NCBI GenBank assembly: GCA_023334545.1
Contig: JAADVB010000006.1
Span: 108,051-172,050, forward strand
Direction: 5' to 3'
DNA length: 64,000 nt
Source: Salisapilia sapeloensis
Taxonomy: Eukaryota; Oomycota; Peronosporomycetes; Peronosporales; Salisapiliaceae
Shown: piece after piece, positions 1-64,000 of the stretch
How the letters are laid out: every line of letters starts with the position of its first letter
How positions within the stretch are numbered: the stretch's first letter is position 1
Notes under the pieces: generated by a model
Told to the model about the DNA's origin: nothing
What the model saw: only the letters and a program-made list of their open reading frames with translations
The model's database searches: none
Program-made: the position numbers and the translations under genes

Positions 1-1
1 T

Positions 2-760
2 GGCGGCGGACTCATCGCTGGTATCGCCGTCGCGGCCAAGACACTCGCTCCAAACGTCCAGATCATTGTACGTAATCCTACATCTTCGTCATCCTTCAAG
101 TACTAAAAGAGCCGGTAGGGAGTGGAGCCAGAGTTGTGCGCGAGCTTCACAGCCGCCTTGGAGGCAGACAAGCCAGTCCACGTAGAGTCGTCGCCAACGC
201 TAGCGGACGGATTGGCTGTGCCATGCATCGGCAGCAGGTCTTTCCAAGTTGCTAAACCACTTGTGGATAGAGTGGTCACCGTGTCGGAGAGATCCATCGC
301 TCTCAGTGTCCTTCGTCTCGTAGAGCAGGAGAAGATCATTGTCGAAGGAGGAGGTGCATGTGCCTTGGCTGCGCTCTTGGACGATAAGCTACCAGACCTT
401 AAGCATAAGCGTCTGGTGCTGCCGTTGTGTGGTGGTAACATCGACACACCAGTGCTCGGTCGCGTTATCGAGCGGGGCTTGGCGGCGGATGGTCGACTCG
501 TCCGCTTCGTCGCAACAGTGAGCGACTGGCCTGGCGGCATCGCTCAGTTGGCAAACTTGATGTGGGAGACTGGTGTGAGCGTGAAGGACATATATCATGA
601 ACGTGCGTGGGTGCATGCGAGTGTGTCGAATGTCGCGGTCAAGTGCGTCGTGGAAACCCAGTCTTACGATCATGGGATGGAACTCAAGAAGCATTTGGAG
701 AAGGCAGGATATCCGATCCAATGGGACGACTGCCATGACACGCAGCCAGTGGACATTTAG
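2..760 (+). CDS. Threonine/serine dehydratase, C-terminal part (5' end outside window)
   Basis: PLP-dependent deaminase converting L-threonine (or serine) to 2-oxobutyrate (or pyruvate) and ammonia. Exons 2-67 and 119-760, joined across a 51-bp intron (gtacgt...ggtag); the join restores QII-GVEPE, a typical fold-type II dehydratase segment. The Gly-rich GGGLIAG motif (residues 1-7 of the fragment) contacts the PLP phosphate. Further on are SSPTLADGLAV and VVEGGGA-like (IIVEGGGACALAAL) motifs, then a short ACT-like region (about the last 75 residues, RLVRFVATVSDWPGGIAQL...). One regulatory-like domain and the lack of a second ACT repeat suggest the catabolic/single-ACT type rather than the biosynthetic IlvA with two. 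The catalytic lysine lies upstream of the window. Stop TAG at 758-760. Family call firm; substrate preference is inference. Confidence 0.9.
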
Positions 761-1098
761 GATATAGCAAGACACGGTCGGTGCGTGAATATCCTTTCGT
801 TTCTATGACAAGTTTCTTTCTTTGCGTTGCAACGGTACAAGATCCAACGGACCGACGAAAGGAATAGTAGATAGGAATGACGAACACGAACGACAAGCGA
901 AACATTGGCAAGGAGGATTTGCTGTATTAAAAAGGGGGGGTCAAGAAGAGAATTGGACTTGGATCTTGATATACATAAAGGAAAAGAAGAGCTTGTAACT
1001 CGAGAGCGGGTGGCGTGGACTCAATAAATAGACGAGAGGAATCCTCACGTCACCTAGACGAGCGCCCGAGGCTGCTGACATGTGACATCTGGAGACAA
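761..1098. other. Convergent 3' intergenic region
   Basis: Lies between the stop codons of the dehydratase and the minus-strand acidic protein. It holds an A/G-rich stretch around 925-1000 but no conserved open frame on either strand; presumably both 3' UTRs. I see nothing else in it. Confidence 0.5.
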
Positions 1099-1767
1099 TT
1101 ACACATTCAGCTCATCCATCTCCGCGCTCTCTTCAGACGCCTCTGCAGAGGTAGAAAAGTTGACAATGTCCGCATCTTGCGAGGTCGAGTAGTCGTCCTG
1201 TAGGTCGTCCGAGACCAAATCCAACGTAATCGACGGAGATAAGTCGACCGATCGTTCTGGAAGGCCTTGGAAGTGCTTCAACTCGTGCTCGTCGTCAATG
1301 GGTGTCGAGGCAGCCGAGTGGGTATCATGGCCGTCTTCGTCGTCGCCTTCTTCCCCCGAACTTGGGGAGGCAGCGAAACTCGGAGGTGACTGTAGTAATG
1401 CGTCCTGGTCGACGGACTGGAGAATGCTATCGACGAGTGAGTGTCCGTCGACGTGCTCCTCCGGAGCAGCAAACATGACCGAGTTCATGACAGCGGCTTC
1501 GTCCTCTGCATCGGCCTGTTTAGCCATGAGTCGCTGGATCTCGCGCTGGATTTGTTCTCGTTCGACGGCAGCGTCGGCGTCGGACGGCGCACAGAACTTT
1601 TTGACACGCCCGGGGAGCAAGTGATCGACAAAGCTCGGGTCGACCGGGTCGTAGTAATAGCCGTCGCCAACTTTCCGTTTCCGACTTTCAAGCTTTTCAT
1701 CGAGGAAGGGCTGACGCCATTGCCACGGGCACTTCATGATGGACTGGTGACTCGACCTGGCTTGCAT
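1099..1767 (-). CDS. Hypothetical acidic protein, about 222 aa
   Basis: Single-exon minus-strand frame. The first in-frame ATG is at 1767 (MQARSSHQSIMK...), with an alternative ATG at 1737; the open frame continues upstream to 1830 without ATG, so a short 5' exon cannot be excluded. The N-terminal third is basic and aromatic (KLESRKRKVGDGYYYDPVDP, then FVDHLLPGRVKKF); the middle is a predicted helix (EREQIQREIQRLMAKQADAEDE); the C-terminal 130 residues are Asp/Glu/Ser-rich and probably disordered (SGEEGDDEDGHD). No family recognised. The ordered YYYDPVDPSFVDHLLPG block followed by an acidic tail could suit a transcription- or chromatin-associated factor, but that is a guess. Divergent from the coiled-coil/SAM gene. 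Confidence 0.7.
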   Translation of the reverse strand: MQARSSHQSIMKCPWQWRQPFLDEKLESRKRKVGDGYYYDPVDPSFVDHLLPGRVKKFCAPSDADAAVEREQIQREIQRLMAKQADAEDEAAVMNSVMFAAPEEHVDGHSLVDSILQSVDQDALLQSPPSFAASPSSGEEGDDEDGHDTHSAASTPIDDEHELKHFQGLPERSVDLSPSITLDLVSDDLQDDYSTSQDADIVNFSTSAEASEESAEMDELNV

Positions 1768-2176
1768 CTTGAGGGAGAAGTTCGAGAAGTGAGGTCTGTC
1801 CGTCCGTCTTTTGGCGGGTTGGCATCCCACTTCTCAGAAAAAAAAGCTCGCGGTATACAAAAATCGATATAAAACACCAGATGGGACCTTTCGCAGCCAT
1901 TCAAAGGCTTGGTAGTCTCCACCAGTCAAACTGGCCTTCGGGGACGGGGAGAAAACATTGGGCAATAGATATGTAACGTCACACCGTTTGTGCTGACTTG
2001 TTGCTGTATGATAGCGGATAGAGGTGGGTGGAAAGGTGCATGCGCTACGTGGGTAGAGGAGCTTATAAAGATACGAGACTGCATGAAACGACTTTCAGAA
2101 GCGTTGGGACACATGTAGTAGAGATGCACTCGGAAATGTCCTGTTCAAGAGATCTTGAAACGTCCTTGTAACTTGG
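1768..2176. promoter_or_regulatory. Divergent intergenic/promoter region
   Basis: About 410 bp between the minus-strand acidic gene and the plus-strand coiled-coil gene start codons. It contains TTTTGGCGGG near 1810, an E2F-like variant, and an A8 run at 1840. No conserved frame; assumed to hold two promoters and 5' UTRs. Confidence 0.4.
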
Positions 2177-5100
2177 ATGGCCGATCGGATCACGCGACAT
2201 TGGGACATGGATCTACAGGCGTTTGTGGATGCCAAGCTCGACGAGCACTTCCGGACCTTTGACTCGGACATCGTTGCGCAGTATGGACTCACCAGGAACA
2301 GACATGGCGAATCAGATGAAACAGTGGTGGAAGAAATTGGTGCAGTGCGAGAGCAGACAGATACGATCCACCAGACATCGCTCATGATGGACCGCATTCA
2401 CCGTAGTCTGCAAGTGGAAATGGACGCCCGATCCGTGTTGGCGGAAAGACAAATCGCAGCATTATTGCAGCTGAGTAAAAGCACATCGGAAGATCTTGAT
2501 CAAACGCGAGCGGATCTGAACGCGAGCGACCGGCAGCTCCAAACTTTCTTCCACAATCAGAGTAACTTGGAACAAGAACTGCTGTCTCAACGACAGTTAT
2601 TCCAGCATCTGCAAGCGTCTATAGAGACCGAGAAGATATGGCGAATGCAGGCTGAAAATCAAATGAATGAAATGAAACAAATGATCGCGTCATGGAAAGA
2701 TGCAGAGTCGTATCAATCTCAAATAGACGAGCTTGCACGAGAGAGACAATTGACAAAACGACAAGTAGAGGCATCTGTGGAACAAATAAATGACACTTTA
2801 CGTAAAGAGATTGCAAATGTGTATGAACAAGTCAACGCTATGAAAAACATGGTTCACGAGGCTACTGTCCATGACGCGACACAAACGGTATCTTCGTCAG
2901 TATACCAGAGAGATGAGCAGGAAGCCGCAATGCATGAGCAATTAGATCTCTTCCGGGAAAACATGAAAAGCTCTATAGAAGAATTGATCACAAATAAAAC
3001 GCAATGTCTTCGTCTGGAACTCCAGACGCTGTCCTCTGACACTAGCAAAAGTATATATGAGCTTGAAGGCAAGCTACGGGCTGAAGTAGCATCAGCTTCC
3101 ACTGAAAATGGTGCCCGTATCCGAGCAATTGAGACCAACATCGAAACCAAGATAGAGAAGCAATTGGAAATGCAAAAGACTCAAGTAAACAACAAGCTTC
3201 TAGAGATGCAGAAATCATTGTTGTTAGAACTAGAAGAGAAAGCGACAGAATGGAAAGCCAAGTATAGTGGACTGCTGGAGACGCAGAAGTCGATATCATC
3301 GGCTGTAGAAGAGAAAGCGATGGAATTAAAAGCTAAGTACAGTGGACTGCAAGAGTTACTGGAAACTGAGAAATTGGATCGAAAACGTAACGTGGATACT
3401 TGCCTTGATACGATTCAGGAAAATCGACGCTCGCTAGAGACTCAACTCGAAACGAAATGGAGAGAGGAGAAGGAAGGACGAATAGAGTCTATTGATAAGG
3501 TAATGAATGAGATAAATTCTCGTATCAGAGACATTCTCACTTCACTTCTCCATAATCACAAATCCGAGATGGAGACATTGGTAACCTTCTCGAAGCAACA
3601 AGTTGATGGTCATTTAGACTCAGTGTTTAGCAAGCTGAAATCGATATCAAACACTGTTCAGGAGATTAGCGAGGTTGTTGACACAGGAAAAATGAGTAGC
3701 ACCACTGCAGAGATACAAGAGAGTGGCAACACAGCGAAGATCGAAGAGATGTTCGCGAATATCTTGTCTCAAATGCAGTCTCAATGGTCGACTCAGCTAC
3801 AGATGCAAACCCAGATGACTGGGCATTCTGAAGCTAGCAGAGCTATGTTAAGTTCTGATCGTCATATCCCTCAACTCCCGCCACCAGATCCTACCGCTAT
3901 CAATGGCACAGAGAAGGATAAGTCGATCAAAGAAATCAATCAAGTGAAGCCCCTTGCAGGGAACGAGGAACAAGGAAGTTTGCCGAGCAATCGTGTACAT
4001 ATTAAAGTTGATCCTGTCTTGACACCTCTTTCTACAACAGCGAGTAGGACCGATAGATCGAGTAATAATCATACCTGGAAACAGGAAGATCTCTTAACCA
4101 AAGCTATTAACGGCATACCAGCGCATCACAACGAGGTCGTAAAGAACAAGTCCGAAACAAGTGAGGCACCAAATAAAACAGTAGTATCAAGACCGATGAG
4201 TGTAACCAGTGACATATCGCACCCTGACTTAAAGGCACATGTCAAAACTTCAAGTGAATCACCACAATCAGCTCTCCAGCGTATCCTAGGCCAAAATGTA
4301 GAAAACGAAAGCAAACATGCTCAAGAGAAGCATGAGGAGGCTCCAATTAATAGAGAAGCCGAGGATACAGAAATTCTTGTATCAAGTGGTACAAAAGCAG
4401 ATATTGAAAGCTCCGATGAAGAGCCTGATGCTAGTTCAAGTGTAGATGAAAACGAAGTGACTACTGAACCAACCTTGAAATGTACGTATTGCGACTTTGA
4501 TATGCCGAGAAGTGAGCACGCAGCACATGAACACATGTGCGGAAGTACACTAAAGCAATGTCCTCATTGCTTACGACGGCAAAAGGTATATAGAGATCTA
4601 TGTTCGTCACATGCGCCTCAATTAACGCTTAAAGTGGTTTTGCATAGATGGCAGATCTCCAAGCGCATATTGATGAGTGCGATTGTCGTCTGGTTTCTTG
4701 TCCAAGTGGATGTGGTGGCAAGTTCTTAAAACGAGGGATTCCAGCCCATTTGACTCGGTGTCCAAAGAAGCAGCATGTAGAAACAGATACATTCCAAAGA
4801 CGATCTTCAGCACCGTCATCAGCGCCGGTATACCAATCGTCAAGTAACTCCACGAATCAAGGAGCAAAGCCGTTGATGGAGCCAAAAACTGATGATAAAC
4901 CAACGATGATTGAATGCAAGTTCTGTGATGAAGAAATTCCAGGTTCCCAAATCCTTTCGCATGAGAAAACTTGCGATTGGAAACCTAGTCGTTGCCAGCA
5001 TTGCTCGATGGTAATCATTACAAGAGATCTATTGCGCCACGAAGCGATGTGTCAGTCGACTGTAAAGAAGTGCAGCCATTGCCATGAGCAATTTACACCA

Positions 5101-5804
5101 AAGGAATTGACTTTGCACATGCCAAGCTGTCCAAAAAGACCCATTAAGTGCATTCGATGTCTTCAGCAGTTTCCTGCGGATGGGATTGTCGATCACGCCA
5201 AGACATGCGCTTATGCAGCATCAAGCACTACTCAACCAAGCAGGACAAGCGATACAGCTGTCTCTTTTAACTCACTTCAGCCTGCCAGAAGCCCACCACC
5301 CCCGCCTGCTTACCCTCCACCATCAAATGCAATGTCAGCATCTCAGAAAAAGGAGGAACATGAAGACGAGGACCACCTTCCACCAGACCAAGGTATATAG
5401 ATGTAGGCTACAAGCTCATGGCTCCTTAATTCTTGTATACTATCAACTTGTAGTTATCTCCGAATGGACTGTTGGCAACGTCTTATCGTGGTTAAAAGAC
5501 GATGTTGGTCTGCCTCAGGTCGCGGTAAGCTGCACCCATCCTAACCACCTCATCGAAAACGCATTAAAACATAATGATCATATTGCTGTAGGAAGCATTC
5601 GAGCGTATGAGATGTACAGGCGACATGCTTCTGCAGCTTACTGAGGCTGATCTCATGCGCACCTATGGAATATCCAACGCAGCGTACCGACAGCACATTC
5701 TAAGCGCAATTGAAGCAATCAAGAGCGACGACGAACTCGTTAGTGAAGACAATTCGGACGAAGAGCACAATGATAAAGACGAATCACGTAAGAGTCTCAC
5801 ATGA
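2177..5804 (+). CDS. Coiled-coil / TRAF-type zinc finger / SAM domain protein
   Basis: Exons 2177-4585, 4648-5392, 5454-5524 and 5592-5804 (introns 62, 61 and 67 bp), 1145 aa. Residues about 60-530 form a long, nearly uninterrupted heptad-type coiled coil with two near-repeat blocks (EEKATEWKAKYSGL and EEKAMELKAKYSGL). Residues about 530-760 are polar and probably disordered. From about residue 770 come repeated Cys-x2-Cys...His-x(3-5)-Cys fingers of TRAF/XIAF1 type (CTYCDF..., CPHCLRR..., CPSGCGG..., CKFCDEE..., CQHCSM..., CSHCHEQ..., CIRCLQQ...). The last 95 residues, which only appear after splicing, form a SAM domain (WTVGNVLSWLKDDVGL ... LLQLTEADLMRTYGI). TRAF-type fingers commonly bind partners and SAM domains oligomerise, so a scaffold role is likely; no enzymatic domain is present. 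Start chosen as the first ATG of the frame. Splicing is supported by both zinc-finger and SAM continuity. Confidence 0.85.
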
Positions 5805-6152
5805 ACCCAGCATCTCCAAAGTCTCATTCTATAGTAACCAGCCGATACACCCCTCACTCCACGACCAGCGAAACCTCTCGGTAACCTTCCACCGTCAAGT
5901 GCCCTCGTACTACCTCTTCCTTGACCAAGCATACAATTCCACCATCTAACAAGACACTTAGCTCCGGCGAATGAACAGTGCACTCTCGGTAGAAGGCAGT
6001 GCAAGTACCTGGCGCTAGACCTATATATACATAGACCTTCCTATAGGCCAGCTACAAATTAAAATCGTACTTAATAGAGAGTCTTGGCTTTTGTAAGTCT
6101 TCTCTTCCAACCCGAAAAACGGCTCGATTAGATCTTCCGTGTCACGAACGCC
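5805..6152. other. Intergenic region upstream of UBA1
   Basis: Tandem arrangement: 3' UTR of the SAM protein and promoter of E1. A TATATATACATAG run lies at about 6022-6035. No conserved coding frame on either strand. Confidence 0.4.
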
Positions 6153-9100
6153 ATGGAGGAACCCAACCAGCTAGAGCAAGATGCGAGTTTCATGGACAAG
6201 TACAGTCGGCAAATTGGTGCCTTTGGTATGGAAACCATGGCCAAGGTACATTTCATCTTTCTTACTTTTATTCTTTTATCCGAATGGATAAAATCATTTG
6301 TATGGAATTATATCGATGCTCATGTCCGACCTCTTGTCTCTGTAGCTCGTAAAGCTGCGTGTACTCATCGTTGGTATGCGTGGTGTCGGTGTTGAATGTG
6401 CTAAGAACCTCATTCTCGCTGGTCCTGGAGCTATCACACTCTACGATGGTGAGTCGTTTGCTTCTAAGTGTTTGAATGGTCCTTTTGACGCTGTACACTT
6501 GTAGACGGCTTAACCGAAATGAAGGATCTTGGAACCAACTTTTTCCTGACGGAACAAGACGTTGGTCGACCTCGTGCGGATGCTGTCGCCCACAAGGTTC
6601 GTCTACTTGGCTAAAATTATTATTAGACAGTTTTTACTTCTTCTTTCTATTTAGTTGGCCGAACTGAACAAGATGGTGTCGCTATCGACACACCAGGGTG
6701 AATTGACGGAAGACGTGGTAAAGTCTCATAATGTCGTCGTGTTCACAAACACGTCTCGACAGGAATTGCTGCGTTGGAACCGCTTCTGTCGACAGCAGAG
6801 TCCTCAGATCGGGTTCATCATGTGTGATGTTCGTGGTGCCATGGGCTCTGCCTTCACGGACTTTGGCGACAAGTTCATGTGCCACGACGCAACGGGTGAA
6901 GCACCGATCACACGCATCATCACGGACATTACGAACGATTCTGACGGAGTCGTCACGCTCCTCGGTCCAGACGAGAATGGTCGAATGCACGAAATGCCAG
7001 ACTCGGACCACGACGGATGGGTTGAAATCAGTGATGTCGACGGTATGCGTCTCGAATCGGACTCTTCCCAGTCGATCAACTCGAGCGGTCCTCGACGCAT
7101 TCAATTCGCGACTAAGAAGATGTTCCGGAATGGAAAGCAAGTCGATGTCTTCGATCCGTATCGACTGAAGATCGGAGACACATCGGCATTTACACCTTAT
7201 GAAGGTGGTGGTGTCTTGACACAATACAAGAAACCGTTCGCGATGGAATTCCAGTCGCTAGAGCAGATGCTCGCGAATCCCGTGCCACCAGGTGACTTTG
7301 GTCTCATGTTCACGGATGGCGCCAAGTTCGGACGAGCAGAGCAGCTGCATGTCGCTGTGTGGAGTATCATGGAGTTTGAAAACCGATACGGGTATCTCCC
7401 TGAGCCGCATAACGAACAACACGCGTCCGAAGTGCTAGACATTGCCAAGGGCGGCATCCAGCACTTGTCAGACACGACGCGATCCACCGGCCAGGAGCCT
7501 TTCCGTGTAGAAGAACTTGATGAAGGTGTGGTGAAGAACGCTGCCTTGTACTGCGCTATCGAGCTACAGCCGCTCGCAGCCTTCTACGGCGGCATCGTCG
7601 CGCAGGAAGTGGTTAAGTTCACGGGTAAGTTCACGCCGATGAAGCAATGGCTTCACTTGGATGCTTTCGAAGTGCTTCCGGAGAAACCTCCGACGGATGC
7701 ACAGCCGATGCAGTCTCGTTATGACCATACGATTACCATGTTCGGTCGTGATTTCCAGCAAAAGATGGGAGACGTTCATACGTTCCTCGTCGGATGTGGA
7801 GCCCTCGGTTGTGAATACCTTAAGAACTTTGCCATGCTCGGTCTTGCGTGTGGTCCGAATGGGCTCGTGACGGTCACTGATAACGATCGTATTGAAGTGA
7901 GTAACTTGAACCGTCAATTCCTCTTCCGAGAGCATAATGTCGGGCAACCTAAATCCGTTGCTGCGACGAATGCCGTGAAGCAGATGAACGCTGGGCTACG
8001 TGTTAAGGCACTGGAACAGCTCGTGGCGACGCATACTGAGTCGACTTTCAATGATGATTTCTGGACGAGCTTGGATGTCGTGACGAATGCACTGGATAAT
8101 GTCAAAGCACGCAAGTACGTCGATGGCAAGTGTGTCTTCTACAAGCTGCCGTTGCTAGAGAGCGGGACGTTAGGAACGAAATGTAACGTCCAAGTGGTGA
8201 TCCCGTACAAGACGCAGAGCTACTCGGACGGCCCGGCAGATGCAGATGATGATAACATTCCTATGTGCACGCTCCGAAACTTTCCGTCATTGATCGAACA
8301 CTGCATCGAGTGGGCTCGAGCGCAGTTCACGGACTGGTTCACGGCGCCTATTGCCGATGCGCAGAACTTTGTTCAGGATCGACAGGGGTACTTGGACAAG
8401 GTGCGCAAGTCAACGGTTGAAAATAAGGATCCGAGGACGGCGATGCAGGCGACGGTCATGGAGTTGGATCGGTTGCGACAGCTAAAGAAGACGTTGCATA
8501 TCGCCAAGGGCATTACGTTTGATACGTGCATGCAAATGGCGGTTGACTTGTTGCGTTCGAATTTCCGTGATCGTATCTTGCAGTTGATTCATAACTTTCC
8601 TGAAGATCACATGACGGATGCTGGCGAGAGGTTCTGGTCCGGTGCCAAGCGTTTCCCGACTGCGATTGATAAATTCGATCCGGAAGATCCGCTGCATCTC
8701 GAGTTCGTTCGATCTGTTGCGAATATCTTGGCTGTATGCTACGGTCTGTATCCGCCACCGGAAGACAAGTTGGTACCAGAAGACTCTGAGTGGCGACAGC
8801 CGACGACGTACGAGAAGTTTGCCGACGTGGCGTCGTTCCCAGAGTGGACACCTTCGGATGAGAAGATTGCAGCGGATACAGAAGAGCTGAAGAAGATGGA
8901 AGAGGAGAAATTAAGCAGCTCTTCGGATTCCGAGAAGAGAGAGTTGGAGAAATTGCTCAAGGAACTCGAAGCAGTCGATCTACAGGACGTCGCGTTCGAG
9001 CCAGCTGACTTTGAGAAGGATCAGGACATGAACTTCCACATTGACTTTGTCTACGCTGCTGCCAATTTACGCGCGAGTAACTACAAGATCCGTCAAGCGT

Positions 9101-9738
9101 CTCGCCATAAGTGCAAGATGATCGCTGGTAAGATCATCCCGGCGATTGCTACCACGACGGCGAGTGTCACTGGTCTCGCGATGCTCGAGATGCTCAAGCT
9201 GCTGCAGAAGAAGGACTTAGATGCGTTTAAGGATTCTAGTAATTCGTTGGCGTTAAATATGTACTTGATGCAGGAACCAGCGGAGGCGGAGAAGGCCAAG
9301 GATGAGTACGACTTTGTCGAAATGTCCGAAGTCAAGTGCAAGCCGCCGGGATTTACCAAGTGGGACTCGACGTACCTCGAATTGTCGTCGGAAGCGACGC
9401 TGTCGGACTTTTTGAATGCTTTTAAAGATAAGACAGGTTTGAACTGCACGCTTCTCTTCCATGATGTGGCGGAAGCGAGCGCGGATGAAGAAGCGTCGAC
9501 GTCGGATCCGAGGTACAAGGCTGTGAGCGGGCAGATGTTGTACGACCGATCGGCGTTCTCAGAAAAGTTGAAAACTCTGTTTAATGCGAAACTGCATGAA
9601 CCGTTGCGTGCGTGGGTCGAGACGCGTTACGAGGGTCTAGTCGATACGAGTCGACCGTACATTGAGCTCCAGTCGTCGTGTGAAGATGATGACGGACAGG
9701 CCTACAAGGTTCCGGTCGTCGTCTGCAAATTCATCTAG
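6153..9738 (+). CDS. UBA1: Ubiquitin-activating enzyme E1 (one-base frame break in exon 3)
   Basis: Activates ubiquitin with ATP and passes it to E2 enzymes; top of the ubiquitin pathway. Exons 6153-6245, 6346-6448, 6505-6597 and 6655-9738; about 1123 aa. Exon 1 gives YSRQIGAFGMETMAK, exon 2 LVKLRVLIVGMRGVGVE (first ThiF-like half), exon 4 the second adenylation half with GCGALGCEYLKNFAMLG, and the catalytic cysteine in IPMCTLRNFPSLIEHC; the last 100 residues are the ubiquitin-fold domain. Within exon 3 the protein reads DLGTNFF in one frame and LTEQDVGRPRADAVAHK in the next, the change falling exactly in the six-T run 6540-6545; both halves align to E1 in order. With five T residues the exon phases agree throughout. 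Intron 3 has a GTTCGT donor. The break is either a sequencing/assembly indel or a real inactivating mutation; an E1 is essential, so an error is likelier unless a second copy exists. Confidence 0.93.
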
Positions 9739-9921
9739 ATCTACTGACGATACCAAGCACGAGGCTAAAGGCTGAAGGCTAAAGGCTTTGAGAATACAAA
9801 CACGTATCGATTGAAAAAGTGCTTGAAAGTTATCTTGATTGTAGGTTGACTATAGGTTGTGTGTGACGGTACCAAATGCAGACTATGGATACAGTCAAAA
9901 GGTGAGTGGCCAATAGACAGG

Positions 9922-11795
9922 ATGGATGACATCGAGGACATAATTAATGAAGAGGAGTTGCAGCGGTCGGCTGTGGAGCTTTCCAGGACACCGATGGTAC
10001 CTCCAAAAGCGGCTGCCAAGGTGGAGGTAGAAGAAGATGCCTCTGAGGTCGGTAAGAGTGTTCCTGGCACGGAAGCGATTTGGTACAGTCTGATGGATAT
10101 GCCGTGTATTATCTTTTACTGATAAGCACATAGGCTCAAGACGTTTGGCTGCTCGCATAACGTCAGTGATAGCGAGTATATGCAAGGGGTTTTAGCGAGC
10201 TATGGTTATCGTTTTACAACGAACCCATCGGATGCCCAATTATGGTATAATACCATTTTCTATACGAAGCGTACATGCATCTAATACGTTATATGGACAG
10301 GCTTTTAAATAGCTGCACGGTCAAAGATCCATCTGAAGCAGCGTTCATGCATCTCGTGACCAAAGCCAAGAATCAGGGCAAAGGCATTGTTGTCGCAGGC
10401 TGTGTACCGCAGGCAGATCGACAAATTAAAGGATTGGAAGGCGTTAGTATCGTCGGTATCCAGCAAGTGGACCGTGTCGTGGAAGTGGTGGAAGAGACTT
10501 TAAAAGGACATACAGTTCGCTTATTGTCTCGATCTGGACTACCAAAGCTAGATTTGCCTAAAATTCGGAAAAACCCGAGTGTAGAAATCATTCCGCTAAG
10601 CACTGGATGTCTAGGTGCCTGCACCTACTGTCGAACACGCCATGCTCGTGGGAAATTAGGTAGCTACGCACCGGAAGCCATTGTCCAGAGAGCGCAAAGT
10701 GTCATTGACGAAGGTGTGACGGAGATTTGGTTGTCTAGTGAAGACACTGGAGCGTACGGCTTGGACATTGGGACCACTCTCCCGGAGCTCTTGTGGAAGA
10801 TCATTGACGTTCTGCCGGATGGAGTCATGCTACGCGTGGGTATGACGAATCCTCCGTACATTCTAGACCACTTGGACGCCATTGCGCAGGTGCTTAACCA
10901 TCCAAGTGTGTACGCTTTCCTCCATGTCCCGGTACAATCCGGAAGCAATGAAGTGTTGACGAACATGTATCGAGAGTACACGGTAGAAGAGTTTAGTCAA
11001 GTAGCAGACTACCTTTTAGCTCATGTTCCGAAGATGACACTTGCGACGGATATCATCTGTGGATTCCCAGGTGAGACGGAAGAGCAGTTTGAAGAGACGA
11101 TGCAACTCGTGGAAAAGTATCGTTTCCATATTATGAACATCTCGCAATTCTACCCTCGACCAGGCACACCTGCTGCCAAGATGAAGCGCGTACCGACGCA
11201 AGTCGTGAAGAATCGTAGTCGTCGATTGACAAAGCTTTTTGAAACGTTCGATCCGTATCCTTACTTTGTCAGTACGACGCAGAAAGTGTGGGTGAATACA
11301 GAGACGTCGGACGATGGGAAGTACACGGTCGGACATACAAAAAACTTTACAAAGGTCTTGATGCAGAGAGATGACTCGCTCATCGGGTGCTCAGCTCAAG
11401 TGAAAATCACGAGCGCTTCGAGGTTCCACATCAGTGGTGAAGTTGTCTCCCGATCGGAACCACCAACGAGGGCTGCGTGTGTCGTCCGAGATGAAATCCG
11501 GACGCATGGTCGAGACTCTCAAAAGAACAAAGTTCCAGTGAAAGTCGAGTCCAAGTCGACGGATGAGCTTTCGAATGACTGTTGTGGAGATGATTGTTGT
11601 GGAAGTTGCGATAGTCAACCAGCACAAGAGGATGTGAAGAAGCCTTCGACTGCGTCTAGTTGGATACAAAAGGCAAGTATCAAATGTCAGGAAGTTTGGA
11701 ACGACAAGGTGGCTTTAGCTGCTTTCGCGACAGTCGTGGCATCTACTACGCTAGTGACTATTCGAATGTTCCAACTAAGTCGTTCGAGCAGTTAA
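9922..11795 (+). CDS. CDKAL1: Threonylcarbamoyladenosine tRNA methylthiotransferase, CDKAL1 type
   Basis: Radical-SAM enzyme adding a methylthio group to t6A37 of tRNA-Lys(UUU). Exons 9922-10082, 10134-10244 and 10301-11795 (introns 51 and 56 bp), 588 aa. The N-terminus MDDIEDIINEEE resembles the human protein. The UPF0004 domain has Cys ligands in TFGCSHNVSD, LLNSCTVKDP and VVAGCVPQ; the radical-SAM cluster motif is CLGACTYCRTRHARG (Cx3Cx2C). The TRAM-like domain precedes a C-terminal hydrophobic tail (VALAAFATVVASTTLVTI), which in CDKAL1 anchors the enzyme in the ER membrane. Just before the anchor is a dense cysteine cluster (NDCCGDDCCGSCDSQ) I do not know from the animal protein. Splice junctions restore AIWLKTFGC and LWLLNSC, so the model is well supported. 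Confidence 0.95.
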
Positions 11796-12067
11796 GATGG
11801 AAAGAGATCTAATGAAGACATTTTGACTGGCAGCATGGCGTATATTCCATTCTAGCTAGAGCTTCCTAGGGCTTAACAAAGTGCAGTCATCATGTGATTC
11901 GTGGTAATTACTTAAAAGACACGTAATTCGTCACTAAAACCTATCGCTGTATCGTACTAATCTCGACGTCCCACACCGTCGTGCTTGGAAGTGAGCTTTT
12001 AAGAGCGCGTTGGAGGAAGAGAGTAGGCATTGGTACAAGTGAGAAAGAGGTGCCTGTAGTAGCAGCG

Positions 12068-13192
12068 ATGGGGACTGCCGTGTCGATGCTGCTCTTCCAG
12101 CCACCACCGCCGTCGTACGGTTTCAAACGTCACTATATGTGCCTCAGTACACCGGTCTACAGCCGCATCTCGGCCTTTTACATCTCCAACCCGTAATACC
12201 TTATTGACATTCTTTATGACGATTTGACGTCTCAATGACATTACCATGTCATCGATACATCGTGCAGATCCGCGCAGTACACCATCCTCTTCTCACATGG
12301 CAATGCTGAAGGTAGAAGCTCTTACAATTCCCTTTTACTTCTACTCATGTACTACGAACAGATCTTGGCATGATTTACGACTGGTTTCGGATCATTAGTC
12401 GACGATTAGAAGTAGATCATCTATATGTCTATATAATATCTAGTAGTTACAACTAATCTTCGACTGGAATGACGCAGGTGAATGTCATGGCATACGACTA
12501 TCCAGGCTACGGCACGAGTGAAGGTGAACCGAGTGAAGAGAGCTGCTATGCTGCCGCTGATGCAGCGCTCAATTACCTCGTTTCGAATAAGAAGACGCCT
12601 CCGTCACGCATTATTCTGTACTCTATTCCTATACGACGTATCATGCCTTTGCTAATCACATACATAGGTACGGTCGATCACTTGGATCTGGACCAACGAC
12701 GTACATCGCGTCTAATCAGTCCGTGAAAGAGGATCCGGTGGCTGGTGTCATCCTCCAGAGTCCACTACTCTCTGTCTTTCGAGTCGCGTTCAACTTTAGG
12801 TTCACGCTGCCAGGCGACATGTTCTGCAACATCGATCGGATTGACCAGATCACATCGCCTGTTACGATCATCCACGGGACTCGAGATGAAGTCGTTCCGT
12901 TTTGGCATGGAGAAGAACTCTTTGAAGCGTCTCGACAAGAGTGGAGGTCGAAACCAATGTGGGTTGTCGATGCCGGACATAACAATATCGAGGCGCATTT
13001 GAGGTACTTGCATACGTATCAACTTTTTATGCGAAGGTGTAAGTAGATGGATATAGTGAGCTTGGAGATGAGTTCTTTTTGCATTTGAAGGACTTTGTCC
13101 GGATCTGTGATGAGACGGCCAAGATACGGAAACAAGATGCTTTGGATTGGGCACAAGAGTGCGCACAAGTCAAGATAAATGGTAGTAACTAG
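12068..13192 (+). CDS. ABHD17/BEM46-type alpha/beta hydrolase (3' end out of frame or behind a 29-nt intron)
   Basis: Serine hydrolase of the ABHD17/ABHD13 group; ABHD17 members depalmitoylate membrane proteins. Exons 12068-12192, 12268-12311, 12362-12411, 12478-12617 and 12668-13038 or 13046. The start MGTAVSMLLFQPPPPSY carries Gly2 and Ser6, a plausible N-myristoylation signal; animal ABHD17 is instead palmitoylated on N-terminal Cys, absent here. Motifs: TILFSHGNAEDLG oxyanion region, nucleophile elbow YGRSLGSG, acid in HGTRDEVVPF, His in DAGHNNIE. Without further splicing the frame stops at 13044-13046 after MRRCK (245 aa), yet coding-quality sequence DEFFLHLKDFVRICDETAK...INGSN continues to a stop at 13190-13192 in another frame. 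Either a 29-nt intron 13039-13067 (GTAAGT...GGAG; total 284 aa) or a one-base deletion explains this. Confidence 0.85.
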
Positions 13193-13324
13193 TGCTATCA
13201 TATGAATGTCATTTAAACCCATTGCAGTTCTCCTTACCAAGCAGATTGTTCTCTACATCACGCGTTAGATTTCTATGGAGTAAGCGCTATCAGGTAGATG
13301 CCAAACATGCAGTTTATCATACGA

Positions 13325-14698
13325 TTAATTCTTTTCTCTGGCTCGATGTCTCTTTGTCAGCCGAACATTTACTTTATCTATCGCATCGGTTTTCATCGAC
13401 GGACTGTTCTCTGGGCCGCTGGTGTTCGTATCCATTGTAGCGAGCGCTTTTCGCTTCTTCGGGCTGCTATTCGCATGAGCTTTCTCCTCAAGAGCTTTGA
13501 TCTGGGACTGCATCATCGCTTCTTTAGCTCGGAAGGCCGCCTTGAGATCGGCAAGCTCCTGTTCAAGATCAGATACCTTGTTTTCCTTTTCCTCCAGTTT
13601 TTCGCTGAAAGCTTCTGCTAAGGTCTGTGTGACAGCTGATCGAAGGTTTCCCTCCGAAAGACTCTTGTGGATGTACTGCTCTGTTGCATTGTGCAGAGCA
13701 CTTAACGCAACGGAACTAACGCCCAATGAGAATTGCAATACATTGCGGAAGAGCTCGAGGAAAGCTGGTCGAGAAATCAAGTACTCGTTTCGTCTGTCCT
13801 CTTTGGATAGCAAGTCTTGGACTGCATCTTCATCATTAAGTTGGAAAAGACCTTGGAATTCAGTCCAAAGGTCTTCTTCTTCCATATCGGCTGCTGATTG
13901 TTCCTGGACAATATCAGTCGGTTCTTCCGGCTCATCACAGTCCGACAGATCGCCTTGGCCTGGAAGGGAGTCCATGAAGTCATCTTCAGTGCTTTCAGTA
14001 GAAACGGATAAGAGTTGCTCGTCCACCACATCTTGAGCAGATGATAATGAGTGGAGTAAAGCATCCCTAGATTCCTCGACTGCATCCTCCATCTTGTCAT
14101 CTTGTCCATCGTCGTCACTAAAGTCACTGTCATTCGACTCGTCGTCACTGTCTCCGAACCAAGACCACTCGCTTTCTTCATCTTGAACGTTTTCAACTTC
14201 TCCAGTTCTAGCTTGCCAGTTCTCGTAATTGCGGACGAAATCTGTCTTGGCGTACCGAGAAGCAGGCTCATTATCCGGCTCACCATTACTCTCTTGCCAC
14301 TGGTTATATATCAACGGAAGCTCCACCATCTCCGTCACATGATACAGTGTCTCTCGTCCACCACGTTGAATGGCACACATATCGTCGAAGCCATAGAGTT
14401 GAATGCCTTGAAGTCGACAAGCGCGAATAACATCATCAAGCGTAATGTGTGTCCTACTTCCATGTTGTGCCAGGACCAGCAGCGCCTGCACCAACTCCTG
14501 AATAAACGCCACAAGATGCTTTCTCGTACAAGTTGCCGTTGCTGCACAACTTTGGCGGAATCCAGCTCGGAGGTGGAATTTACGCATGAGCATATCAGGA
14601 AGTACCTTTTCGACCTCTCTCTGTCCATATTCACTTTCCTCTGCTACTTTCCGATTCGCATACACATCTCGTTGTCGCACGACATACCTCTCCATCAT
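13325..14698 (-). CDS. Histone-fold (H4/TAF6-like) protein with acidic middle and coiled-coil tail
   Basis: Single exon; first ATG at 14698 (MMERYVVRQRDVY), 457 aa. Residues about 36-104 read as a histone fold close to histone H4 and TAF6: MLMRKFHLRAGF (helix 1), RKHLVAFIQELVQALLVLAQH (long helix 2), THITLDDV (loop 2 strand), then IRACRLQGIQLYGF, matching the H4 ending DVVYALKRQGRTLYGF. It is far too divergent and long to be core H4. Residues about 165-300 are strongly acidic (DSDDESNDSDFSDDDGQDD), about 370-420 form a coiled coil (EKLEEKENKVSDLEQELADLKAAF) and the end is basic, nuclear-signal-like (SPKKRKALA, KRHRAREKN). Candidates are a TFIID/SAGA subunit, a CENP-T-like kinetochore protein or a chromatin factor; none is proven. 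It shares its promoter with the Ask1-like gene. Confidence 0.8.
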   Translation of the reverse strand: MMERYVVRQRDVYANRKVAEESEYGQREVEKVLPDMLMRKFHLRAGFRQSCAATATCTRKHLVAFIQELVQALLVLAQHGSRTHITLDDVIRACRLQGIQLYGFDDMCAIQRGGRETLYHVTEMVELPLIYNQWQESNGEPDNEPASRYAKTDFVRNYENWQARTGEVENVQDEESEWSWFGDSDDESNDSDFSDDDGQDDKMEDAVEESRDALLHSLSSAQDVVDEQLLSVSTESTEDDFMDSLPGQGDLSDCDEPEEPTDIVQEQSAADMEEEDLWTEFQGLFQLNDEDAVQDLLSKEDRRNEYLISRPAFLELFRNVLQFSLGVSSVALSALHNATEQYIHKSLSEGNLRSAVTQTLAEAFSEKLEEKENKVSDLEQELADLKAAFRAKEAMMQSQIKALEEKAHANSSPKKRKALATMDTNTSGPENSPSMKTDAIDKVNVRLTKRHRAREKN

Positions 14699-14857
14699 CT
14701 TCCAAGCAAAAGTCAAACTGAAGGCTTTCAAACTTTTTGGCGCGATATGTCCATTTTAATTATGTGCCATCTATCTTGTAAGAAGTATATAGTAGGTATA
14801 TTTTTATGATACAGCTTTAAGCGGGAAACTTATCGACCGGAACGGACCAGTAGGAAA
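14699..14857. promoter_or_regulatory. Shared bidirectional promoter with two E2F-type sites
   Basis: The 159 bp between the start codons of the histone-fold and Ask1-like genes contain TTTGGCGC at 14736-14743 and GCGGGAAA (reverse TTTCCCGC) at 14821-14828. Both fit the E2F/DP consensus TTTSSCGC exactly, one near each gene. E2F sites drive G1/S genes in animals, plants and algae; a cell-cycle role here is inference. Confidence 0.55.
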
Positions 14858-16319
14858 ATGGAGGATGACGATTTAGACCAGCGAATTACGTTCTTGCTAC
14901 AGGAGATCGATGGTAACTTGTCTGCTGCACATCAAGCGGCGACACAGGTCTTTAGTAGCGTCCGACGGCATCACCAAGTGCTACGACAGATCCACTCGGC
15001 GACGCAGATCTGGCAGCCTCTTTTCGATGCCTGCAGAGGTCGTCAGCCCCCTCTACGTAGGCCTACGATGACACCGAGCAAGTATCCACACAGGACGTCT
15101 GCCGTCCATGTGAATAGCAATGCCGTGGAAGACGCGACGCCGGATGATTTAGACGGCACGTCTTTCGTACCGAATGCCGATGGCTTTAAAACCACCAAAT
15201 TACGCACGAGTGTGAATCAGAGCAATAGCGAGAGTGCAAATTCAAGTGCTGAGAGTGCAAAACTACCCAAGACGATGACACCGATCTTGCCAAAGAGTCC
15301 TGCTGGTAGACGTGCAAGACAGCAGCAGAACGAGTCCTCGACTTCGAACATTTTACATCATAATTGGGGCTCATTCTTGCGCACGGACGTTATTGATGTA
15401 CTTTTACCTACTACATTTCGTTATGTATGGAACTAATACGCTGCGGTAGGCTCAAGCAGCTACGCATACGGTCGGATCAGAGATTAGTAGTGTCGAGCAA
15501 GCGAGTCCTGGCGTCAATGTGAATCTGTCGGAAGTCGGAGCGTTTGAGCTGACACCGCATGACAAGTCTCGTCGTGCTGGTTCCCAGCCTGTTGCTTCGA
15601 ATGCAGACACGTCCAAGTCACCGAATAGGCAGAGTATGTCGCCACGAGTACGAATGGACGGATCGCATCGAAAGCGACAGAGACGCCTATCGGACGATCC
15701 TTCGACGCCGAAGAAGCGACATACGATGGGCAGAACAGCTTCACCGAATTTACGTCGAAAGTATGGCGCCGCACAGCAGGCGACGCCACCGAGATTCCAT
15801 AAAGCGAGGATGTCTGCACCAGAGCAGAATTCGACCAGTACAGACGCGAATGTCGAGATGACGTCACCTCTGCTTCGAACGACATTGAAAGGGATGGGGA
15901 GGAATACGCCATTGTCGAACCGAATCGCCGGTGCGACGTATGACGCCGGGTCTGCGTCGCAAGAGAGTAGGCTACAAGAGTACGACTCTTCCTTTTCTAC
16001 AGGCATGCCGCCTCCAGAGTTTACCTTGTCTCAATTCCCACCTTCGTTCCAGGTACATTGATGCATTATCTTAAAGAGATCTAGTAGCTCATGCATGACA
16101 TAGCAAGGGAAGAGTGCAGTGGCCTTGTCGACGTTGTATAGCAAGTTCCAGGGCAATGACGATGCATCTCGACCTGCTTTGTCCGTTCCGGAACTGATCG
16201 AGTCGATGCCGGATGAAGGAGAAGAGAAGATTGAGATCATGCTTGACTTGCTCGTCTCGCGGCGCTTCTTGCGTGCTTTTACGGTCGAAGGACGAATGTA
16301 CTGGCAAGCGTCTGTATGA
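14858..16319 (+). CDS. Ask1-like DASH/Dam1 kinetochore subunit with a winged-helix-like C-terminus
   Basis: Exons 14858-15397, 15450-16052 and 16104-16319 (introns 52 and 51 bp), 452 aa. The N-terminal 60 residues, DLDQRITFLLQEIDGNLSAA ... ATQIWQPLFDA, match the Ask1 family core (LDQxITxxLQEIDxNLSxxH...FWxxFFEA). In fungi Ask1 is part of the DASH/Dam1 ring coupling kinetochores to microtubules. Residues about 70-380 are Ser/Thr/Pro-rich with many SP and TP sites (ATPDD, MTPILPKSPAG, DDPSTPKKR, MSPRVR, TASPNLRR), as expected for CDK and Aurora phosphorylation. The last 70 residues, VPELIESMPDEGEEKIEIML and RAFTVEGRMYWQ, look like a small winged-helix fold, which fungal Ask1 lacks; it recalls SKA1-type or other wHTH modules. 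Family assignment rests on the N-terminus only. Confidence 0.8.
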
Positions 16320-16559
16320 CAGTTGCAAAGTTAATAAACCGGTTTAAGTTTCCTCCTCTAGTATTTTCCTTTGGTGGTGACTGGTAGAGGTACATGGCTT
16401 TGGAAGCCGACGGACGTGAACTTTCTACATCAAGGATGATTTAGGCATGTAGTGTCCAATAAATAACGTAGATGGATCTGCTGTAGACTAGTGGTAGAGT
16501 CTAGGAATGCAAGCAGATACAGACTAGAACGCAAAGGTAGATAAATTACTCGCTACTGA

Positions 16560-17357
16560 AAGTACCAAGTGCTGTATTCATTGCCGAGAAGGCATATCGG
16601 AGGCAGTATTGAAAGTTCGTTAACAATCCGATGCCATGTCGCATCCTACTTGCGGTCCCATTGTTGCAATGGGACATTGGAGAGCAGTTGCTGGGGCTCA
16701 TTTGGTGAGAACAAAGTATCGTTTAACAAGTTGCAATGGGCAGGTATCTGGTACACTTGACAGCTGGGATGCAACGATAACAAGTATCCCACAGCTGATC
16801 CTTTGGATCCCAATTGGAAGTTGAATTATATCTTTACGCAAAGAAGAGAGAGTATCGCACATTCCGACCATAAGCCAGAGTGTGGCTTTCAGTCATTTGA
16901 GGATCGTGGAAATACATCGAGATTACTACAAGTTGATGAAGGTGCGCTAATAGAAGAAGATCGAGTTATAATCACTGATGTTCAGTTTAGTTTTGATGTG
17001 TCAAAGCCTTGCTCTCTCGGGGTGATTCATTTGCATCGTCAAAGTTAGAGGCAGTGCAAACCAAGAGGATTTGATACACCACCTGGTTACGTGCATCCCG
17101 AAGTCGGCAGTTTCCACACCTTCGACACCACGTGAAGCATCCTTAGTGGAAGCTGTTATAAAGCTCCTTGATAGCAGCAGAACCCTTTACAACAGCACTA
17201 GTTCTGCATCATGATGCCTGCATTAGAGGTAAGGATTACCAGTAGAGAAGGAATTCAGAGCATCCTTCTATAGTTGCATGAATTGATGTATGTCATCAAT
17301 TCCATCCTTGTTAAAGAATCAGACAACAACAGTGAAGAGCTGGAAGTTCAGCGATGA
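16560..17357 (+). pseudogene. Unrecognised spliced gene with two apparent frame slips
   Basis: Coding-quality sequence without a clean model. An open frame without ATG (about 16560-16743, ending NKVSFNKLQWA) splices over a 51-bp intron (gtatct...cccacag) into 16795 onward: DPLDPNWKLNYIFTQRRESI ... VIITDVQFSFDVSKPCSLGVIHLHR. This frame meets TAG at 17046-17048, while a neighbouring frame opens at 17044 and runs NQEDLIHHLVTCIPKS ... REASLVEAVIKLLDSSRTLY to a TGA at 17212-17214. The first frame then resumes (MMPALE), splices a 45-bp intron 17229-17273 (gtaagg...tatag) and ends LHELMYVINSILVKES ... at 17355-17357. Two compensating one-base slips (near the AAA at 17041-17043 and near 17211) would join everything. 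Either a decayed gene or sequence errors. The 5' end and the family are not identified. Confidence 0.5.
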
Positions 17358-17540
17358 ATAGAGAGCAGCGGCTGATCGGAGTGGGTCCGATGTCTTCGAC
17401 GATGCGGATCATCTGCAGGCTGTCAACTATAATCCAAATCAATATCGCACGCTTTGCATCTCTTAGTGACTTTTCAGTTTTATAAAAGTGCATACGGGCG
17501 ACTCAACTACAGCTCTCGCTGCCTATCTCAAGCTTCCATC

Positions 17541-17791
17541 ATGGAGGAAAATGAGGAATTGTCTTGTCTAGTAACTCGGATATTGCATGACTTGGTCGTC
17601 ATTTGGCGTCCACTGCAACAGCAGACATCACGTACTGGTAGAGAGTACGCAATCAGGATACTTTCGCACACGCTTGGAAGGAAGGTAAACTTATCAAGCC
17701 ACATTCACGACGCATATGCCTAGATATCTAGAGGCTGGTGCATCGACCTTTCGCTGAGTACGTCATCAAATCAGCAATGAGAGACGATTGA
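17541..17791 (+). CDS. Small hypothetical protein, 67 aa
   Basis: Exons 17541-17684 and 17732-17791 with a 47-bp intron (gtaaac...atatctag). Product starts MEENEELSCLVTRILHDLVV and, after the splice, ends RPFAEYVIKSAMRDD. Two amphipathic helices with a basic linker (TSRTGREYAIRILSHTLGRK) are visible; no signal peptide, membrane segment or known motif. The splice joins two frames that each lack stops, which is the main support. It could also be a late exon pair of the preceding damaged gene. No function proposed. Confidence 0.45.
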
Positions 17792-18405
17792 ATGGAAACT
17801 TGGCGCCAGTCTATTGATTCCCGGTCTCTCTCTCTGTTGTCAAACGTTCACAAGCGTTTGAAAATGAGACAAAGAGCACCATGAAATATATGGGATGAAC
17901 ATACGTCTGTAGCATTAGTTGAAGTGACGAATGGAAAGTTGATCGAAGAAAAGTAGCCACTTGGAAATGTTTAAGATGGGAATCTAATTCCGTCGTACGT
18001 ATCCTATGCTCGACGACCAGAGCTGAGAAAAACACAACAGGTTCGCAGACTCAATCTCCCATCTAGGTTGAATCGTCGACATGACCTTATGCGAACACAC
18101 GTAGCTCTTCAGACATCGGTCATCGCATCGTGCTAGAATTCATCAACACGCTTAGTATACTTTATTCCAATAGATCTGCTCTTCATTCTCTCGCGTCTCT
18201 CCTCTCAAGAACAAGTAAACGAACGTGCTGGTTAAAATGGAGTTATTGCCTTTCATTGTAATGTACTTTGTGCCTACGAACTTGCCCTCCTGTATCCCTT
18301 TTCTACACGACCACCACCGGATCGAACGAAGCAAGTAAAAGTGAAAAACAAGTAAAAAATGAATCAAAAATGCCTCTAAGAAGAAAGTCAATGCGTCAAC
18401 CTGGA
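17792..18405. other. Intergenic region, no supported gene
   Basis: Follows the 67-aa gene and covers the 3' flank of the CCCH protein. A minus-strand frame at 17811-18035 exists but has no recognisable motif or splice support. Nothing else seen. Confidence 0.4.
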
Positions 18406-20645
18406 TCAAAACTCGCCCGATCGATCATACCCGGGCCACGATCCGCTACTTGAATTGCGCTGAGGAGGCATTGGCGGAGGAGACGACCTAGGACGAGCAC
18501 CAGGCGCTTCCATGCCCCTTTGGTACCTGAAGTTTGGCTGCATCGGCGGTGGCGCAGTAGGGTAGTAAGGCTGCTGGCTCATGGACCTCTGGAACGGTAG
18601 TTGCTGCTGAGTCGTCTGGTGAGGAGAAAACGTGTTCGGATGGAAAGAGTACGAAGGTGTCTGCTGTATGCTCGGCGAGGACTGCGACGGATGGAATGGA
18701 GGCGTGAAACTTGATGGTTGCTGAGCTGGCTGCGACTGGGATGGCTGCTGTGGCTGGTACTGTTGCGGCTGTTGAAGTAGCTTATCTAGGCCGGATCCAG
18801 GCGGTGGCGGGCGACCAGATGCCATAGCACTGATCTGCGCAGACCATTCGAGCGTATTGCTTTCAACCGTACGCAAGTCGTCATCTCCATGAGCGAATCG
18901 ACATTCGTCCTTAGTGTAGTTGCAACATCCTTTCAGATAGTAATAGCACAACTCCGTCTTGTAGCTCTGCACTCTTGCAGTTGCATTCGGCAGCAACGCA
19001 CTCGGATTAAACACCGGCGTACTTTCACGCATATCACTTTCACCATGAGCTAGCGGACAATCTCGACGAGATTTCGTACAAGTACCTTCCATATATTGTG
19101 GACACAAGCGCGTCTTGTAGCCAGCAGACGTTGGAGATCGAGACGATGAACGTGCGAGATCGCTCTCACCATGTGCAAAAGCGCAAGTACGTCGCGTCTT
19201 GTTGCATTTGCCTTGGAGGTAGTAGACACAGAGCTCTGTCTTCCAGTTGACCGAGCCTGGTGATGGAGCCGAAGTGCTTTGACGCAAAGCTGCTTTCTCC
19301 AAGCTACTCGTAGGGGATCCGGACGTCAGATCAATGTCTTTCGATTTGCTCGGATTGCAGGACGGGTGTTCATTCAGGATAAAATCAATGGCAGCAGGCA
19401 CTTTGCCATTGGCATTCCGTAAGATCGTCTCGAGCTCTGACACGGAGATCGAGTCAAAGACTTCGGCCATGACTGCCAACGTGATGGGCGCAACCGTCTT
19501 GGACACATCCTGCATCGACGCCACTTTGCTTTCGGCCTCTGGCTGGTCCGAATCACCTGGTGCGTTTCGACGGACAGACGAGACGACCTGTTTACATCGA
19601 GGACACTCGTTACTGGCCTCTCGCTCGTGCTTACTACACAACGAGTGGCCGCAAGGAACGCAGTGAGCTACTGGATTCGACTCACAGTTCGCACAGCGCT
19701 CGGACGTCGCTAGATCGAGACTTTCAAGCGACTTGCCGCCGCTTCTCGGCGTCGTTTGAGGCGAGTCCAACAAGGCTGACGGCAAAAGACCACCAAACTG
19801 CCCTCCGGAACCATGAAAGCCGAGTTCATCCCCCTGAGAAGAACGAGTGAAGGAAGAGAAGAAGCGGTTGGACGTATCTGTGGATGATCCCCAGGGATCT
19901 GACTCGAGAACTGGCGAGCGCGAGACTTCGGATCCACTTCCGCCCTTGACCTCAAGTTCCTGCACCTGCTTCTTCGTATCAATGTGCTGTAATCGTTCAT
20001 CTACAAGCGTATTTCGTAGTTTTTTGGACAAGAGCGCGTAGACTTCCTGTCGTTCTCGCGCGACGCGTTGCTCGGCTACCAAGTCGTCATGACTCTGCTG
20101 CATGTCAGCTTCTCGACGGCGTACCGCTTGGAGCTGCTGTACTACGACGCGGAGATCGTCTGAACCAGTCGTTACGGCGCCTGTCTGCTTTTGCATTGAC
20201 ATAGGCTGGGCATTCACCGATATACCGAACGGACAAGTTAGCAAAAGGGTATAGGACGGAAGATATTGAGCACGATACCTCGGTTGGTGGGTCTATTTCA
20301 AACTCCTGATTGACAATCGACACGGCCTAGAAGATGATCGCAAGAAGCAGCGAGATGGATGGAGCAATGGCAGGTGAAGGTGGGATGACACAGTCAAGGG
20401 ATGACATTTGATCGAGAGACAAAGACATAAGTATGTTAGTCATCTTGTCAAGATGGACTGTGCATTCCGTATTGCGAATGCAATGACGTACAAGCACAGT
20501 GTCTAGAAGGCTTTACAGAGGGTAGACGTACCTGGTCAAGTGAGATACACAAGTGATCTTGCAATTGATTTAGGAGGCGGCGAGCGTAGAGCTGCATGCG
20601 GTCTTGATTGCGTCCCGTGCCACCGGAGTCGACATTCTGCTCCAT
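18406..20645 (-). CDS. RING-like / CUE / triple CCCH zinc finger protein
   Basis: Exons on the minus strand 20645-20532, 20326-20279 and 20205-18406 (introns 205 and 73 bp), 653 aa; phases are all zero. Exon 1 is helical (NQDRMQLYARRLLNQLQDHL), followed by a coiled coil to about residue 150. A short C3HC4 RING-like finger (CANCESNPVAHCVPCGHSLC ... CPRCKQ) lies near 235-270, a CUE-like ubiquitin-binding region (VMAEVFDSISVSELETILRN) near 310-345, and three CCCH fingers of Cx7Cx6Cx3H spacing, each introduced by YKTELC/YKTRLC/WKTELC (TELCVYYLQGKCNKTRRTC etc.), at about 385-500. The last 150 residues are Gln/Pro-rich. CCCH fingers led by (Y/W)KTELC bind RNA, so an RNA-binding ubiquitin-ligase-like regulator of mRNA is likely. 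An earlier in-frame upstream extension without better start support exists beyond 20645. Confidence 0.85.
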
Positions 20646-21678
20646 GACGATGACTGCCCTGCTTTCGTCGCACTCGTCTGCGTGTCCTTTGCTAGTGCGT
20701 TCGAGTCGCTTGTGCGCGAAGTAGGGACGGAAGAGGCTAGAGTGAGTTTGACGCTTCCGGACGTTTTGCACCAAAGCGTATTTGGCTGGCTCTTCTGCCG
20801 ATTATATCGCTTTTCAGTATCAATTTCGACAAGAAAAAGTGGTGGAGGGAGGTTCGATAGGTGCTGCGTCGGCGGGGGCCTAGCCTCAGTCGAATGGTGT
20901 AGCGTGTAATTTACGTCCTTGTGGTCGACGATCGGAAAACTAAAAATGTGGCAAATGGATTTTAACAGGTGCACCGAGGTAGCTGACTGGTCTCGAGCGA
21001 CGATATGCGGATTACCGATCGCAGGGTCAACTCGGTTATATTTCAACGTCTTTCCGACCCCTGCGCGAGAAAACGGCCGAGGAAAGTGGCTTGGGCTCGG
21101 GGATGCGGGAACGAAGGTGGACCTGGCCTAGGCGTTCTTGTCCGACAGGATGTGGAAGTCGGCGAGAGATAAGACGTCGGAGGAAACGACCATTGCATAG
21201 TTGTACATCCACAATCCTGGGAAAAAAGAACTGTAGGATCAGGTCTCGAGCTTCTCCCGTCGAATCGAATTGAAGTTAGATAGGGATCCTCATGTCAAAT
21301 GGATGGTAGACACGAGGATTCTCCATGCGACAAGTGTCTTGTATCAACCTTCCCGGGAAACATCAAGCCAATCTACACATTGTCTGTAGACAGGACACCA
21401 AACCAGACTCTATGGCAACGATAGGCAAGACGAAAAAAGCAACGCCGAACTTTTATCCATGAAAAGTCATCACATCTAAAAGTGGGTTCGAATGCACCTC
21501 TTCAGCAGTGGGTACAGTCAACCGTAAACTCTAGCTTTCAGATCACTGACTCAACCGACAGCATACACGTCGTATGACGAAAGAGAAACAATCAACAATT
21601 TCTTTTTTCTTTCTCAAGCAAACTGTATTTGCTTATTCTTTCAAACCGAAAATGTCCTCGAACGAGTGCGTAGCGAAC
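20646..21678. other. Intergenic region between the CCCH gene and RPL7
   Basis: About 1 kb: 5' flank of the CCCH gene and 3' flank of RPL7, both minus-strand. Several plus-strand frames of 60-100 codons occur but have biased, non-conserved composition and no splice support. A T/C-rich segment at 21598-21620 lies just past the RPL7 stop. No gene supported. Confidence 0.4.
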
Positions 21679-22941
21679 TTACAAGAGCTTCTTGATGAAC
21701 TTGTTGATCTCCGCGCCACGGTTACCAGCGTCACCGCCTTCGACGAAGTGGCACGTCTTCTGACGGTAACCACCGTTCGGGGAAGACATCTTGAACGGCC
21801 AGAGGAAGTTGGCGGCCTTCTTGAAGTTCGGGCCAACCGTGTAGATCTCGTGGATCAAGTCCTCGACACAGATGATGCCGTACTGGCCGAGCGCCTTCTC
21901 GATGATCTGGTTGTCCGTCAACGGGATGCGCTGGGAGTCGACCTTGCCGTATCCGCGCTTGTAGATGAGCTCACGGACCGACTTGAGGTTCGGGACACCG
22001 TACGTGACGTACGGCTCGACCAGACGGAGCATGTTGATCGTGGCCTTGTTGAGCTTCACGAAGACACCGTTGTGGATCTGACGAAGACGGAGGAGATCCA
22101 AGATCTTGCGGACCTTCGGGGACACACCGATGATACCACGGATACGAACCACGAAGGCGATCTTGGCTTCCGGAGCAACGTAGAGGTTGCCAGAAGTCTT
22201 AGCCTGACGGCGCAGAGAGATGTTCTGACGCTCAATCTGTAGGAAGGAGAGATTAAGTACATATACGGCAGCTGTGATGTCGGATGAGAGATATTTACCT
22301 GGCGGTACTCCTTCACATACTTCTCAGCACTGTGGAAGATGATCTTGCGGACCTCGTTACGGTGCTTGCGGTCGGCGACGGCCTTGGCCTGACGGTCAGC
22401 CTTGACCTTCTCCATGGTGCGGCGCTTCTTGAGCACCGACTCCGGCACGAGACTGTAGGAAAAGAATGAAATTAGCAACGGGATGCATGTACAAGTGGGA
22501 GGGTTGGGAGGAAAGAGACTCCTTGGCCCATTCCAACGTCCTCTATTCACACCCGTCAGAGATGTATTTCAGCGGAGTAGTTTTGCAACTACACTCGCCA
22601 CAATCCTCCACCTTGTTGCTGGTTCACAGGAAGCAGTACAATGGGAGATGTAAGAACGATCGATTGATCATGTCCTACAAATGTATTTCAAGAGAAAAAA
22701 GGTGGAGCATTCCATTCGAATCGAACAAACGTCACTTTTTACTCTCACAATCCACCAGCACAAGAAACGTACGATACGAACTTAGTGCGTGGTGAGGACT
22801 CCGTCGTGTCATTGACAGGACGATCGGAATGGATCCGAAAGTTTGGCCAGATTAAAATGTTCCTGGCGGTCTTCACTCCTCCGTCTTCTCCCATGAGATG
22901 AAAGACACATACACTTTGTTGTCTTTAGACGTCGGGGCCAT
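21679..22941 (-). CDS. RPL7: 60S ribosomal protein L7 (uL30)
   Basis: Large-subunit protein of the uL30 family. Minus-strand exons 22941-22913 (29 nt, MAPTSKDNK plus two bases), 22452-22299 and 22236-21679; introns 460 and 62 bp; 246 aa. The small first exon was found because its GT end plus the first T of exon 2 gives the join [20 protein letters not shown] in frame. Diagnostic sequence: [98 protein letters not shown] and [19 protein letters not shown] long first intron just after the start codon is common in ribosomal protein genes and may carry regulatory elements (inference). Confidence 0.97.
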
Positions 22942-22965
22942 CGCGATTGCTTGGTTCCTACTTTC

Positions 22966-22981
22966 GGTTTGAAGAGTGAGC
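22966..22981 (-). promoter_or_regulatory. Oomycete-type initiator/FPR-like element of RPL7
   Basis: Minus-strand GCTCACTCTTCAAACC, 25 nt upstream of the RPL7 ATG. It matches the published oomycete core promoter (GCTCATTYYNCAWTTT, Inr plus flanking region) at 12 of 16 positions by eye. Position just upstream of the start codon fits a transcription start. Confidence 0.4.
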
Positions 22982-23125
22982 TAAGTGCCATCGACCGTGC
23001 TCGAATTGACGCCAACCATTAATTTCAGCCAATCCTTTACCCTATTAAAAAATTGCTACCAATCAAAAAGTATAAAATATTTGGTACATGGGTGGCACGA
23101 TGGACACAGTAATCGACAAGGAATC

Positions 23126-23508
23126 ATGGCTGGATCCTCGCTGCTGCTGTCGGTAGGATTGATCGGCCTGGGTTTCATACTGGGTAGAGCTCCACTCGTG
23201 TCCATTGCGTTGGAGATCCATGAGGAGCTCCTCCAGCTGCCACCAGTACGCAAGGTGCGCATGTGACATATAAGTAGATATAATTGCCAATTCCACGAGA
23301 CTGACCACCTCGTAGGGCGGTATACTTGCTATGATTGCATTCATGGTGTTCATTTACGTCATATTTATCCTCCTCCCACTTCGATGGATCGCTACGGACG
23401 TAAGATAAACTACATAAACGTCTTAAGAGTACAAAGAGCTCAGACATGTTCAGATCGCAGACCGCGATGACGACGCCACAACTTCCACATCCTTCCGACG
23501 AGAATTAA
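23126..23508 (+). CDS. Small two-helix membrane protein, 86 aa
   Basis: Exons 23126-23254, 23316-23399 and 23461-23508 (introns 61 and 61 bp), all phase 0. The product begins MAGSSLLLSVGLIGLGFILG, a hydrophobic segment that could be a signal anchor, then a charged link (EIHEELLQLPPVRK), a second helix GGILAMIAFMVFIYVIFILL ending at PLRWIATD, and a short polar tail. The open frame continues upstream of 23126 to an in-frame ATG at 22985, which would add a 47-residue extension; the 23126 ATG gives the cleaner hydrophobic N-terminus. Small size, three exons and clean splice sites argue it is real. Family not recognised; a small subunit of a membrane complex is a guess. Confidence 0.65.
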
Positions 23509-23714
23509 GACGCAGAGGGAGCTTCAGCATGAGCTATGTGACCGACATCAAATCGCATGTATTGGCTCGACCGGTGGGTTAAACCTCATGCTTCTCGCAC
23601 AAGATACTACATTCAAAGATAGACGTCTATAGACTAAATTAATCGTAAAGCCGCTTTATTCTTGCATTTATTATCTTACTATCTTTTTAGTTCTGCTAGT
23701 CTTAGTGCGTCTCG

Positions 23715-26700
23715 CTATTCTCTGTCTGTTTTCTGCGTTTCAAGTCCACCAGACTTGTCTAATTGCTCACCCTTACCGTGCGCCACGTTTGGTTTCTTAG
23801 AAAATAGCTGTTTGAGCCTACTCTTATGCTTCTGGAAATCTTCATGTTCCAACGTAGACGCAATTCGTGATTCGAAACTATTTTGTGTATTCGCCACACC
23901 TGATGGTGATGCAAGGTCGCCTGCTTGTACCGTATCGAGCGATCGGTGCCAAGAAAACTTGTTTTTCTTTCGTAGAGAGGGATGGTTATCCGGTAAGCCT
24001 AGGAAGAACTTGGCCATTGTTTCAGACGGTGTCGAAGGTGTCGACGGCATCGATGGTACATCCTCTGCGTTCAGTGGAGCTGTAGAGCTTGCTTCTCGGG
24101 CTTCGATATCCTTCCCGTCCTCACTCTGGCCGCTATCCCCTGGAGTCAAAGACATTTTCAAACTCTTCTGTGTCGAACTTCTGCTTCGCAGTGGCGCTAA
24201 CGTATCAAATTTAGCCCATCGAGCGGATCCGAATTGATCACGAAGGACATTGGCAATGTTACTAAAGTTCCGACCAACTTGAGATAGAATGTCGAGAATG
24301 ATGTCTCGACGCATTCGTAGTAGCAGCTCTTTCATCGTGCAAGTCTTATCACTGTATACGAGAGCATGTACTTTGACTTGAAATCCTCTCATCTCTTCTA
24401 AACCAGTCTGCTGTGCATGAAGTAGTGACCGCTGATTTTTGTACGTTACGATCGCATCCAACGTACCAACACGCACGTGTTTGAAAACTATTCCTGTCTT
24501 CTTACTCCCACTCGCTTCTTTTTTGGTGCCCTTTTCGACTTCACCTCCTTCCTCTTCTTCTTCACTCTCGGATTCGGATTCCATGTCCATCGTACCTTCC
24601 AATTGACTCTTACTTTGACTTGCACGTATCGTTTCTTTGTCAATTTCAGCTTTGGATAGTTGATCCGTACCACCTCGACGAAGGTATTGGGAAGATTTTT
24701 TGGACAACGATGCAGCCTTCCCAGCTGCTCTCTTTAGTGTTGATCCTACGTCCGAGCGGCTTTGGGAACGAGTATAAGGGTCCAAAAACATTTCTCGAAC
24801 AGCTTGGCGTTGACGAAGCTCCTGTGCACTAGCGACTCGCTCTGTTGAAGAAAAGAAGAGAGCGAGGTCTTGGACAATATCATGTGTTAAAAAGACTTGA
24901 ACTGGATGAACGTTCACTTCAAAATGGCGAACAACAAGCGCACCTTCGACTGGGTTAACAATCTCAGCGTCGACTCGAAGGAAGGTGTCTTCACCCCAGC
25001 CAATGGCATTTTTCAGCGGAAGTAAGATGTCTGGTAGAGGGGTGTCTGGCTGCAAGTTCTGGCAGCGTAATTGTCCGAGCGATAGAGCTACTAAGGCAGA
25101 TCGGACACCACTAACTTTCATTCGAGTGCATGTATCTTTTAGCACCAAACGTAGAATTGAAATCGTTGATGTTTTGCGAAGGATGAGATTTGCTTCATCC
25201 ATTTCATAGCGCACATCCGTCGTTACTGGCGGAGTTTGGCGTCGTTTTGCCTCTGCATCTATATTCCATAGCTTCGCGGTGACAACGCGAAGTTCTTTCT
25301 CTCTCGAACGCAAAGCCTTCGTCGACTTCATTTGAGCCACAGCATTTCGACGTGATAAGTACGTTCGTAAAGCTGCGATAAGTTCTTCATGCTGTGCAAT
25401 ATCTGTCTTCTTTGCAATGAGCTGAGTTTCTTCAAGCGTATTGCTTTCCACATCGTTCACGTCAAGGTAATAATGCAATCTTTCTTGCCATTGATGTGTT
25501 CTTTTGCTCTTTTCATTGTATTCTAACTGGCTGATCTCCCACTTGATGTCCGACCGTAGACGCATGAGCTCATCCATTTTCCCATTCTCAAGCACAGCGG
25601 ATAAACGGCTTGAAGTGTACTCTGAACCACCAAAGATATCCATCTCTTTCATCTGCGCGACCTTCGAGTCTACTAAAGGCTCCATCTCATCAAGTAACTG
25701 CTCTAATATTTTCTTGGATGTAGCCCCAATGCCAAAGTGTGCAGACGGAATGTGCACACTAACCGTGTTCGCCACCTCCGTACCTCCAGTATGGCACAAG
25801 AAAAGTGTGATAGGCATTGGTTTCAATACTTGACTAAGGAGACCATTTAGTCCGGTGGAAGTTGGGCTACCTCCAAAGCCTTCGAGCCAAATGGTTCGTG
25901 ATTTAACGTCGATATCGAGTGGAGCTGTATACGCTTGAGCACCGCTCACTTGCAAGGATAGGTGCATGTGATTTTCATCAAGCGAATGTGATGAACATAG
26001 CTTGGCACAAGCAACGACAACCAAAAGTGATCCCTATTGCATTCACGTTATAAGTAAGAGTTATACAGTATGAAACGAAAGATAACTATCTATTGTACCT
26101 TGCTTTTCTCGTCTTGAAAGCTAAGCTGCGTATCCGAGCATTTGACTAGGAAGTAGGATGGAAGGCTTGTGTCTGGACATACCTTGTCTTCCGCCTCGGT
26201 CTCATTCTCATGCTGACTATGCCCATCTCCAGAGGTTTCCTCCGTGTTATTAAAGATTTGCCGGTACTGGGGCAATTCTGACAGCTTCATCGTTTTCGCC
26301 ATTGGCTTTGATCCAAAGTTTCGAGGTGATGCAATAATTGGCTCTGTTTGCACTGGCTTGTCGGTGTCATTCCATTTCCAAAAGTGATCCGCTAAGAAAC
26401 ATAAGATCAAATCCGTCCACTGCATTCCAATGCCTGCGAGTGAATCTAATGCTGTAATGGATGCTGTAACACGAGTTTCGTCTACATTCATGCCAAGCAT
26501 GCTGTCATTTTCCAATAGTTCCTGACCAAAGTTTGCAAGTTTACTTCGAGTACTCTCGCCTTGATAACGTGTTGGTGATCCTTCACTCTCCAACGCTTCT
26601 GTATCACGGAAAGAGTACGGATTCAAGTGCTCAATCTGGAAGTGATTTAAGATCGTTTTCGTACTTTCATCATGCCCACTTCGGCGATGACGTTTAGTAG

Positions 26701-29700
26701 GAGAGTTCGTTCGTAAATTCTTGAAACTTTCAATGATATGTGGACTCTGAGAGATAATCGCTATGGATTTAATCCACACAAATGGTTCACCTCGACTTCC
26801 AGATACAGGTGTACAGACACGTACTTCAAAGTCTTGGCATAAAAACTTGATGTCAGTTACTTCCCAGTACAGCTCATTAGTCCAAAACAAGAGCAAATGG
26901 TTCGATGGAGCTTCTGTTTCCGGTATGAGATACTCGGCTGAAGTAACTTGGAACCGAGATAGCGTCAAGCGGTCATTTACAGATACTCGAATACCAGCGA
27001 CACATTGCTCGTCATCATATATTCCGATATCAATGCCTTCTACAGTCAAAGTATCGATCATCAATGAGATGACAGGGAGATGCTGACTCCAAGACGGCTC
27101 TGACTTTTGGCCTTTTCGAGCTCTGTGAATTTGATTGGTAACAGAGCTTGTCCACTTGATAAAGGTGTTTGCAAAGTTTAAGAGCCATTCCATTTGCTTC
27201 GTGTAGAGCAACACTGTTGCTCGAGCTGCCATGGCCTTCTTGGACAAATTGCAGTGCTTTTGTGGTGAATAAGCAGTCACGTCATCCCCACCGATCCTTC
27301 CACTGACTGTACATTTCATAGACGTAGCACGGAAACGGTTATATGTCGTATCAGTCTTCCAAGTTTCCAAACGTTCTCTGCGCTTGACTAGTGTACATGT
27401 ATCTATGCAAAAGCAAACGTCGTGGTCGTCATTTGTTGCATGAAGATACTGCAGTGGATGATGGTAATGGTTATTCGGGTACCCGTCACACTCCCATTCG
27501 ATAAGGATAACCAAGTCCACATTGCTAAGCTCCACAACAGAGTACAAGTCAAGTGGGTAAATGTTAATCGCAACTTGCTCAAGTGCTATCTTCGTTCCGC
27601 CGTATTCACACAAGATGCTCAAGTTTTGGATCGAAGCTTCCAGATATTCATTACATTCGAAAGCATGCAAAGAGTTGTAGACGCGTACACCTGCAGTTGG
27701 GACACTGATTGTCACTTTTCCGTGCAGCACACTCCGTAGGATGTCCCATGGCGCTACAATCCGCTCCGTTTCTTGATCTGTTGACAAACGCTGACTTAGG
27801 CATAGGACCCGGTCGCCGATTTCAGCTAAGCTAGAGGTATACGCTGGTGCAAAGTTTGCCATAAAGCCATCGCTCGTCAAATCAAGCGATACATATACTT
27901 TCAATGTGCTGTGTAGACTAGTTTCTTTCTCTTCAGCTGGATTGTATGGCAAAGCAACCACCACGTTCCCAGTAAGATCTATATCGTTGCATGCGACGAG
28001 TGCAGTCGGGAATTGGCGTACGTTCACGCACAAACCATTGATACTTAAGTCCATCTCTACCCTTTCTAAGATTTCATAGCAAAGCGTGTACTCCTCCCGT
28101 TGGAATGATGCATCGTCAAAGGATCTTTCAATCACAGGCATAGCTTCGTCCAAGGACTCAACCAGTCGAGTGTTTTGCACTTCATCAGCTGGGAAGGCTA
28201 GATCGAGCTTCAGGAATGGAATGGTCACTTTAAATAATGCCGTACTATGTACTGGCTCTGCATTTGTTTTTCTTGGCGCAACAAGTTTCTGTCTGTACCG
28301 ATAGGAGTGTACGGCATTAATATCCAGTAAGGGAGCGTTCTCTTTGGTTGTATAAACCTGCTCTCGTGCTTCTTGCTCACTCAAAACGTCTAGCCAAAGT
28401 GGATATTTAGATTCCAGCCAAGTTTCCATCCAATTGTCCTGACAGCTCACTTCGAGCCCATTTAACGTCAGCCACAACTGCATTCGCTCATTTGGTTTTT
28501 CTAAACGCAAGTAGTAGTGGAAGAACTCATCTTCTTGTGGCCTCCAGAACATTTGCATTGAGTTTACAAAGCTGGTGACAAAAGGCTCGACTGCATCTTG
28601 CATAGAATGCACAAAGTCGATAAAGTGAAAGTCAAGTGATGTTTGGAGCTTCAAATCATGCAGCCCAACCATCATACCATCACGACAAACTTTTAGCTCT
28701 TCATTATTACGATTGCAAACGCTTTGACGAAGGCGTAGATTCGCCTCAAACTCTCCCATTACATAGTCTGTTCTCTTGTCTAGAGTCCTCCTCAAGTCAA
28801 GCTGATTGAGTGAAATTATTTCCAGATCATTGCACTGGAGAGAAACATTTTGTATCAGCCACAGGTTTGGGAGATCATCGCCTGAGAGTACTCCAACGGT
28901 CAAATAAATCCGAGCTTTTGGTGCAATCGGAGCGTTAAATCTTAAGTTGGTGACCATTAATCTAGTCAAGTTGTTTCCACTCGCACTCACTTGATGATAT
29001 AAGAGCTCTTCAAGCCGGATGCACTCTGCAACATTCGCTAAAGGCTGATTTAAGCCTCCCTTGCGGTTAAAACGACTTTCGGGTGGCATGCAGTTCCTTG
29101 CAAACGCGCTTCGGATTAAATACAGCATCTGCCAATTAGCGTAAGTTATCTTTCGTATCTCATTTACAACGCGGATATGCTCCGAGATGGTATAGTCGCA
29201 GTAGATGTCGTCTAAAAACAGATCGACGATAGTTTTTGTCGAGTGTGGAATGGCCGTCTCCTCCAAGGCGAAGCTTTTGACTGTAAAGTAGGGTGCGCAT
29301 TGGTCCATCGTCACATTTGTAGAGCCCGTAGTGCTTCCAGCGTATATACCGACTTGCTCAAAGGCAATCTGAAAGCAACCTGGAGATGACCTTAGATGCA
29401 AGCAATCGATACTTAGAAAATCATCTTCCATCCGCCTCGTGCTCTCACTGCAGATGAAAAGCCTCACATGGTTGACTTGACATTGGAACTTCGTACATAC
29501 GGACGGCGTCTGAAGTTCCTTCAAAATAATTTCCAATGTCTTTTTGGTTGGGATAGTGAATGGTGAGAGAGGTCTTGGGCCTGGCAAAAGACCATCTCCT
29601 TTTATTTGGAAGGCTGGAGCGAATAAAACGATTCCTAGTTGCATTGCTCCACCTATGGCGTGCAAGCTTTCGGCCGAATATGCAGCCTCCAACCATTCTG

Positions 29701-31592
29701 ATTCCATTTCTACTTGTGCTGGTAGCATTTCTACTGACTGAGTTGGAGCAGTGTGAAGTAGGAGTCGAGTGTGGTCGAGGAAAAGCATACAAAAGCTAGT
29801 TTCTGGTAATCCTCGAAAATGCTCTAACTTGCTATTGGTAACCTGTATCTCACCTTCCGCTCGCTTATACCTGTCATGACCGTTCTTAGACGTTGACCAC
29901 CTCCCGTTGATTTCTTCCAACAATAGTCGAATATTCGGCACTCCTGATGGTATAATTTTACTCGCGTCCAATTCGGACATAAAGACAGCAGTTGTGTGCA
30001 GTAGACGAAGGCTGCATCGAATGTTCAGACCGCCTAGTAACTTGCTTATGTCTTGACTTCCTTGAGGCCTTTGCTCGTTCAAAGACTGTTTTCGAGGTGC
30101 CTTTGCATGTTTTAGCATTAAAGTTGTCCACGGCTGTAGATCCCTTCTTAGCGTTGCTGTGAGTTCCTCCCCACGTACGTCGCAAGTAACATCATACGAT
30201 GACAAGTCCGTGTTGTTCGGCATATGCGAATATGCCTGACTTTTAGATATGCTTAAAGATACCTCAATTGATCTTGAGTACATAATTTCCTTTTCAGATG
30301 GCGAGAAGGTATTGTCAGTTTTGATCAGAGCCGTGCCTCCACAATGAGCTTCAACTTTCTGTAATGCAATGGTAGCCTCACCAAGTTCCTCTCTTCGTCG
30401 TGCTGCACTGTTCTTGATACCGTCTTGGCAAAGTTTTGGCTTGAATCTCGTAGATAAGCGAGACACCCGACCTACAATATACCTGCTGTCCTCTCTTCCT
30501 GCTGTGTAGTGAACACGCGCTTCCAGGTTCTCGACAGTGATAGCGACCTTTGTCGGAATTTCCTGTAGAACGGTGAGCGCATCTTTCACACTTTCGAGAT
30601 ACATAGCGTCTAGGTCAGAGGAATTGATGACTCTATCTTGAGCTTGATCGCTCTTGGGACAATGATTGCCTAGCATTTGCAGTAGCTGGTGAAAGACAAG
30701 ATCCATGTTGATGCTAGAGCATTGTAGTTCGCACAATGTTGGGATAGGACTTCTTGTATCCAGCTCGCCAGCGAAAAACGGAATGACTACACTTAAAGCT
30801 ATGGAACCAAGCTCCAGGTTTCCATTTATCGCCTCGAGATGTATCTTCATTCGTCGAGGCACATTCAAGTGCACTTGACAGCAAATTTCATCACTTTCTG
30901 TCTTTGACGCAATTGACACTGACATACTGCCATCCTAACGTTACATCAATATCGTCAATAGGAGATACCACTGGTGTGCAATCAGTAGGACATTTACCTT
31001 AATGGAAGCCAGTGGCTGCTTCTGACGAGTGATAGCAAGTTCAAAGTCTTCTACGTGAACTGATACCAAGTCCAGGTAGTGTTGCAAATGGTGTAGTAGA
31101 GTTATAGATCCGTTGCAAGATGCCCACATCGGATGACGGAGGTCATGTATCGGATATTCACTCTTCATTTGCTTCTTGTCTCCTACTTCGCCTTGCCTTC
31201 CCTCGAATGTAGCAGGCAAATCGACACATACTTGTATCGAAGTTAGCGAAAGGCGAATGATAGGTCCTCTCGCCCCTTGAAGCAAGAACGGTGGCAGGTT
31301 TCTCCACACGGACATCTGGACACCATGTATCTGCACATCAAGCTTAGCGCCATCATTACCGGCACGTATGCCGCTTAGTAACCCAGCTACACGTCCATGC
31401 ACTTTAATACATCGTTACACAGGCAATGGTAGCATGAAGAGTCACCTTTCGAAAGTATCACGAAGATACCTGTCAAGACACCCGACAGTATCTATTGCGC
31501 AATGTACTTATGAGCTACTGACGAATAGCATCAACTAGTAGACATACCGTAGGTCCTAGACACAAAAGGGTGAATAGCAGTAGCACCCACAT
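23715..31592 (-). CDS. Bridge-like lipid transfer protein, FMP27/SABRE/Hobbit (BLTP2) family
   Basis: Very large rod-shaped protein that in fungi, plants and animals forms a hydrophobic groove for bulk lipid transfer at ER-plasma membrane contacts. Minus-strand exons 31592-31548, 31491-31446, 31401-30998, 30934-26099 and 26033-23715; 2549 aa, in the usual 2200-2700 range. The first two tiny exons encode the hydrophobic N-terminal anchor (MWVLLLFTLLCLGPT plus ILSGVLTGIFVILSK), as in the family. The third starts the chorein-like groove (VHGRVAGLLSGIRAG, LDVQIHGVQMSVWRNLPPFL). The C-terminal part has the family signature region VFKHVRVGTLDAIVTYKNQR ... MRGFQVKVHALVYSDKTC ... DIILDILSQVGRN, matching the FMP27/KIAA0100 C-terminus. 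An acidic Glu-rich insert (ESESEEEEEGGEVEKGTKK) lies about 240 residues before the end. Start codons of this gene and the SMYD gene are 86 bp apart. Confidence 0.9.
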
Positions 31593-31678
31593 CCTCCAAC
31601 TCTTGCCAGGCTTTCTCTGACTCGGAAACGATCGTGTACAAAAATACATCACAACGTGGCATCCATTCACTTAACAAG
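31593..31678. promoter_or_regulatory. 86-bp bidirectional promoter (BLTP2 / SMYD)
   Basis: The whole space between two divergent start codons. It holds CCATTCACTTAACAAG just before the SMYD ATG, which is initiator-like. Both 5' UTRs and both promoters must fit here or overlap the other gene. Confidence 0.4.
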
Positions 31679-33172
31679 ATGGTCTCGTGGGTACTAGATG
31701 CTGCAGACGACCGTGGGCGGCTCTTGCGAGCCCAATCTTCCCTCCAAGTTGGGGAAACAGTGGAGAGGGAGCACCCCTATGCCATGGTTGTGCTAGGAGA
31801 GCAAGTGTCTGCACTCTGCGCTGTTTGTCTCCGGGAGGCGGATGCGGACATCTGTTGCGATGATTGCTCTCGTGTCTACTTTTGCAGCGAAGAATGTCGA
31901 GAGCGTCTAGAGCAAGTACATGAAGTAGAATGTGAAGCTTTGGAAGACATGGACGTCATTGCGTCGAAAAGTGGCGTCGAAGGGGATTTACTACGTCTCC
32001 TGTTGCGCATTCTTGCGGTCCGAAGCTTGGAATCTCCGAGTGAGCGCGATTGCGAGACGTTTGAACGCACGTTTACAATGAATGAGAAAGGAGAAGTCGT
32101 GCAATACTTTCGGGATTTGCGAACGCTCGTACACAGCCTCGATCAGCTTCATCCCAAGTGGCAAGACGAAGTGCGTGAAGGAGCTAGACGACTTATATCT
32201 TACCTGCCAGCGGATGCTCGACTGTCGGAGGAAGAGGTGCTGACGATTGCAGCCCAAGTGAATGAAAACTCGTACTCGATCGATGCTTTTGATAACAAGC
32301 ACTTGATTGCAGCTGTCGGCATGTTCCCATTGACAGCAATGTTTAATCATAGTTGCACTCCGAACTGCACTTGGTCCAATGGAAGTGACGGTGTGCTGGA
32401 AGTTCGAGCTCGACGAGATATCCAAGCTGGAGAAGAACTGACTGTTAACTACATCGATATTGATATGGACAGGAATGAGCGACAGTGGGAGTTGGAACGC
32501 ACCAAGCACTTTACCTGTCATTGCGAGCGATGCACCACACCGTTGGAAGAGTCTGTAGATAGGTATCTACAAGGACTGTACTGTCCATTCTGTCCAGCAG
32601 AAGACGACAAGATGCTTTTGCCTACGAATGATAAGCAAATCCGATGCACTCATTGCAACAAGGTGAACGTGGGCGAATGGGACGTCGTCCAAGTCGCTAG
32701 AGACGTGCGAAAGGTACTAAAGGATGTGAAAACCCAATTGCATGACAAGAAATACCGAGAGGTTATTTCGACGCTAGCATCCTATCGTAATGGACTAGAA
32801 GTACAGTCGATGCTCCTTCCTTTCCATCCAAGTCATTCCATTGCCATGGCTATCAAACGACTATTAGCTGATGCGCACATGAAATTGGGAGACGTCGAGT
32901 TGGCATATCAGCTACGCAAGGACCTTATCAATGGCTTCAACCGCGTTGTGCCTCCCAACCACATGCCCCTAGCATTGGCCTATGTCGACTGTGCGGATGC
33001 CATCCAACAGTTGATTGATAAGCCGAAAGTTCTTCGCGACTCGAGTCTGGAGGAAGCAGAGCTGAAGGAAGAGAGACAGCGATACTACAATCAAGCGCAG
33101 GACATTTGCATCGTCTGTTTTTCTCGTCAGCACCCACTTTGTGTCCGCCTACGGACGCTTACAAGAAACTGA
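31679..33172 (+). CDS. SET and MYND domain methyltransferase (SMYD type)
   Basis: Probable protein-lysine methyltransferase. Single exon, 497 aa from ATG 31679 (MVSWVLDAADDRGRLLRAQS). The split SET domain encloses a MYND zinc finger at about residues 47-84: CAVCLREADADICCDDC ... YFCSEECRERLEQVHEVEC. The SET core has FPLTAMFNHSCTPNCTW (NHSCxPN binds AdoMet), GEELTVNYIDI and the post-SET cysteines FTCHCERC with a later CPFC/CTHC pair. The C-terminal 180 residues are helical and TPR-like (YREVISTLASYRN, VELAYQLRKDLINGFNRVVP), as in SMYD1-3. Substrate (histone or other) cannot be told. Confidence 0.93.
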   Translation: MVSWVLDAADDRGRLLRAQSSLQVGETVEREHPYAMVVLGEQVSALCAVCLREADADICCDDCSRVYFCSEECRERLEQVHEVECEALEDMDVIASKSGVEGDLLRLLLRILAVRSLESPSERDCETFERTFTMNEKGEVVQYFRDLRTLVHSLDQLHPKWQDEVREGARRLISYLPADARLSEEEVLTIAAQVNENSYSIDAFDNKHLIAAVGMFPLTAMFNHSCTPNCTWSNGSDGVLEVRARRDIQAGEELTVNYIDIDMDRNERQWELERTKHFTCHCERCTTPLEESVDRYLQGLYCPFCPAEDDKMLLPTNDKQIRCTHCNKVNVGEWDVVQVARDVRKVLKDVKTQLHDKKYREVISTLASYRNGLEVQSMLLPFHPSHSIAMAIKRLLADAHMKLGDVELAYQLRKDLINGFNRVVPPNHMPLALAYVDCADAIQQLIDKPKVLRDSSLEEAELKEERQRYYNQAQDICIVCFSRQHPLCVRLRTLTRN

Positions 33173-33247
33173 AGACACAAATTGATTTGAATACAGGAGA
33201 ATACATTTGTGATGCTGGAAATAGCTGGAGTAGAGCGTGCATAGAAA

Positions 33248-34762
33248 CTATAGGTACGTTCGTTGCGTGTCATTAGACGTACCGGTGATAGAGTCAATGA
33301 CAGCCGTGAGAGGCGATTGCGTATCATCGGAGGGAGGCATCGGTGCGGCATTGTTCGTTGCCGATTGGTCTACTACGACTTGCACGTCCATCTCTTCTAG
33401 AATCTCCATCATCGCTAGCCATACTTCTGACTGGATTAAAGAGAATTTGCGCGAATCGAGTTCATCCGTGTATGAGTAGACTCGAATGACAAAAAGTTCT
33501 TCCATCGCGACAAAGAAGAATCGGTCCCACTTTTCGTTATGCCGCACGTCGGAAGCATTCTCTTCATGAGATGTTAAACCGACATGGAGCGACTGTAGCA
33601 TATGTTCTAGTTTGTGTAGACAATCGCGCAGCTTGTCTACTGGTGTTGTACTCGCCACACGGACACGTAGGTCAATGTCACGTTTCGGTCGCTGCGTAAA
33701 GTTGATCATTGGCTTGTACAGAAAGAAGCTGTTAGGCACATAGAGCGTTGTCCCGTCCGTAGTCACCACCGTCGTGTACCTTAGCGTCACGCGATGGACG
33801 AAGCCGTCTGCATCACCGATCTGGATGAAGTCATCGATTTTGAATTGGGCATTGAATGCTAGGAAGAGACCGCCAATAACGTTGTGGAAGGATGGAACGA
33901 AGCCAAGGCCGATGGCGAGACCGATGACTGCCAACACCGAATATCGCAATGTCGGACTGTCTCCAAGAGCAGACCGATAGATGATTAGCGCAATGATAAG
34001 GAGAACTGTGAGTCGTAAGATCTAGAGCAGAGCGACTGAATAGAATGTATTGTTGTGGATAGGAAGTATACGTACTTTGACAGATTCAGAGATGACCATG
34101 CGTTTGGAGAAGTCGCCATGAGGACCAGCAAAGCGTCGAACGGCGATCTAGTGATAGATCTTGTCATTTACCATTGTGGCAAGTATAATGCACTAGCTAG
34201 ACGTACGCTTTCGACGACATTAAAGAGCGAGTAGAGCCAAATGAGGAAGAAGACACCCCATGTGTACCATGGGAAGTGGCACAGGAATTTATTAAACTGA
34301 GCAATACGCAAAGCTCCACACACAAGAGACACGGAGATGAAGTAGGCAGTTGATTCGGAGCAAAAGGTTCGAAACTCTTCAGCCGTTCTATCATGTCATT
34401 AGTCTTCATAAAGGATTTTGCATATATATTCCATTCTACTAGACATACTCTCGCACGAATGGAAGCTTTGTAAAGACAAAGATGACAAGTCGAACTAGAA
34501 CTCTTGGTAGGAACGTTGCAAAGAATATTAGTACAGCAGCAGTTGCCAGCTTTGCAGCTTGTGCACAGGTCCACCACGACGAGAGACACTTGACCGGGAT
34601 ACACTCCCTTGTGCAATCTTCAGGAAGACAATCATCATCATCCTTCTTCCCAGAGACCACACCCGTCAATAGAGTGAATTGCAGGTAAAAGAGTGCATTC
34701 AAGACGTAGTTGAATGGTAGATAACGGCCATGTCGACTGCTAGGACCACGTACGATATTCAT
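33248..34762 (-). CDS. MscS-like mechanosensitive ion channel
   Basis: Minus-strand exons 34762-34449, 34387-34207, 34147-34076 and 34021-33248 (introns 61, 59 and 54 bp), 446 aa. Hydrophobic segments: YVLNALFYLQFTLLTGVV, AKLATAAVLIFFATFLPRVL, TAYFISVSLVCGALRIAQF, WGVFFLIWLYSLFNVV, LTVLLIIALIIYRSAL and the pore-lining SVLAVIGLAIGLGFVPSFHN, then the MscS beta domain FLAFNAQFKIDDFIQIGDAD ... TTLYVPNSFFLYKPMINFT. This fits the eukaryotic MSL class (plants, fungi, protists), six helices with the MscS core C-terminal. The first loop is rich in Asp and Cys (DDDDCLPEDCTRECIPVKC), probably disulfide-bonded outside the cytosol. Start codons of this gene and the HAD phosphatase are 65 bp apart. Confidence 0.88.
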
Positions 34763-34827
34763 GTCCGAATAACTTGTCCTGGAACCTCCAAAAGTTGATA
34801 CCACGAGGGGCTCATCATCAGATTTGG

Positions 34828-35742
34828 ATGCAATCGAATATGTCAAGTGGAGATGCACGTGTACTCGTTATATTCGACTATGACTGGTCTCTCGTGAACT
34901 CTAATTCAGACACGTACATCTTTGAAAAGCTTTATCCGTCTCTGATGGATCGTGTTGAAGCGTATCAGCAAAGTCCGGCGTATGGATGGACTCAGCTTAT
35001 GGATGACCTCTTGCATGCGATGGCAAAGGAGAAACCAGATATTACGATTGCAGAAATTAGAAAGACATTGGGGAATATACCCATTCAAGAGGGGATGCTC
35101 GATGCTCTGCGAATGGCTGTGGCTGACTATGGCGCATGTGTGAAAATCATAAGCGATGCCAATACTTTCTACATCGAAAGCATGCTGGAGCTTAATTATC
35201 TTGAAAACTATGTGAGTGAAATCTTCACGAACGAGTCGGAGGTTGTCGACGATGGGAAGAGGCTAACAGTCCGTCCGTTCCATGCGTCTCGTTATGAAAA
35301 ACCACACTCCTGTCCATACTGTCCGTCGAACATGTGCAAAGGTACGTTTCGTACTTTATATCCGCATCTTTGACGGAGTAACGATGCATGTAGGCATGAT
35401 TATTGATGAGCTTCTGGAGAAGGACAACTTTTCTAAAGTAGTGTACGTGGGGGATGGTCGAGGTGACTTCTGTCCAGCTACGAGACTTTCCAGGTAATTT
35501 ACATTGCTTCTATCTCTTTTGGTTCTTTATTAATTTCAAGGTATATATGTCTTTACAGTAATGATATTGTGCTTGCTCGTGGGAATGATCCAAATGGACG
35601 AAGCTTTGGCTTGCTCAAATCGATCAATCGTCATTCTGATCTTGTCAAAGCCGAGGTCCGAGTCTGGCAATCTGGGACAGATATCTATAACAACTTTCGA
35701 GACATCTTTCAGTCTCCAAGCCTCACTACCGATTGTGCGTAA
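34828..35742 (+). CDS. PHOSPHO1/2-type HAD phosphatase
   Basis: Exons 34828-35341, 35394-35493 and 35559-35742 (introns 52 and 65 bp), 265 aa; a second in-frame ATG at 34840 is equally possible. The HAD nucleophile motif is VIFDYDWSLVNSNSDTYI (DxDxS), motif II KIISDANTFYI and motif III VVYVGDGRGDFCPATRLS. The family-specific Cys signature CPYCPSNMCKG is complete, split by intron 1 after CK. Members dephosphorylate phosphocholine/phosphoethanolamine (PHOSPHO1) or pyridoxal phosphate (PHOSPHO2); which one applies here cannot be told. The common DFDxT is DYDWS here, a conservative change. Confidence 0.92.
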
Positions 35743-35935
35743 AACACTAATACAAGGTCCATTTCCTCCATTTATTGTATGCATAAACGCAGTATCCAAG
35801 CTTGCGTGTCTTCTAGGAAGTCAGTTGGAAAGTTGGACCATAATGTACCACTTTGTACCATATAGACTGGTACTTTTTGACAACGAATTTTAAAAAAGGA
35901 GGATCGAGGGTCCAGTGGTGTGGATTGGAGCCGTC

Positions 35936-36571
35936 ATGAGGACATCTACTCCACCAGCACGTCCGATACTAAAGAGTAATAAGAGTGCCAACAGTAGCTC
36001 TTCGGTCCAGAGCCAGTCGGCGTCGAGTGATGCTACAGCACATCAAATTACGATCCCATCGGAGCCTCATGCTAAACGACATGTGCGATTCTCTCCTTAT
36101 GCGAAGAAAACTGGACCTAGTGATGATTTGGCCGCTGCAGCTTTATCTACACGACCATCTCCAGTAGAGAAGCGCATTCTACGGTTCGTAGTTTCTTTCC
36201 ATTTTCTCTCTACTCCAAACTGACATTGATGCAGTCGAAAACGCGAATTGGACCTCATGCGTAAACTTCACCAAGCTGCTCAACACCATTCCCGAGGTCT
36301 CACGGACAGATTTGCAGAAACAGTGAAAGAACACTTGGGTCCTCTTGGACCGTGGAAGCGGTGGACGAGACTATGGGGTTCATCAGTGAATACAAAGACA
36401 GATAGTGACGACGCCTCGACCCCAAATCGAAGACGTCGTCAGATTGAGTGGAAGTCAGCTAGGGAGATGGAGTGCGATAGAATAATGAGATTGCCGACAA
36501 AGGCATTGCCCTCGCCTCGACTGGCAAAAACGCAAGTCCCGCCATCTACATGCGTCTCGCCAAACACGTGA
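35936..36571 (+). CDS. Hypothetical basic protein with an RHVRF motif, 194 aa
   Basis: Exons 35936-36183 and 36235-36571 (51-bp intron with a GTTCGT donor). The N-terminus is Ser/Pro-rich (MRTSTPPARPILKSNKSANS); residues 51-60 read AKRHVRFSPY, which fits the RVxF-type PP1-docking pattern (basic, x, V, x, F). A helical block follows (ELDLMRKLHQAAQHHSRGLT) and a basic C-terminus (NRRRRQIEWKSAREMECDRI). No domain family recognised. The same RHVRF pentapeptide occurs in another unknown protein at 45205-45969. Splicing is supported by continuity of the helical block (KRILRRKRELDLM). Confidence 0.65.
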
Positions 36572-36903
36572 CGTGAATCTGATCCAGTTTCATTCTTCGT
36601 ATAGTATTTACGTTGGGAGTTTTGGATACAACGAGCCGTGTTGTGAGAATATCTCTCTACAGTTTAAAGTGCCAATTAACAGTTGCTTTCTCCAAACGAG
36701 GTACTCTTATCCTGGTGTATGCTAAAGCTTGCAGCTACAAATTCAAAAATTTGTGAAAAGAGAGATGGACATGTTACGAATCGAGTATGATAGCTAGAGC
36801 AAACGAAAAGGTGATAATGAAGTAGACTTGAAACTTGATCGTGCTTTATCCAGTTCATTTAAAACACTGTGGACTGTGCAAAGGTCACACGAAGCAGGTC
36901 GTC
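36572..36903. other. Convergent intergenic region
   Basis: 3' flanks of the RHVRF protein and the CAP protein. No open frame with support; nothing notable seen. Confidence 0.4.
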
Positions 36904-37464
36904 TCACGATAGAGTAGGCGTATCTTCTGTTGTTCTTGGGTCTACGACATACATGGGTCCCAACCAAGTACAATCGTGTGACATGATTATTACCCAGTAA
37001 TGCGAACCTCTGTTCGGTTTGAATGCAACACCCATGTGGTCCAATCTATCATCAAGAATGTGTCTAGACTCTTTGAACCAGTTGAAAGTTTGATCTCGAC
37101 ATTCCTTTCTTTCCAAAGTATCCCGTTTTCCTTTGCATGGGACACGGACTTGGTATTGGTAAGTCAGTTTGCACGAGTGGTAACTATGTATCGCCAAGCG
37201 ATCACGGGCACTCTTTTTTGCAGGCTGTAGACTCTTGTTTTTAGACGCATCAATCACTGTATCATTAGCGGCGGCAAAATGTGCTTCGTCCGTGCGCAGT
37301 GACTCCACATTGTTTGAAATTCGATAGTTGTTGATTCGATGGTACATGTCTTCGACAGGAAGATCCCGCACAATGTATGGGGGAGGTGTGGCTCTGCAGA
37401 TAGATAGGCATGTAATCAAGGTAGCTGCCATGAGAGAAAGGCGAAGTAGGCGAAAGCAAGTCAT
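36904..37464 (-). CDS. Secreted CAP/SCP-superfamily protein
   Basis: Single exon, 186 aa. The first 25 residues (MTCFRLLRLSLMAATLITCL) form a clear signal peptide ending near CRA-TPPP. The C-terminal half resembles the CAP (cysteine-rich secretory/PR-1) fold: HMGVAFKPNRGSHYWVIIMS corresponds to the conserved late strand pair (GxGxAxxxxxGxYYW...), and YHRINNYRISNNVESLRTDE to its first helix. Six cysteines follow the signal peptide, suggesting disulfides. The classic His-Glu pocket is not obvious, and helix 2 sequence is unusual, so this is a divergent member. In plant-associated oomycetes CAP proteins are secreted and often variable; any virulence role is inference. Confidence 0.7.
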   Translation of the reverse strand: MTCFRLLRLSLMAATLITCLSICRATPPPYIVRDLPVEDMYHRINNYRISNNVESLRTDEAHFAAANDTVIDASKNKSLQPAKKSARDRLAIHSYHSCKLTYQYQVRVPCKGKRDTLERKECRDQTFNWFKESRHILDDRLDHMGVAFKPNRGSHYWVIIMSHDCTWLGPMYVVDPRTTEDTPTLS

Positions 37465-37856
37465 TTCACAAGTAAATGCTACTGCTGAGTAGAAGAATGT
37501 GCGTGTAGTCGTTCAACTTCCTTGGGACTAGCGGACAAGGTCGAGAATGCAGAAAGAACAAAGTAGAGCATTGCGATGTCGAACTCGACCTCGGATTACC
37601 ACGTGACTTGTTTTATATAGCTCGCCATTGGGTATACCTTCTATTCGAAAGATTCTTTGATATATTTTTAGTGGAGCCATTACATTACTTTTTTGTAGTA
37701 ATCTAGGTTCTATTCATGAAGTGAATCAGCTTTCCATCGATGTCACTATGCACAGAAAGCTTGGATATTTAGCCCGACAGAGTACATCATTACAACGATC
37801 ATAGAGCACAATCAGGCTGTGTCCGCGCGGAATGTCGATTCGGCAAATTTAAAGAT
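37465..37856. other. Intergenic region upstream of the CAP gene
   Basis: AT-rich, with T-runs around 37660-37700. It contains the CAP gene promoter and possibly the 3' end of the reading frame that stops at 37857. No further gene seen. Confidence 0.4.
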
Positions 37857-38256
37857 TCACTTTTTGGAAGTCTGTTTATCATAATCAAATCGGGCAAATC
37901 CACGTTCGTTAAAACTTGTCAATTGTATTTTACCACTTGCCGTTGGAAACCCAACGAAACACTCCAATACAACTTTCCCTTCTAAAAGAAATACATAAGC
38001 GAGTGTTCTGTACTGCCGATGAAGATGTGGCTTTATTTTCTTGGTATATCTTTTTTTTCGTCTTTGATACAATGAGGCGGAAACCATCTTCGAGAAGATT
38101 TCCAGTCACGCCTGGTGCTCGAAATTTGCAGATTTGAAAAAGTGCGCGAAAGACTTGGAGAGCTCTTCGCTTTACTTGCGCTATTGAGCTCTTCGATATT
38201 ATTTCGGAACATACATAGTACAGTGTTAGACGAAATAATCCAGCGATATATGTGAC
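37857..38256 (-). CDS. Orphan spliced reading frame, gene fragment of unknown family
   Basis: Minus-strand frame 38256-38071 joins 38012-37857 over a 58-bp intron (gtatca...cggcag), both phase 0, giving about 113 residues: VTYIAGLFRLTLYYVCSEII, then KSSIAQVKRRALQVFRALFQ, CKFRAPGVTGNLLEDGFRLI and after the splice YRTLAYVFLLEGKVVLECFV ... FARFDYDKQTSKK. The composition and the in-phase intron look like true coding sequence. The frame is closed by TGA immediately upstream of 38256 and no ATG starts it, so a 5' exon is missing or the gene is truncated. One arm of an inverted duplication (38171-38193) lies inside. No family recognised. Confidence 0.45.
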
Positions 38257-38310
38257 TCACACTGTACGCCGTCCCAGTAAAGTAGCAAAGAGCTCAATAG
38301 CGCAAGTAAA
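38171..38310. repeat. 23-bp perfect inverted repeat with nested palindromic pieces
   Basis: TTTACTTGCGCTATTGAGCT (plus CTT) at 38171-38193 is repeated exactly in inverse at 38288-38310; allowing two mismatches the arms reach 29 bp. Inside lie smaller inverted pairs: ATTATTTCG (about 38197) with CGAAATAAT (about 38231), and GTACAGTGT with ACACTGTAC. The segment could fold as a branched hairpin. Read outward on opposite strands both arms encode KSSIAQV. Confidence 0.75.
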
Positions 38311-38407
38311 TCGAATGACACTTCAACCTGGACTTCCGACAATCAACTACGATACGCTCGACATTATGCCCCACGGAACCATGACAGAGGAATGGAAAGG
38401 TGAATAG
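38219..38407 (+). CDS. Orphan reading frame, mirror copy partner of the minus-strand fragment
   Basis: Open from 38219 (just after ACATAG, a possible 3' splice site) to TAG at 38405-38407, 62 residues: YSVRRNNPAIYVTHTVRRPS, KVAKSSIAQVNRMTLQPGLP and TINYDTLDIMPHGTMTEEWK. The central KSSIAQV(N)R equals the minus-strand KSSIAQV(K)R because of the inverted repeat. The first ATG, 38315, would give only 30 residues. It overlaps the minus-strand fragment by 38 bp. It may be a relic of an inverted duplication rather than a working exon. Confidence 0.3.
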   Translation, partial: YSVRRNNPAIYVTHTVRRPSKVAKSSIAQVNRMTLQPGLPTINYDTLDIMPHGTMTEEWKGE

Positions 38408-39409
38408 TGATGTAGGAGTAGGAAGAAGCGGCAAAGACTCAGGCATTGATTCCTATTACAATTTTTACATGTTTTTTCATAACGCCTAATGTTCCTTTCT
38501 TAATACCCGATTATCCGTAAAACGAACGCAGCCTTAGTCATACAAGCACTTTGAAGCTTTAACCTGAGTTGAGATACTCTCGCTATGCTTAGGATGAAAC
38601 TGTACGCTCGAAGTTTCCACGTTGCAGACCAGATTTCCAAACTTGGAGCGCGCAAACACGCTCCAGCAAAGACTAGATGGGAGAAGAGTTTTCGTCATCT
38701 ATCTGACGCTAGCAACTCCTAGTAGAGTCTTATTCTATTGCGTGTATATCGTCGACCATGAAATGCAATGCTAAAACTCGTGATGCGCAACCCGATCCTC
38801 TGGAATTTTGACGTGAAAAGACCCTTCACAGCGCGGTGTCACGCATTGTTTAGGTGCAAACATGTTTATAACAAATCTAACAGTGTTCGCGTTCTCAAGT
38901 ACATGCATCCAAAGTCAATGTCAAAGCTATTCAGTCGTTTCAAAGCCAACATTTTCTCATGCAAAAGCTTTCGAGTCTACTAGATGAAAGCACCTCCTGT
39001 AGTTGGTAATCTATCTTAAGAAAACACGCGTGCTTGGACAATTTGTTTCTTACACAGTATTTTAACAGCGATTATCAGGCGCATGTCACGAAATCTTGAA
39101 CACGGACTACTCGCAGCACACGCTTCGTCATCACACCTCTAGCATCATGTCTCGATCGGATTGCTTCCATCTTGACGATAGTTTGCTCAATCCTACGCCA
39201 ACGCAGCGTCTCGTACGTTCTTGTGGAAACTAAGCACTTCAACTTGTCTGCTACAACAAACACACGCCGAAACACCCAAGTAGATTTCTACTCTTGACGT
39301 TTGTATACCACTGAAAGTACGCGTGCCTCTTCCCAGCGTACGAATATAGCTCATAATCGCATTTGCTTCCTCCAGCACAAGTTGCTTCCTTCTACCGTAT
39401 ACCAAAACC
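38408..39409. other. Gene-poor 1-kb region upstream of isocitrate lyase
   Basis: No supported gene on either strand; a 71-codon plus-strand frame at 38768-38983 shows no motif or splice sites. The last 200 bp presumably hold the ICL promoter and 5' UTR. Larger than most gaps in this compact window. Confidence 0.4.
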
Positions 39410-41026
39410 ATGGCGCCAACGAACCGCATTCAACAGCTCGATGCACACCTCCAGCAGCGTGTGCATGAAGAAACGAGCTTCAAACAGCGTGTCCAGGAGA
39501 CGCAAGCGTTCCTGAACGATTCGCGTTTCCAGCACGTGACCCGCCCGTATGGCGCGGAAGATGTCGTCAAGCTCCAAGGTACTGTGACTGGCGCATCGCC
39601 AGCTAGTTGCCAACAAGCTCGCAAGCTCTATAAGATGCTACGGGAGCTACAGTCGCAAGGCAAGTGCAGTCACACGTTTGGTGCATTGGATCCGATCCAG
39701 GTGACGCAAATGGCCGAGAGCTTGTCAACGGTCTACGTGAGTGGATGGCAGTCGTCGTCTACGGCCGCAACTTCGAATGAACCAGGCCCAGACGTTGCAG
39801 ACTACCCGTACGACACGGTGCCAAACAAGGTGGACCAGCTTTTCCGTGCGCAGCTCTTCCACGACCGGAAGCAGTATGAAGCTCGTCGACGTATGACTGC
39901 GGACCAGCGCAAGCATACGCCTGCGGTGGATTACTTGCGTCCGATTATCGCGGATGCCGATACGGGCCACGGTGGTCTGACGGCCGTGATGAAACTCACG
40001 AAGATGTTTATTGAGCGCGGTGCGGCAGGTATTCACATTGAAGACCAGAAGCCTGGTACGAAGAAGTGTGGTCATTTGGGCGGCAAGGTTCTCGTGTCCA
40101 CGCAGGAGCACATCCAGCGTCTCATTGCCGCTCGTCTGCAGGCTGATGTCATGGGCTCCCCGTTGGTGCTCGTTGCGCGTACGGATGCGGAGGCTGCGAC
40201 GTTTTTGGACAACAACATTGACGGCCGAGACCATCCGTTCATCCTTGGTGCGACCAACCTGAATGTCGAACCCTACTGCGACTCGTCTGTGTCTCGCAGC
40301 AGTGACGACTGGGATGACCGTGCGAAGTGCATGACGTACCCGGAGGCTGTGCGTGCGAAATTGAGCAAGTCGAACCGCAATGACAAGAAGGAAGCGCTGC
40401 ACAAGTGGAACTCGCAGTGCATGAGCTTGAACATCCATGAGATGAAGGCTCTGTCGAAGAAGCTGGGCGCTGAAGTACCGTTCGATTGGGAACTCGCGCG
40501 TACGGTGGAAGGATACTACCGTATTCGCAACGGTGTCGACTTCTGTATCGCTCGTGGCCAAGCTTACGGCAAGTACGCCGACATGATTTGGATGGAAACT
40601 GCTAAGCCTGGCGTTCCGTTAGCGCGTACGTTTGCTGACGGTGTCAAGTCCGCTCTGCCGCATCAGATGCTGGCGTACAACCTATCTCCGTCGTTCAATT
40701 GGGACGCAGCGGATATGAGCGACCAGGAGATTCGTACGTTTATCGATGATCTCGGTCGAATGGGCTACTGCTGGCAGTTCATCACGCTCGCTGGCTTCCA
40801 CAGCGATTCCCTCGGCATCACGCGCTTCGCTCGTGATTATGCGGACCGGAAGATGCTGGCGTACGTGGAAACTATTCAGCGTGCGGAACGAAAGGACAAT
40901 GTCGAGACGCTCAAGCACCAAGGATGGTCTGGCACGGAGTACGTGGATGCGATGCAGAATACGGTAACGAGCGGTCTATCGTCGACGAATACGATGGGCA
41001 ACGGTGTGACTGAGAGTCAATTCTAA
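39410..41026 (+). CDS. ICL1: Isocitrate lyase
   Basis: Splits isocitrate to glyoxylate and succinate in the glyoxylate cycle, letting cells grow on fatty acids or acetate. Single exon, 538 aa, usual eukaryotic length. Active-site motif KKCGHLGG (catalytic Cys) near residue 225 within [32 protein letters not shown] binds Mg; [11 protein letters not shown] and [16 protein letters not shown] are typical. It ends TESQF, not a PTS1 tripeptide, so peroxisomal import by PTS1 is unlikely; a cytosolic or mitochondrial place is possible. Codon use is richer in GC-ending codons than its neighbours, as in highly expressed genes. Confidence 0.97.
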
Positions 41027-41096
41027 AGAGTAGAAAACAATACATGCCGTTACTTTGAAAAAAAGAGAGATGGGAGTCTATGACAGATTAGCAAAG

Positions 41097-41768
41097 CTAC
41101 AAGAGTCCGCAGTCGGTGATCTTGATATCGGTCAATGGTTTGCCTCGAACGCAGTAGACGGCTTCAGCAGCCTTCAGCACGTCCTGTCCTTCAACGATCT
41201 TTCCAAAGGCGACGTTGCGGCCATTTAAATGTGGCAAAGGTGCCAACGAGATGAAGAATTGGGATGCGTTGCGATCCACGCCTTCGTTGGCCATGCCGAC
41301 GACACCTGGCTCGGAGAATTGGAGGCAAAAGTTTTCGTCGTCAAAGAACCGTTCGTTTTCTTCCAATGCCGCATGTCCACCCGTTCCATCGCCATGGAGA
41401 ACGTCACCGCCCATGAGGTAAGCACCTTTGCGGACCTGATGAAAGTGCGAGTCCTTGTACGAACCTTGTCCTAGAGGAGACTTGAAACCTTCTGCACAGA
41501 GCTTGGTAAAGTTCTCAACAGTCTTAGGTACAACGTCCTGTGCGAGTTCTAAGACGAGTCGCTCGGCATTCGCACCGCCGATGCTCACATCGAGATACGC
41601 TCGCGGACGAGCAGATGCGGGCTCCGGTACGACACTGTCATAGGCTGCAGGAGCACTTTCAGGTGCATTCATCTTCTTCAAAGAGCGATGGAACCATCCC
41701 CATCCGCGAGCACCACCTCGCGTAAAGGTAGATGCACCCTGAAGTACTTGCGTTCGTAGCAAAGTCAT
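41097..41768 (-). CDS. Divergent cyclophilin-type peptidyl-prolyl isomerase, probably mitochondrial
   Basis: Single exon, 223 aa from ATG 41768. The N-terminal 45 residues (MTLLRTQVLQGASTFTRGGA, RGWGWFHRSLKK) are basic, hydroxylated and acid-free, like a mitochondrial presequence. The cyclophilin core runs from AYLDVSIGGANAERLVLELA to DIKITDCGLL with VPKTVENFTKLC, GDGTGGHAAL, FDDENFCLQF and ASQFFISL. Several active-site residues are changed: FHRVI is FHQVR (catalytic Arg to Gln), FMxQGGD is YLMGGD, and WLDG is HLNG. The protein may have weak or no isomerase activity and act as a binding protein. Its start is 103 bp from that of the thioesterase. Confidence 0.9.
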   Translation of the reverse strand: MTLLRTQVLQGASTFTRGGARGWGWFHRSLKKMNAPESAPAAYDSVVPEPASARPRAYLDVSIGGANAERLVLELAQDVVPKTVENFTKLCAEGFKSPLGQGSYKDSHFHQVRKGAYLMGGDVLHGDGTGGHAALEENERFFDDENFCLQFSEPGVVGMANEGVDRNASQFFISLAPLPHLNGRNVAFGKIVEGQDVLKAAEAVYCVRGKPLTDIKITDCGLL

Positions 41769-41871
41769 TTGGATGGTTATTGGATGTTTGGTGGGTATTG
41801 CATCGTACTTAGTGAAAATCGTACTTTGTTGGAGAAACGACCTTGAAGAAGAGGATACGAGAAGGTCAGGG

Positions 41872-43181
41872 ATGGCGACCAAGTGGATGGTGGCTTTGGC
41901 CATGGGCGTGACACTCATCATGCTTTTAATTCAGATCATGGCAATGTATTTAGGTTTCTCGATTCTGTTGGATACAAAGTTGAAAGGACAGGAGGAGAAG
42001 AGTTTGGTGTTTCGTGGGGAGATACAACCTCTGCCGATTGTAATGATGCATGGCATGGGCGATGCTGCAGGACACTCTGGCATGCGAGCGATACAAAAGG
42101 TATGGTTGTAAATGTCGTGTATAGATGAAGCGAGTATATTGACGTTGCTGATGTAGGCAGTTGCCGAGAAGATGGGTACATATGTAGCGAGTATCCAAAT
42201 TGGCGCTTCCGTGGAAGAGGATGTCCGAAATAGTTTCCTACTGACCATGGATGATCAGCTATCTGTCTTTGCTCAAAAGATTAAAGACGTCTCTCTTCTA
42301 CTTTAATTTGTTATTAGATCAATTACTTAGTGTATTGAGCTGCATAGGATCCAAAGCTCGCGAACGGCTTCAATGCGGTGGGATTCTCACAGGTATGTTT
42401 TCTCTTCATCGTCGTCATGCGGTATTGATGGACGTAAATCAGGGTAACTTGCTTATCCGAGGGTACATTGAACGTCATAATGACCCACCCATCCGTGCAT
42501 TTGTGTCCTTTCATGGACCGCTGGCTGGCGTCGGTGCTCTTCCGCAATGTGCACCCACTGCATTCATTTGCAAGGAAGTGAATCGCGTAGGATCATTTCG
42601 ATGCTTCCGTAGTAATCTGGCGTCTCATTCGAATGTCTAGTTGATAGGGAATGCAGTCTACAACGACCAAGTGCAGAGTATCTATTTCTCTCTCTACTTG
42701 CCTCTCGGACGTAAAGTTACCTCTGGATAGGTCACATCGCGCAGGCAAATTACTTTCGAGACCCTCTACGCATCCAGGAATACTTGAAGCATGGTACTTT
42801 ATACTGCATCCAATGCTTCTGCACTCTACTGATACATGCAAAGACAAATTCTTGGTGGACATTAACAATGAGCTCCCTACCACGAATGCGACATATGCAA
42901 ACAACTTTGCGAGCTTAGATAAACTCGTTCTTGTACGTGCGATGAAAGATACGCAGGTGTTTCCCTCGGAATCCGAATGGTTCGGCGCTTACCAAGATGG
43001 CTCGTACGATCATGTGACGAGTTTCAACGAAACGCCATGGTATCTCTACAATTCTTTTGGATTGAAAACGCTTCATCTAGCAAACAAGATCGAATTTCTT
43101 ACGACACCTGGAAACCATCTCCAATTCTCGCTCGACTTTCTCCTGAAGACGCTTGCCAATGCTTTTGTATCGTTGAAATAA
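41872..43181 (+). CDS. PPT1: Palmitoyl-protein thioesterase
   Basis: Removes palmitate from cysteine during lysosomal protein breakdown. Seven exons: 41872-42099, 42157-42288, 42348-42392, 42443-42586, 42641-42677, 42731-42793 and 42844-43181; 328 aa. The N-terminus carries a hydrophobic segment (MVALAMGVTLIMLLIQIMAM) acting as signal anchor. Core: PIVMMHGMGDAAGHSG, the nucleophile GFSQG (reconstituted across intron 3), VSFHGPLAGVGALPQC, AQANYFRDPLRIQEYLKHD, SEWFGAYQDG and the catalytic His in TPGNHLQF. Each splice was checked against the family order (for example NDQVQSHIAQANYFRDP). Intron 2 has an unusual GTCTCT donor. A short 37-nt exon (42641-42677) would be easy to miss automatically. 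Confidence 0.93.
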
Positions 43182-43430
43182 ATCCAAAGAGCGGGAGGAT
43201 GGCGTCAGTCTCTCCCCACTTTACCCACTTCTACATTTTTCATCCGACCACCTTCTCTCCCATTTGAACGTTCCTGAAGATACTTCGCGTCGATCTCAAT
43301 CAGATCAGCGGCAAAAGGTATCTCGAAAGGGTGGAAGGATTCTTTTCGTTCGAAGCTTAGTTCGAGCAGTCGTGTGCTCAGAACGTGTTTTACAGTCGTT
43401 CTGCTACGTCGCCATCCGGTTAAAATCCTG

Positions 43431-45135
43431 ATGGACGCCAGCACGAAGCGCAAGTTCCAGCGCTCGCCTCGACTAGTCTCTCCCGGAGCTATTATCGGCA
43501 AGACCAAGATCCGGCGTCGGAACTCCCTCGAGGATGCGCGCTATCTCCGATCGAGCGGGAGCAGTCGAGCGACTCTGCCGAAAGCATCGTCACCAATTCA
43601 CGTCCGACGTTGTCACTCGGATGGCCGAATCAGGTACATCCCCTCTCTAGATTATCTTCGTCCACGATGGACGGGATAAGACTCCATCCTAGCTGTTAGA
43701 GGAGCAGCGAAACGGCTGCTCCTCGGTTTCTGTTTTACTGCATGCCGTTAATTTCCATCTGCATGCTCTTCACGTGTCTTCACTCACACCTTTGCTGTTG
43801 CAGATTGAGAGGGAGAGCCACAGACGTGCGACGGCCGAAAGCAGTGACATTTTACCACAAGACACCGATGGTCTCGACCAAATTGTCCCACGAAATCTCC
43901 ATCTCGACCACGACAGGTAGATCGCTCGTAGTAATCTTGAACGGTTGTGTCGCTTCATGTTCCTTTATCTTATGACATTTCTAGCAGACAGCATGCCACC
44001 TGTGTCAAGCACTCACAACATGGAGATATCCCCGTCTCCGGACAAGACCGTATGTGCTCCTATTACGAATCATTTAGAGAGCGAACAAGAGCCACCAACG
44101 ACACCGAGTCGAACAGCATCCATGCCGACGCTTGCTCTCGACGTCATCCCTCCGCCCGACCAGTCTCCACGACGCCGAAGTAGCTCGGCGTCCAAATGCA
44201 GCATCCAGCTCAACAGCACACATCGTAGCCGGAATCCAGGCAACCTGTCGCTCGATCTATCGCAAGTCGAGACACCGTCCATCCAAAGCTTTAGCTGCTC
44301 CGGCCCCCGACATCGACGAGAGCAAGTAGCACAGTGTTCTAAAATCACGGACTTTTTATTTGTTGGTGGCGTCGCTGTGGCGAAAGATAAGCAAGCGCTT
44401 CGGCAACAACGCATCACACACATTGTGAATTGCGCTGCTAAATCCGCGACGAACCATTTCCCAGATACCTTTCACTATTATGACATCCATCTACATGACC
44501 ATGCGTCCGAAGACCTTGCTTGCCACTTTTACCATTTCTTTGACTATGTGGAGAACGTGCGGCGTAGTGGTGGCAAAGTCTTTGTCCATTGTGTTAAAGG
44601 TATCTCGAGATCACCGACCATGGCCATCGCCTACTTGATGTGGCATAAACGTCTCGGGATGTACAGTGCCTTGGATTTCATTCGTCAGGCGAGACCGGTC
44701 GTAAGTCCCAACGCTGGCTTCATCTTCCAGTTGACAGAGTGGGAGCACCTGCACCTACGTACTCGTCGCTTGCAAAAGGCTGTCGTCTTCCGGGTGGAGG
44801 CGCCAGGTGAAGACGAGAGACATGGAGAGAGAACTCGTCCGTTGATAGTCGGACCGCTCGGAAATACATGCGAACAAGAGTTTCGAGCACCTAGTAAAAA
44901 GATGCATCAAGAAGCTTTCATACTCGTTAATGCCGGCCGCATGTTCTTATGGTGTGGCCTTGGCGCTAGTGCGAGCTTGATTAAAACCGCAGACTACGGT
45001 GCTGGATTATTGCAAAAGTACGAGTCTATGCCGGAGAAGGAGGGCATTGTTTGGGAAGGACGAGAGCCAGATGAGTTTTGGCAACTCGTACAAACGATCC
45101 AATCGGAAGGATATGCGCGTAGTGATGGAGTGTAG
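43431..45135 (+). CDS. Dual-specificity (MAP kinase-type) phosphatase with gelsolin-like C-terminal domain
   Basis: Exons 43431-43633, 43804-43916 and 43988-45135 (introns 170 and 71 bp), 487 aa. Residues 1-220 are basic and Ser/Pro-rich with RRNS and RRSSS sites. The DSP domain starts near CSKITDFLFVGGVAVAKDKQ; its active site is KVFVHCVKGISRSPT (HCx5RS) with general acid Asp in IHLHDHASED. After the DSP domain, about residues 390-480 read EAFILVNAGRMFLWCGLGAS and resemble a gelsolin repeat. Plant MKP1 has the same DSP plus gelsolin order, and similar proteins are known in protists; function in MAPK or actin signalling is inference. The 43430-side start lies 250 bp after the PPT1 stop. Confidence 0.88.
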
Positions 45136-45204
45136 CTACGAGATTGAAATATCCTATTCTACTTTAAAACTACAACCCGTGATTCGAATGAATGAGATCG
45201 TTAA

Positions 45205-45969
45205 CTATACTTGTGTTGATTCATGTGTATCTGATTCCGAGTCTACGACTTCTCTTTGAAAGTTGGCGAGCGCAATTTCATGTCGACGCTTTGCCTCTCT
45301 CTCCGTTTCTTTAGTCGTGAGTCGAGTATCCGTATGCTGCATGGAAATGGACTCTATCGTACCGTCGTTTTGTCCATCGGACTCTGGCGACACTGTTTCC
45401 TTCAGTTTAGTTACAAATGACTTGGGCGTGGATGGTGCAGCGACATCAGTTGTTAGATCTTTTATCTTTTTCACTATCTGCCTGTTCGAGTTTTGCTTGG
45501 TGAGGGATCCGAATGATTGACGAGCACTACTTAGAAGTCTGCTCGTGCGATGAACGATTCGAAAGGAATTCCAATTACATTGTTCCTGTGACAACATTTT
45601 CGAGGATGAAGCACGATGTACCAGTCGACCGTTTGTTGATCCTCTTGTTGAGAGCTTACGAGATAAAGCCTGCACGGATGTGGTATGAGGTCGATCCGGA
45701 TTGTTTACGACTTTCCTGTTCTGAACAAGTGAAGCTTGCGTTCGTAATTGTTGCGAAGGAAGAGGTTTCTCAGGTCGACGAGGAAGTCCTGTACCTCGAG
45801 ATGACGGTGCTTTCGGTATAACTGTCGCTGCTTCACGTAATACCTTCTCGACTGCTTGTTCTTCTGGACTATTGACATCTGGACCACTCCATTTCCAAAG
45901 GTTGGCCCGTGGAAACCGAACGTGCCTGGCATTGGAAACCTGGCGTCGAGGTGAATTGTATTCACTCAT
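45205..45969 (-). CDS. Hypothetical basic protein with an RHVRF motif, 254 aa
   Basis: Single exon from ATG 45969. Near the N-terminus NARHVRFPRANLWKWSGPD contains RHVRF, an RVxF-type PP1-docking pattern, also found in the unknown protein at 35936-36571. The rest is Ser/Thr/Arg-rich and probably disordered (RGTGLPRRPEKPLPSQQ, TRGSTNGRLVHRASSSKM), ending in a helix with mixed charge (LTTKETEREAKRRHEIALAN). No domain recognised. It is convergent with the DSP gene (70 bp between stops) and divergent from PP6 (201 bp). Confidence 0.6.
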   Translation of the reverse strand: MSEYNSPRRQVSNARHVRFPRANLWKWSGPDVNSPEEQAVEKVLREAATVIPKAPSSRGTGLPRRPEKPLPSQQLRTQASLVQNRKVVNNPDRPHTTSVQALSRKLSTRGSTNGRLVHRASSSKMLSQEQCNWNSFRIVHRTSRLLSSARQSFGSLTKQNSNRQIVKKIKDLTTDVAAPSTPKSFVTKLKETVSPESDGQNDGTIESISMQHTDTRLTTKETEREAKRRHEIALANFQREVVDSESDTHESTQV

Positions 45970-46108
45970 AAATCCTCTACAAGCACTCTGTACGTGTATA
46001 CGTCGTCAATCTACCTTGGGAACTTGTAGGAATCCACAAAGGCATAAGTAGTAACAAGTTGTAGGACGCGAACGAAACTATAAATAGATTCTATATCATC
46101 CTAGTAAT

Positions 46109-46165
46109 ATGTGGACCACAGTGTTTTCGGATACCACACCAAGGAGGGAGAAGGTCAGACATTAA
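46109..46165 (+). promoter_or_regulatory. Upstream open reading frame before PP6
   Basis: ATG at 46109 opens an 18-codon frame ([18 protein letters not shown]) that stops at 46163-46165, five bases before the PP6 start codon at 46171 and in a different frame. If transcribed it could reduce initiation at PP6. Confidence 0.4.
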
Positions 46166-46170
46166 TACCA

Positions 46171-47241
46171 ATGGCGGACGGGAACGAGACCGCACTGCAG
46201 CAGGCTAGGACTTCCGGCGGAGGTCCCGATGAGTGGATCGAGAGCTTACGAGGCGGGAACGTGCTGTCTGAGCTCCAGCTTAAGCAAGTTTGCGAAATGG
46301 TCAAGCAATTGCTCATCGAAGAGTCGAATGTGCAGCCCGTGAGTTCACCTGTAACCGTTTGTGGTGACATTCACGGTCAATTCTTTGACCTTTTGGAGCT
46401 ATTCCGATGCGGTGGAGAACTTCCATCCACCAACTACGTGTTTATGGTATGCAAAGCATCTATTCCTTCTTCCTCGTCTCGACATAACATCAAATCGTAG
46501 GGAGACTTTGTCGATCGTGGCCACAACAGTGTCGAGACGTTCGAGATGCTGCTGTGTCTCAAGGCTAGGTATCCAGACCGTATTACCCTCCTTCGTGGCA
46601 ACCACGAATGTCGTCAAATTACCCAAGTCTATGGCTTTTATGAGGAATGTGTACGCAAGTATGGCAATGCCAACCCGTGGAAGTACTGCACGGATGTCTT
46701 TGACTACCTAAACTTGGCTGCCGTGATTGACGGTCGAGTGCTATGTGTCCACGGTGGTCTGTCGCCTGAATTGCGGTCGCTAGACCAAGTCCGGACGATC
46801 GAGCGGCAACAGGAGATTCCTCACGAGGGCTCCTTCTGCGACTTGATGTGGTCCGATCCGGAGGACATTGAGACGTGGGCTATGAGTCCTCGTGGTGCCG
46901 GCTACTTGTTCGGTTCCAAGGTCACGGAAGAGTTTAATCAGATCAACGGACTGGACTTGATCTGCCGTGCACACCAACTTGTGCAGGAAGGGTACAAGTA
47001 CATGTTCCCAGAGCAGAATTTAGTCACGGTCTGGTCTGCGCCAAACTACTGCTATCGTTGCGGCAATATTGCTGCGATTTTGTCTTTTGACGAGAACCTC
47101 GAGCGCGATTTCAAACTTTTCCGAGAGGTATGTTACTACTACTTCAATAAGCACGAAGAGCATGACTGACTAATATGGCATTAGGTACCGGAATCATCCG
47201 AGGCGTTGACACAGCGAGCGACAGTGCCCTACTTCCTGTAA
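46171..47241 (+). CDS. PPP6C: Serine/threonine phosphatase PP6 catalytic subunit
   Basis: PPP-family metallophosphatase of the PP2A/4/6 group. Exons 46171-46446, 46501-47127 and 47185-47241 (introns 54 and 57 bp), 319 aa. Metal-site motifs: [21 protein letters not shown] and LRGNHECRQ; then [51 protein letters not shown] and [12 protein letters not shown]. The C-terminus ATVPYFL, gained from the last 57-nt exon, matches the PP6 ending (TPYFL) rather than PP4 (VADYFL) or PP2A (PDYFL); it would be a target of LCMT-type methylation. An N-terminal stretch of about 18 residues ([18 protein letters not shown]) is longer than in animals. Confidence 0.93.
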
Positions 47242-47389
47242 ATAGCGTAGCATGTGAAACGATGGAGAACGGGCGGAGCTGTCTTGATAGACGGCTCAAG
47301 GTTCCTGCAAGCAAAAAGAGACTGTTTTGTAGGCTAATAAGCCTGTTGGCTTGAATGAGAAACGAAAAGAGATTTGCATCGTTGTTCGA

Positions 47390-48571
47390 TTACGTGTATG
47401 TCATTGGATCGACGTGACGCACTTGAGGCTGCGTCATGCCCGTCGCTTGAACAGAATAAGCAAACTGCCATCCATGTGCCGCTGCACCGATGTCACCTCG
47501 ATTGTTTAGGCAGACCAGTGCTCCTTTAAAGTTCGGATACGCCTTGCCGATACGAGCTAAGGCTAGCTCACACGCTACTTGTGGCTATGGCGTATAAGTA
47601 AGTTCGTTTGGGTAATTGTACATTGGAGAGTACGTGGATGCCCGTTGCCATGTATTGGACTGCGTGGAGAGTAGGTAAGAAGCGCATCATGACGTCTCCG
47701 TCGCCAGTAGCAGCAGCACCACCGGCCGTAGAGTCGACGTATGCACCAGCTCCTGGAATAGCTGCGTCTCCTACACGCCTAATAGAAAAGATGATACAGA
47801 GAAGAGAAAAACGAATAGAAGCAAAGACTACCCAGCGATCTTATGGTTTGCACCGTTAGAACTTGTACCTGCTGCCATGTTCCCACCATCATCTAAGACG
47901 ACCATTCCGATCGTATCGTGGTTCGTCCTATTCGTCAGCAAGAGAGCTGACGATATCTCCTGCTCATTCTCGTCTGACTGGAAGGTTGTAGGCTTATAAG
48001 GTGGACAAGTAGAGTCTTGGTGGAGGACGTTGCGAAAGTAATTGGGTTGACAGTGCTTGGACTTCCAGTCTGTGTGCAACTGACGGGAGTAGTCTGTCTC
48101 CAAGGATGATGATTGGAACCCCATCATGATACCAAAGTCTCGAGCGCCATCACCTACCAAAAGGCTATGCGCAGAATGGTACATGACAGCTCTAGCAACG
48201 CCAATAGCGTTCTTGATCGAGCGTAGTTGACCGACTGCGCCCATGGCTCTTGATGGACCTCCATCTAAAATCATGGCATCCAGTGTCGTTTCACCATTCG
48301 AGTCAGGACTACCTCCATATCCGACTGTAAAATCACATTGCTCGATCTCGCATTGATGGCAGCCTGCAGTAATTGCATCTAGTGCTGCATGACGAGGAAA
48401 GATTGGGGCTCGGTCATTAATTGGCGTGAGAGGATACTTTGAGGTCAATTGTGCAAATGCTTTTGCCGTTGCATGAGTGAATGGCCATGTATTTATTACA
48501 ACAGCAGCATGGACTACATGCAAAAGCAAAACGGACAATGTGAATGCCTGAGCAAGCAAGTACCTTGTCAT
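47390..48571 (-). CDS. AGA: Aspartylglucosaminidase (N4-(beta-GlcNAc)-L-asparaginase)
   Basis: Lysosomal Ntn-hydrolase that cleaves GlcNAc from asparagine in glycoprotein breakdown. Minus-strand exons 48571-47832, 47778-47634 and 47584-47390 (introns 53 and 49 bp), 359 aa. Signal peptide [22 protein letters not shown]. The autocatalytic Thr lies in [20 protein letters not shown], followed by [40 protein letters not shown] and [17 protein letters not shown]. The C-terminal exon ([20 protein letters not shown] ... [17 protein letters not shown]) completes the beta subunit. Stops of this gene and PP6 are about 150 bp apart, convergent. Confidence 0.93.
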
Positions 48572-48906
48572 TCCGGATCGGCTTACTATTAGTTTGTCAT
48601 CCGAGGAGAATCAGATTGATGGCATTGTAGAAAGAATTGACGCGAAAACTGACAAACTAGAGGTCGGACTGCATGTTTGGCACTATTTATAGCGACCATG
48701 TGCGTGCAAGCATGTGATAAGACCCCCAAGTCTCTATGAAATTGAGCTTTCCTAGTGAAACCGCTCGCACGGGCACAAGTCCATCGAAGGAAGACCTTCC
48801 TCAAACCAAATTCCATTGTCTTGCACGATTTTGCAAGCAAATTGAGACATCCTCATTTATTGAGCCGTTCCTCGTAGTGTGGTCATCTCCGTAACGTTGT
48901 ATCTCG
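48572..48906. other. Divergent intergenic region
   Basis: 335 bp between the AGA start (minus) and the CTFxPK protein start (plus). No supported frame; holds both promoters. Confidence 0.4.
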
Positions 48907-51252
48907 ATGGAGTCAAATGAAGGATCCCTCGACTCAGTCTCGAGAATATCTACGTTGATGGGTCAATTGAAGACAGGGGAGATCAACACGGCGGAATTGT
49001 TTCATAATTTTGCTGATCTAGAAGCTTTATCGACAAACACGCCGGATGCAGTCCAAGATACAAGAAAGAAGCCAGCTTCTAATTTAAATGACATGGTATT
49101 TTATGATGATAATGGACTCCGGCCAGCAGACCCTCTGAGTCCGAGGAGTACCGGGTTTGTGTCAGCGTCCGGAATGGAGTTTGACTCTGCAGTCGGAAAG
49201 AAAGATAAGGAACTTCCGTCAAGCAGTATCTCCTTAGATGCTGGGAATCGTATGAGTGTGAAAGAATGGTTGGCATCGAGGCAGCCGAAAGACCAGTCCC
49301 AATCGCCTTCTATTCCTATCACAACCAGAAGCATAGACAGCTCTTCCGTAGCATCAGAGGAAAAAGATTACTTTGGAAGTGCTAGGGACTTCCTCGCACG
49401 AGATATGCCGAACGGATTTAGGCAAACGAAGCAGCGTTTGGATGCGCTCTTCGACTCAGAAAAATCGGAAAGCAGTCGTAGTAGCAGTCAATGGGAAAGT
49501 GGGTCGGATGAATATGGAGAGCAAGGCCCAGAAGCAGACACAGGCGAGCAGAGCCTTTCGTCTTATTCCGGATATGGCTCAGATGTGATCGATTATCCTT
49601 ACGAGCAGAAGATAGGTAAAGAAGCGCGTGAGGAGAGTCTAGGGAGTGATCCTGAGTACAATAATCATCAGCCGCCTCGAGCCTACGAGCAGGCTACTTC
49701 GCCGCGTGGTGGTAGTCCAACCCGTGAGTTGGATTCAAAGTTTCATGCCCGTGTAACGCGTTGGAAATCTCAGCGTGAAGAGACGCGCGAACGTCTTCGT
49801 GAGCAATTACGCCAGTCTGAACTAGATGAGTGTACCTTTCGTCCAAAAATCAGCTCCAAGTCTTCCCAGATGGCTGCAAAAAGACGAGGTGGAAGGTATT
49901 CCTACCAGCAAGACAGCGACAATATGGACGGAGAAGACGATAGGCTAGAATACAGTCTACACGGACAAGAAGCTTCCGAGCGCTTGTACCAAGACGTTCG
50001 AAATTACCGTGCAGTGCAAGAACTCGCGGCCAAGATTAAAGCTGAAGAAGAGGAACAAATCCAGCGAGAATGTACATTTCGACCGAAGCTTAATCGTCGT
50101 TCACTCGGTATGAAAAACGTACGTTCCAAGTACATGAACGGCTACTCCCCAAAGCCAAGCTCAGTATCACAGCATAAGCCATTAGACTCTGACACACGAG
50201 CTCTTCAAGCGTGTACGTTTGCTCCAAAGACAAATGCCATCGCTGATGATATGGTGTCAGCTCAGCTCTATTTGAGCCAGAACATATACGATAGACTCAG
50301 TCGTCCATGTGCCATCGATTCGGGATCAAGAGCCTCTAGTCCACGAAGTGTATCAGTGTCAGGGACGGCAGACGATATTGCTGTCAACGGTTTCCGACGT
50401 TCACATCGTGCTTCAGCAACAAGTCTTTTCGATATAGATGCTGGTGCCCGCCGAAGACTCATGACTAGCGACTCACGTATGTCTGCATCGTTGTCACCTC
50501 GAGGTAAAAGACTCCAGCGTCCTCGTTCTGCTGGTGGAAGGCTTGATGATGATCGACAAGATAGACATGATTCGTTTGATGAATTTTTGGCGAGGCAGTC
50601 GGAACACGAAGCCTCTCGTCGTAGGAAGAGGGAGGATGCAATTCAAGAGCTCTATGGCAATCGCAAGCCAAACCTGAATAAGAGGTCACTAGCACTAATG
50701 AAAAGTGCTCATAGAGGTGATTTCCTCGAACGCGTGCAAGTGGATGCGATCAAGAGAGAGCAAGAGAATATGAGGAAGAGCACGATTCAGGTCTGGAATG
50801 CAGACTTTACATTCAAGCCTGCGATCAACGAGACGAGTGCCAAGCGTCGACCTCGATCAGTGACGGAAATGAGTCGCGGAGACTTGCTTCGTCGAGAAAC
50901 GAGTCAGAGACTGATGAAACTTCGGATGGAACAGCAAGAGATGTCCTCTTTGACGTTCCGACCCCAGTTGAATCGTGTTTCCACTCGTCATGAAGGCCGA
51001 TTGAAAATCCTGACAAGTCCAGAGACATATCTTGAGCGTATTCAGCAGAATCATGAACTCTCGACGATCAAGACAAGACGAGCGCAGCAACAGCGTGAAA
51101 TGCAGGAATTTGCGGAGTGTACTTTCAAGCCTCGTACGATTGAAGCTCCAGCTTACGTCCAACGCATAGCTCGTAGTGTAAACATGTCCAAGACGCTTCG
51201 TCAACAGAAGGAAGCCAAAGCGAAAGCAAAGGCAAAGCCAGAATGGAGATGA
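48907..51252 (+). CDS. CTFxPK-repeat protein, probably cilium/flagellum associated
   Basis: Single exon, 781 aa. Six copies of a short motif (C/F/L)TF(R/K/A)P(K/A/Q/R) appear at about residues 309, 389, 436, 635, 683 and 739 (ELDECTFRPKIS, QRECTFRPKLNRRS, QACTFAPKTNAI, NADFTFKPAINETS, SSLTFRPQLNRVST, AECTFKPRTIEA), each preceded by a charged helix (SQREETRERLREQLRQSELD and similar). The first 270 residues are acidic and Ser-rich. Repeats of ECTFxPx(I/L)N type are common in proteins of ciliated and flagellated protists; zoospore flagella would fit an oomycete, but localisation is inference. No catalytic domain. The spacing between repeats is irregular (about 45-200 residues). Confidence 0.75.
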   Translation: MESNEGSLDSVSRISTLMGQLKTGEINTAELFHNFADLEALSTNTPDAVQDTRKKPASNLNDMVFYDDNGLRPADPLSPRSTGFVSASGMEFDSAVGKKDKELPSSSISLDAGNRMSVKEWLASRQPKDQSQSPSIPITTRSIDSSSVASEEKDYFGSARDFLARDMPNGFRQTKQRLDALFDSEKSESSRSSSQWESGSDEYGEQGPEADTGEQSLSSYSGYGSDVIDYPYEQKIGKEAREESLGSDPEYNNHQPPRAYEQATSPRGGSPTRELDSKFHARVTRWKSQREETRERLREQLRQSELDECTFRPKISSKSSQMAAKRRGGRYSYQQDSDNMDGEDDRLEYSLHGQEASERLYQDVRNYRAVQELAAKIKAEEEEQIQRECTFRPKLNRRSLGMKNVRSKYMNGYSPKPSSVSQHKPLDSDTRALQACTFAPKTNAIADDMVSAQLYLSQNIYDRLSRPCAIDSGSRASSPRSVSVSGTADDIAVNGFRRSHRASATSLFDIDAGARRRLMTSDSRMSASLSPRGKRLQRPRSAGGRLDDDRQDRHDSFDEFLARQSEHEASRRRKREDAIQELYGNRKPNLNKRSLALMKSAHRGDFLERVQVDAIKREQENMRKSTIQVWNADFTFKPAINETSAKRRPRSVTEMSRGDLLRRETSQRLMKLRMEQQEMSSLTFRPQLNRVSTRHEGRLKILTSPETYLERIQQNHELSTIKTRRAQQQREMQEFAECTFKPRTIEAPAYVQRIARSVNMSKTLRQQKEAKAKAKAKPEWR

Positions 51253-51402
51253 TTTGTGTATTAGTATGAATGAATCGCTTTTATCACGACGTTTTAATTC
51301 ACTCGTTCAAGTGATCTGCCATGTCGATTGATCCTTCATGCACTTGAACCATCTTCTGTTGTTGTCAATGATAAAAAAATGAAAATTCGAATTGATATCT
51401 TT

Positions 51403-54400
51403 CTACTCGGTCGTGATGGAAGGAAGGACCGTGAGATGATACGTCTTGATTTCAAGTGGTTCCAAACGCACTTGCCAAATCAATTGAGGAGCTCGTGGAG
51501 GCATGTGCCATTCGAACATGTCCATCTTATAATTGCTAAAGTCTCCACTTTCCGTCCATTTCTTCAGTTTCCCTGAAGTCGACTTTGGAGAACCAGTAAG
51601 CGAGACCTCTTCCACATCGACAATATGGAAATGACGAGCAAAGAGCTCGTCGAGAAAGACAAGTGCAGACTTGTCACTCAGTGGCCGATCTCTCGGCGTT
51701 TCTTCCGGGGCATATCGATGACGAAGACGTAGCAACACTTTCGTCGACGACAGACGCTCAAACGTAACGATCGAAATCGCCTGTGGGAGTTCATGGGCAA
51801 TACCGTCAAACATCGTACGCTTAAACTCTGTATCGGTGGAAGTAGCAGGAGGGTGATACGCGACCAGAGGAGTGTGGTAAATCGCCTCCATCGTATGACG
51901 CACGCCCAAACTAGCCGATTCGGGGCGTTCTAACAAGATGTAGTGCTTGCCTCGAGCTGTCAGTCCGTTCGTGGATGTCTTCATGCCAGTGCCATCGCTA
52001 GGTTCATTAAGTGCCTCACCAACCCCACGATGGTCATCCACTAGCGTGCGTCGGTGCACCATAAGTTCAATGCTGCCGTCTTCCAGACTACTTCCGCCTT
52101 GCGTCCGATCAGTGATGATTGTCAACTGCGCTTCCCCGCCCTTGATGTAAACCGCAGAGTTCACCGGGTAGTAGTTCCCCGCAGTTGGTTCGTACACGGT
52201 GTAGTCCCATGACGGGCGTTGGTTGCGCTGTCGACGCTGGAAGGCAAGGCCATTCGAGTCCGTATAGAACGTACCGTTCGATGCAATATTGGAAGAGTAT
52301 CGCGAAATGACTTCCTTGCCAATGTTGTTGCTTCCGTCTGCATCGTCGATGGGAACCTCATCAATTTGCCATTCGACCTCCACAAAGCTTGTGCCAGACA
52401 TGAGACGATAGGTCTGATGCGCCCAGGTACCAAAATGCTGTCGTAGCTCTGATACGTGCTCTCCACGCACGACCGAGAAGGATGTTGGACAGCCCAAAGT
52501 CTCTTCATCCGAATGATCAGCAATGGATTGTGACTTGTCCAGTATCGGACGGAAGATGTAAGCACCTGAAGCTTGATCACTAGCGATGGAAGAACGGTAG
52601 AAGCGCATCTCATGGGAGAGTTCAATGGACAAGTCTTCCAATCCAGCTTCTGTCTTCCATGTGAGGGATGTGATTTTCCCACATTGCGGATCGAAGTTCA
52701 GTTGCATGTGTTCATTCGAGATACTGCCACTTGTAACGTCATCCTTCTCTTCTGTCCATGGTTCAGACGCTTCTAACGCAATAGCTTTGAACGATCGAAA
52801 GCCAAGCATAGGTAATTCCGATCGGAAACGAAGTTGGTACGGTGATGCCTCCTCTCCAACGGGTGGCGATGCCGACAACACTTGCGAATCAACTTTCTCT
52901 CCACTGTACTCGTCATATACTTCCCACGAATGGTGATTCACGGGTACACTAACAAAATCACTACGACTGTGACCCATGCCATGGAGAATGGTCATACGAA
53001 ACTCCTTCTCGTGGGTATCCGTAAATGCACACATACTAGCGTTTGACATCCAACAGAAGTGAGTTGAAAGGTCTGACACTTGTGTCAGGTTCTCGAGAGC
53101 TGGACGGAAGATGTTGTACTCCACTTCATCAATACCTTCGGCAAGCAGGCGAGCGTAGTCGTAGGCAACATGTTGTTTCTCCGTCCCGGACACGGCATCG
53201 TGGTGTTGAACGACTGCTAAAGCCTCCTTTAGCTTACGCAAACCATCCACCGGCATGTCGACGGCGACAGTCAGCCTCTTCGCTAGCTGGAGAACACTCG
53301 ATGCCGTTCTCGTGTAGAGTTTGAGAGCAGGTCGACTAGTGTAGAAACCTGTCCAGTAGGCGTGTTTGTGATCGGCATATGGGAAGAAGTCGTCTCGCTT
53401 GACTGTCCAGGACAATCCCTCTTCATACCGTGCATCCACGTACTGCTGTGGTGTCGAATAGAAGAGATTGAGACGAGGTTCGTGGTGGTTCACGTAGTGG
53501 ATCAGCTTGTCCATATTGCTAAACCAGACACGAGCGTTTTCATACTCAAAGTCACCTCCCATGGGAATGATGAGATGGTTCCCTTTGGTTTTCTGCGCCC
53601 GATGCATGCATTCAACAATGAACGCAGGGATCTTTTCGTCCAAATTGTTCTCAGGACTATCTCCGTCGACAATCGGATCGTCATGACTGAACTGGAAACC
53701 TTTAGGTGCAGAGTAGTGATTCTGTAGGACACTCGTAAATACATTCGGGCTTTCCATGTCCGAATGTCCGTAGCCAGGACGCCAGACGAACTCTAGTTCG
53801 CGATACTTTTCTCGAATGGCATAGTCCTGGTAGTCAATACGTGCAAAGAAAGTTGCTTCGAACGTATCTTGGAAGAGAGAAGCTTGGGAAGCCGAGTGAC
53901 CAAAGTCGTCGATCTGCCATCCAATCTTTGGGCGTAGATTGAATTCCTTGAATAGAAAATCATGTCCAAGTGTTGTTTGGTCGATCATATCCACATAGTA
54001 CGGAGCTATAGAAGATAGAAGTGAGTATCTTAAAACATGGAAAAAGATCAGTAGAAAACGTACTCGCTTCGTCGTGCATGCACCATCCACCGTTTACAAA
54101 CTCAAATCGCTTTTCCTTGACCAGCTTGTGCACTATCTCTTTCGTAGCATTCGTCTGCTCGTTCCACCAACGCACAAAGAATGCTTGCTCGACGTACATG
54201 AACTTGCGATCCGGCTTCCGAGCGAGCTCTTCGACGACCGTATCCAGCACATACTGGACACCAGCATGCTGTATGGAGTTATTTGAACCATAGTAGTACT
54301 GATCCACGGTCTTTAGCCACCCGACGTCGTCGTGGGAATGAGATACGAGATGGACGTTTAGTACACCTGATTCGGCCGAGCTATATCCTTTAAACGCTGT

Positions 54401-54493
54401 ATCATATCCATCTTCGGTCCATGGCTTGTCATACTTGGCAGACGTACTCCCAGCACCGAGCAAGAGGAAAGATACGTAGGAAAGCAGTCGCAT
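51403..54493 (-). CDS. Lysosomal-type alpha-mannosidase (GH38)
   Basis: Removes alpha-linked mannose from glycoproteins. Minus-strand exons 54493-54064 and 54005-51403 (58-bp intron), 1010 aa, with signal peptide MRLLSYVSFLLLGAGSTS. Zinc and substrate motifs: NVHLVSHSHDDVGWLKTVDQ, FVNGGWCMHDEATPYYVDMI (joined by the splice), and GWQIDDFGHSASQASLF, in which the first Asp is the retaining nucleophile; YWTGFYTSRPALK and VVQHHDAVSGTEKQHVAYDY are typical of class II lysosomal enzymes. C-terminal beta domains continue to QVRLEPLEIKTYHL. The usual IDPFGHS reads IDDFGHS here. Along with AGA and PPT1 it forms a set of three lysosomal hydrolases within 13 kb. Confidence 0.96.
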
Positions 54494-54661
54494 GACTGGA
54501 TGACTTGCGTATAGCGCAGTCGATTGGGGAATGGCCGCTTGAGATCCGTTCTAGCTGCTTCGCTGTGTCCGACCTTGGAAGATCCATCGAATGCTGATAA
54601 TTGTTCGAAAAGAGTTGCGAATCAGATAAACAACATCGCAACACTTGACCACGAACTCATC

Positions 54662-57600
54662 ATGGAGGAGCAGACGTCGACGGTCGGACGCAGTGTGCGT
54701 GCATCTATCGACTTCAATGGTCCACTCAATGCACTTTCAACTTCCCCGAATAAAAAACTTATTGCTGTTGGTGGTCGAGATGGTGCGCAGTATTGTTCTT
54801 TATGTCGAAGAATGGATAATTGACAAGCATGAGCTGTCTGTAGTGCTTAAGATCGTCTCGCTTGGTCCGAAAGGGTTTTCGGAAAAACGCAACTTGAGAG
54901 TTGGCAAAGCTAGTTTAAAGTTCAGTACCATTGATATTCGATGGCATCCACGTACGTCTATGCTTTATTTGTTAGTTGGGTGACATCAATCTAACTTGCT
55001 TATGCAGACCTGTCATCCTTACTGGCGACAGCAGCGACGAATGGCTCGGTTGTCATCTGGAATCTCAAGCTGGATGGTGCGAAACAAGTACAAGGTACCG
55101 ACTTTATCCATGAAAACAGTCAACAGGTATTGATATGGTATGCATAGATCGTGTTTTCAACGGCCATCGACGAGCCGTGAATCGCATTTGTTGGCATCCG
55201 GATGATGGAAATTTGCTGCTAAGTGGGTCACAAGATGGAACGGTTAAACTTTGGGTACTTCTATCCTTGTGAAAGTCTTTTCGGGAAATGGCAAACTCAT
55301 GATCACCGATTCTAGGACCGACGAGGAACGAATGGCAATACGTACCAGTCGAAAGAGTCTCGAGAAAGTGTCCGAGACGTTCGTATCAAACCTCACCACA
55401 ACTCGAATAAATTCGCAGCTGCCTTTGAGAACGGAATCGTACAGGTACTACCTCCCATGCATACATGATACGGAGAGTAATACTAAAGATCATGACAAAT
55501 AGCTGTGGGATATGCGTCAGACAGCACAGCCAGAGGAACAATTTACGGCTCACAAAGGACTGATGCTCGCTCTCGAGTGGCATCCTTCTAAGCCTAATAT
55601 CCTTGCAACAGGCGGACGAGACAAGTACTTGAAAGTATGGGATCTAGAGGACGTTCGTCAACCCAAACGTACGATCCAAACAATCGCAAGTGTCGGGCGA
55701 GTGGCGTGGCGACCAGAGAACAGTCAGCACATTGCAAGCAGTGCTTCTATCACCGATCATAGCGTCTTGGTGTGGGATACACAGCAGCCGTACATACCGG
55801 TGGCTGCAATGAAGAGCCATACGGACATTGTGTCTGGTATCGAATGGCTGGATACACCAGTATCGCCATCTTTCGCGAGCAACTATCATGATAAAGAAGG
55901 CGAGTTCGAGGGACAGGGGTATTGGCAGCACATGCTCGCATGCTCAAAAGACGGTACGTTGAAACTGCACTCGCTAGCAGACGCCGTCAAACCGCATCAG
56001 TCGTTGCCAACGACTGCGTTGGCGCTCAATTCAACCGGAGAGGTCGCCTTCTCTCACGACTACATCGATCGGACTTGTGCCTCACTACGTATCCACCGTC
56101 ATCTAGACATGAATAGCTCCCTCTTCACGGTGACAGACACGCCACAGAAGGGTAACGGTACCGTAGGAAAGAAAAAGCAGTCTAGTAAACGTCCTTCGAA
56201 CGGATGGCATGGCTCCGACCTGTCCAAGGATAGTTTAGCATCACAGAATGATCATGACACAGAATCGACAGCTCGATCGTATGGCAGCTCGAATCCTCAC
56301 GCTGAGGTACCTCGGCCATTGACACTAGGCAGAGCAAGTAGTAGTAGCGGTAACCTCATGTCGTTGGCTCATTCTGGAAGCAATCTTTTGTCAGGATCTC
56401 AGTTGCCTACTAAGTCACCTCAATATGACCAGCCGCCATATTCTGGCGGCATACCTCGTATGTCTAGCACTGGCGGCGCACAGCACTTTCGCAACGATTG
56501 GGGTAGGAGCAATTCCGATCGGATCCGGAGCGAGACGGATTCGACGCTTGAGAGAAGAGGCTCAGGTCTGCACTATGTGAACGGACAAGATGGTTCACAA
56601 GGTCATTTGGTGTCACCTACGAACGTCGACAGTGACTTTCTACCGACCACGACGCCAAAAGCATTGATATCGATCGTCTCGATGGAGAGTGCTGCCAAAG
56701 CGAAGCAGTTGGAAAGTATATTTTACGGCGATGAACAGGCATTTGCAGCTGCAGAAGAACAGCTCGAGCGTCTTAAGTCGCAGTTCCAGCAGAGCGGTCA
56801 ACTTCGAGATGCGTTTGGCTTTGATGAACACGCTTTTCGTTTCTTAGCGACCAACTACAAACTATTCGATGGGAAAGGAGTCAAGGACATGGATAATGCA
56901 GCCGATCAGGCTTGGACGTTCCCACATATGTGTGCTCATAATGCATTGGCTGCATTCGTCTGTGGAAAGTCACATCTAAGTCAGATGTGGCGTATCCTCG
57001 ATGTGCTGTATGCGAGTGAAAGTGATCTGAGTAAATTAGCACAAAAAGAGTTGTCTCGAGTGCCTTTACAACGGGAAACGACGACTGAAAGAGCTATTGG
57101 ACGTAGCTCTCTCATTGTCGACCCATCCCATACGCTCAACAGTGCCATCATGGAAGAGTTACAGCAACAGCATGATATGGAGTCGCTAGATGATCAGTCT
57201 CAACCTTCCGCTAACGACACGTTTGGTCCAGGAGACGACTTTGCCGGCGTGGCTGGAACGACGCAGCAGGCTGCCATGCTATTAGAACAACTAGACCATG
57301 TCAATCCACAGGCGATGCAAGGGTTTGATCCATATCCGCATGAATCTGGTGGAGGGAATGGGAATAACTCGGACATTTCATCCGCTCGGTTTGCAAAAGG
57401 TGCACCGTCAGGCAAAAGCATGCCCGTGGCATCTACTGCAGTAGTGAATGGGAGTGCTGTGAACGGTCAGCTGAGTCATGTTCGAGACAGTATTTTGAAA
57501 GAGCTGCTAGAGTACTATGGACAGAAAGGTGACTTGCAATCATGTGTTGCCGTTGCCGTGGTGGCAGGTAAAGTGACGAATGTGGAAAAGTTGATGGGAA

Positions 57601-58130
57601 CTGCGTGGATGCAGCAGACGTATATGCACTACGTGGACATGTTACATCAACTTCAGATCTATTCCGCTGCGAACGAAGTCGTTGCAAATTGTTCTGACGC
57701 TTCGATTCGACAAATGAACATGGTAATACTAGTGCTAGCAATTTATCAAGTGCAGAAACTAATGTTGGGCATGTAGAAATCGACGACGATTTATCTGAAC
57801 TGTTCCAAGTGCAGCAAGTCGTTTGAAGCATATTCGGCATCTAGTCCAAGTGGTCAAATAATCGTCGCGTCAGTATGCCAAACATGCAGCAACAAACCCA
57901 CTTGTTGTTCCGTGTGGTAAGGCTCTTACATATTAAAAGAAAACAGTCAAGTACTTATGAATTGCATCATGTGTAGTGAACTCCCGGTTCGAGGCTTGTA
58001 TGCATGGTGTACAGGCTGCTCTCACGGAGGACATTTGGAGCATTTGCAGGAATGGTTTGCAGTCGAAGACACTTGTCCGACAGGATGCTCTCATCATTGT
58101 TCACTCCAAATGTCTGCGCCTACAATATAG
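54662..58130 (+). CDS. WDR24: WDR24/SEA2, GATOR2 subunit
   Basis: WD40 protein of the GATOR2/SEACAT complex, which relays amino-acid status to TORC1 at the lysosome. Eight exons: 54662-54782, 54844-54951, 55008-55094, 55148-55254, 55316-55444, 55503-57722, 57777-57916 and 57977-58130; 1021 aa. WD repeats: LSSLLATAATNGSVVIWNL, RAVNRICWHPDDGNLLLSGS (QDGTVKLW), FAAAFENGIVQLWDMRQ, LEWHPSKPNILATGGRDKYL, VAWRPENSQHIASSASITDH. Residues about 370-560 are a Ser/Gly-rich insertion. The helical part DSILKELLEYYGQKGDLQSC and the C-terminal RING/zinc ribbon (CSKCSKSFEAY ... CQTCSNKPTCCSVCELPVRG, LYAWCTGCSHGGHLEHLQEW ... CPTGCSHHC) match WDR24 closely. Six short exons at the 5' end make this gene easy to truncate. 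Confidence 0.95.
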
Positions 58131-58194
58131 CTTCGTATTTAAAAATTCAGAATGGTTTTGCTCCCTTTATGTACTTGCATTTGCTTTAGTATCA

Positions 58195-61100
58195 TTAACT
58201 ATTCGATCGGATGCCACTTGCTCGATAGATTGCTACAGCTGAAAGTAGAGCTCCACATGCGATGAACGTGCTGAGAAATGGAAGTGCTGATGGTTCGACG
58301 GTGTTGTTTGAAGAGTATAGAATCGGACGCAATGCTGGTATCCAACGGTGGATAAACAGTCGAGATAGAGCAAGTCTAGCTACAATGTACTGGTCGGTAG
58401 AATCCTGTGATAGTTCCAGCAGTCGATGGTAGTATCTCTCTGCCCTGTCCAAGTTAATGTCCACGCCATAGCCATGCTCGTAGATTGTACCAGCACTATA
58501 CGCTCCCTGGGCAATACCTTTTGCACTCGCACGACTGTACCATCGAAGCGCTTCCTCGTAATCAACAGCGATGCTACCCATGCCATAAAAATAGTAGTCA
58601 CCAATTCTCACAAGCACTTCGAGATCTCCACTCTCTCGATGTGCTCGAAGCAAAGCATGAAGTGCTCGTGCTTCACTCTTGTTATCTCCCACTTGAAGCA
58701 ACTTTGTATCGTACAGATAAGCCAGATTGCTTACCGAAACACTGTATCCATAGCTATATGCGACTTCATACAGAACAGCAGCGCGGTGAAAGTCATTGTC
58801 CAGGTAGTAGTTAAACGCATCTCTTGTGACTGCACCCCACCTACCTCCTTCAGCTGCAGCCATCAAGTATGGGATCGCATTCCTACTACTTCGATCCAAA
58901 AGTGCGTCTACACCGTGCATATGCATTCTACCTAGTTCTAATATCGCGTCGAAATGACCAAACTTTTTCGCAGCGATTTGATAGTAATGCATGGCTTTAG
59001 TGTAGTCGACGGATGTCCCGTGTCCATTTGCATAGCATAGTCCAGCGTTAAAGAGGCTGTCTCCATCGCGTTCAAGCATCGCTGCCAATTCAAATAGCTC
59101 GAGTGCTCGACTTCGATTGACATCTAAGCCCCCGCTTCCGTAGAAATGCAGAAACCCAAGACCATTAAGAGCTCTCGTGTCGTTTTCCTCCGCAGCCTTT
59201 TTATACCATTTAATCGCAGTCGCATTGTCCTGCTCCGTGCCTTCGCCTCTTAGGAGCATGTTAGCAAGCGCGCTTTGGGCTTGGAGGTTACCCGCATCAG
59301 CTGCTCGTTCAAAGTATTGAAGTGCACGCTCTTGATCTCGAGGAACGCCTCGGATACCCCAGTAATACAAATTACCCATGGCTACCATCGCATCAACATC
59401 TCCGTCCTTGTCTGCTCTCATCTGTTGATATTGGATCACTTCATCATTTTCTCCACGCTCTCCCTTTGTAATGTCATCTTGCAATCCATCATAAAGGCGA
59501 TGAGCTTCATGCAAAAGCTGTTGACCTCGAGAATGGTACGTGACAGATGCATCTGCAGCTGCTTGAAAGTAGTGGAATGCTGCTGCATCCACTTGTCCTT
59601 CCTTTCGATACACGTTTCCAAGTGTCATAAATGCTTCAGGTCGACCTTTAGCAGCAGTGATATGGTAGAAGCCTTTACTCAGGAAAGACATATCATCGTC
59701 TACATTTTCATATGTAGACATTTGGACGATAAGTGCCAAGTACTCTGATGCTTTTAGTTTTCCTTGATCAAGTGCTTCTAGAAGAAACGCTTTGGAGCGA
59801 GTCAAGTTTAAATCAATCTGCATGTCTCCGAGAGTCCCATCATGGCATCTTGCAGTTTCATCTGTGGTATATCGACCGAATAGGTAGGCAATACCAAGGT
59901 CGAGTTGTGCATTTGATGACTGTAAGCTAGCAGCTTCATGAAGAGTGTCCAGCCACGATGGATCACAGTTGACTATAGCTTCTTTAGCAATGTCGTAGAC
60001 ATCCCTCCCAGTGTCGGAAAAGTCACCTTCGACATGCTTATCATGGTTGAGCGCATCTTGTTCATCCTGACGGCTTTTAGACTTTACCATTGTCTGTAAG
60101 ATGAATGAAATTTGACTAGCCGCATGCATATAATATGAACTATTGGTTGAAGGTATGGGGGTGTGTTGTAAGTCTGGATGAAAGTGTTTTTCATCCAAGT
60201 ATCGCTTGTAATGTTCATCTTCAGACACTTTTTCGTTGTATACACGCAGTTGGCTCACGAACCCGCGCATACCTTCTGACCATGGACTATTCCCGATCTG
60301 TAGCGGTCCATTATTTGATATAACTCGAGTGAAGAACAGCACTTCCTGGTCAAGGATACCATTCAAATAGAATGAGAAAGAGTAATTCCAAGGCTCCTCG
60401 GCTTTGCTTTTGTCATGGCAGTGACTAGCACTCTCGGTCATATCATCTTCTGTACAGTTATAGAACGTAAAGCCGACGTGCACCCACTCCATGATCGGTA
60501 TGTCACTTTGGCTTTCCAGACCGATGTCAGTGTTCAAGTCCGTACTCACCCTTAACAGAAATCGGCGCTCGTTCGGTTTCCACCATACTGATGGCGTCCG
60601 TTGTTCGCCCTCTCCGTTTCCATGGAAGAAGATAGCACGAAAGGCATCGCTTGGTGCTGCTGTCGTAAACATCCAAAAGCTGAGTGCCCATGATCCAGGA
60701 GACTTTGTCTGTATTTCTGAATCAAGTAGCTTAAGTGATTGGGTTCCAGAGAATGTCAATACGCTATCGATAAAGACCACAGGCTCTACTAACTTCGTCT
60801 CAGCGAACACTTGGTGCTCATTTACAGTCAAATTAGCGTCATGAATGACGATCGCATCATCACATGCTACAACTGTAAACGGAGTAGAGTCAAGCTGCAT
60901 ATTGATCTTATCACTTGCATCCACATCTGTCTTTAGAAGTAGCACGCGTAGAAAGAATTCTCCAGTTAGCATGAGTCGTACCTCAACATCGTTTGTGTAG
61001 CTTAAAGAGGCATTTATGCGTGGATCGGTCACATCATTTTGTGTAGAACCTTTCTTGAGCAAGTGTGTGGTGGCAATCTCGTCTTTAAATGCTGCAAACG

Positions 61101-61797
61101 GGGTTGTCACCTTATCCAGCGCTACATTCTGTATCGTAATTGCAAGTGTTTTACAATCTTCAGACCAATTTCCAGAGATAGTATCACCTATATAAGTTCC
61201 GAATAAGATTGCTTCATGTAATGAGTGTGTCGATGATAAATCGATGCAATTCGTCGCTTGATAGAAATCAAGCAGGAGAAGATGGTTCGATTCGATATGA
61301 TGAACTTCGTCCGTAATATTGGGCAATCGCATCCCGGTTATAACAGGTGTACAGAAGTCGATATCCAGCTCACATTCGATGACCGATCGGCTTTGCTTAG
61401 CAGCGCTATCTTCCAACTGTGGTTCCTGGATCTGGTATCTGGATGCATGCAATTGAGTAGTAGATTGCAAAATGATATTTGCTCCTTTTTCCATATTGAC
61501 AAGTTCTAGCTGTATCGTATCTGGTAGTAGGCGTGAAGGAGTATTTCGTAACGTGGCTTGCCAATCTGCTACCAGTCGTAGCTTCTCAGAAGCACAACAC
61601 GTTGCGTTTGGAGCAAGCTCTACCATGGACAGATCGCCTTTTGCAATCCACCATTGTACAGTTCCTTCCAGAGAACCAGGCCCGGTGTATGGCACGTCAA
61701 GTGCCCACGTTATGGAGCTAATGCTTATAAAGAAGACGATGAATCCAAGTCGCTGCATGGCGATCTTCGGACGTGACATGGCTGTTAAAGATACCAT
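58195..61797 (-). CDS. SEL1L/Hrd3-like ER protein with an inserted LamG-like domain
   Basis: Single exon, up to 1200 aa; ATGs at 61797, 61779 and 61758 (the last starts MQRLGFIVFFISISSITWAL, a clean signal peptide). Residues about 345-525 form a concanavalin/LamG-like beta sandwich (GSWALSFWMFTTAAPSDAFR, MEWVHVGFTFYN, RGFVSQLRVYNEKVSEDE). Residues about 610-1140 are Sel1-type repeats (AMVAMGNLYYWGIRGVPRDQ, AQSALANMLLRGEGTEQDNA, DSLFNAGLCYANGHGTSVDY, AQGAYSAGTIYEHGYGVDIN), and a C-terminal transmembrane helix follows (LPFLSTFIACGALLSAVAIY). Signal, Sel1 repeats and C-terminal anchor are the layout of SEL1L/Hrd3, the ERAD adaptor of the HRD1 ligase. The LamG-like part is not in animal or yeast SEL1L as I know it and may bind glycans. 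Confidence 0.85.
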   Translation of the reverse strand: MVSLTAMSRPKIAMQRLGFIVFFISISSITWALDVPYTGPGSLEGTVQWWIAKGDLSMVELAPNATCCASEKLRLVADWQATLRNTPSRLLPDTIQLELVNMEKGANIILQSTTQLHASRYQIQEPQLEDSAAKQSRSVIECELDIDFCTPVITGMRLPNITDEVHHIESNHLLLLDFYQATNCIDLSSTHSLHEAILFGTYIGDTISGNWSEDCKTLAITIQNVALDKVTTPFAAFKDEIATTHLLKKGSTQNDVTDPRINASLSYTNDVEVRLMLTGEFFLRVLLLKTDVDASDKINMQLDSTPFTVVACDDAIVIHDANLTVNEHQVFAETKLVEPVVFIDSVLTFSGTQSLKLLDSEIQTKSPGSWALSFWMFTTAAPSDAFRAIFFHGNGEGEQRTPSVWWKPNERRFLLRVSTDLNTDIGLESQSDIPIMEWVHVGFTFYNCTEDDMTESASHCHDKSKAEEPWNYSFSFYLNGILDQEVLFFTRVISNNGPLQIGNSPWSEGMRGFVSQLRVYNEKVSEDEHYKRYLDEKHFHPDLQHTPIPSTNSSYYMHAASQISFILQTMVKSKSRQDEQDALNHDKHVEGDFSDTGRDVYDIAKEAIVNCDPSWLDTLHEAASLQSSNAQLDLGIAYLFGRYTTDETARCHDGTLGDMQIDLNLTRSKAFLLEALDQGKLKASEYLALIVQMSTYENVDDDMSFLSKGFYHITAAKGRPEAFMTLGNVYRKEGQVDAAAFHYFQAAADASVTYHSRGQQLLHEAHRLYDGLQDDITKGERGENDEVIQYQQMRADKDGDVDAMVAMGNLYYWGIRGVPRDQERALQYFERAADAGNLQAQSALANMLLRGEGTEQDNATAIKWYKKAAEENDTRALNGLGFLHFYGSGGLDVNRSRALELFELAAMLERDGDSLFNAGLCYANGHGTSVDYTKAMHYYQIAAKKFGHFDAILELGRMHMHGVDALLDRSSRNAIPYLMAAAEGGRWGAVTRDAFNYYLDNDFHRAAVLYEVAYSYGYSVSVSNLAYLYDTKLLQVGDNKSEARALHALLRAHRESGDLEVLVRIGDYYFYGMGSIAVDYEEALRWYSRASAKGIAQGAYSAGTIYEHGYGVDINLDRAERYYHRLLELSQDSTDQYIVARLALSRLFIHRWIPALRPILYSSNNTVEPSALPFLSTFIACGALLSAVAIYRASGIRSNS

Positions 61798-61915
61798 CAG
61801 TTATAACGTGACAGCAGTTAATTGTTAAAACAACAAAGGTGGACAGCAAAGATCAAAGTCGCAATAAGCTTTCTATCGACTACTTTGCTTGTCTGTCACG
61901 TCCACATTTGACGCT

Positions 61916-63154
61916 ATGACTGTCATCCAAACGACAGCACACTTGGAGAATGATCATAAACCACCACCGAAAACGGTACTTTGCTAAATGCATTATAATC
62001 CTTGTATTTGGTAATAAAATGATGAACGATGGTAGAAAAAGGCTCGTAATAAGAAACGTAAAGCTCGTAAAACCAAGCATAAGACGACGGAATCACCTAG
62101 TGAAAGTGATCTGCTTATACAGGATGCTCAAACGCAACTGGAACAAGAAATGAAGGATGCAGGGATGGAAAATTGTCTGCCATTGTCCTTCAGTTCCCAC
62201 CGATCCAATCGGAAGAGGCAGCGAACAGAAGAATTTGAAGAATACATTGACGAAGAAGTAATTATTCCAGCCTCTACTAGCCACGGAGCACTTGTGTCTA
62301 GAACAAAAGTAGTGTACGATTCCGATGGCAACGTCATCAGCAAGACTCCAGAACAGGTCGAACTGCCTCTAGAAAATGAGATAACAGCAGTAGAAAACAC
62401 TAGCGAGAGTTCCAACAACGCGACGAAAGAAACACAGAAAGACAACGACAACACAGAGCCACCTCCTGATTTAGACAAGTCCGTCCACAAGTTCTGGCAC
62501 CAACGCCTCAGTCTGTTTGAAAGGTTTGAGGAAGGCATTCAGCTCGACCACGAGAGCTGGTTTTCAGTACGTCGATCCATTTGTAATCAGCTTATCATTC
62601 TCTCATGTACGTGGTAGGTGACTCCACAAACTATTGCAGAAGACGTTGCAGAAAGATGTCGTTGTGACGTGCTTATTGATGCCTTTACCGGTTGTGGTGG
62701 AAATGCCATCCAGTTCGCTCGGACTTGTCGCCACGTGATAGCCATTGACATTGACCCGACGAAGATTCGCATGGCGAAACATAATGCTAGAGTGTATGGT
62801 GTGGAAGATCGTATAGAGTTTATCGTTGGAGACTCCATCTCCTTGCTACCTCAGCTATCCGCTGACGTTGTGTTTTTATCACCACCGTGGGGAGGCATGG
62901 AGTATAATCGAAAATTTTTTAAACTGTCAGACATCCAGATCAATGGGACGGATGGCACTCGTCTATTCGAGTTGGCGCGACAGGTGACGCCGAATGTCGC
63001 GTACTATTTGCCCAAGACGACACCGACTGGAGCTGTATCTGACTTGACTTCATCAGATGAAGAGGTGGAGTATCAAAAGGTCTTTTTAAACGAAAGTCGC
63101 AAAGTGACCATTGCTTACTATGGTAACTTGGTCGTGTCGAAAGAAAAGAGATGA
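61916..63154 (+). CDS. TGS1: Trimethylguanosine synthase
   Basis: Converts the m7G cap of snRNAs/snoRNAs to 2,2,7-trimethylguanosine. Exons 61916-61975, 62036-62566 and 62618-63154 (introns 60 and 51 bp), 375 aa. Exon 1 gives MTVIQTTAHLENDHKPPPKT and exon 2 a basic start (KKARNKKRKARKTKHK). The TGS1 core: KFWHQRLSLFERFEEGIQLD, WFSVTPQTIAEDVAERCRC, IDAFTGCGGNAIQFARTC (AdoMet site), VIAIDIDPTKIRMAKHNARV and the catalytic SPPWGGMEY motif, with Trp stacking on the cap. The N-terminal tail is shorter than in animals. Start codons of this gene and the SEL1L gene are about 120 bp apart. Confidence 0.95.
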
Positions 63155-63182
63155 AGAAGAATGTGTTTAAACGAAGACAGTG

Positions 63183-63830
63183 TTATTGTGGGTGCTCTGG
63201 TAGTTGCAAAAGACCAAATTCGGTCGTGTACATGGATGCCATGGTGTTGTAGGCTAGCATATCTCCAGCTCGGATCATATTTCCTAGAATTGCCATGTCT
63301 AAGTGGATGGAGAGGTAGTAGATGATGGAGAATGTACCTGCATCGCAGTTCAATGGCGAATCAGCCGCAGGATCGGAGAGGAGAGAGGTTACAGCCAAGC
63401 ATGCTGCCTATAATACATGATATAATCAGTACAGTACGTCTGCTTGCTCCATATGAATTCGTACTCGAAGCGTCCAGGCCGGGGACCATTCTCGCTTTAG
63501 AATGTCAAGGCAGATGCTGCCATCCTATGCGAACAGTTAGAAGCTGCTATTATTAATACATCTATATCATGAAGCTACCTTAAAATGAACATTCGGGTGG
63601 AAGATGCGAGTAATGAATTTCATCTTGGGAGGCTCCATCGGATACAGCGGCGTCGTTGCGATGGATAATTCAAAAACACGGTCTTCGAACGGTGTGTCTT
63701 TCGGGCCACGGATGAAAGCCTTCCAACGCACGATCGTATCCTCTTCCGGATATAGCACCATGTCTTCTTCTGGGTGTTTCTTGAGCTCCTGGAGCTCCTT
63801 CCTCAATCGCTTGACATTTGTATTCATCAT
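63183..63830 (-). CDS. PEX4: Peroxisomal ubiquitin-conjugating enzyme PEX4-like
   Basis: E2 enzyme that mono-ubiquitinates the import receptor PEX5 for recycling. Minus-strand exons 63830-63579, 63524-63465, 63407-63338 and 63283-63183 (introns 54, 57 and 54 bp), 160 aa. Sequence: TNVKRLRKELQELKKHPEED, PLYPMEPPKMKFITRIFHPN, VHFK-DGSICLDILKREWSPAW (catalytic Cys in SICLDIL) and the PEX4-type end ADSPLNCDAGNMIRAGDMLA. The reading frame stays open upstream of 63830 to a possible acceptor near 63857, so a short extra 5' exon is possible. The start is 85 bp from that of the next gene. It pairs functionally with glyoxylate metabolism (ICL in this window), as inference only. Confidence 0.9.
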
Positions 63831-63915
63831 CTCTTCTGCTTTTAGTTCCTCACCCTCTATATACAAACATCAAGAGAAAGGTCGGTGGTGTGAAAGGTCG
63901 TGCAAGTGGAGGAGA

Positions 63916-64000
63916 ATGAGTCGAGGCGAGTCTTCGATGCCGCAGATCTCGTTCGATGACGAGTACCGTATTCGCCTACTGGAGAAGGAGAAGATCACGC
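63916..64000 (+). CDS. 5' end of an unidentified gene (runs off the window)
   Basis: ATG at 63916 opens MSRGESSMPQISFDDEYRIR then LLEKEKIT to the window edge without a stop. The start lies in the proper place for a divergent partner of PEX4. Charged helical character (EYRIRLLEKEKI) only; family unknown. Confidence 0.4.
   Translation, partial: MSRGESSMPQISFDDEYRIRLLEKEKIT

Follow-up and report, generated by a model that had tools for sequence, protein, structure and literature searches.

A putative H4-H3-type double histone-fold protein conserved in oomycetes and encoded head to head with Ask1 in Salisapilia sapeloensis

In the window, the 64,000-nucleotide stretch of a Salisapilia sapeloensis contig analyzed here, a minus-strand gene encodes a protein that appears to combine an H4-like and an H3-like histone fold in one chain, and lies head to head with the gene for the DASH/Dam1 subunit Ask1. 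Judging from its sequence, this protein belongs to the double histone folds and fails a tested feature of each of the nucleosomal histones, TAF6, SPT3 and CENP-T. The explanation that best fits the data as a whole, and that seems reasonably probable, is that of an oomycete double-fold protein that serves as a cell-cycle chromatin scaffold and is co-produced with Ask1. A conserved oomycete chain of this kind, encoded in one intact, intronless frame, would represent a divergent, non-animal case with a bearing on how histone doublets arise, as well as a candidate protein for the chromatin involved in oomycete chromosome segregation.

The double histone-fold gene (13325..14698, minus strand) is an intronless open frame of 457 amino acids, in which several segments can be delineated, all on the same strand. 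The H4-like fold (HFD1, residues 23–104, 14387..14632) is basic, with a net charge between +1 and +8 in the 17 full rows of the alignment. The acidic linker (residues 161–300, 13799..14218) has a net charge of −45; in the 19 sequences of the alignment, this value varies between −28 and −46. The H3-like segment (HFD2, residues 301–350, 13649..13798), consisting of alpha1 and alpha2, continues into a long helix predicted by AF2 (residues 351–410, 13469..13648), a putative coiled coil that has the same form in the G. polare homolog, and the chain ends with a basic tail (residues 411–457, 13328..13468) with a charge of +7 (0 to +12 across the aligned sequences). Directly after the H4-like fold, a GGRE-type beta hairpin can be discerned (window 14321-14386, residues 105–126) that resembles the hairpin following the TAF6 fold.

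The database search yields 18 homologs of this protein, 17 of which cover 73–99% of the query and one 26%; all 11 that carry an organism name are oomycete proteins. The protein searches scored the 7990–7993 candidates that share most words with the query, so that relatives outside the oomycetes may be missed. A profile search adds two further homologs, one of which is a run-on annotation. Alignment A1 comprises 19 sequences and A2 comprises 16 of these (without P0008, P0011 and P0016); P0043 and P0044 are absent from A1, and P0043 is absent from A3. Within the S. sapeloensis genome, the next matches have E-values of 0.066 and 0.88. No Pfam model reaches its cut-off with this protein (five families listed, at E-values up to 10).

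The assignment of the two folds rests on profile comparisons and structural models. HFD1 matches the H4 chains in the PDB with an E-value of 2.2e-5 for the single sequence and about 1e-8 for the profile; with hhalign, H4 scores 51.4, TAF6 37.9 and all others at most 22.0, and the H4 score is reached by none of 300 column permutations. The AF2 model shows helices at residues 35–44, 52–79 and 87–96. The initial annotation, which had pointed to an H4/TAF6-like histone fold, was right for the N-terminus; the second, H3-like segment went unmentioned. For HFD2, the best 60 of the 108 PDB matches are H3-type or CENP-A-type chains, including one that bears just the name ‘histone domain-containing protein’, the best E-value being 0.096; with hhalign, H3 scores 24.9 and all others at most 13.2. 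The AF2 helices of this segment span residues 310–321 and 329–349. Thus, the polypeptide contains two histone-fold segments, the second of which is an alpha1-alpha2 module lacking a normal alpha3: in both AF2 models (those of the window protein and of the G. polare homolog), alpha2 merges into the long helix, and the complete H3 arrangement of alpha1, alpha2 and alpha3 with loop 2 is not observed. The DSSP strings of both models prompted consideration of a circularly permuted H3, with the strand and helix of residues 284–298 in the role of loop 2 and alpha3; inclusion of this segment leaves the H3 score no higher, with equal or better values in 55 of 200 shuffles, so such a fold is not claimed.

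The weak single-sequence evidence for HFD2 and the missing alpha3 would both be expected if only the H4-like fold were real, the H3-like stretch being a pair of ordinary helices next to a coiled coil, with HFD1 pairing in trans, e.g. with H3 or CenH3. This possibility is unlikely: the H3-specific profile score of HFD2 lies above all 300 permutations, and the alignments of both whole AF2 models to single-chain histone dimers extend over the two folds. For both models, the top VIA-align rows are 7n8n_A and 9cvt_C, in keeping with a likeness to giant-virus doublets.

The H4-H3 doublets of giant viruses (Melbournevirus and other Marseilleviridae, and the H4-H3-like proteins of iridoviruses) have the same order of folds in one chain, H4-like and then H3-like. 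The oomycete protein differs from these in having a strongly acidic stretch of about 200 residues between the folds, whereas the solved viral doublet chains consist of 172–197 residues in total; in the replacement of the H3 alpha3 by, or its merger into, a long helix; in the basic C-terminal tail; and in its occurrence in named oomycetes. None of the 44 viral-contig pattern matches encodes a relative. The minor-groove arginines of the nucleosomal histones are lost, H4 R45 from all 17 and H3 R83 from all 18 sequences with a residue at the respective position, and other basic positions are kept. Such a loss would not preclude DNA binding, because the Marseilleviridae doublets likewise fail to conserve the minor-groove arginines of the H4 and H3 loops, according to the accessible portion of a 2022 review (PMC9145170). 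That portion also describes fused doublets among eukaryotic histones as unconfirmed.

The eukaryotic double histone folds in the accessible portion of a 2026 review (PMC13088155) are Sos, ABTB2, SPT3 and the animal HSIH proteins; for protists, its Table 1 gives SPT3 only, besides Sos in Capsaspora, and no oomycete case. The folds of Sos and Cca3S are H2B/H2A-like, the HSIH examples detailed there are of H2A/H2B types, and HSIH proteins are animal proteins with at least 60% identity to histones (PMC13088155, same portion). The oomycete protein likewise has two folds per chain but is far more divergent, H4-like and H3-like, and endowed with an acidic linker; for HSIH, this comparison relies on the description in the review, and the HSIH set may include H4-H3 types. 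Among the publications retrieved on oomycete kinetochores, histone folds and H4-H3 doublets, no title concerns this oomycete protein.

The architecture suggests how the protein might work. In the chain, a long acidic linker connects the H4-like fold to the H3-like alpha1-alpha2 module, after which come the long helix and the basic tail; the alignment of the whole models to single-chain dimers suggests that the two folds could pair in cis to form an H4:H3-like pseudodimer. Given that a normal H3 loop 2 and alpha3 are lacking, the usual H3-H3' four-helix bundle is not expected, and therefore the protein would probably dimerize through the long helix. DNA or other histones would probably be bound in a manner unlike that of a nucleosome.

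The gene on the other side of the shared gap consists of three plus-strand exons (14858..15397, 15450..16052 and 16104..16319, the last one up to the stop codon), separated by GT-AG introns at 15398-15449 and 16053-16103, both of which preserve the frame, and encodes 452 amino acids in all. The DASH_Ask1 domain occupies residues 5–57 in exon 1 (PF08655, E-value 1.6e-10), and the score of 41.2 bits is well over the cut-off of 20.7, which makes the product a member of the Ask1 family of DASH/Dam1 subunits. There are 24 Ask1 homologs among the candidates scored, 21 of them named oomycete proteins; the spliced product is aligned over 99–100% of its length in 17 of the 24, and PF08655 is found in 21. 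Compared with the Pfam domain, the oomycete Ask1 proteins add a C-terminal segment that, by eye, is conserved (LDTLVSRRLLRPFVVEGxMFWQ).

With the minus-strand start codon at 14698 and the plus-strand start codon at 14858, the two genes share a divergent promoter region of 159 bp (14699..14857, no strand assigned, 37% GC); an alternative ATG of the double histone-fold gene, at 14695, fits the homologs better and would widen the gap to 162 bp. The gap holds two E2F-type sites, both exact matches to TTTSSCGC: TTTGGCGC at 14736..14743 on the plus strand, 37 bp before the start codon of the double histone-fold gene, and TTTCCCGC at 14821..14828 on the minus strand (GCGGGAAA on the plus strand), 29 bp before that of Ask1. 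The head-to-head pair with 159 bp between the starts, the two exact sites and the Ask1-type DASH protein had all been described in the initial annotation and are borne out by the open frames read in the window, a motif scan and the PF08655 match, respectively.

Conservation of the gene pair, which had been proposed as a check, gives a divided outcome. The longest contig has the same length for both proteins in Peronospora belbahrii (214,510 bases), Phytophthora sojae (11,587,142) and P. infestans (22,923,084), which implies that both genes reside on the same contig; hence, in these three Peronosporaceae species, the two are apparently linked. If the genome of P. belbahrii has a size of near 35 Mb, the co-occurrence in this species is unlikely to be due to chance; the P. 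sojae and P. infestans cases are weak. In P. nicotianae, the longest contigs differ (79,960 and 23,190), which is uninformative because the clusters pool strains. In Aphanomyces invadans, the two genes lie on different contigs (longest 1,079,871 and 1,185,136), and the locus tags, H310_08887 and H310_07539, are distant. The convergent downstream neighbor, by eye a likely alpha/beta hydrolase, is conserved elsewhere: the run-on annotation P0043 of G. splendens runs into the antisense of the same gene (43% identity over 118 residues). Farther away in the window, 10275-11795 on the plus strand encodes a likely tRNA methylthiotransferase (CDKAL1-like by eye) with a hydrophobic C-terminal segment.

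The head-to-head arrangement with Ask1 raises the question of a kinetochore role. The protein could be an inner-kinetochore component that takes the place of CENP-T/CENP-W and works with the DASH ring, a reading that is doubtful as it stands. The divergent promoter with its two E2F-type sites, the apparent linkage to Ask1 in the three Peronosporaceae and the absence of a CENP-T_C match (PF15511) from the genome at 1e-3, even though a very divergent CENP-T could escape this model, all fit with it, and so does the retention of CenH3, as in P. sojae according to the accessible part of a published account (PMC7082073). The CenH3 (CENP-A-like) gene of S. sapeloensis (G000:C16:43601-43993, L041) has a longer loop 1 and is split by a presumed intron.

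The separation of the two genes in A. invadans argues against this role, promoter-sharing neighbors can have unrelated products, and the stretches examined for CenH3 and Ndc80 contain no exact or relaxed E2F-type site. In CENP-T, the histone fold is at the C-terminus and the partner, CENP-W, is on another chain; the H4-like fold of the oomycete protein is N-terminal, unlike that of CENP-T, its H3-like segment is in the same chain, and CENP-T_C is not among the five families listed for it. The suggestion of a CENP-T-like identity in the initial annotation is therefore dropped, leaving its overall interpretation partly supported, and the likeness to CENP-T/CENP-W as a histone-fold pair at kinetochore chromatin is proposed only. 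Neither does CENP-C_C have a match in the genome at 1e-3, and Duo1 matches at 0.91 only, which was not counted. A general E2F module of kinetochore genes was considered as well and rejected, since the stretches examined for CenH3 and Ndc80 lack exact or relaxed sites and Dam1 has only a near-match (TTTCGCGG, 19 bp upstream). The more specific proposal of a divergent cellular H4-H3-type doublet forming a non-nucleosomal centromere platform, co-produced with the DASH ring from an E2F promoter and replacing CENP-T/W, is decidedly improbable.

It is also quite unlikely that the protein is a TFIID- or SAGA-type subunit with two histone folds paired in cis, as in SPT3. Such pairing is the feature that the two would have in common, but other genes of the genome match the respective families, so that both identities were rejected: a separate TAF6-type gene (G000:C46) makes a TAF6 identity unlikely, and a separate TFIID-18/SPT3-type gene is the sole match region of PF02269 (C223). 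Moreover, HFD2 is unlike TAF9 (hhalign score 8.2), and neither TAF (PF02969), nor the TAF6 C-terminal (HEAT) model TAF6_C, nor the TFIID-18kDa-type fold is among the five families listed for the protein at E-values up to 10.

For the preferred reading, that of a cell-cycle chromatin scaffold, one question is whether the E2F-type sites mark a functional promoter. TTTSSCGC is at background level across the whole window (7 seen against 7.1 expected) and in modest excess genome-wide (the 19.5 Mb contain it 1681 times, compared with 1223 occurrences of the reversed pattern). At the genome rate, the Poisson probability of two sites in 159 bp is 9e-5, and when the gap is dinucleotide-shuffled 20,000 times, at least two sites arise in 3 cases. 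As a control, the genome search for MCM yields eight matches in seven places, all of which were examined. An exact site lies 5–35 bp upstream of the likely ATG in five of the seven MCM genes (C428, C417, C326, C208 and C63), where the start codons are those inferred in this analysis and C428 may use an ATG upstream of its site; C103 has a near-match only (TTTGGCGG), and upstream of C298 no E2F-type site is seen. Taking 100 bp per promoter, the chance of at least five of seven is about 1e-9, and TTTSSCGC thus marks the S-phase (MCM) genes of this genome. In addition, there are six E2F/DP-domain matches on four contigs, and in P. infestans, CGCCA-bearing motifs are targets of E2F proteins, according to the accessible part of the source (PMC11267843). 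Together with the gap statistics and the MCM control, this makes the gap between Ask1 and the double histone-fold gene a likely S-phase promoter, in support of the E2F-type promoter of the initial annotation.

That the two matches are due to chance, the genes having no more in common than a short gap in a compact genome, is very improbable: the motif is not in excess in the window and about 0.5 such pairs would be expected over about 6,000 gaps (a guessed number), but the scarcity of such pairs among the gap shuffles and the agreement of the site positions with those in the MCM genes speak against it. The shared promoter would then produce the double histone-fold protein together with Ask1 around G1/S, and the protein may act as a histone-like scaffold during S phase or mitosis; its job would most likely be that of a cell-cycle chromatin scaffold, with a centromere role as one option of several.

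Other genes carry similar sites. The MCM gene on C417 and a divergent gene share a gap with a palindromic E2F-type site, TTTGGCGCCAA (L035:2440-2640), and G000:C343 (L049), with two E2F/DP-domain matches, has TTTSSCGC sites of its own at 1435, 4496 and 4620, possibly indicative of autoregulation.
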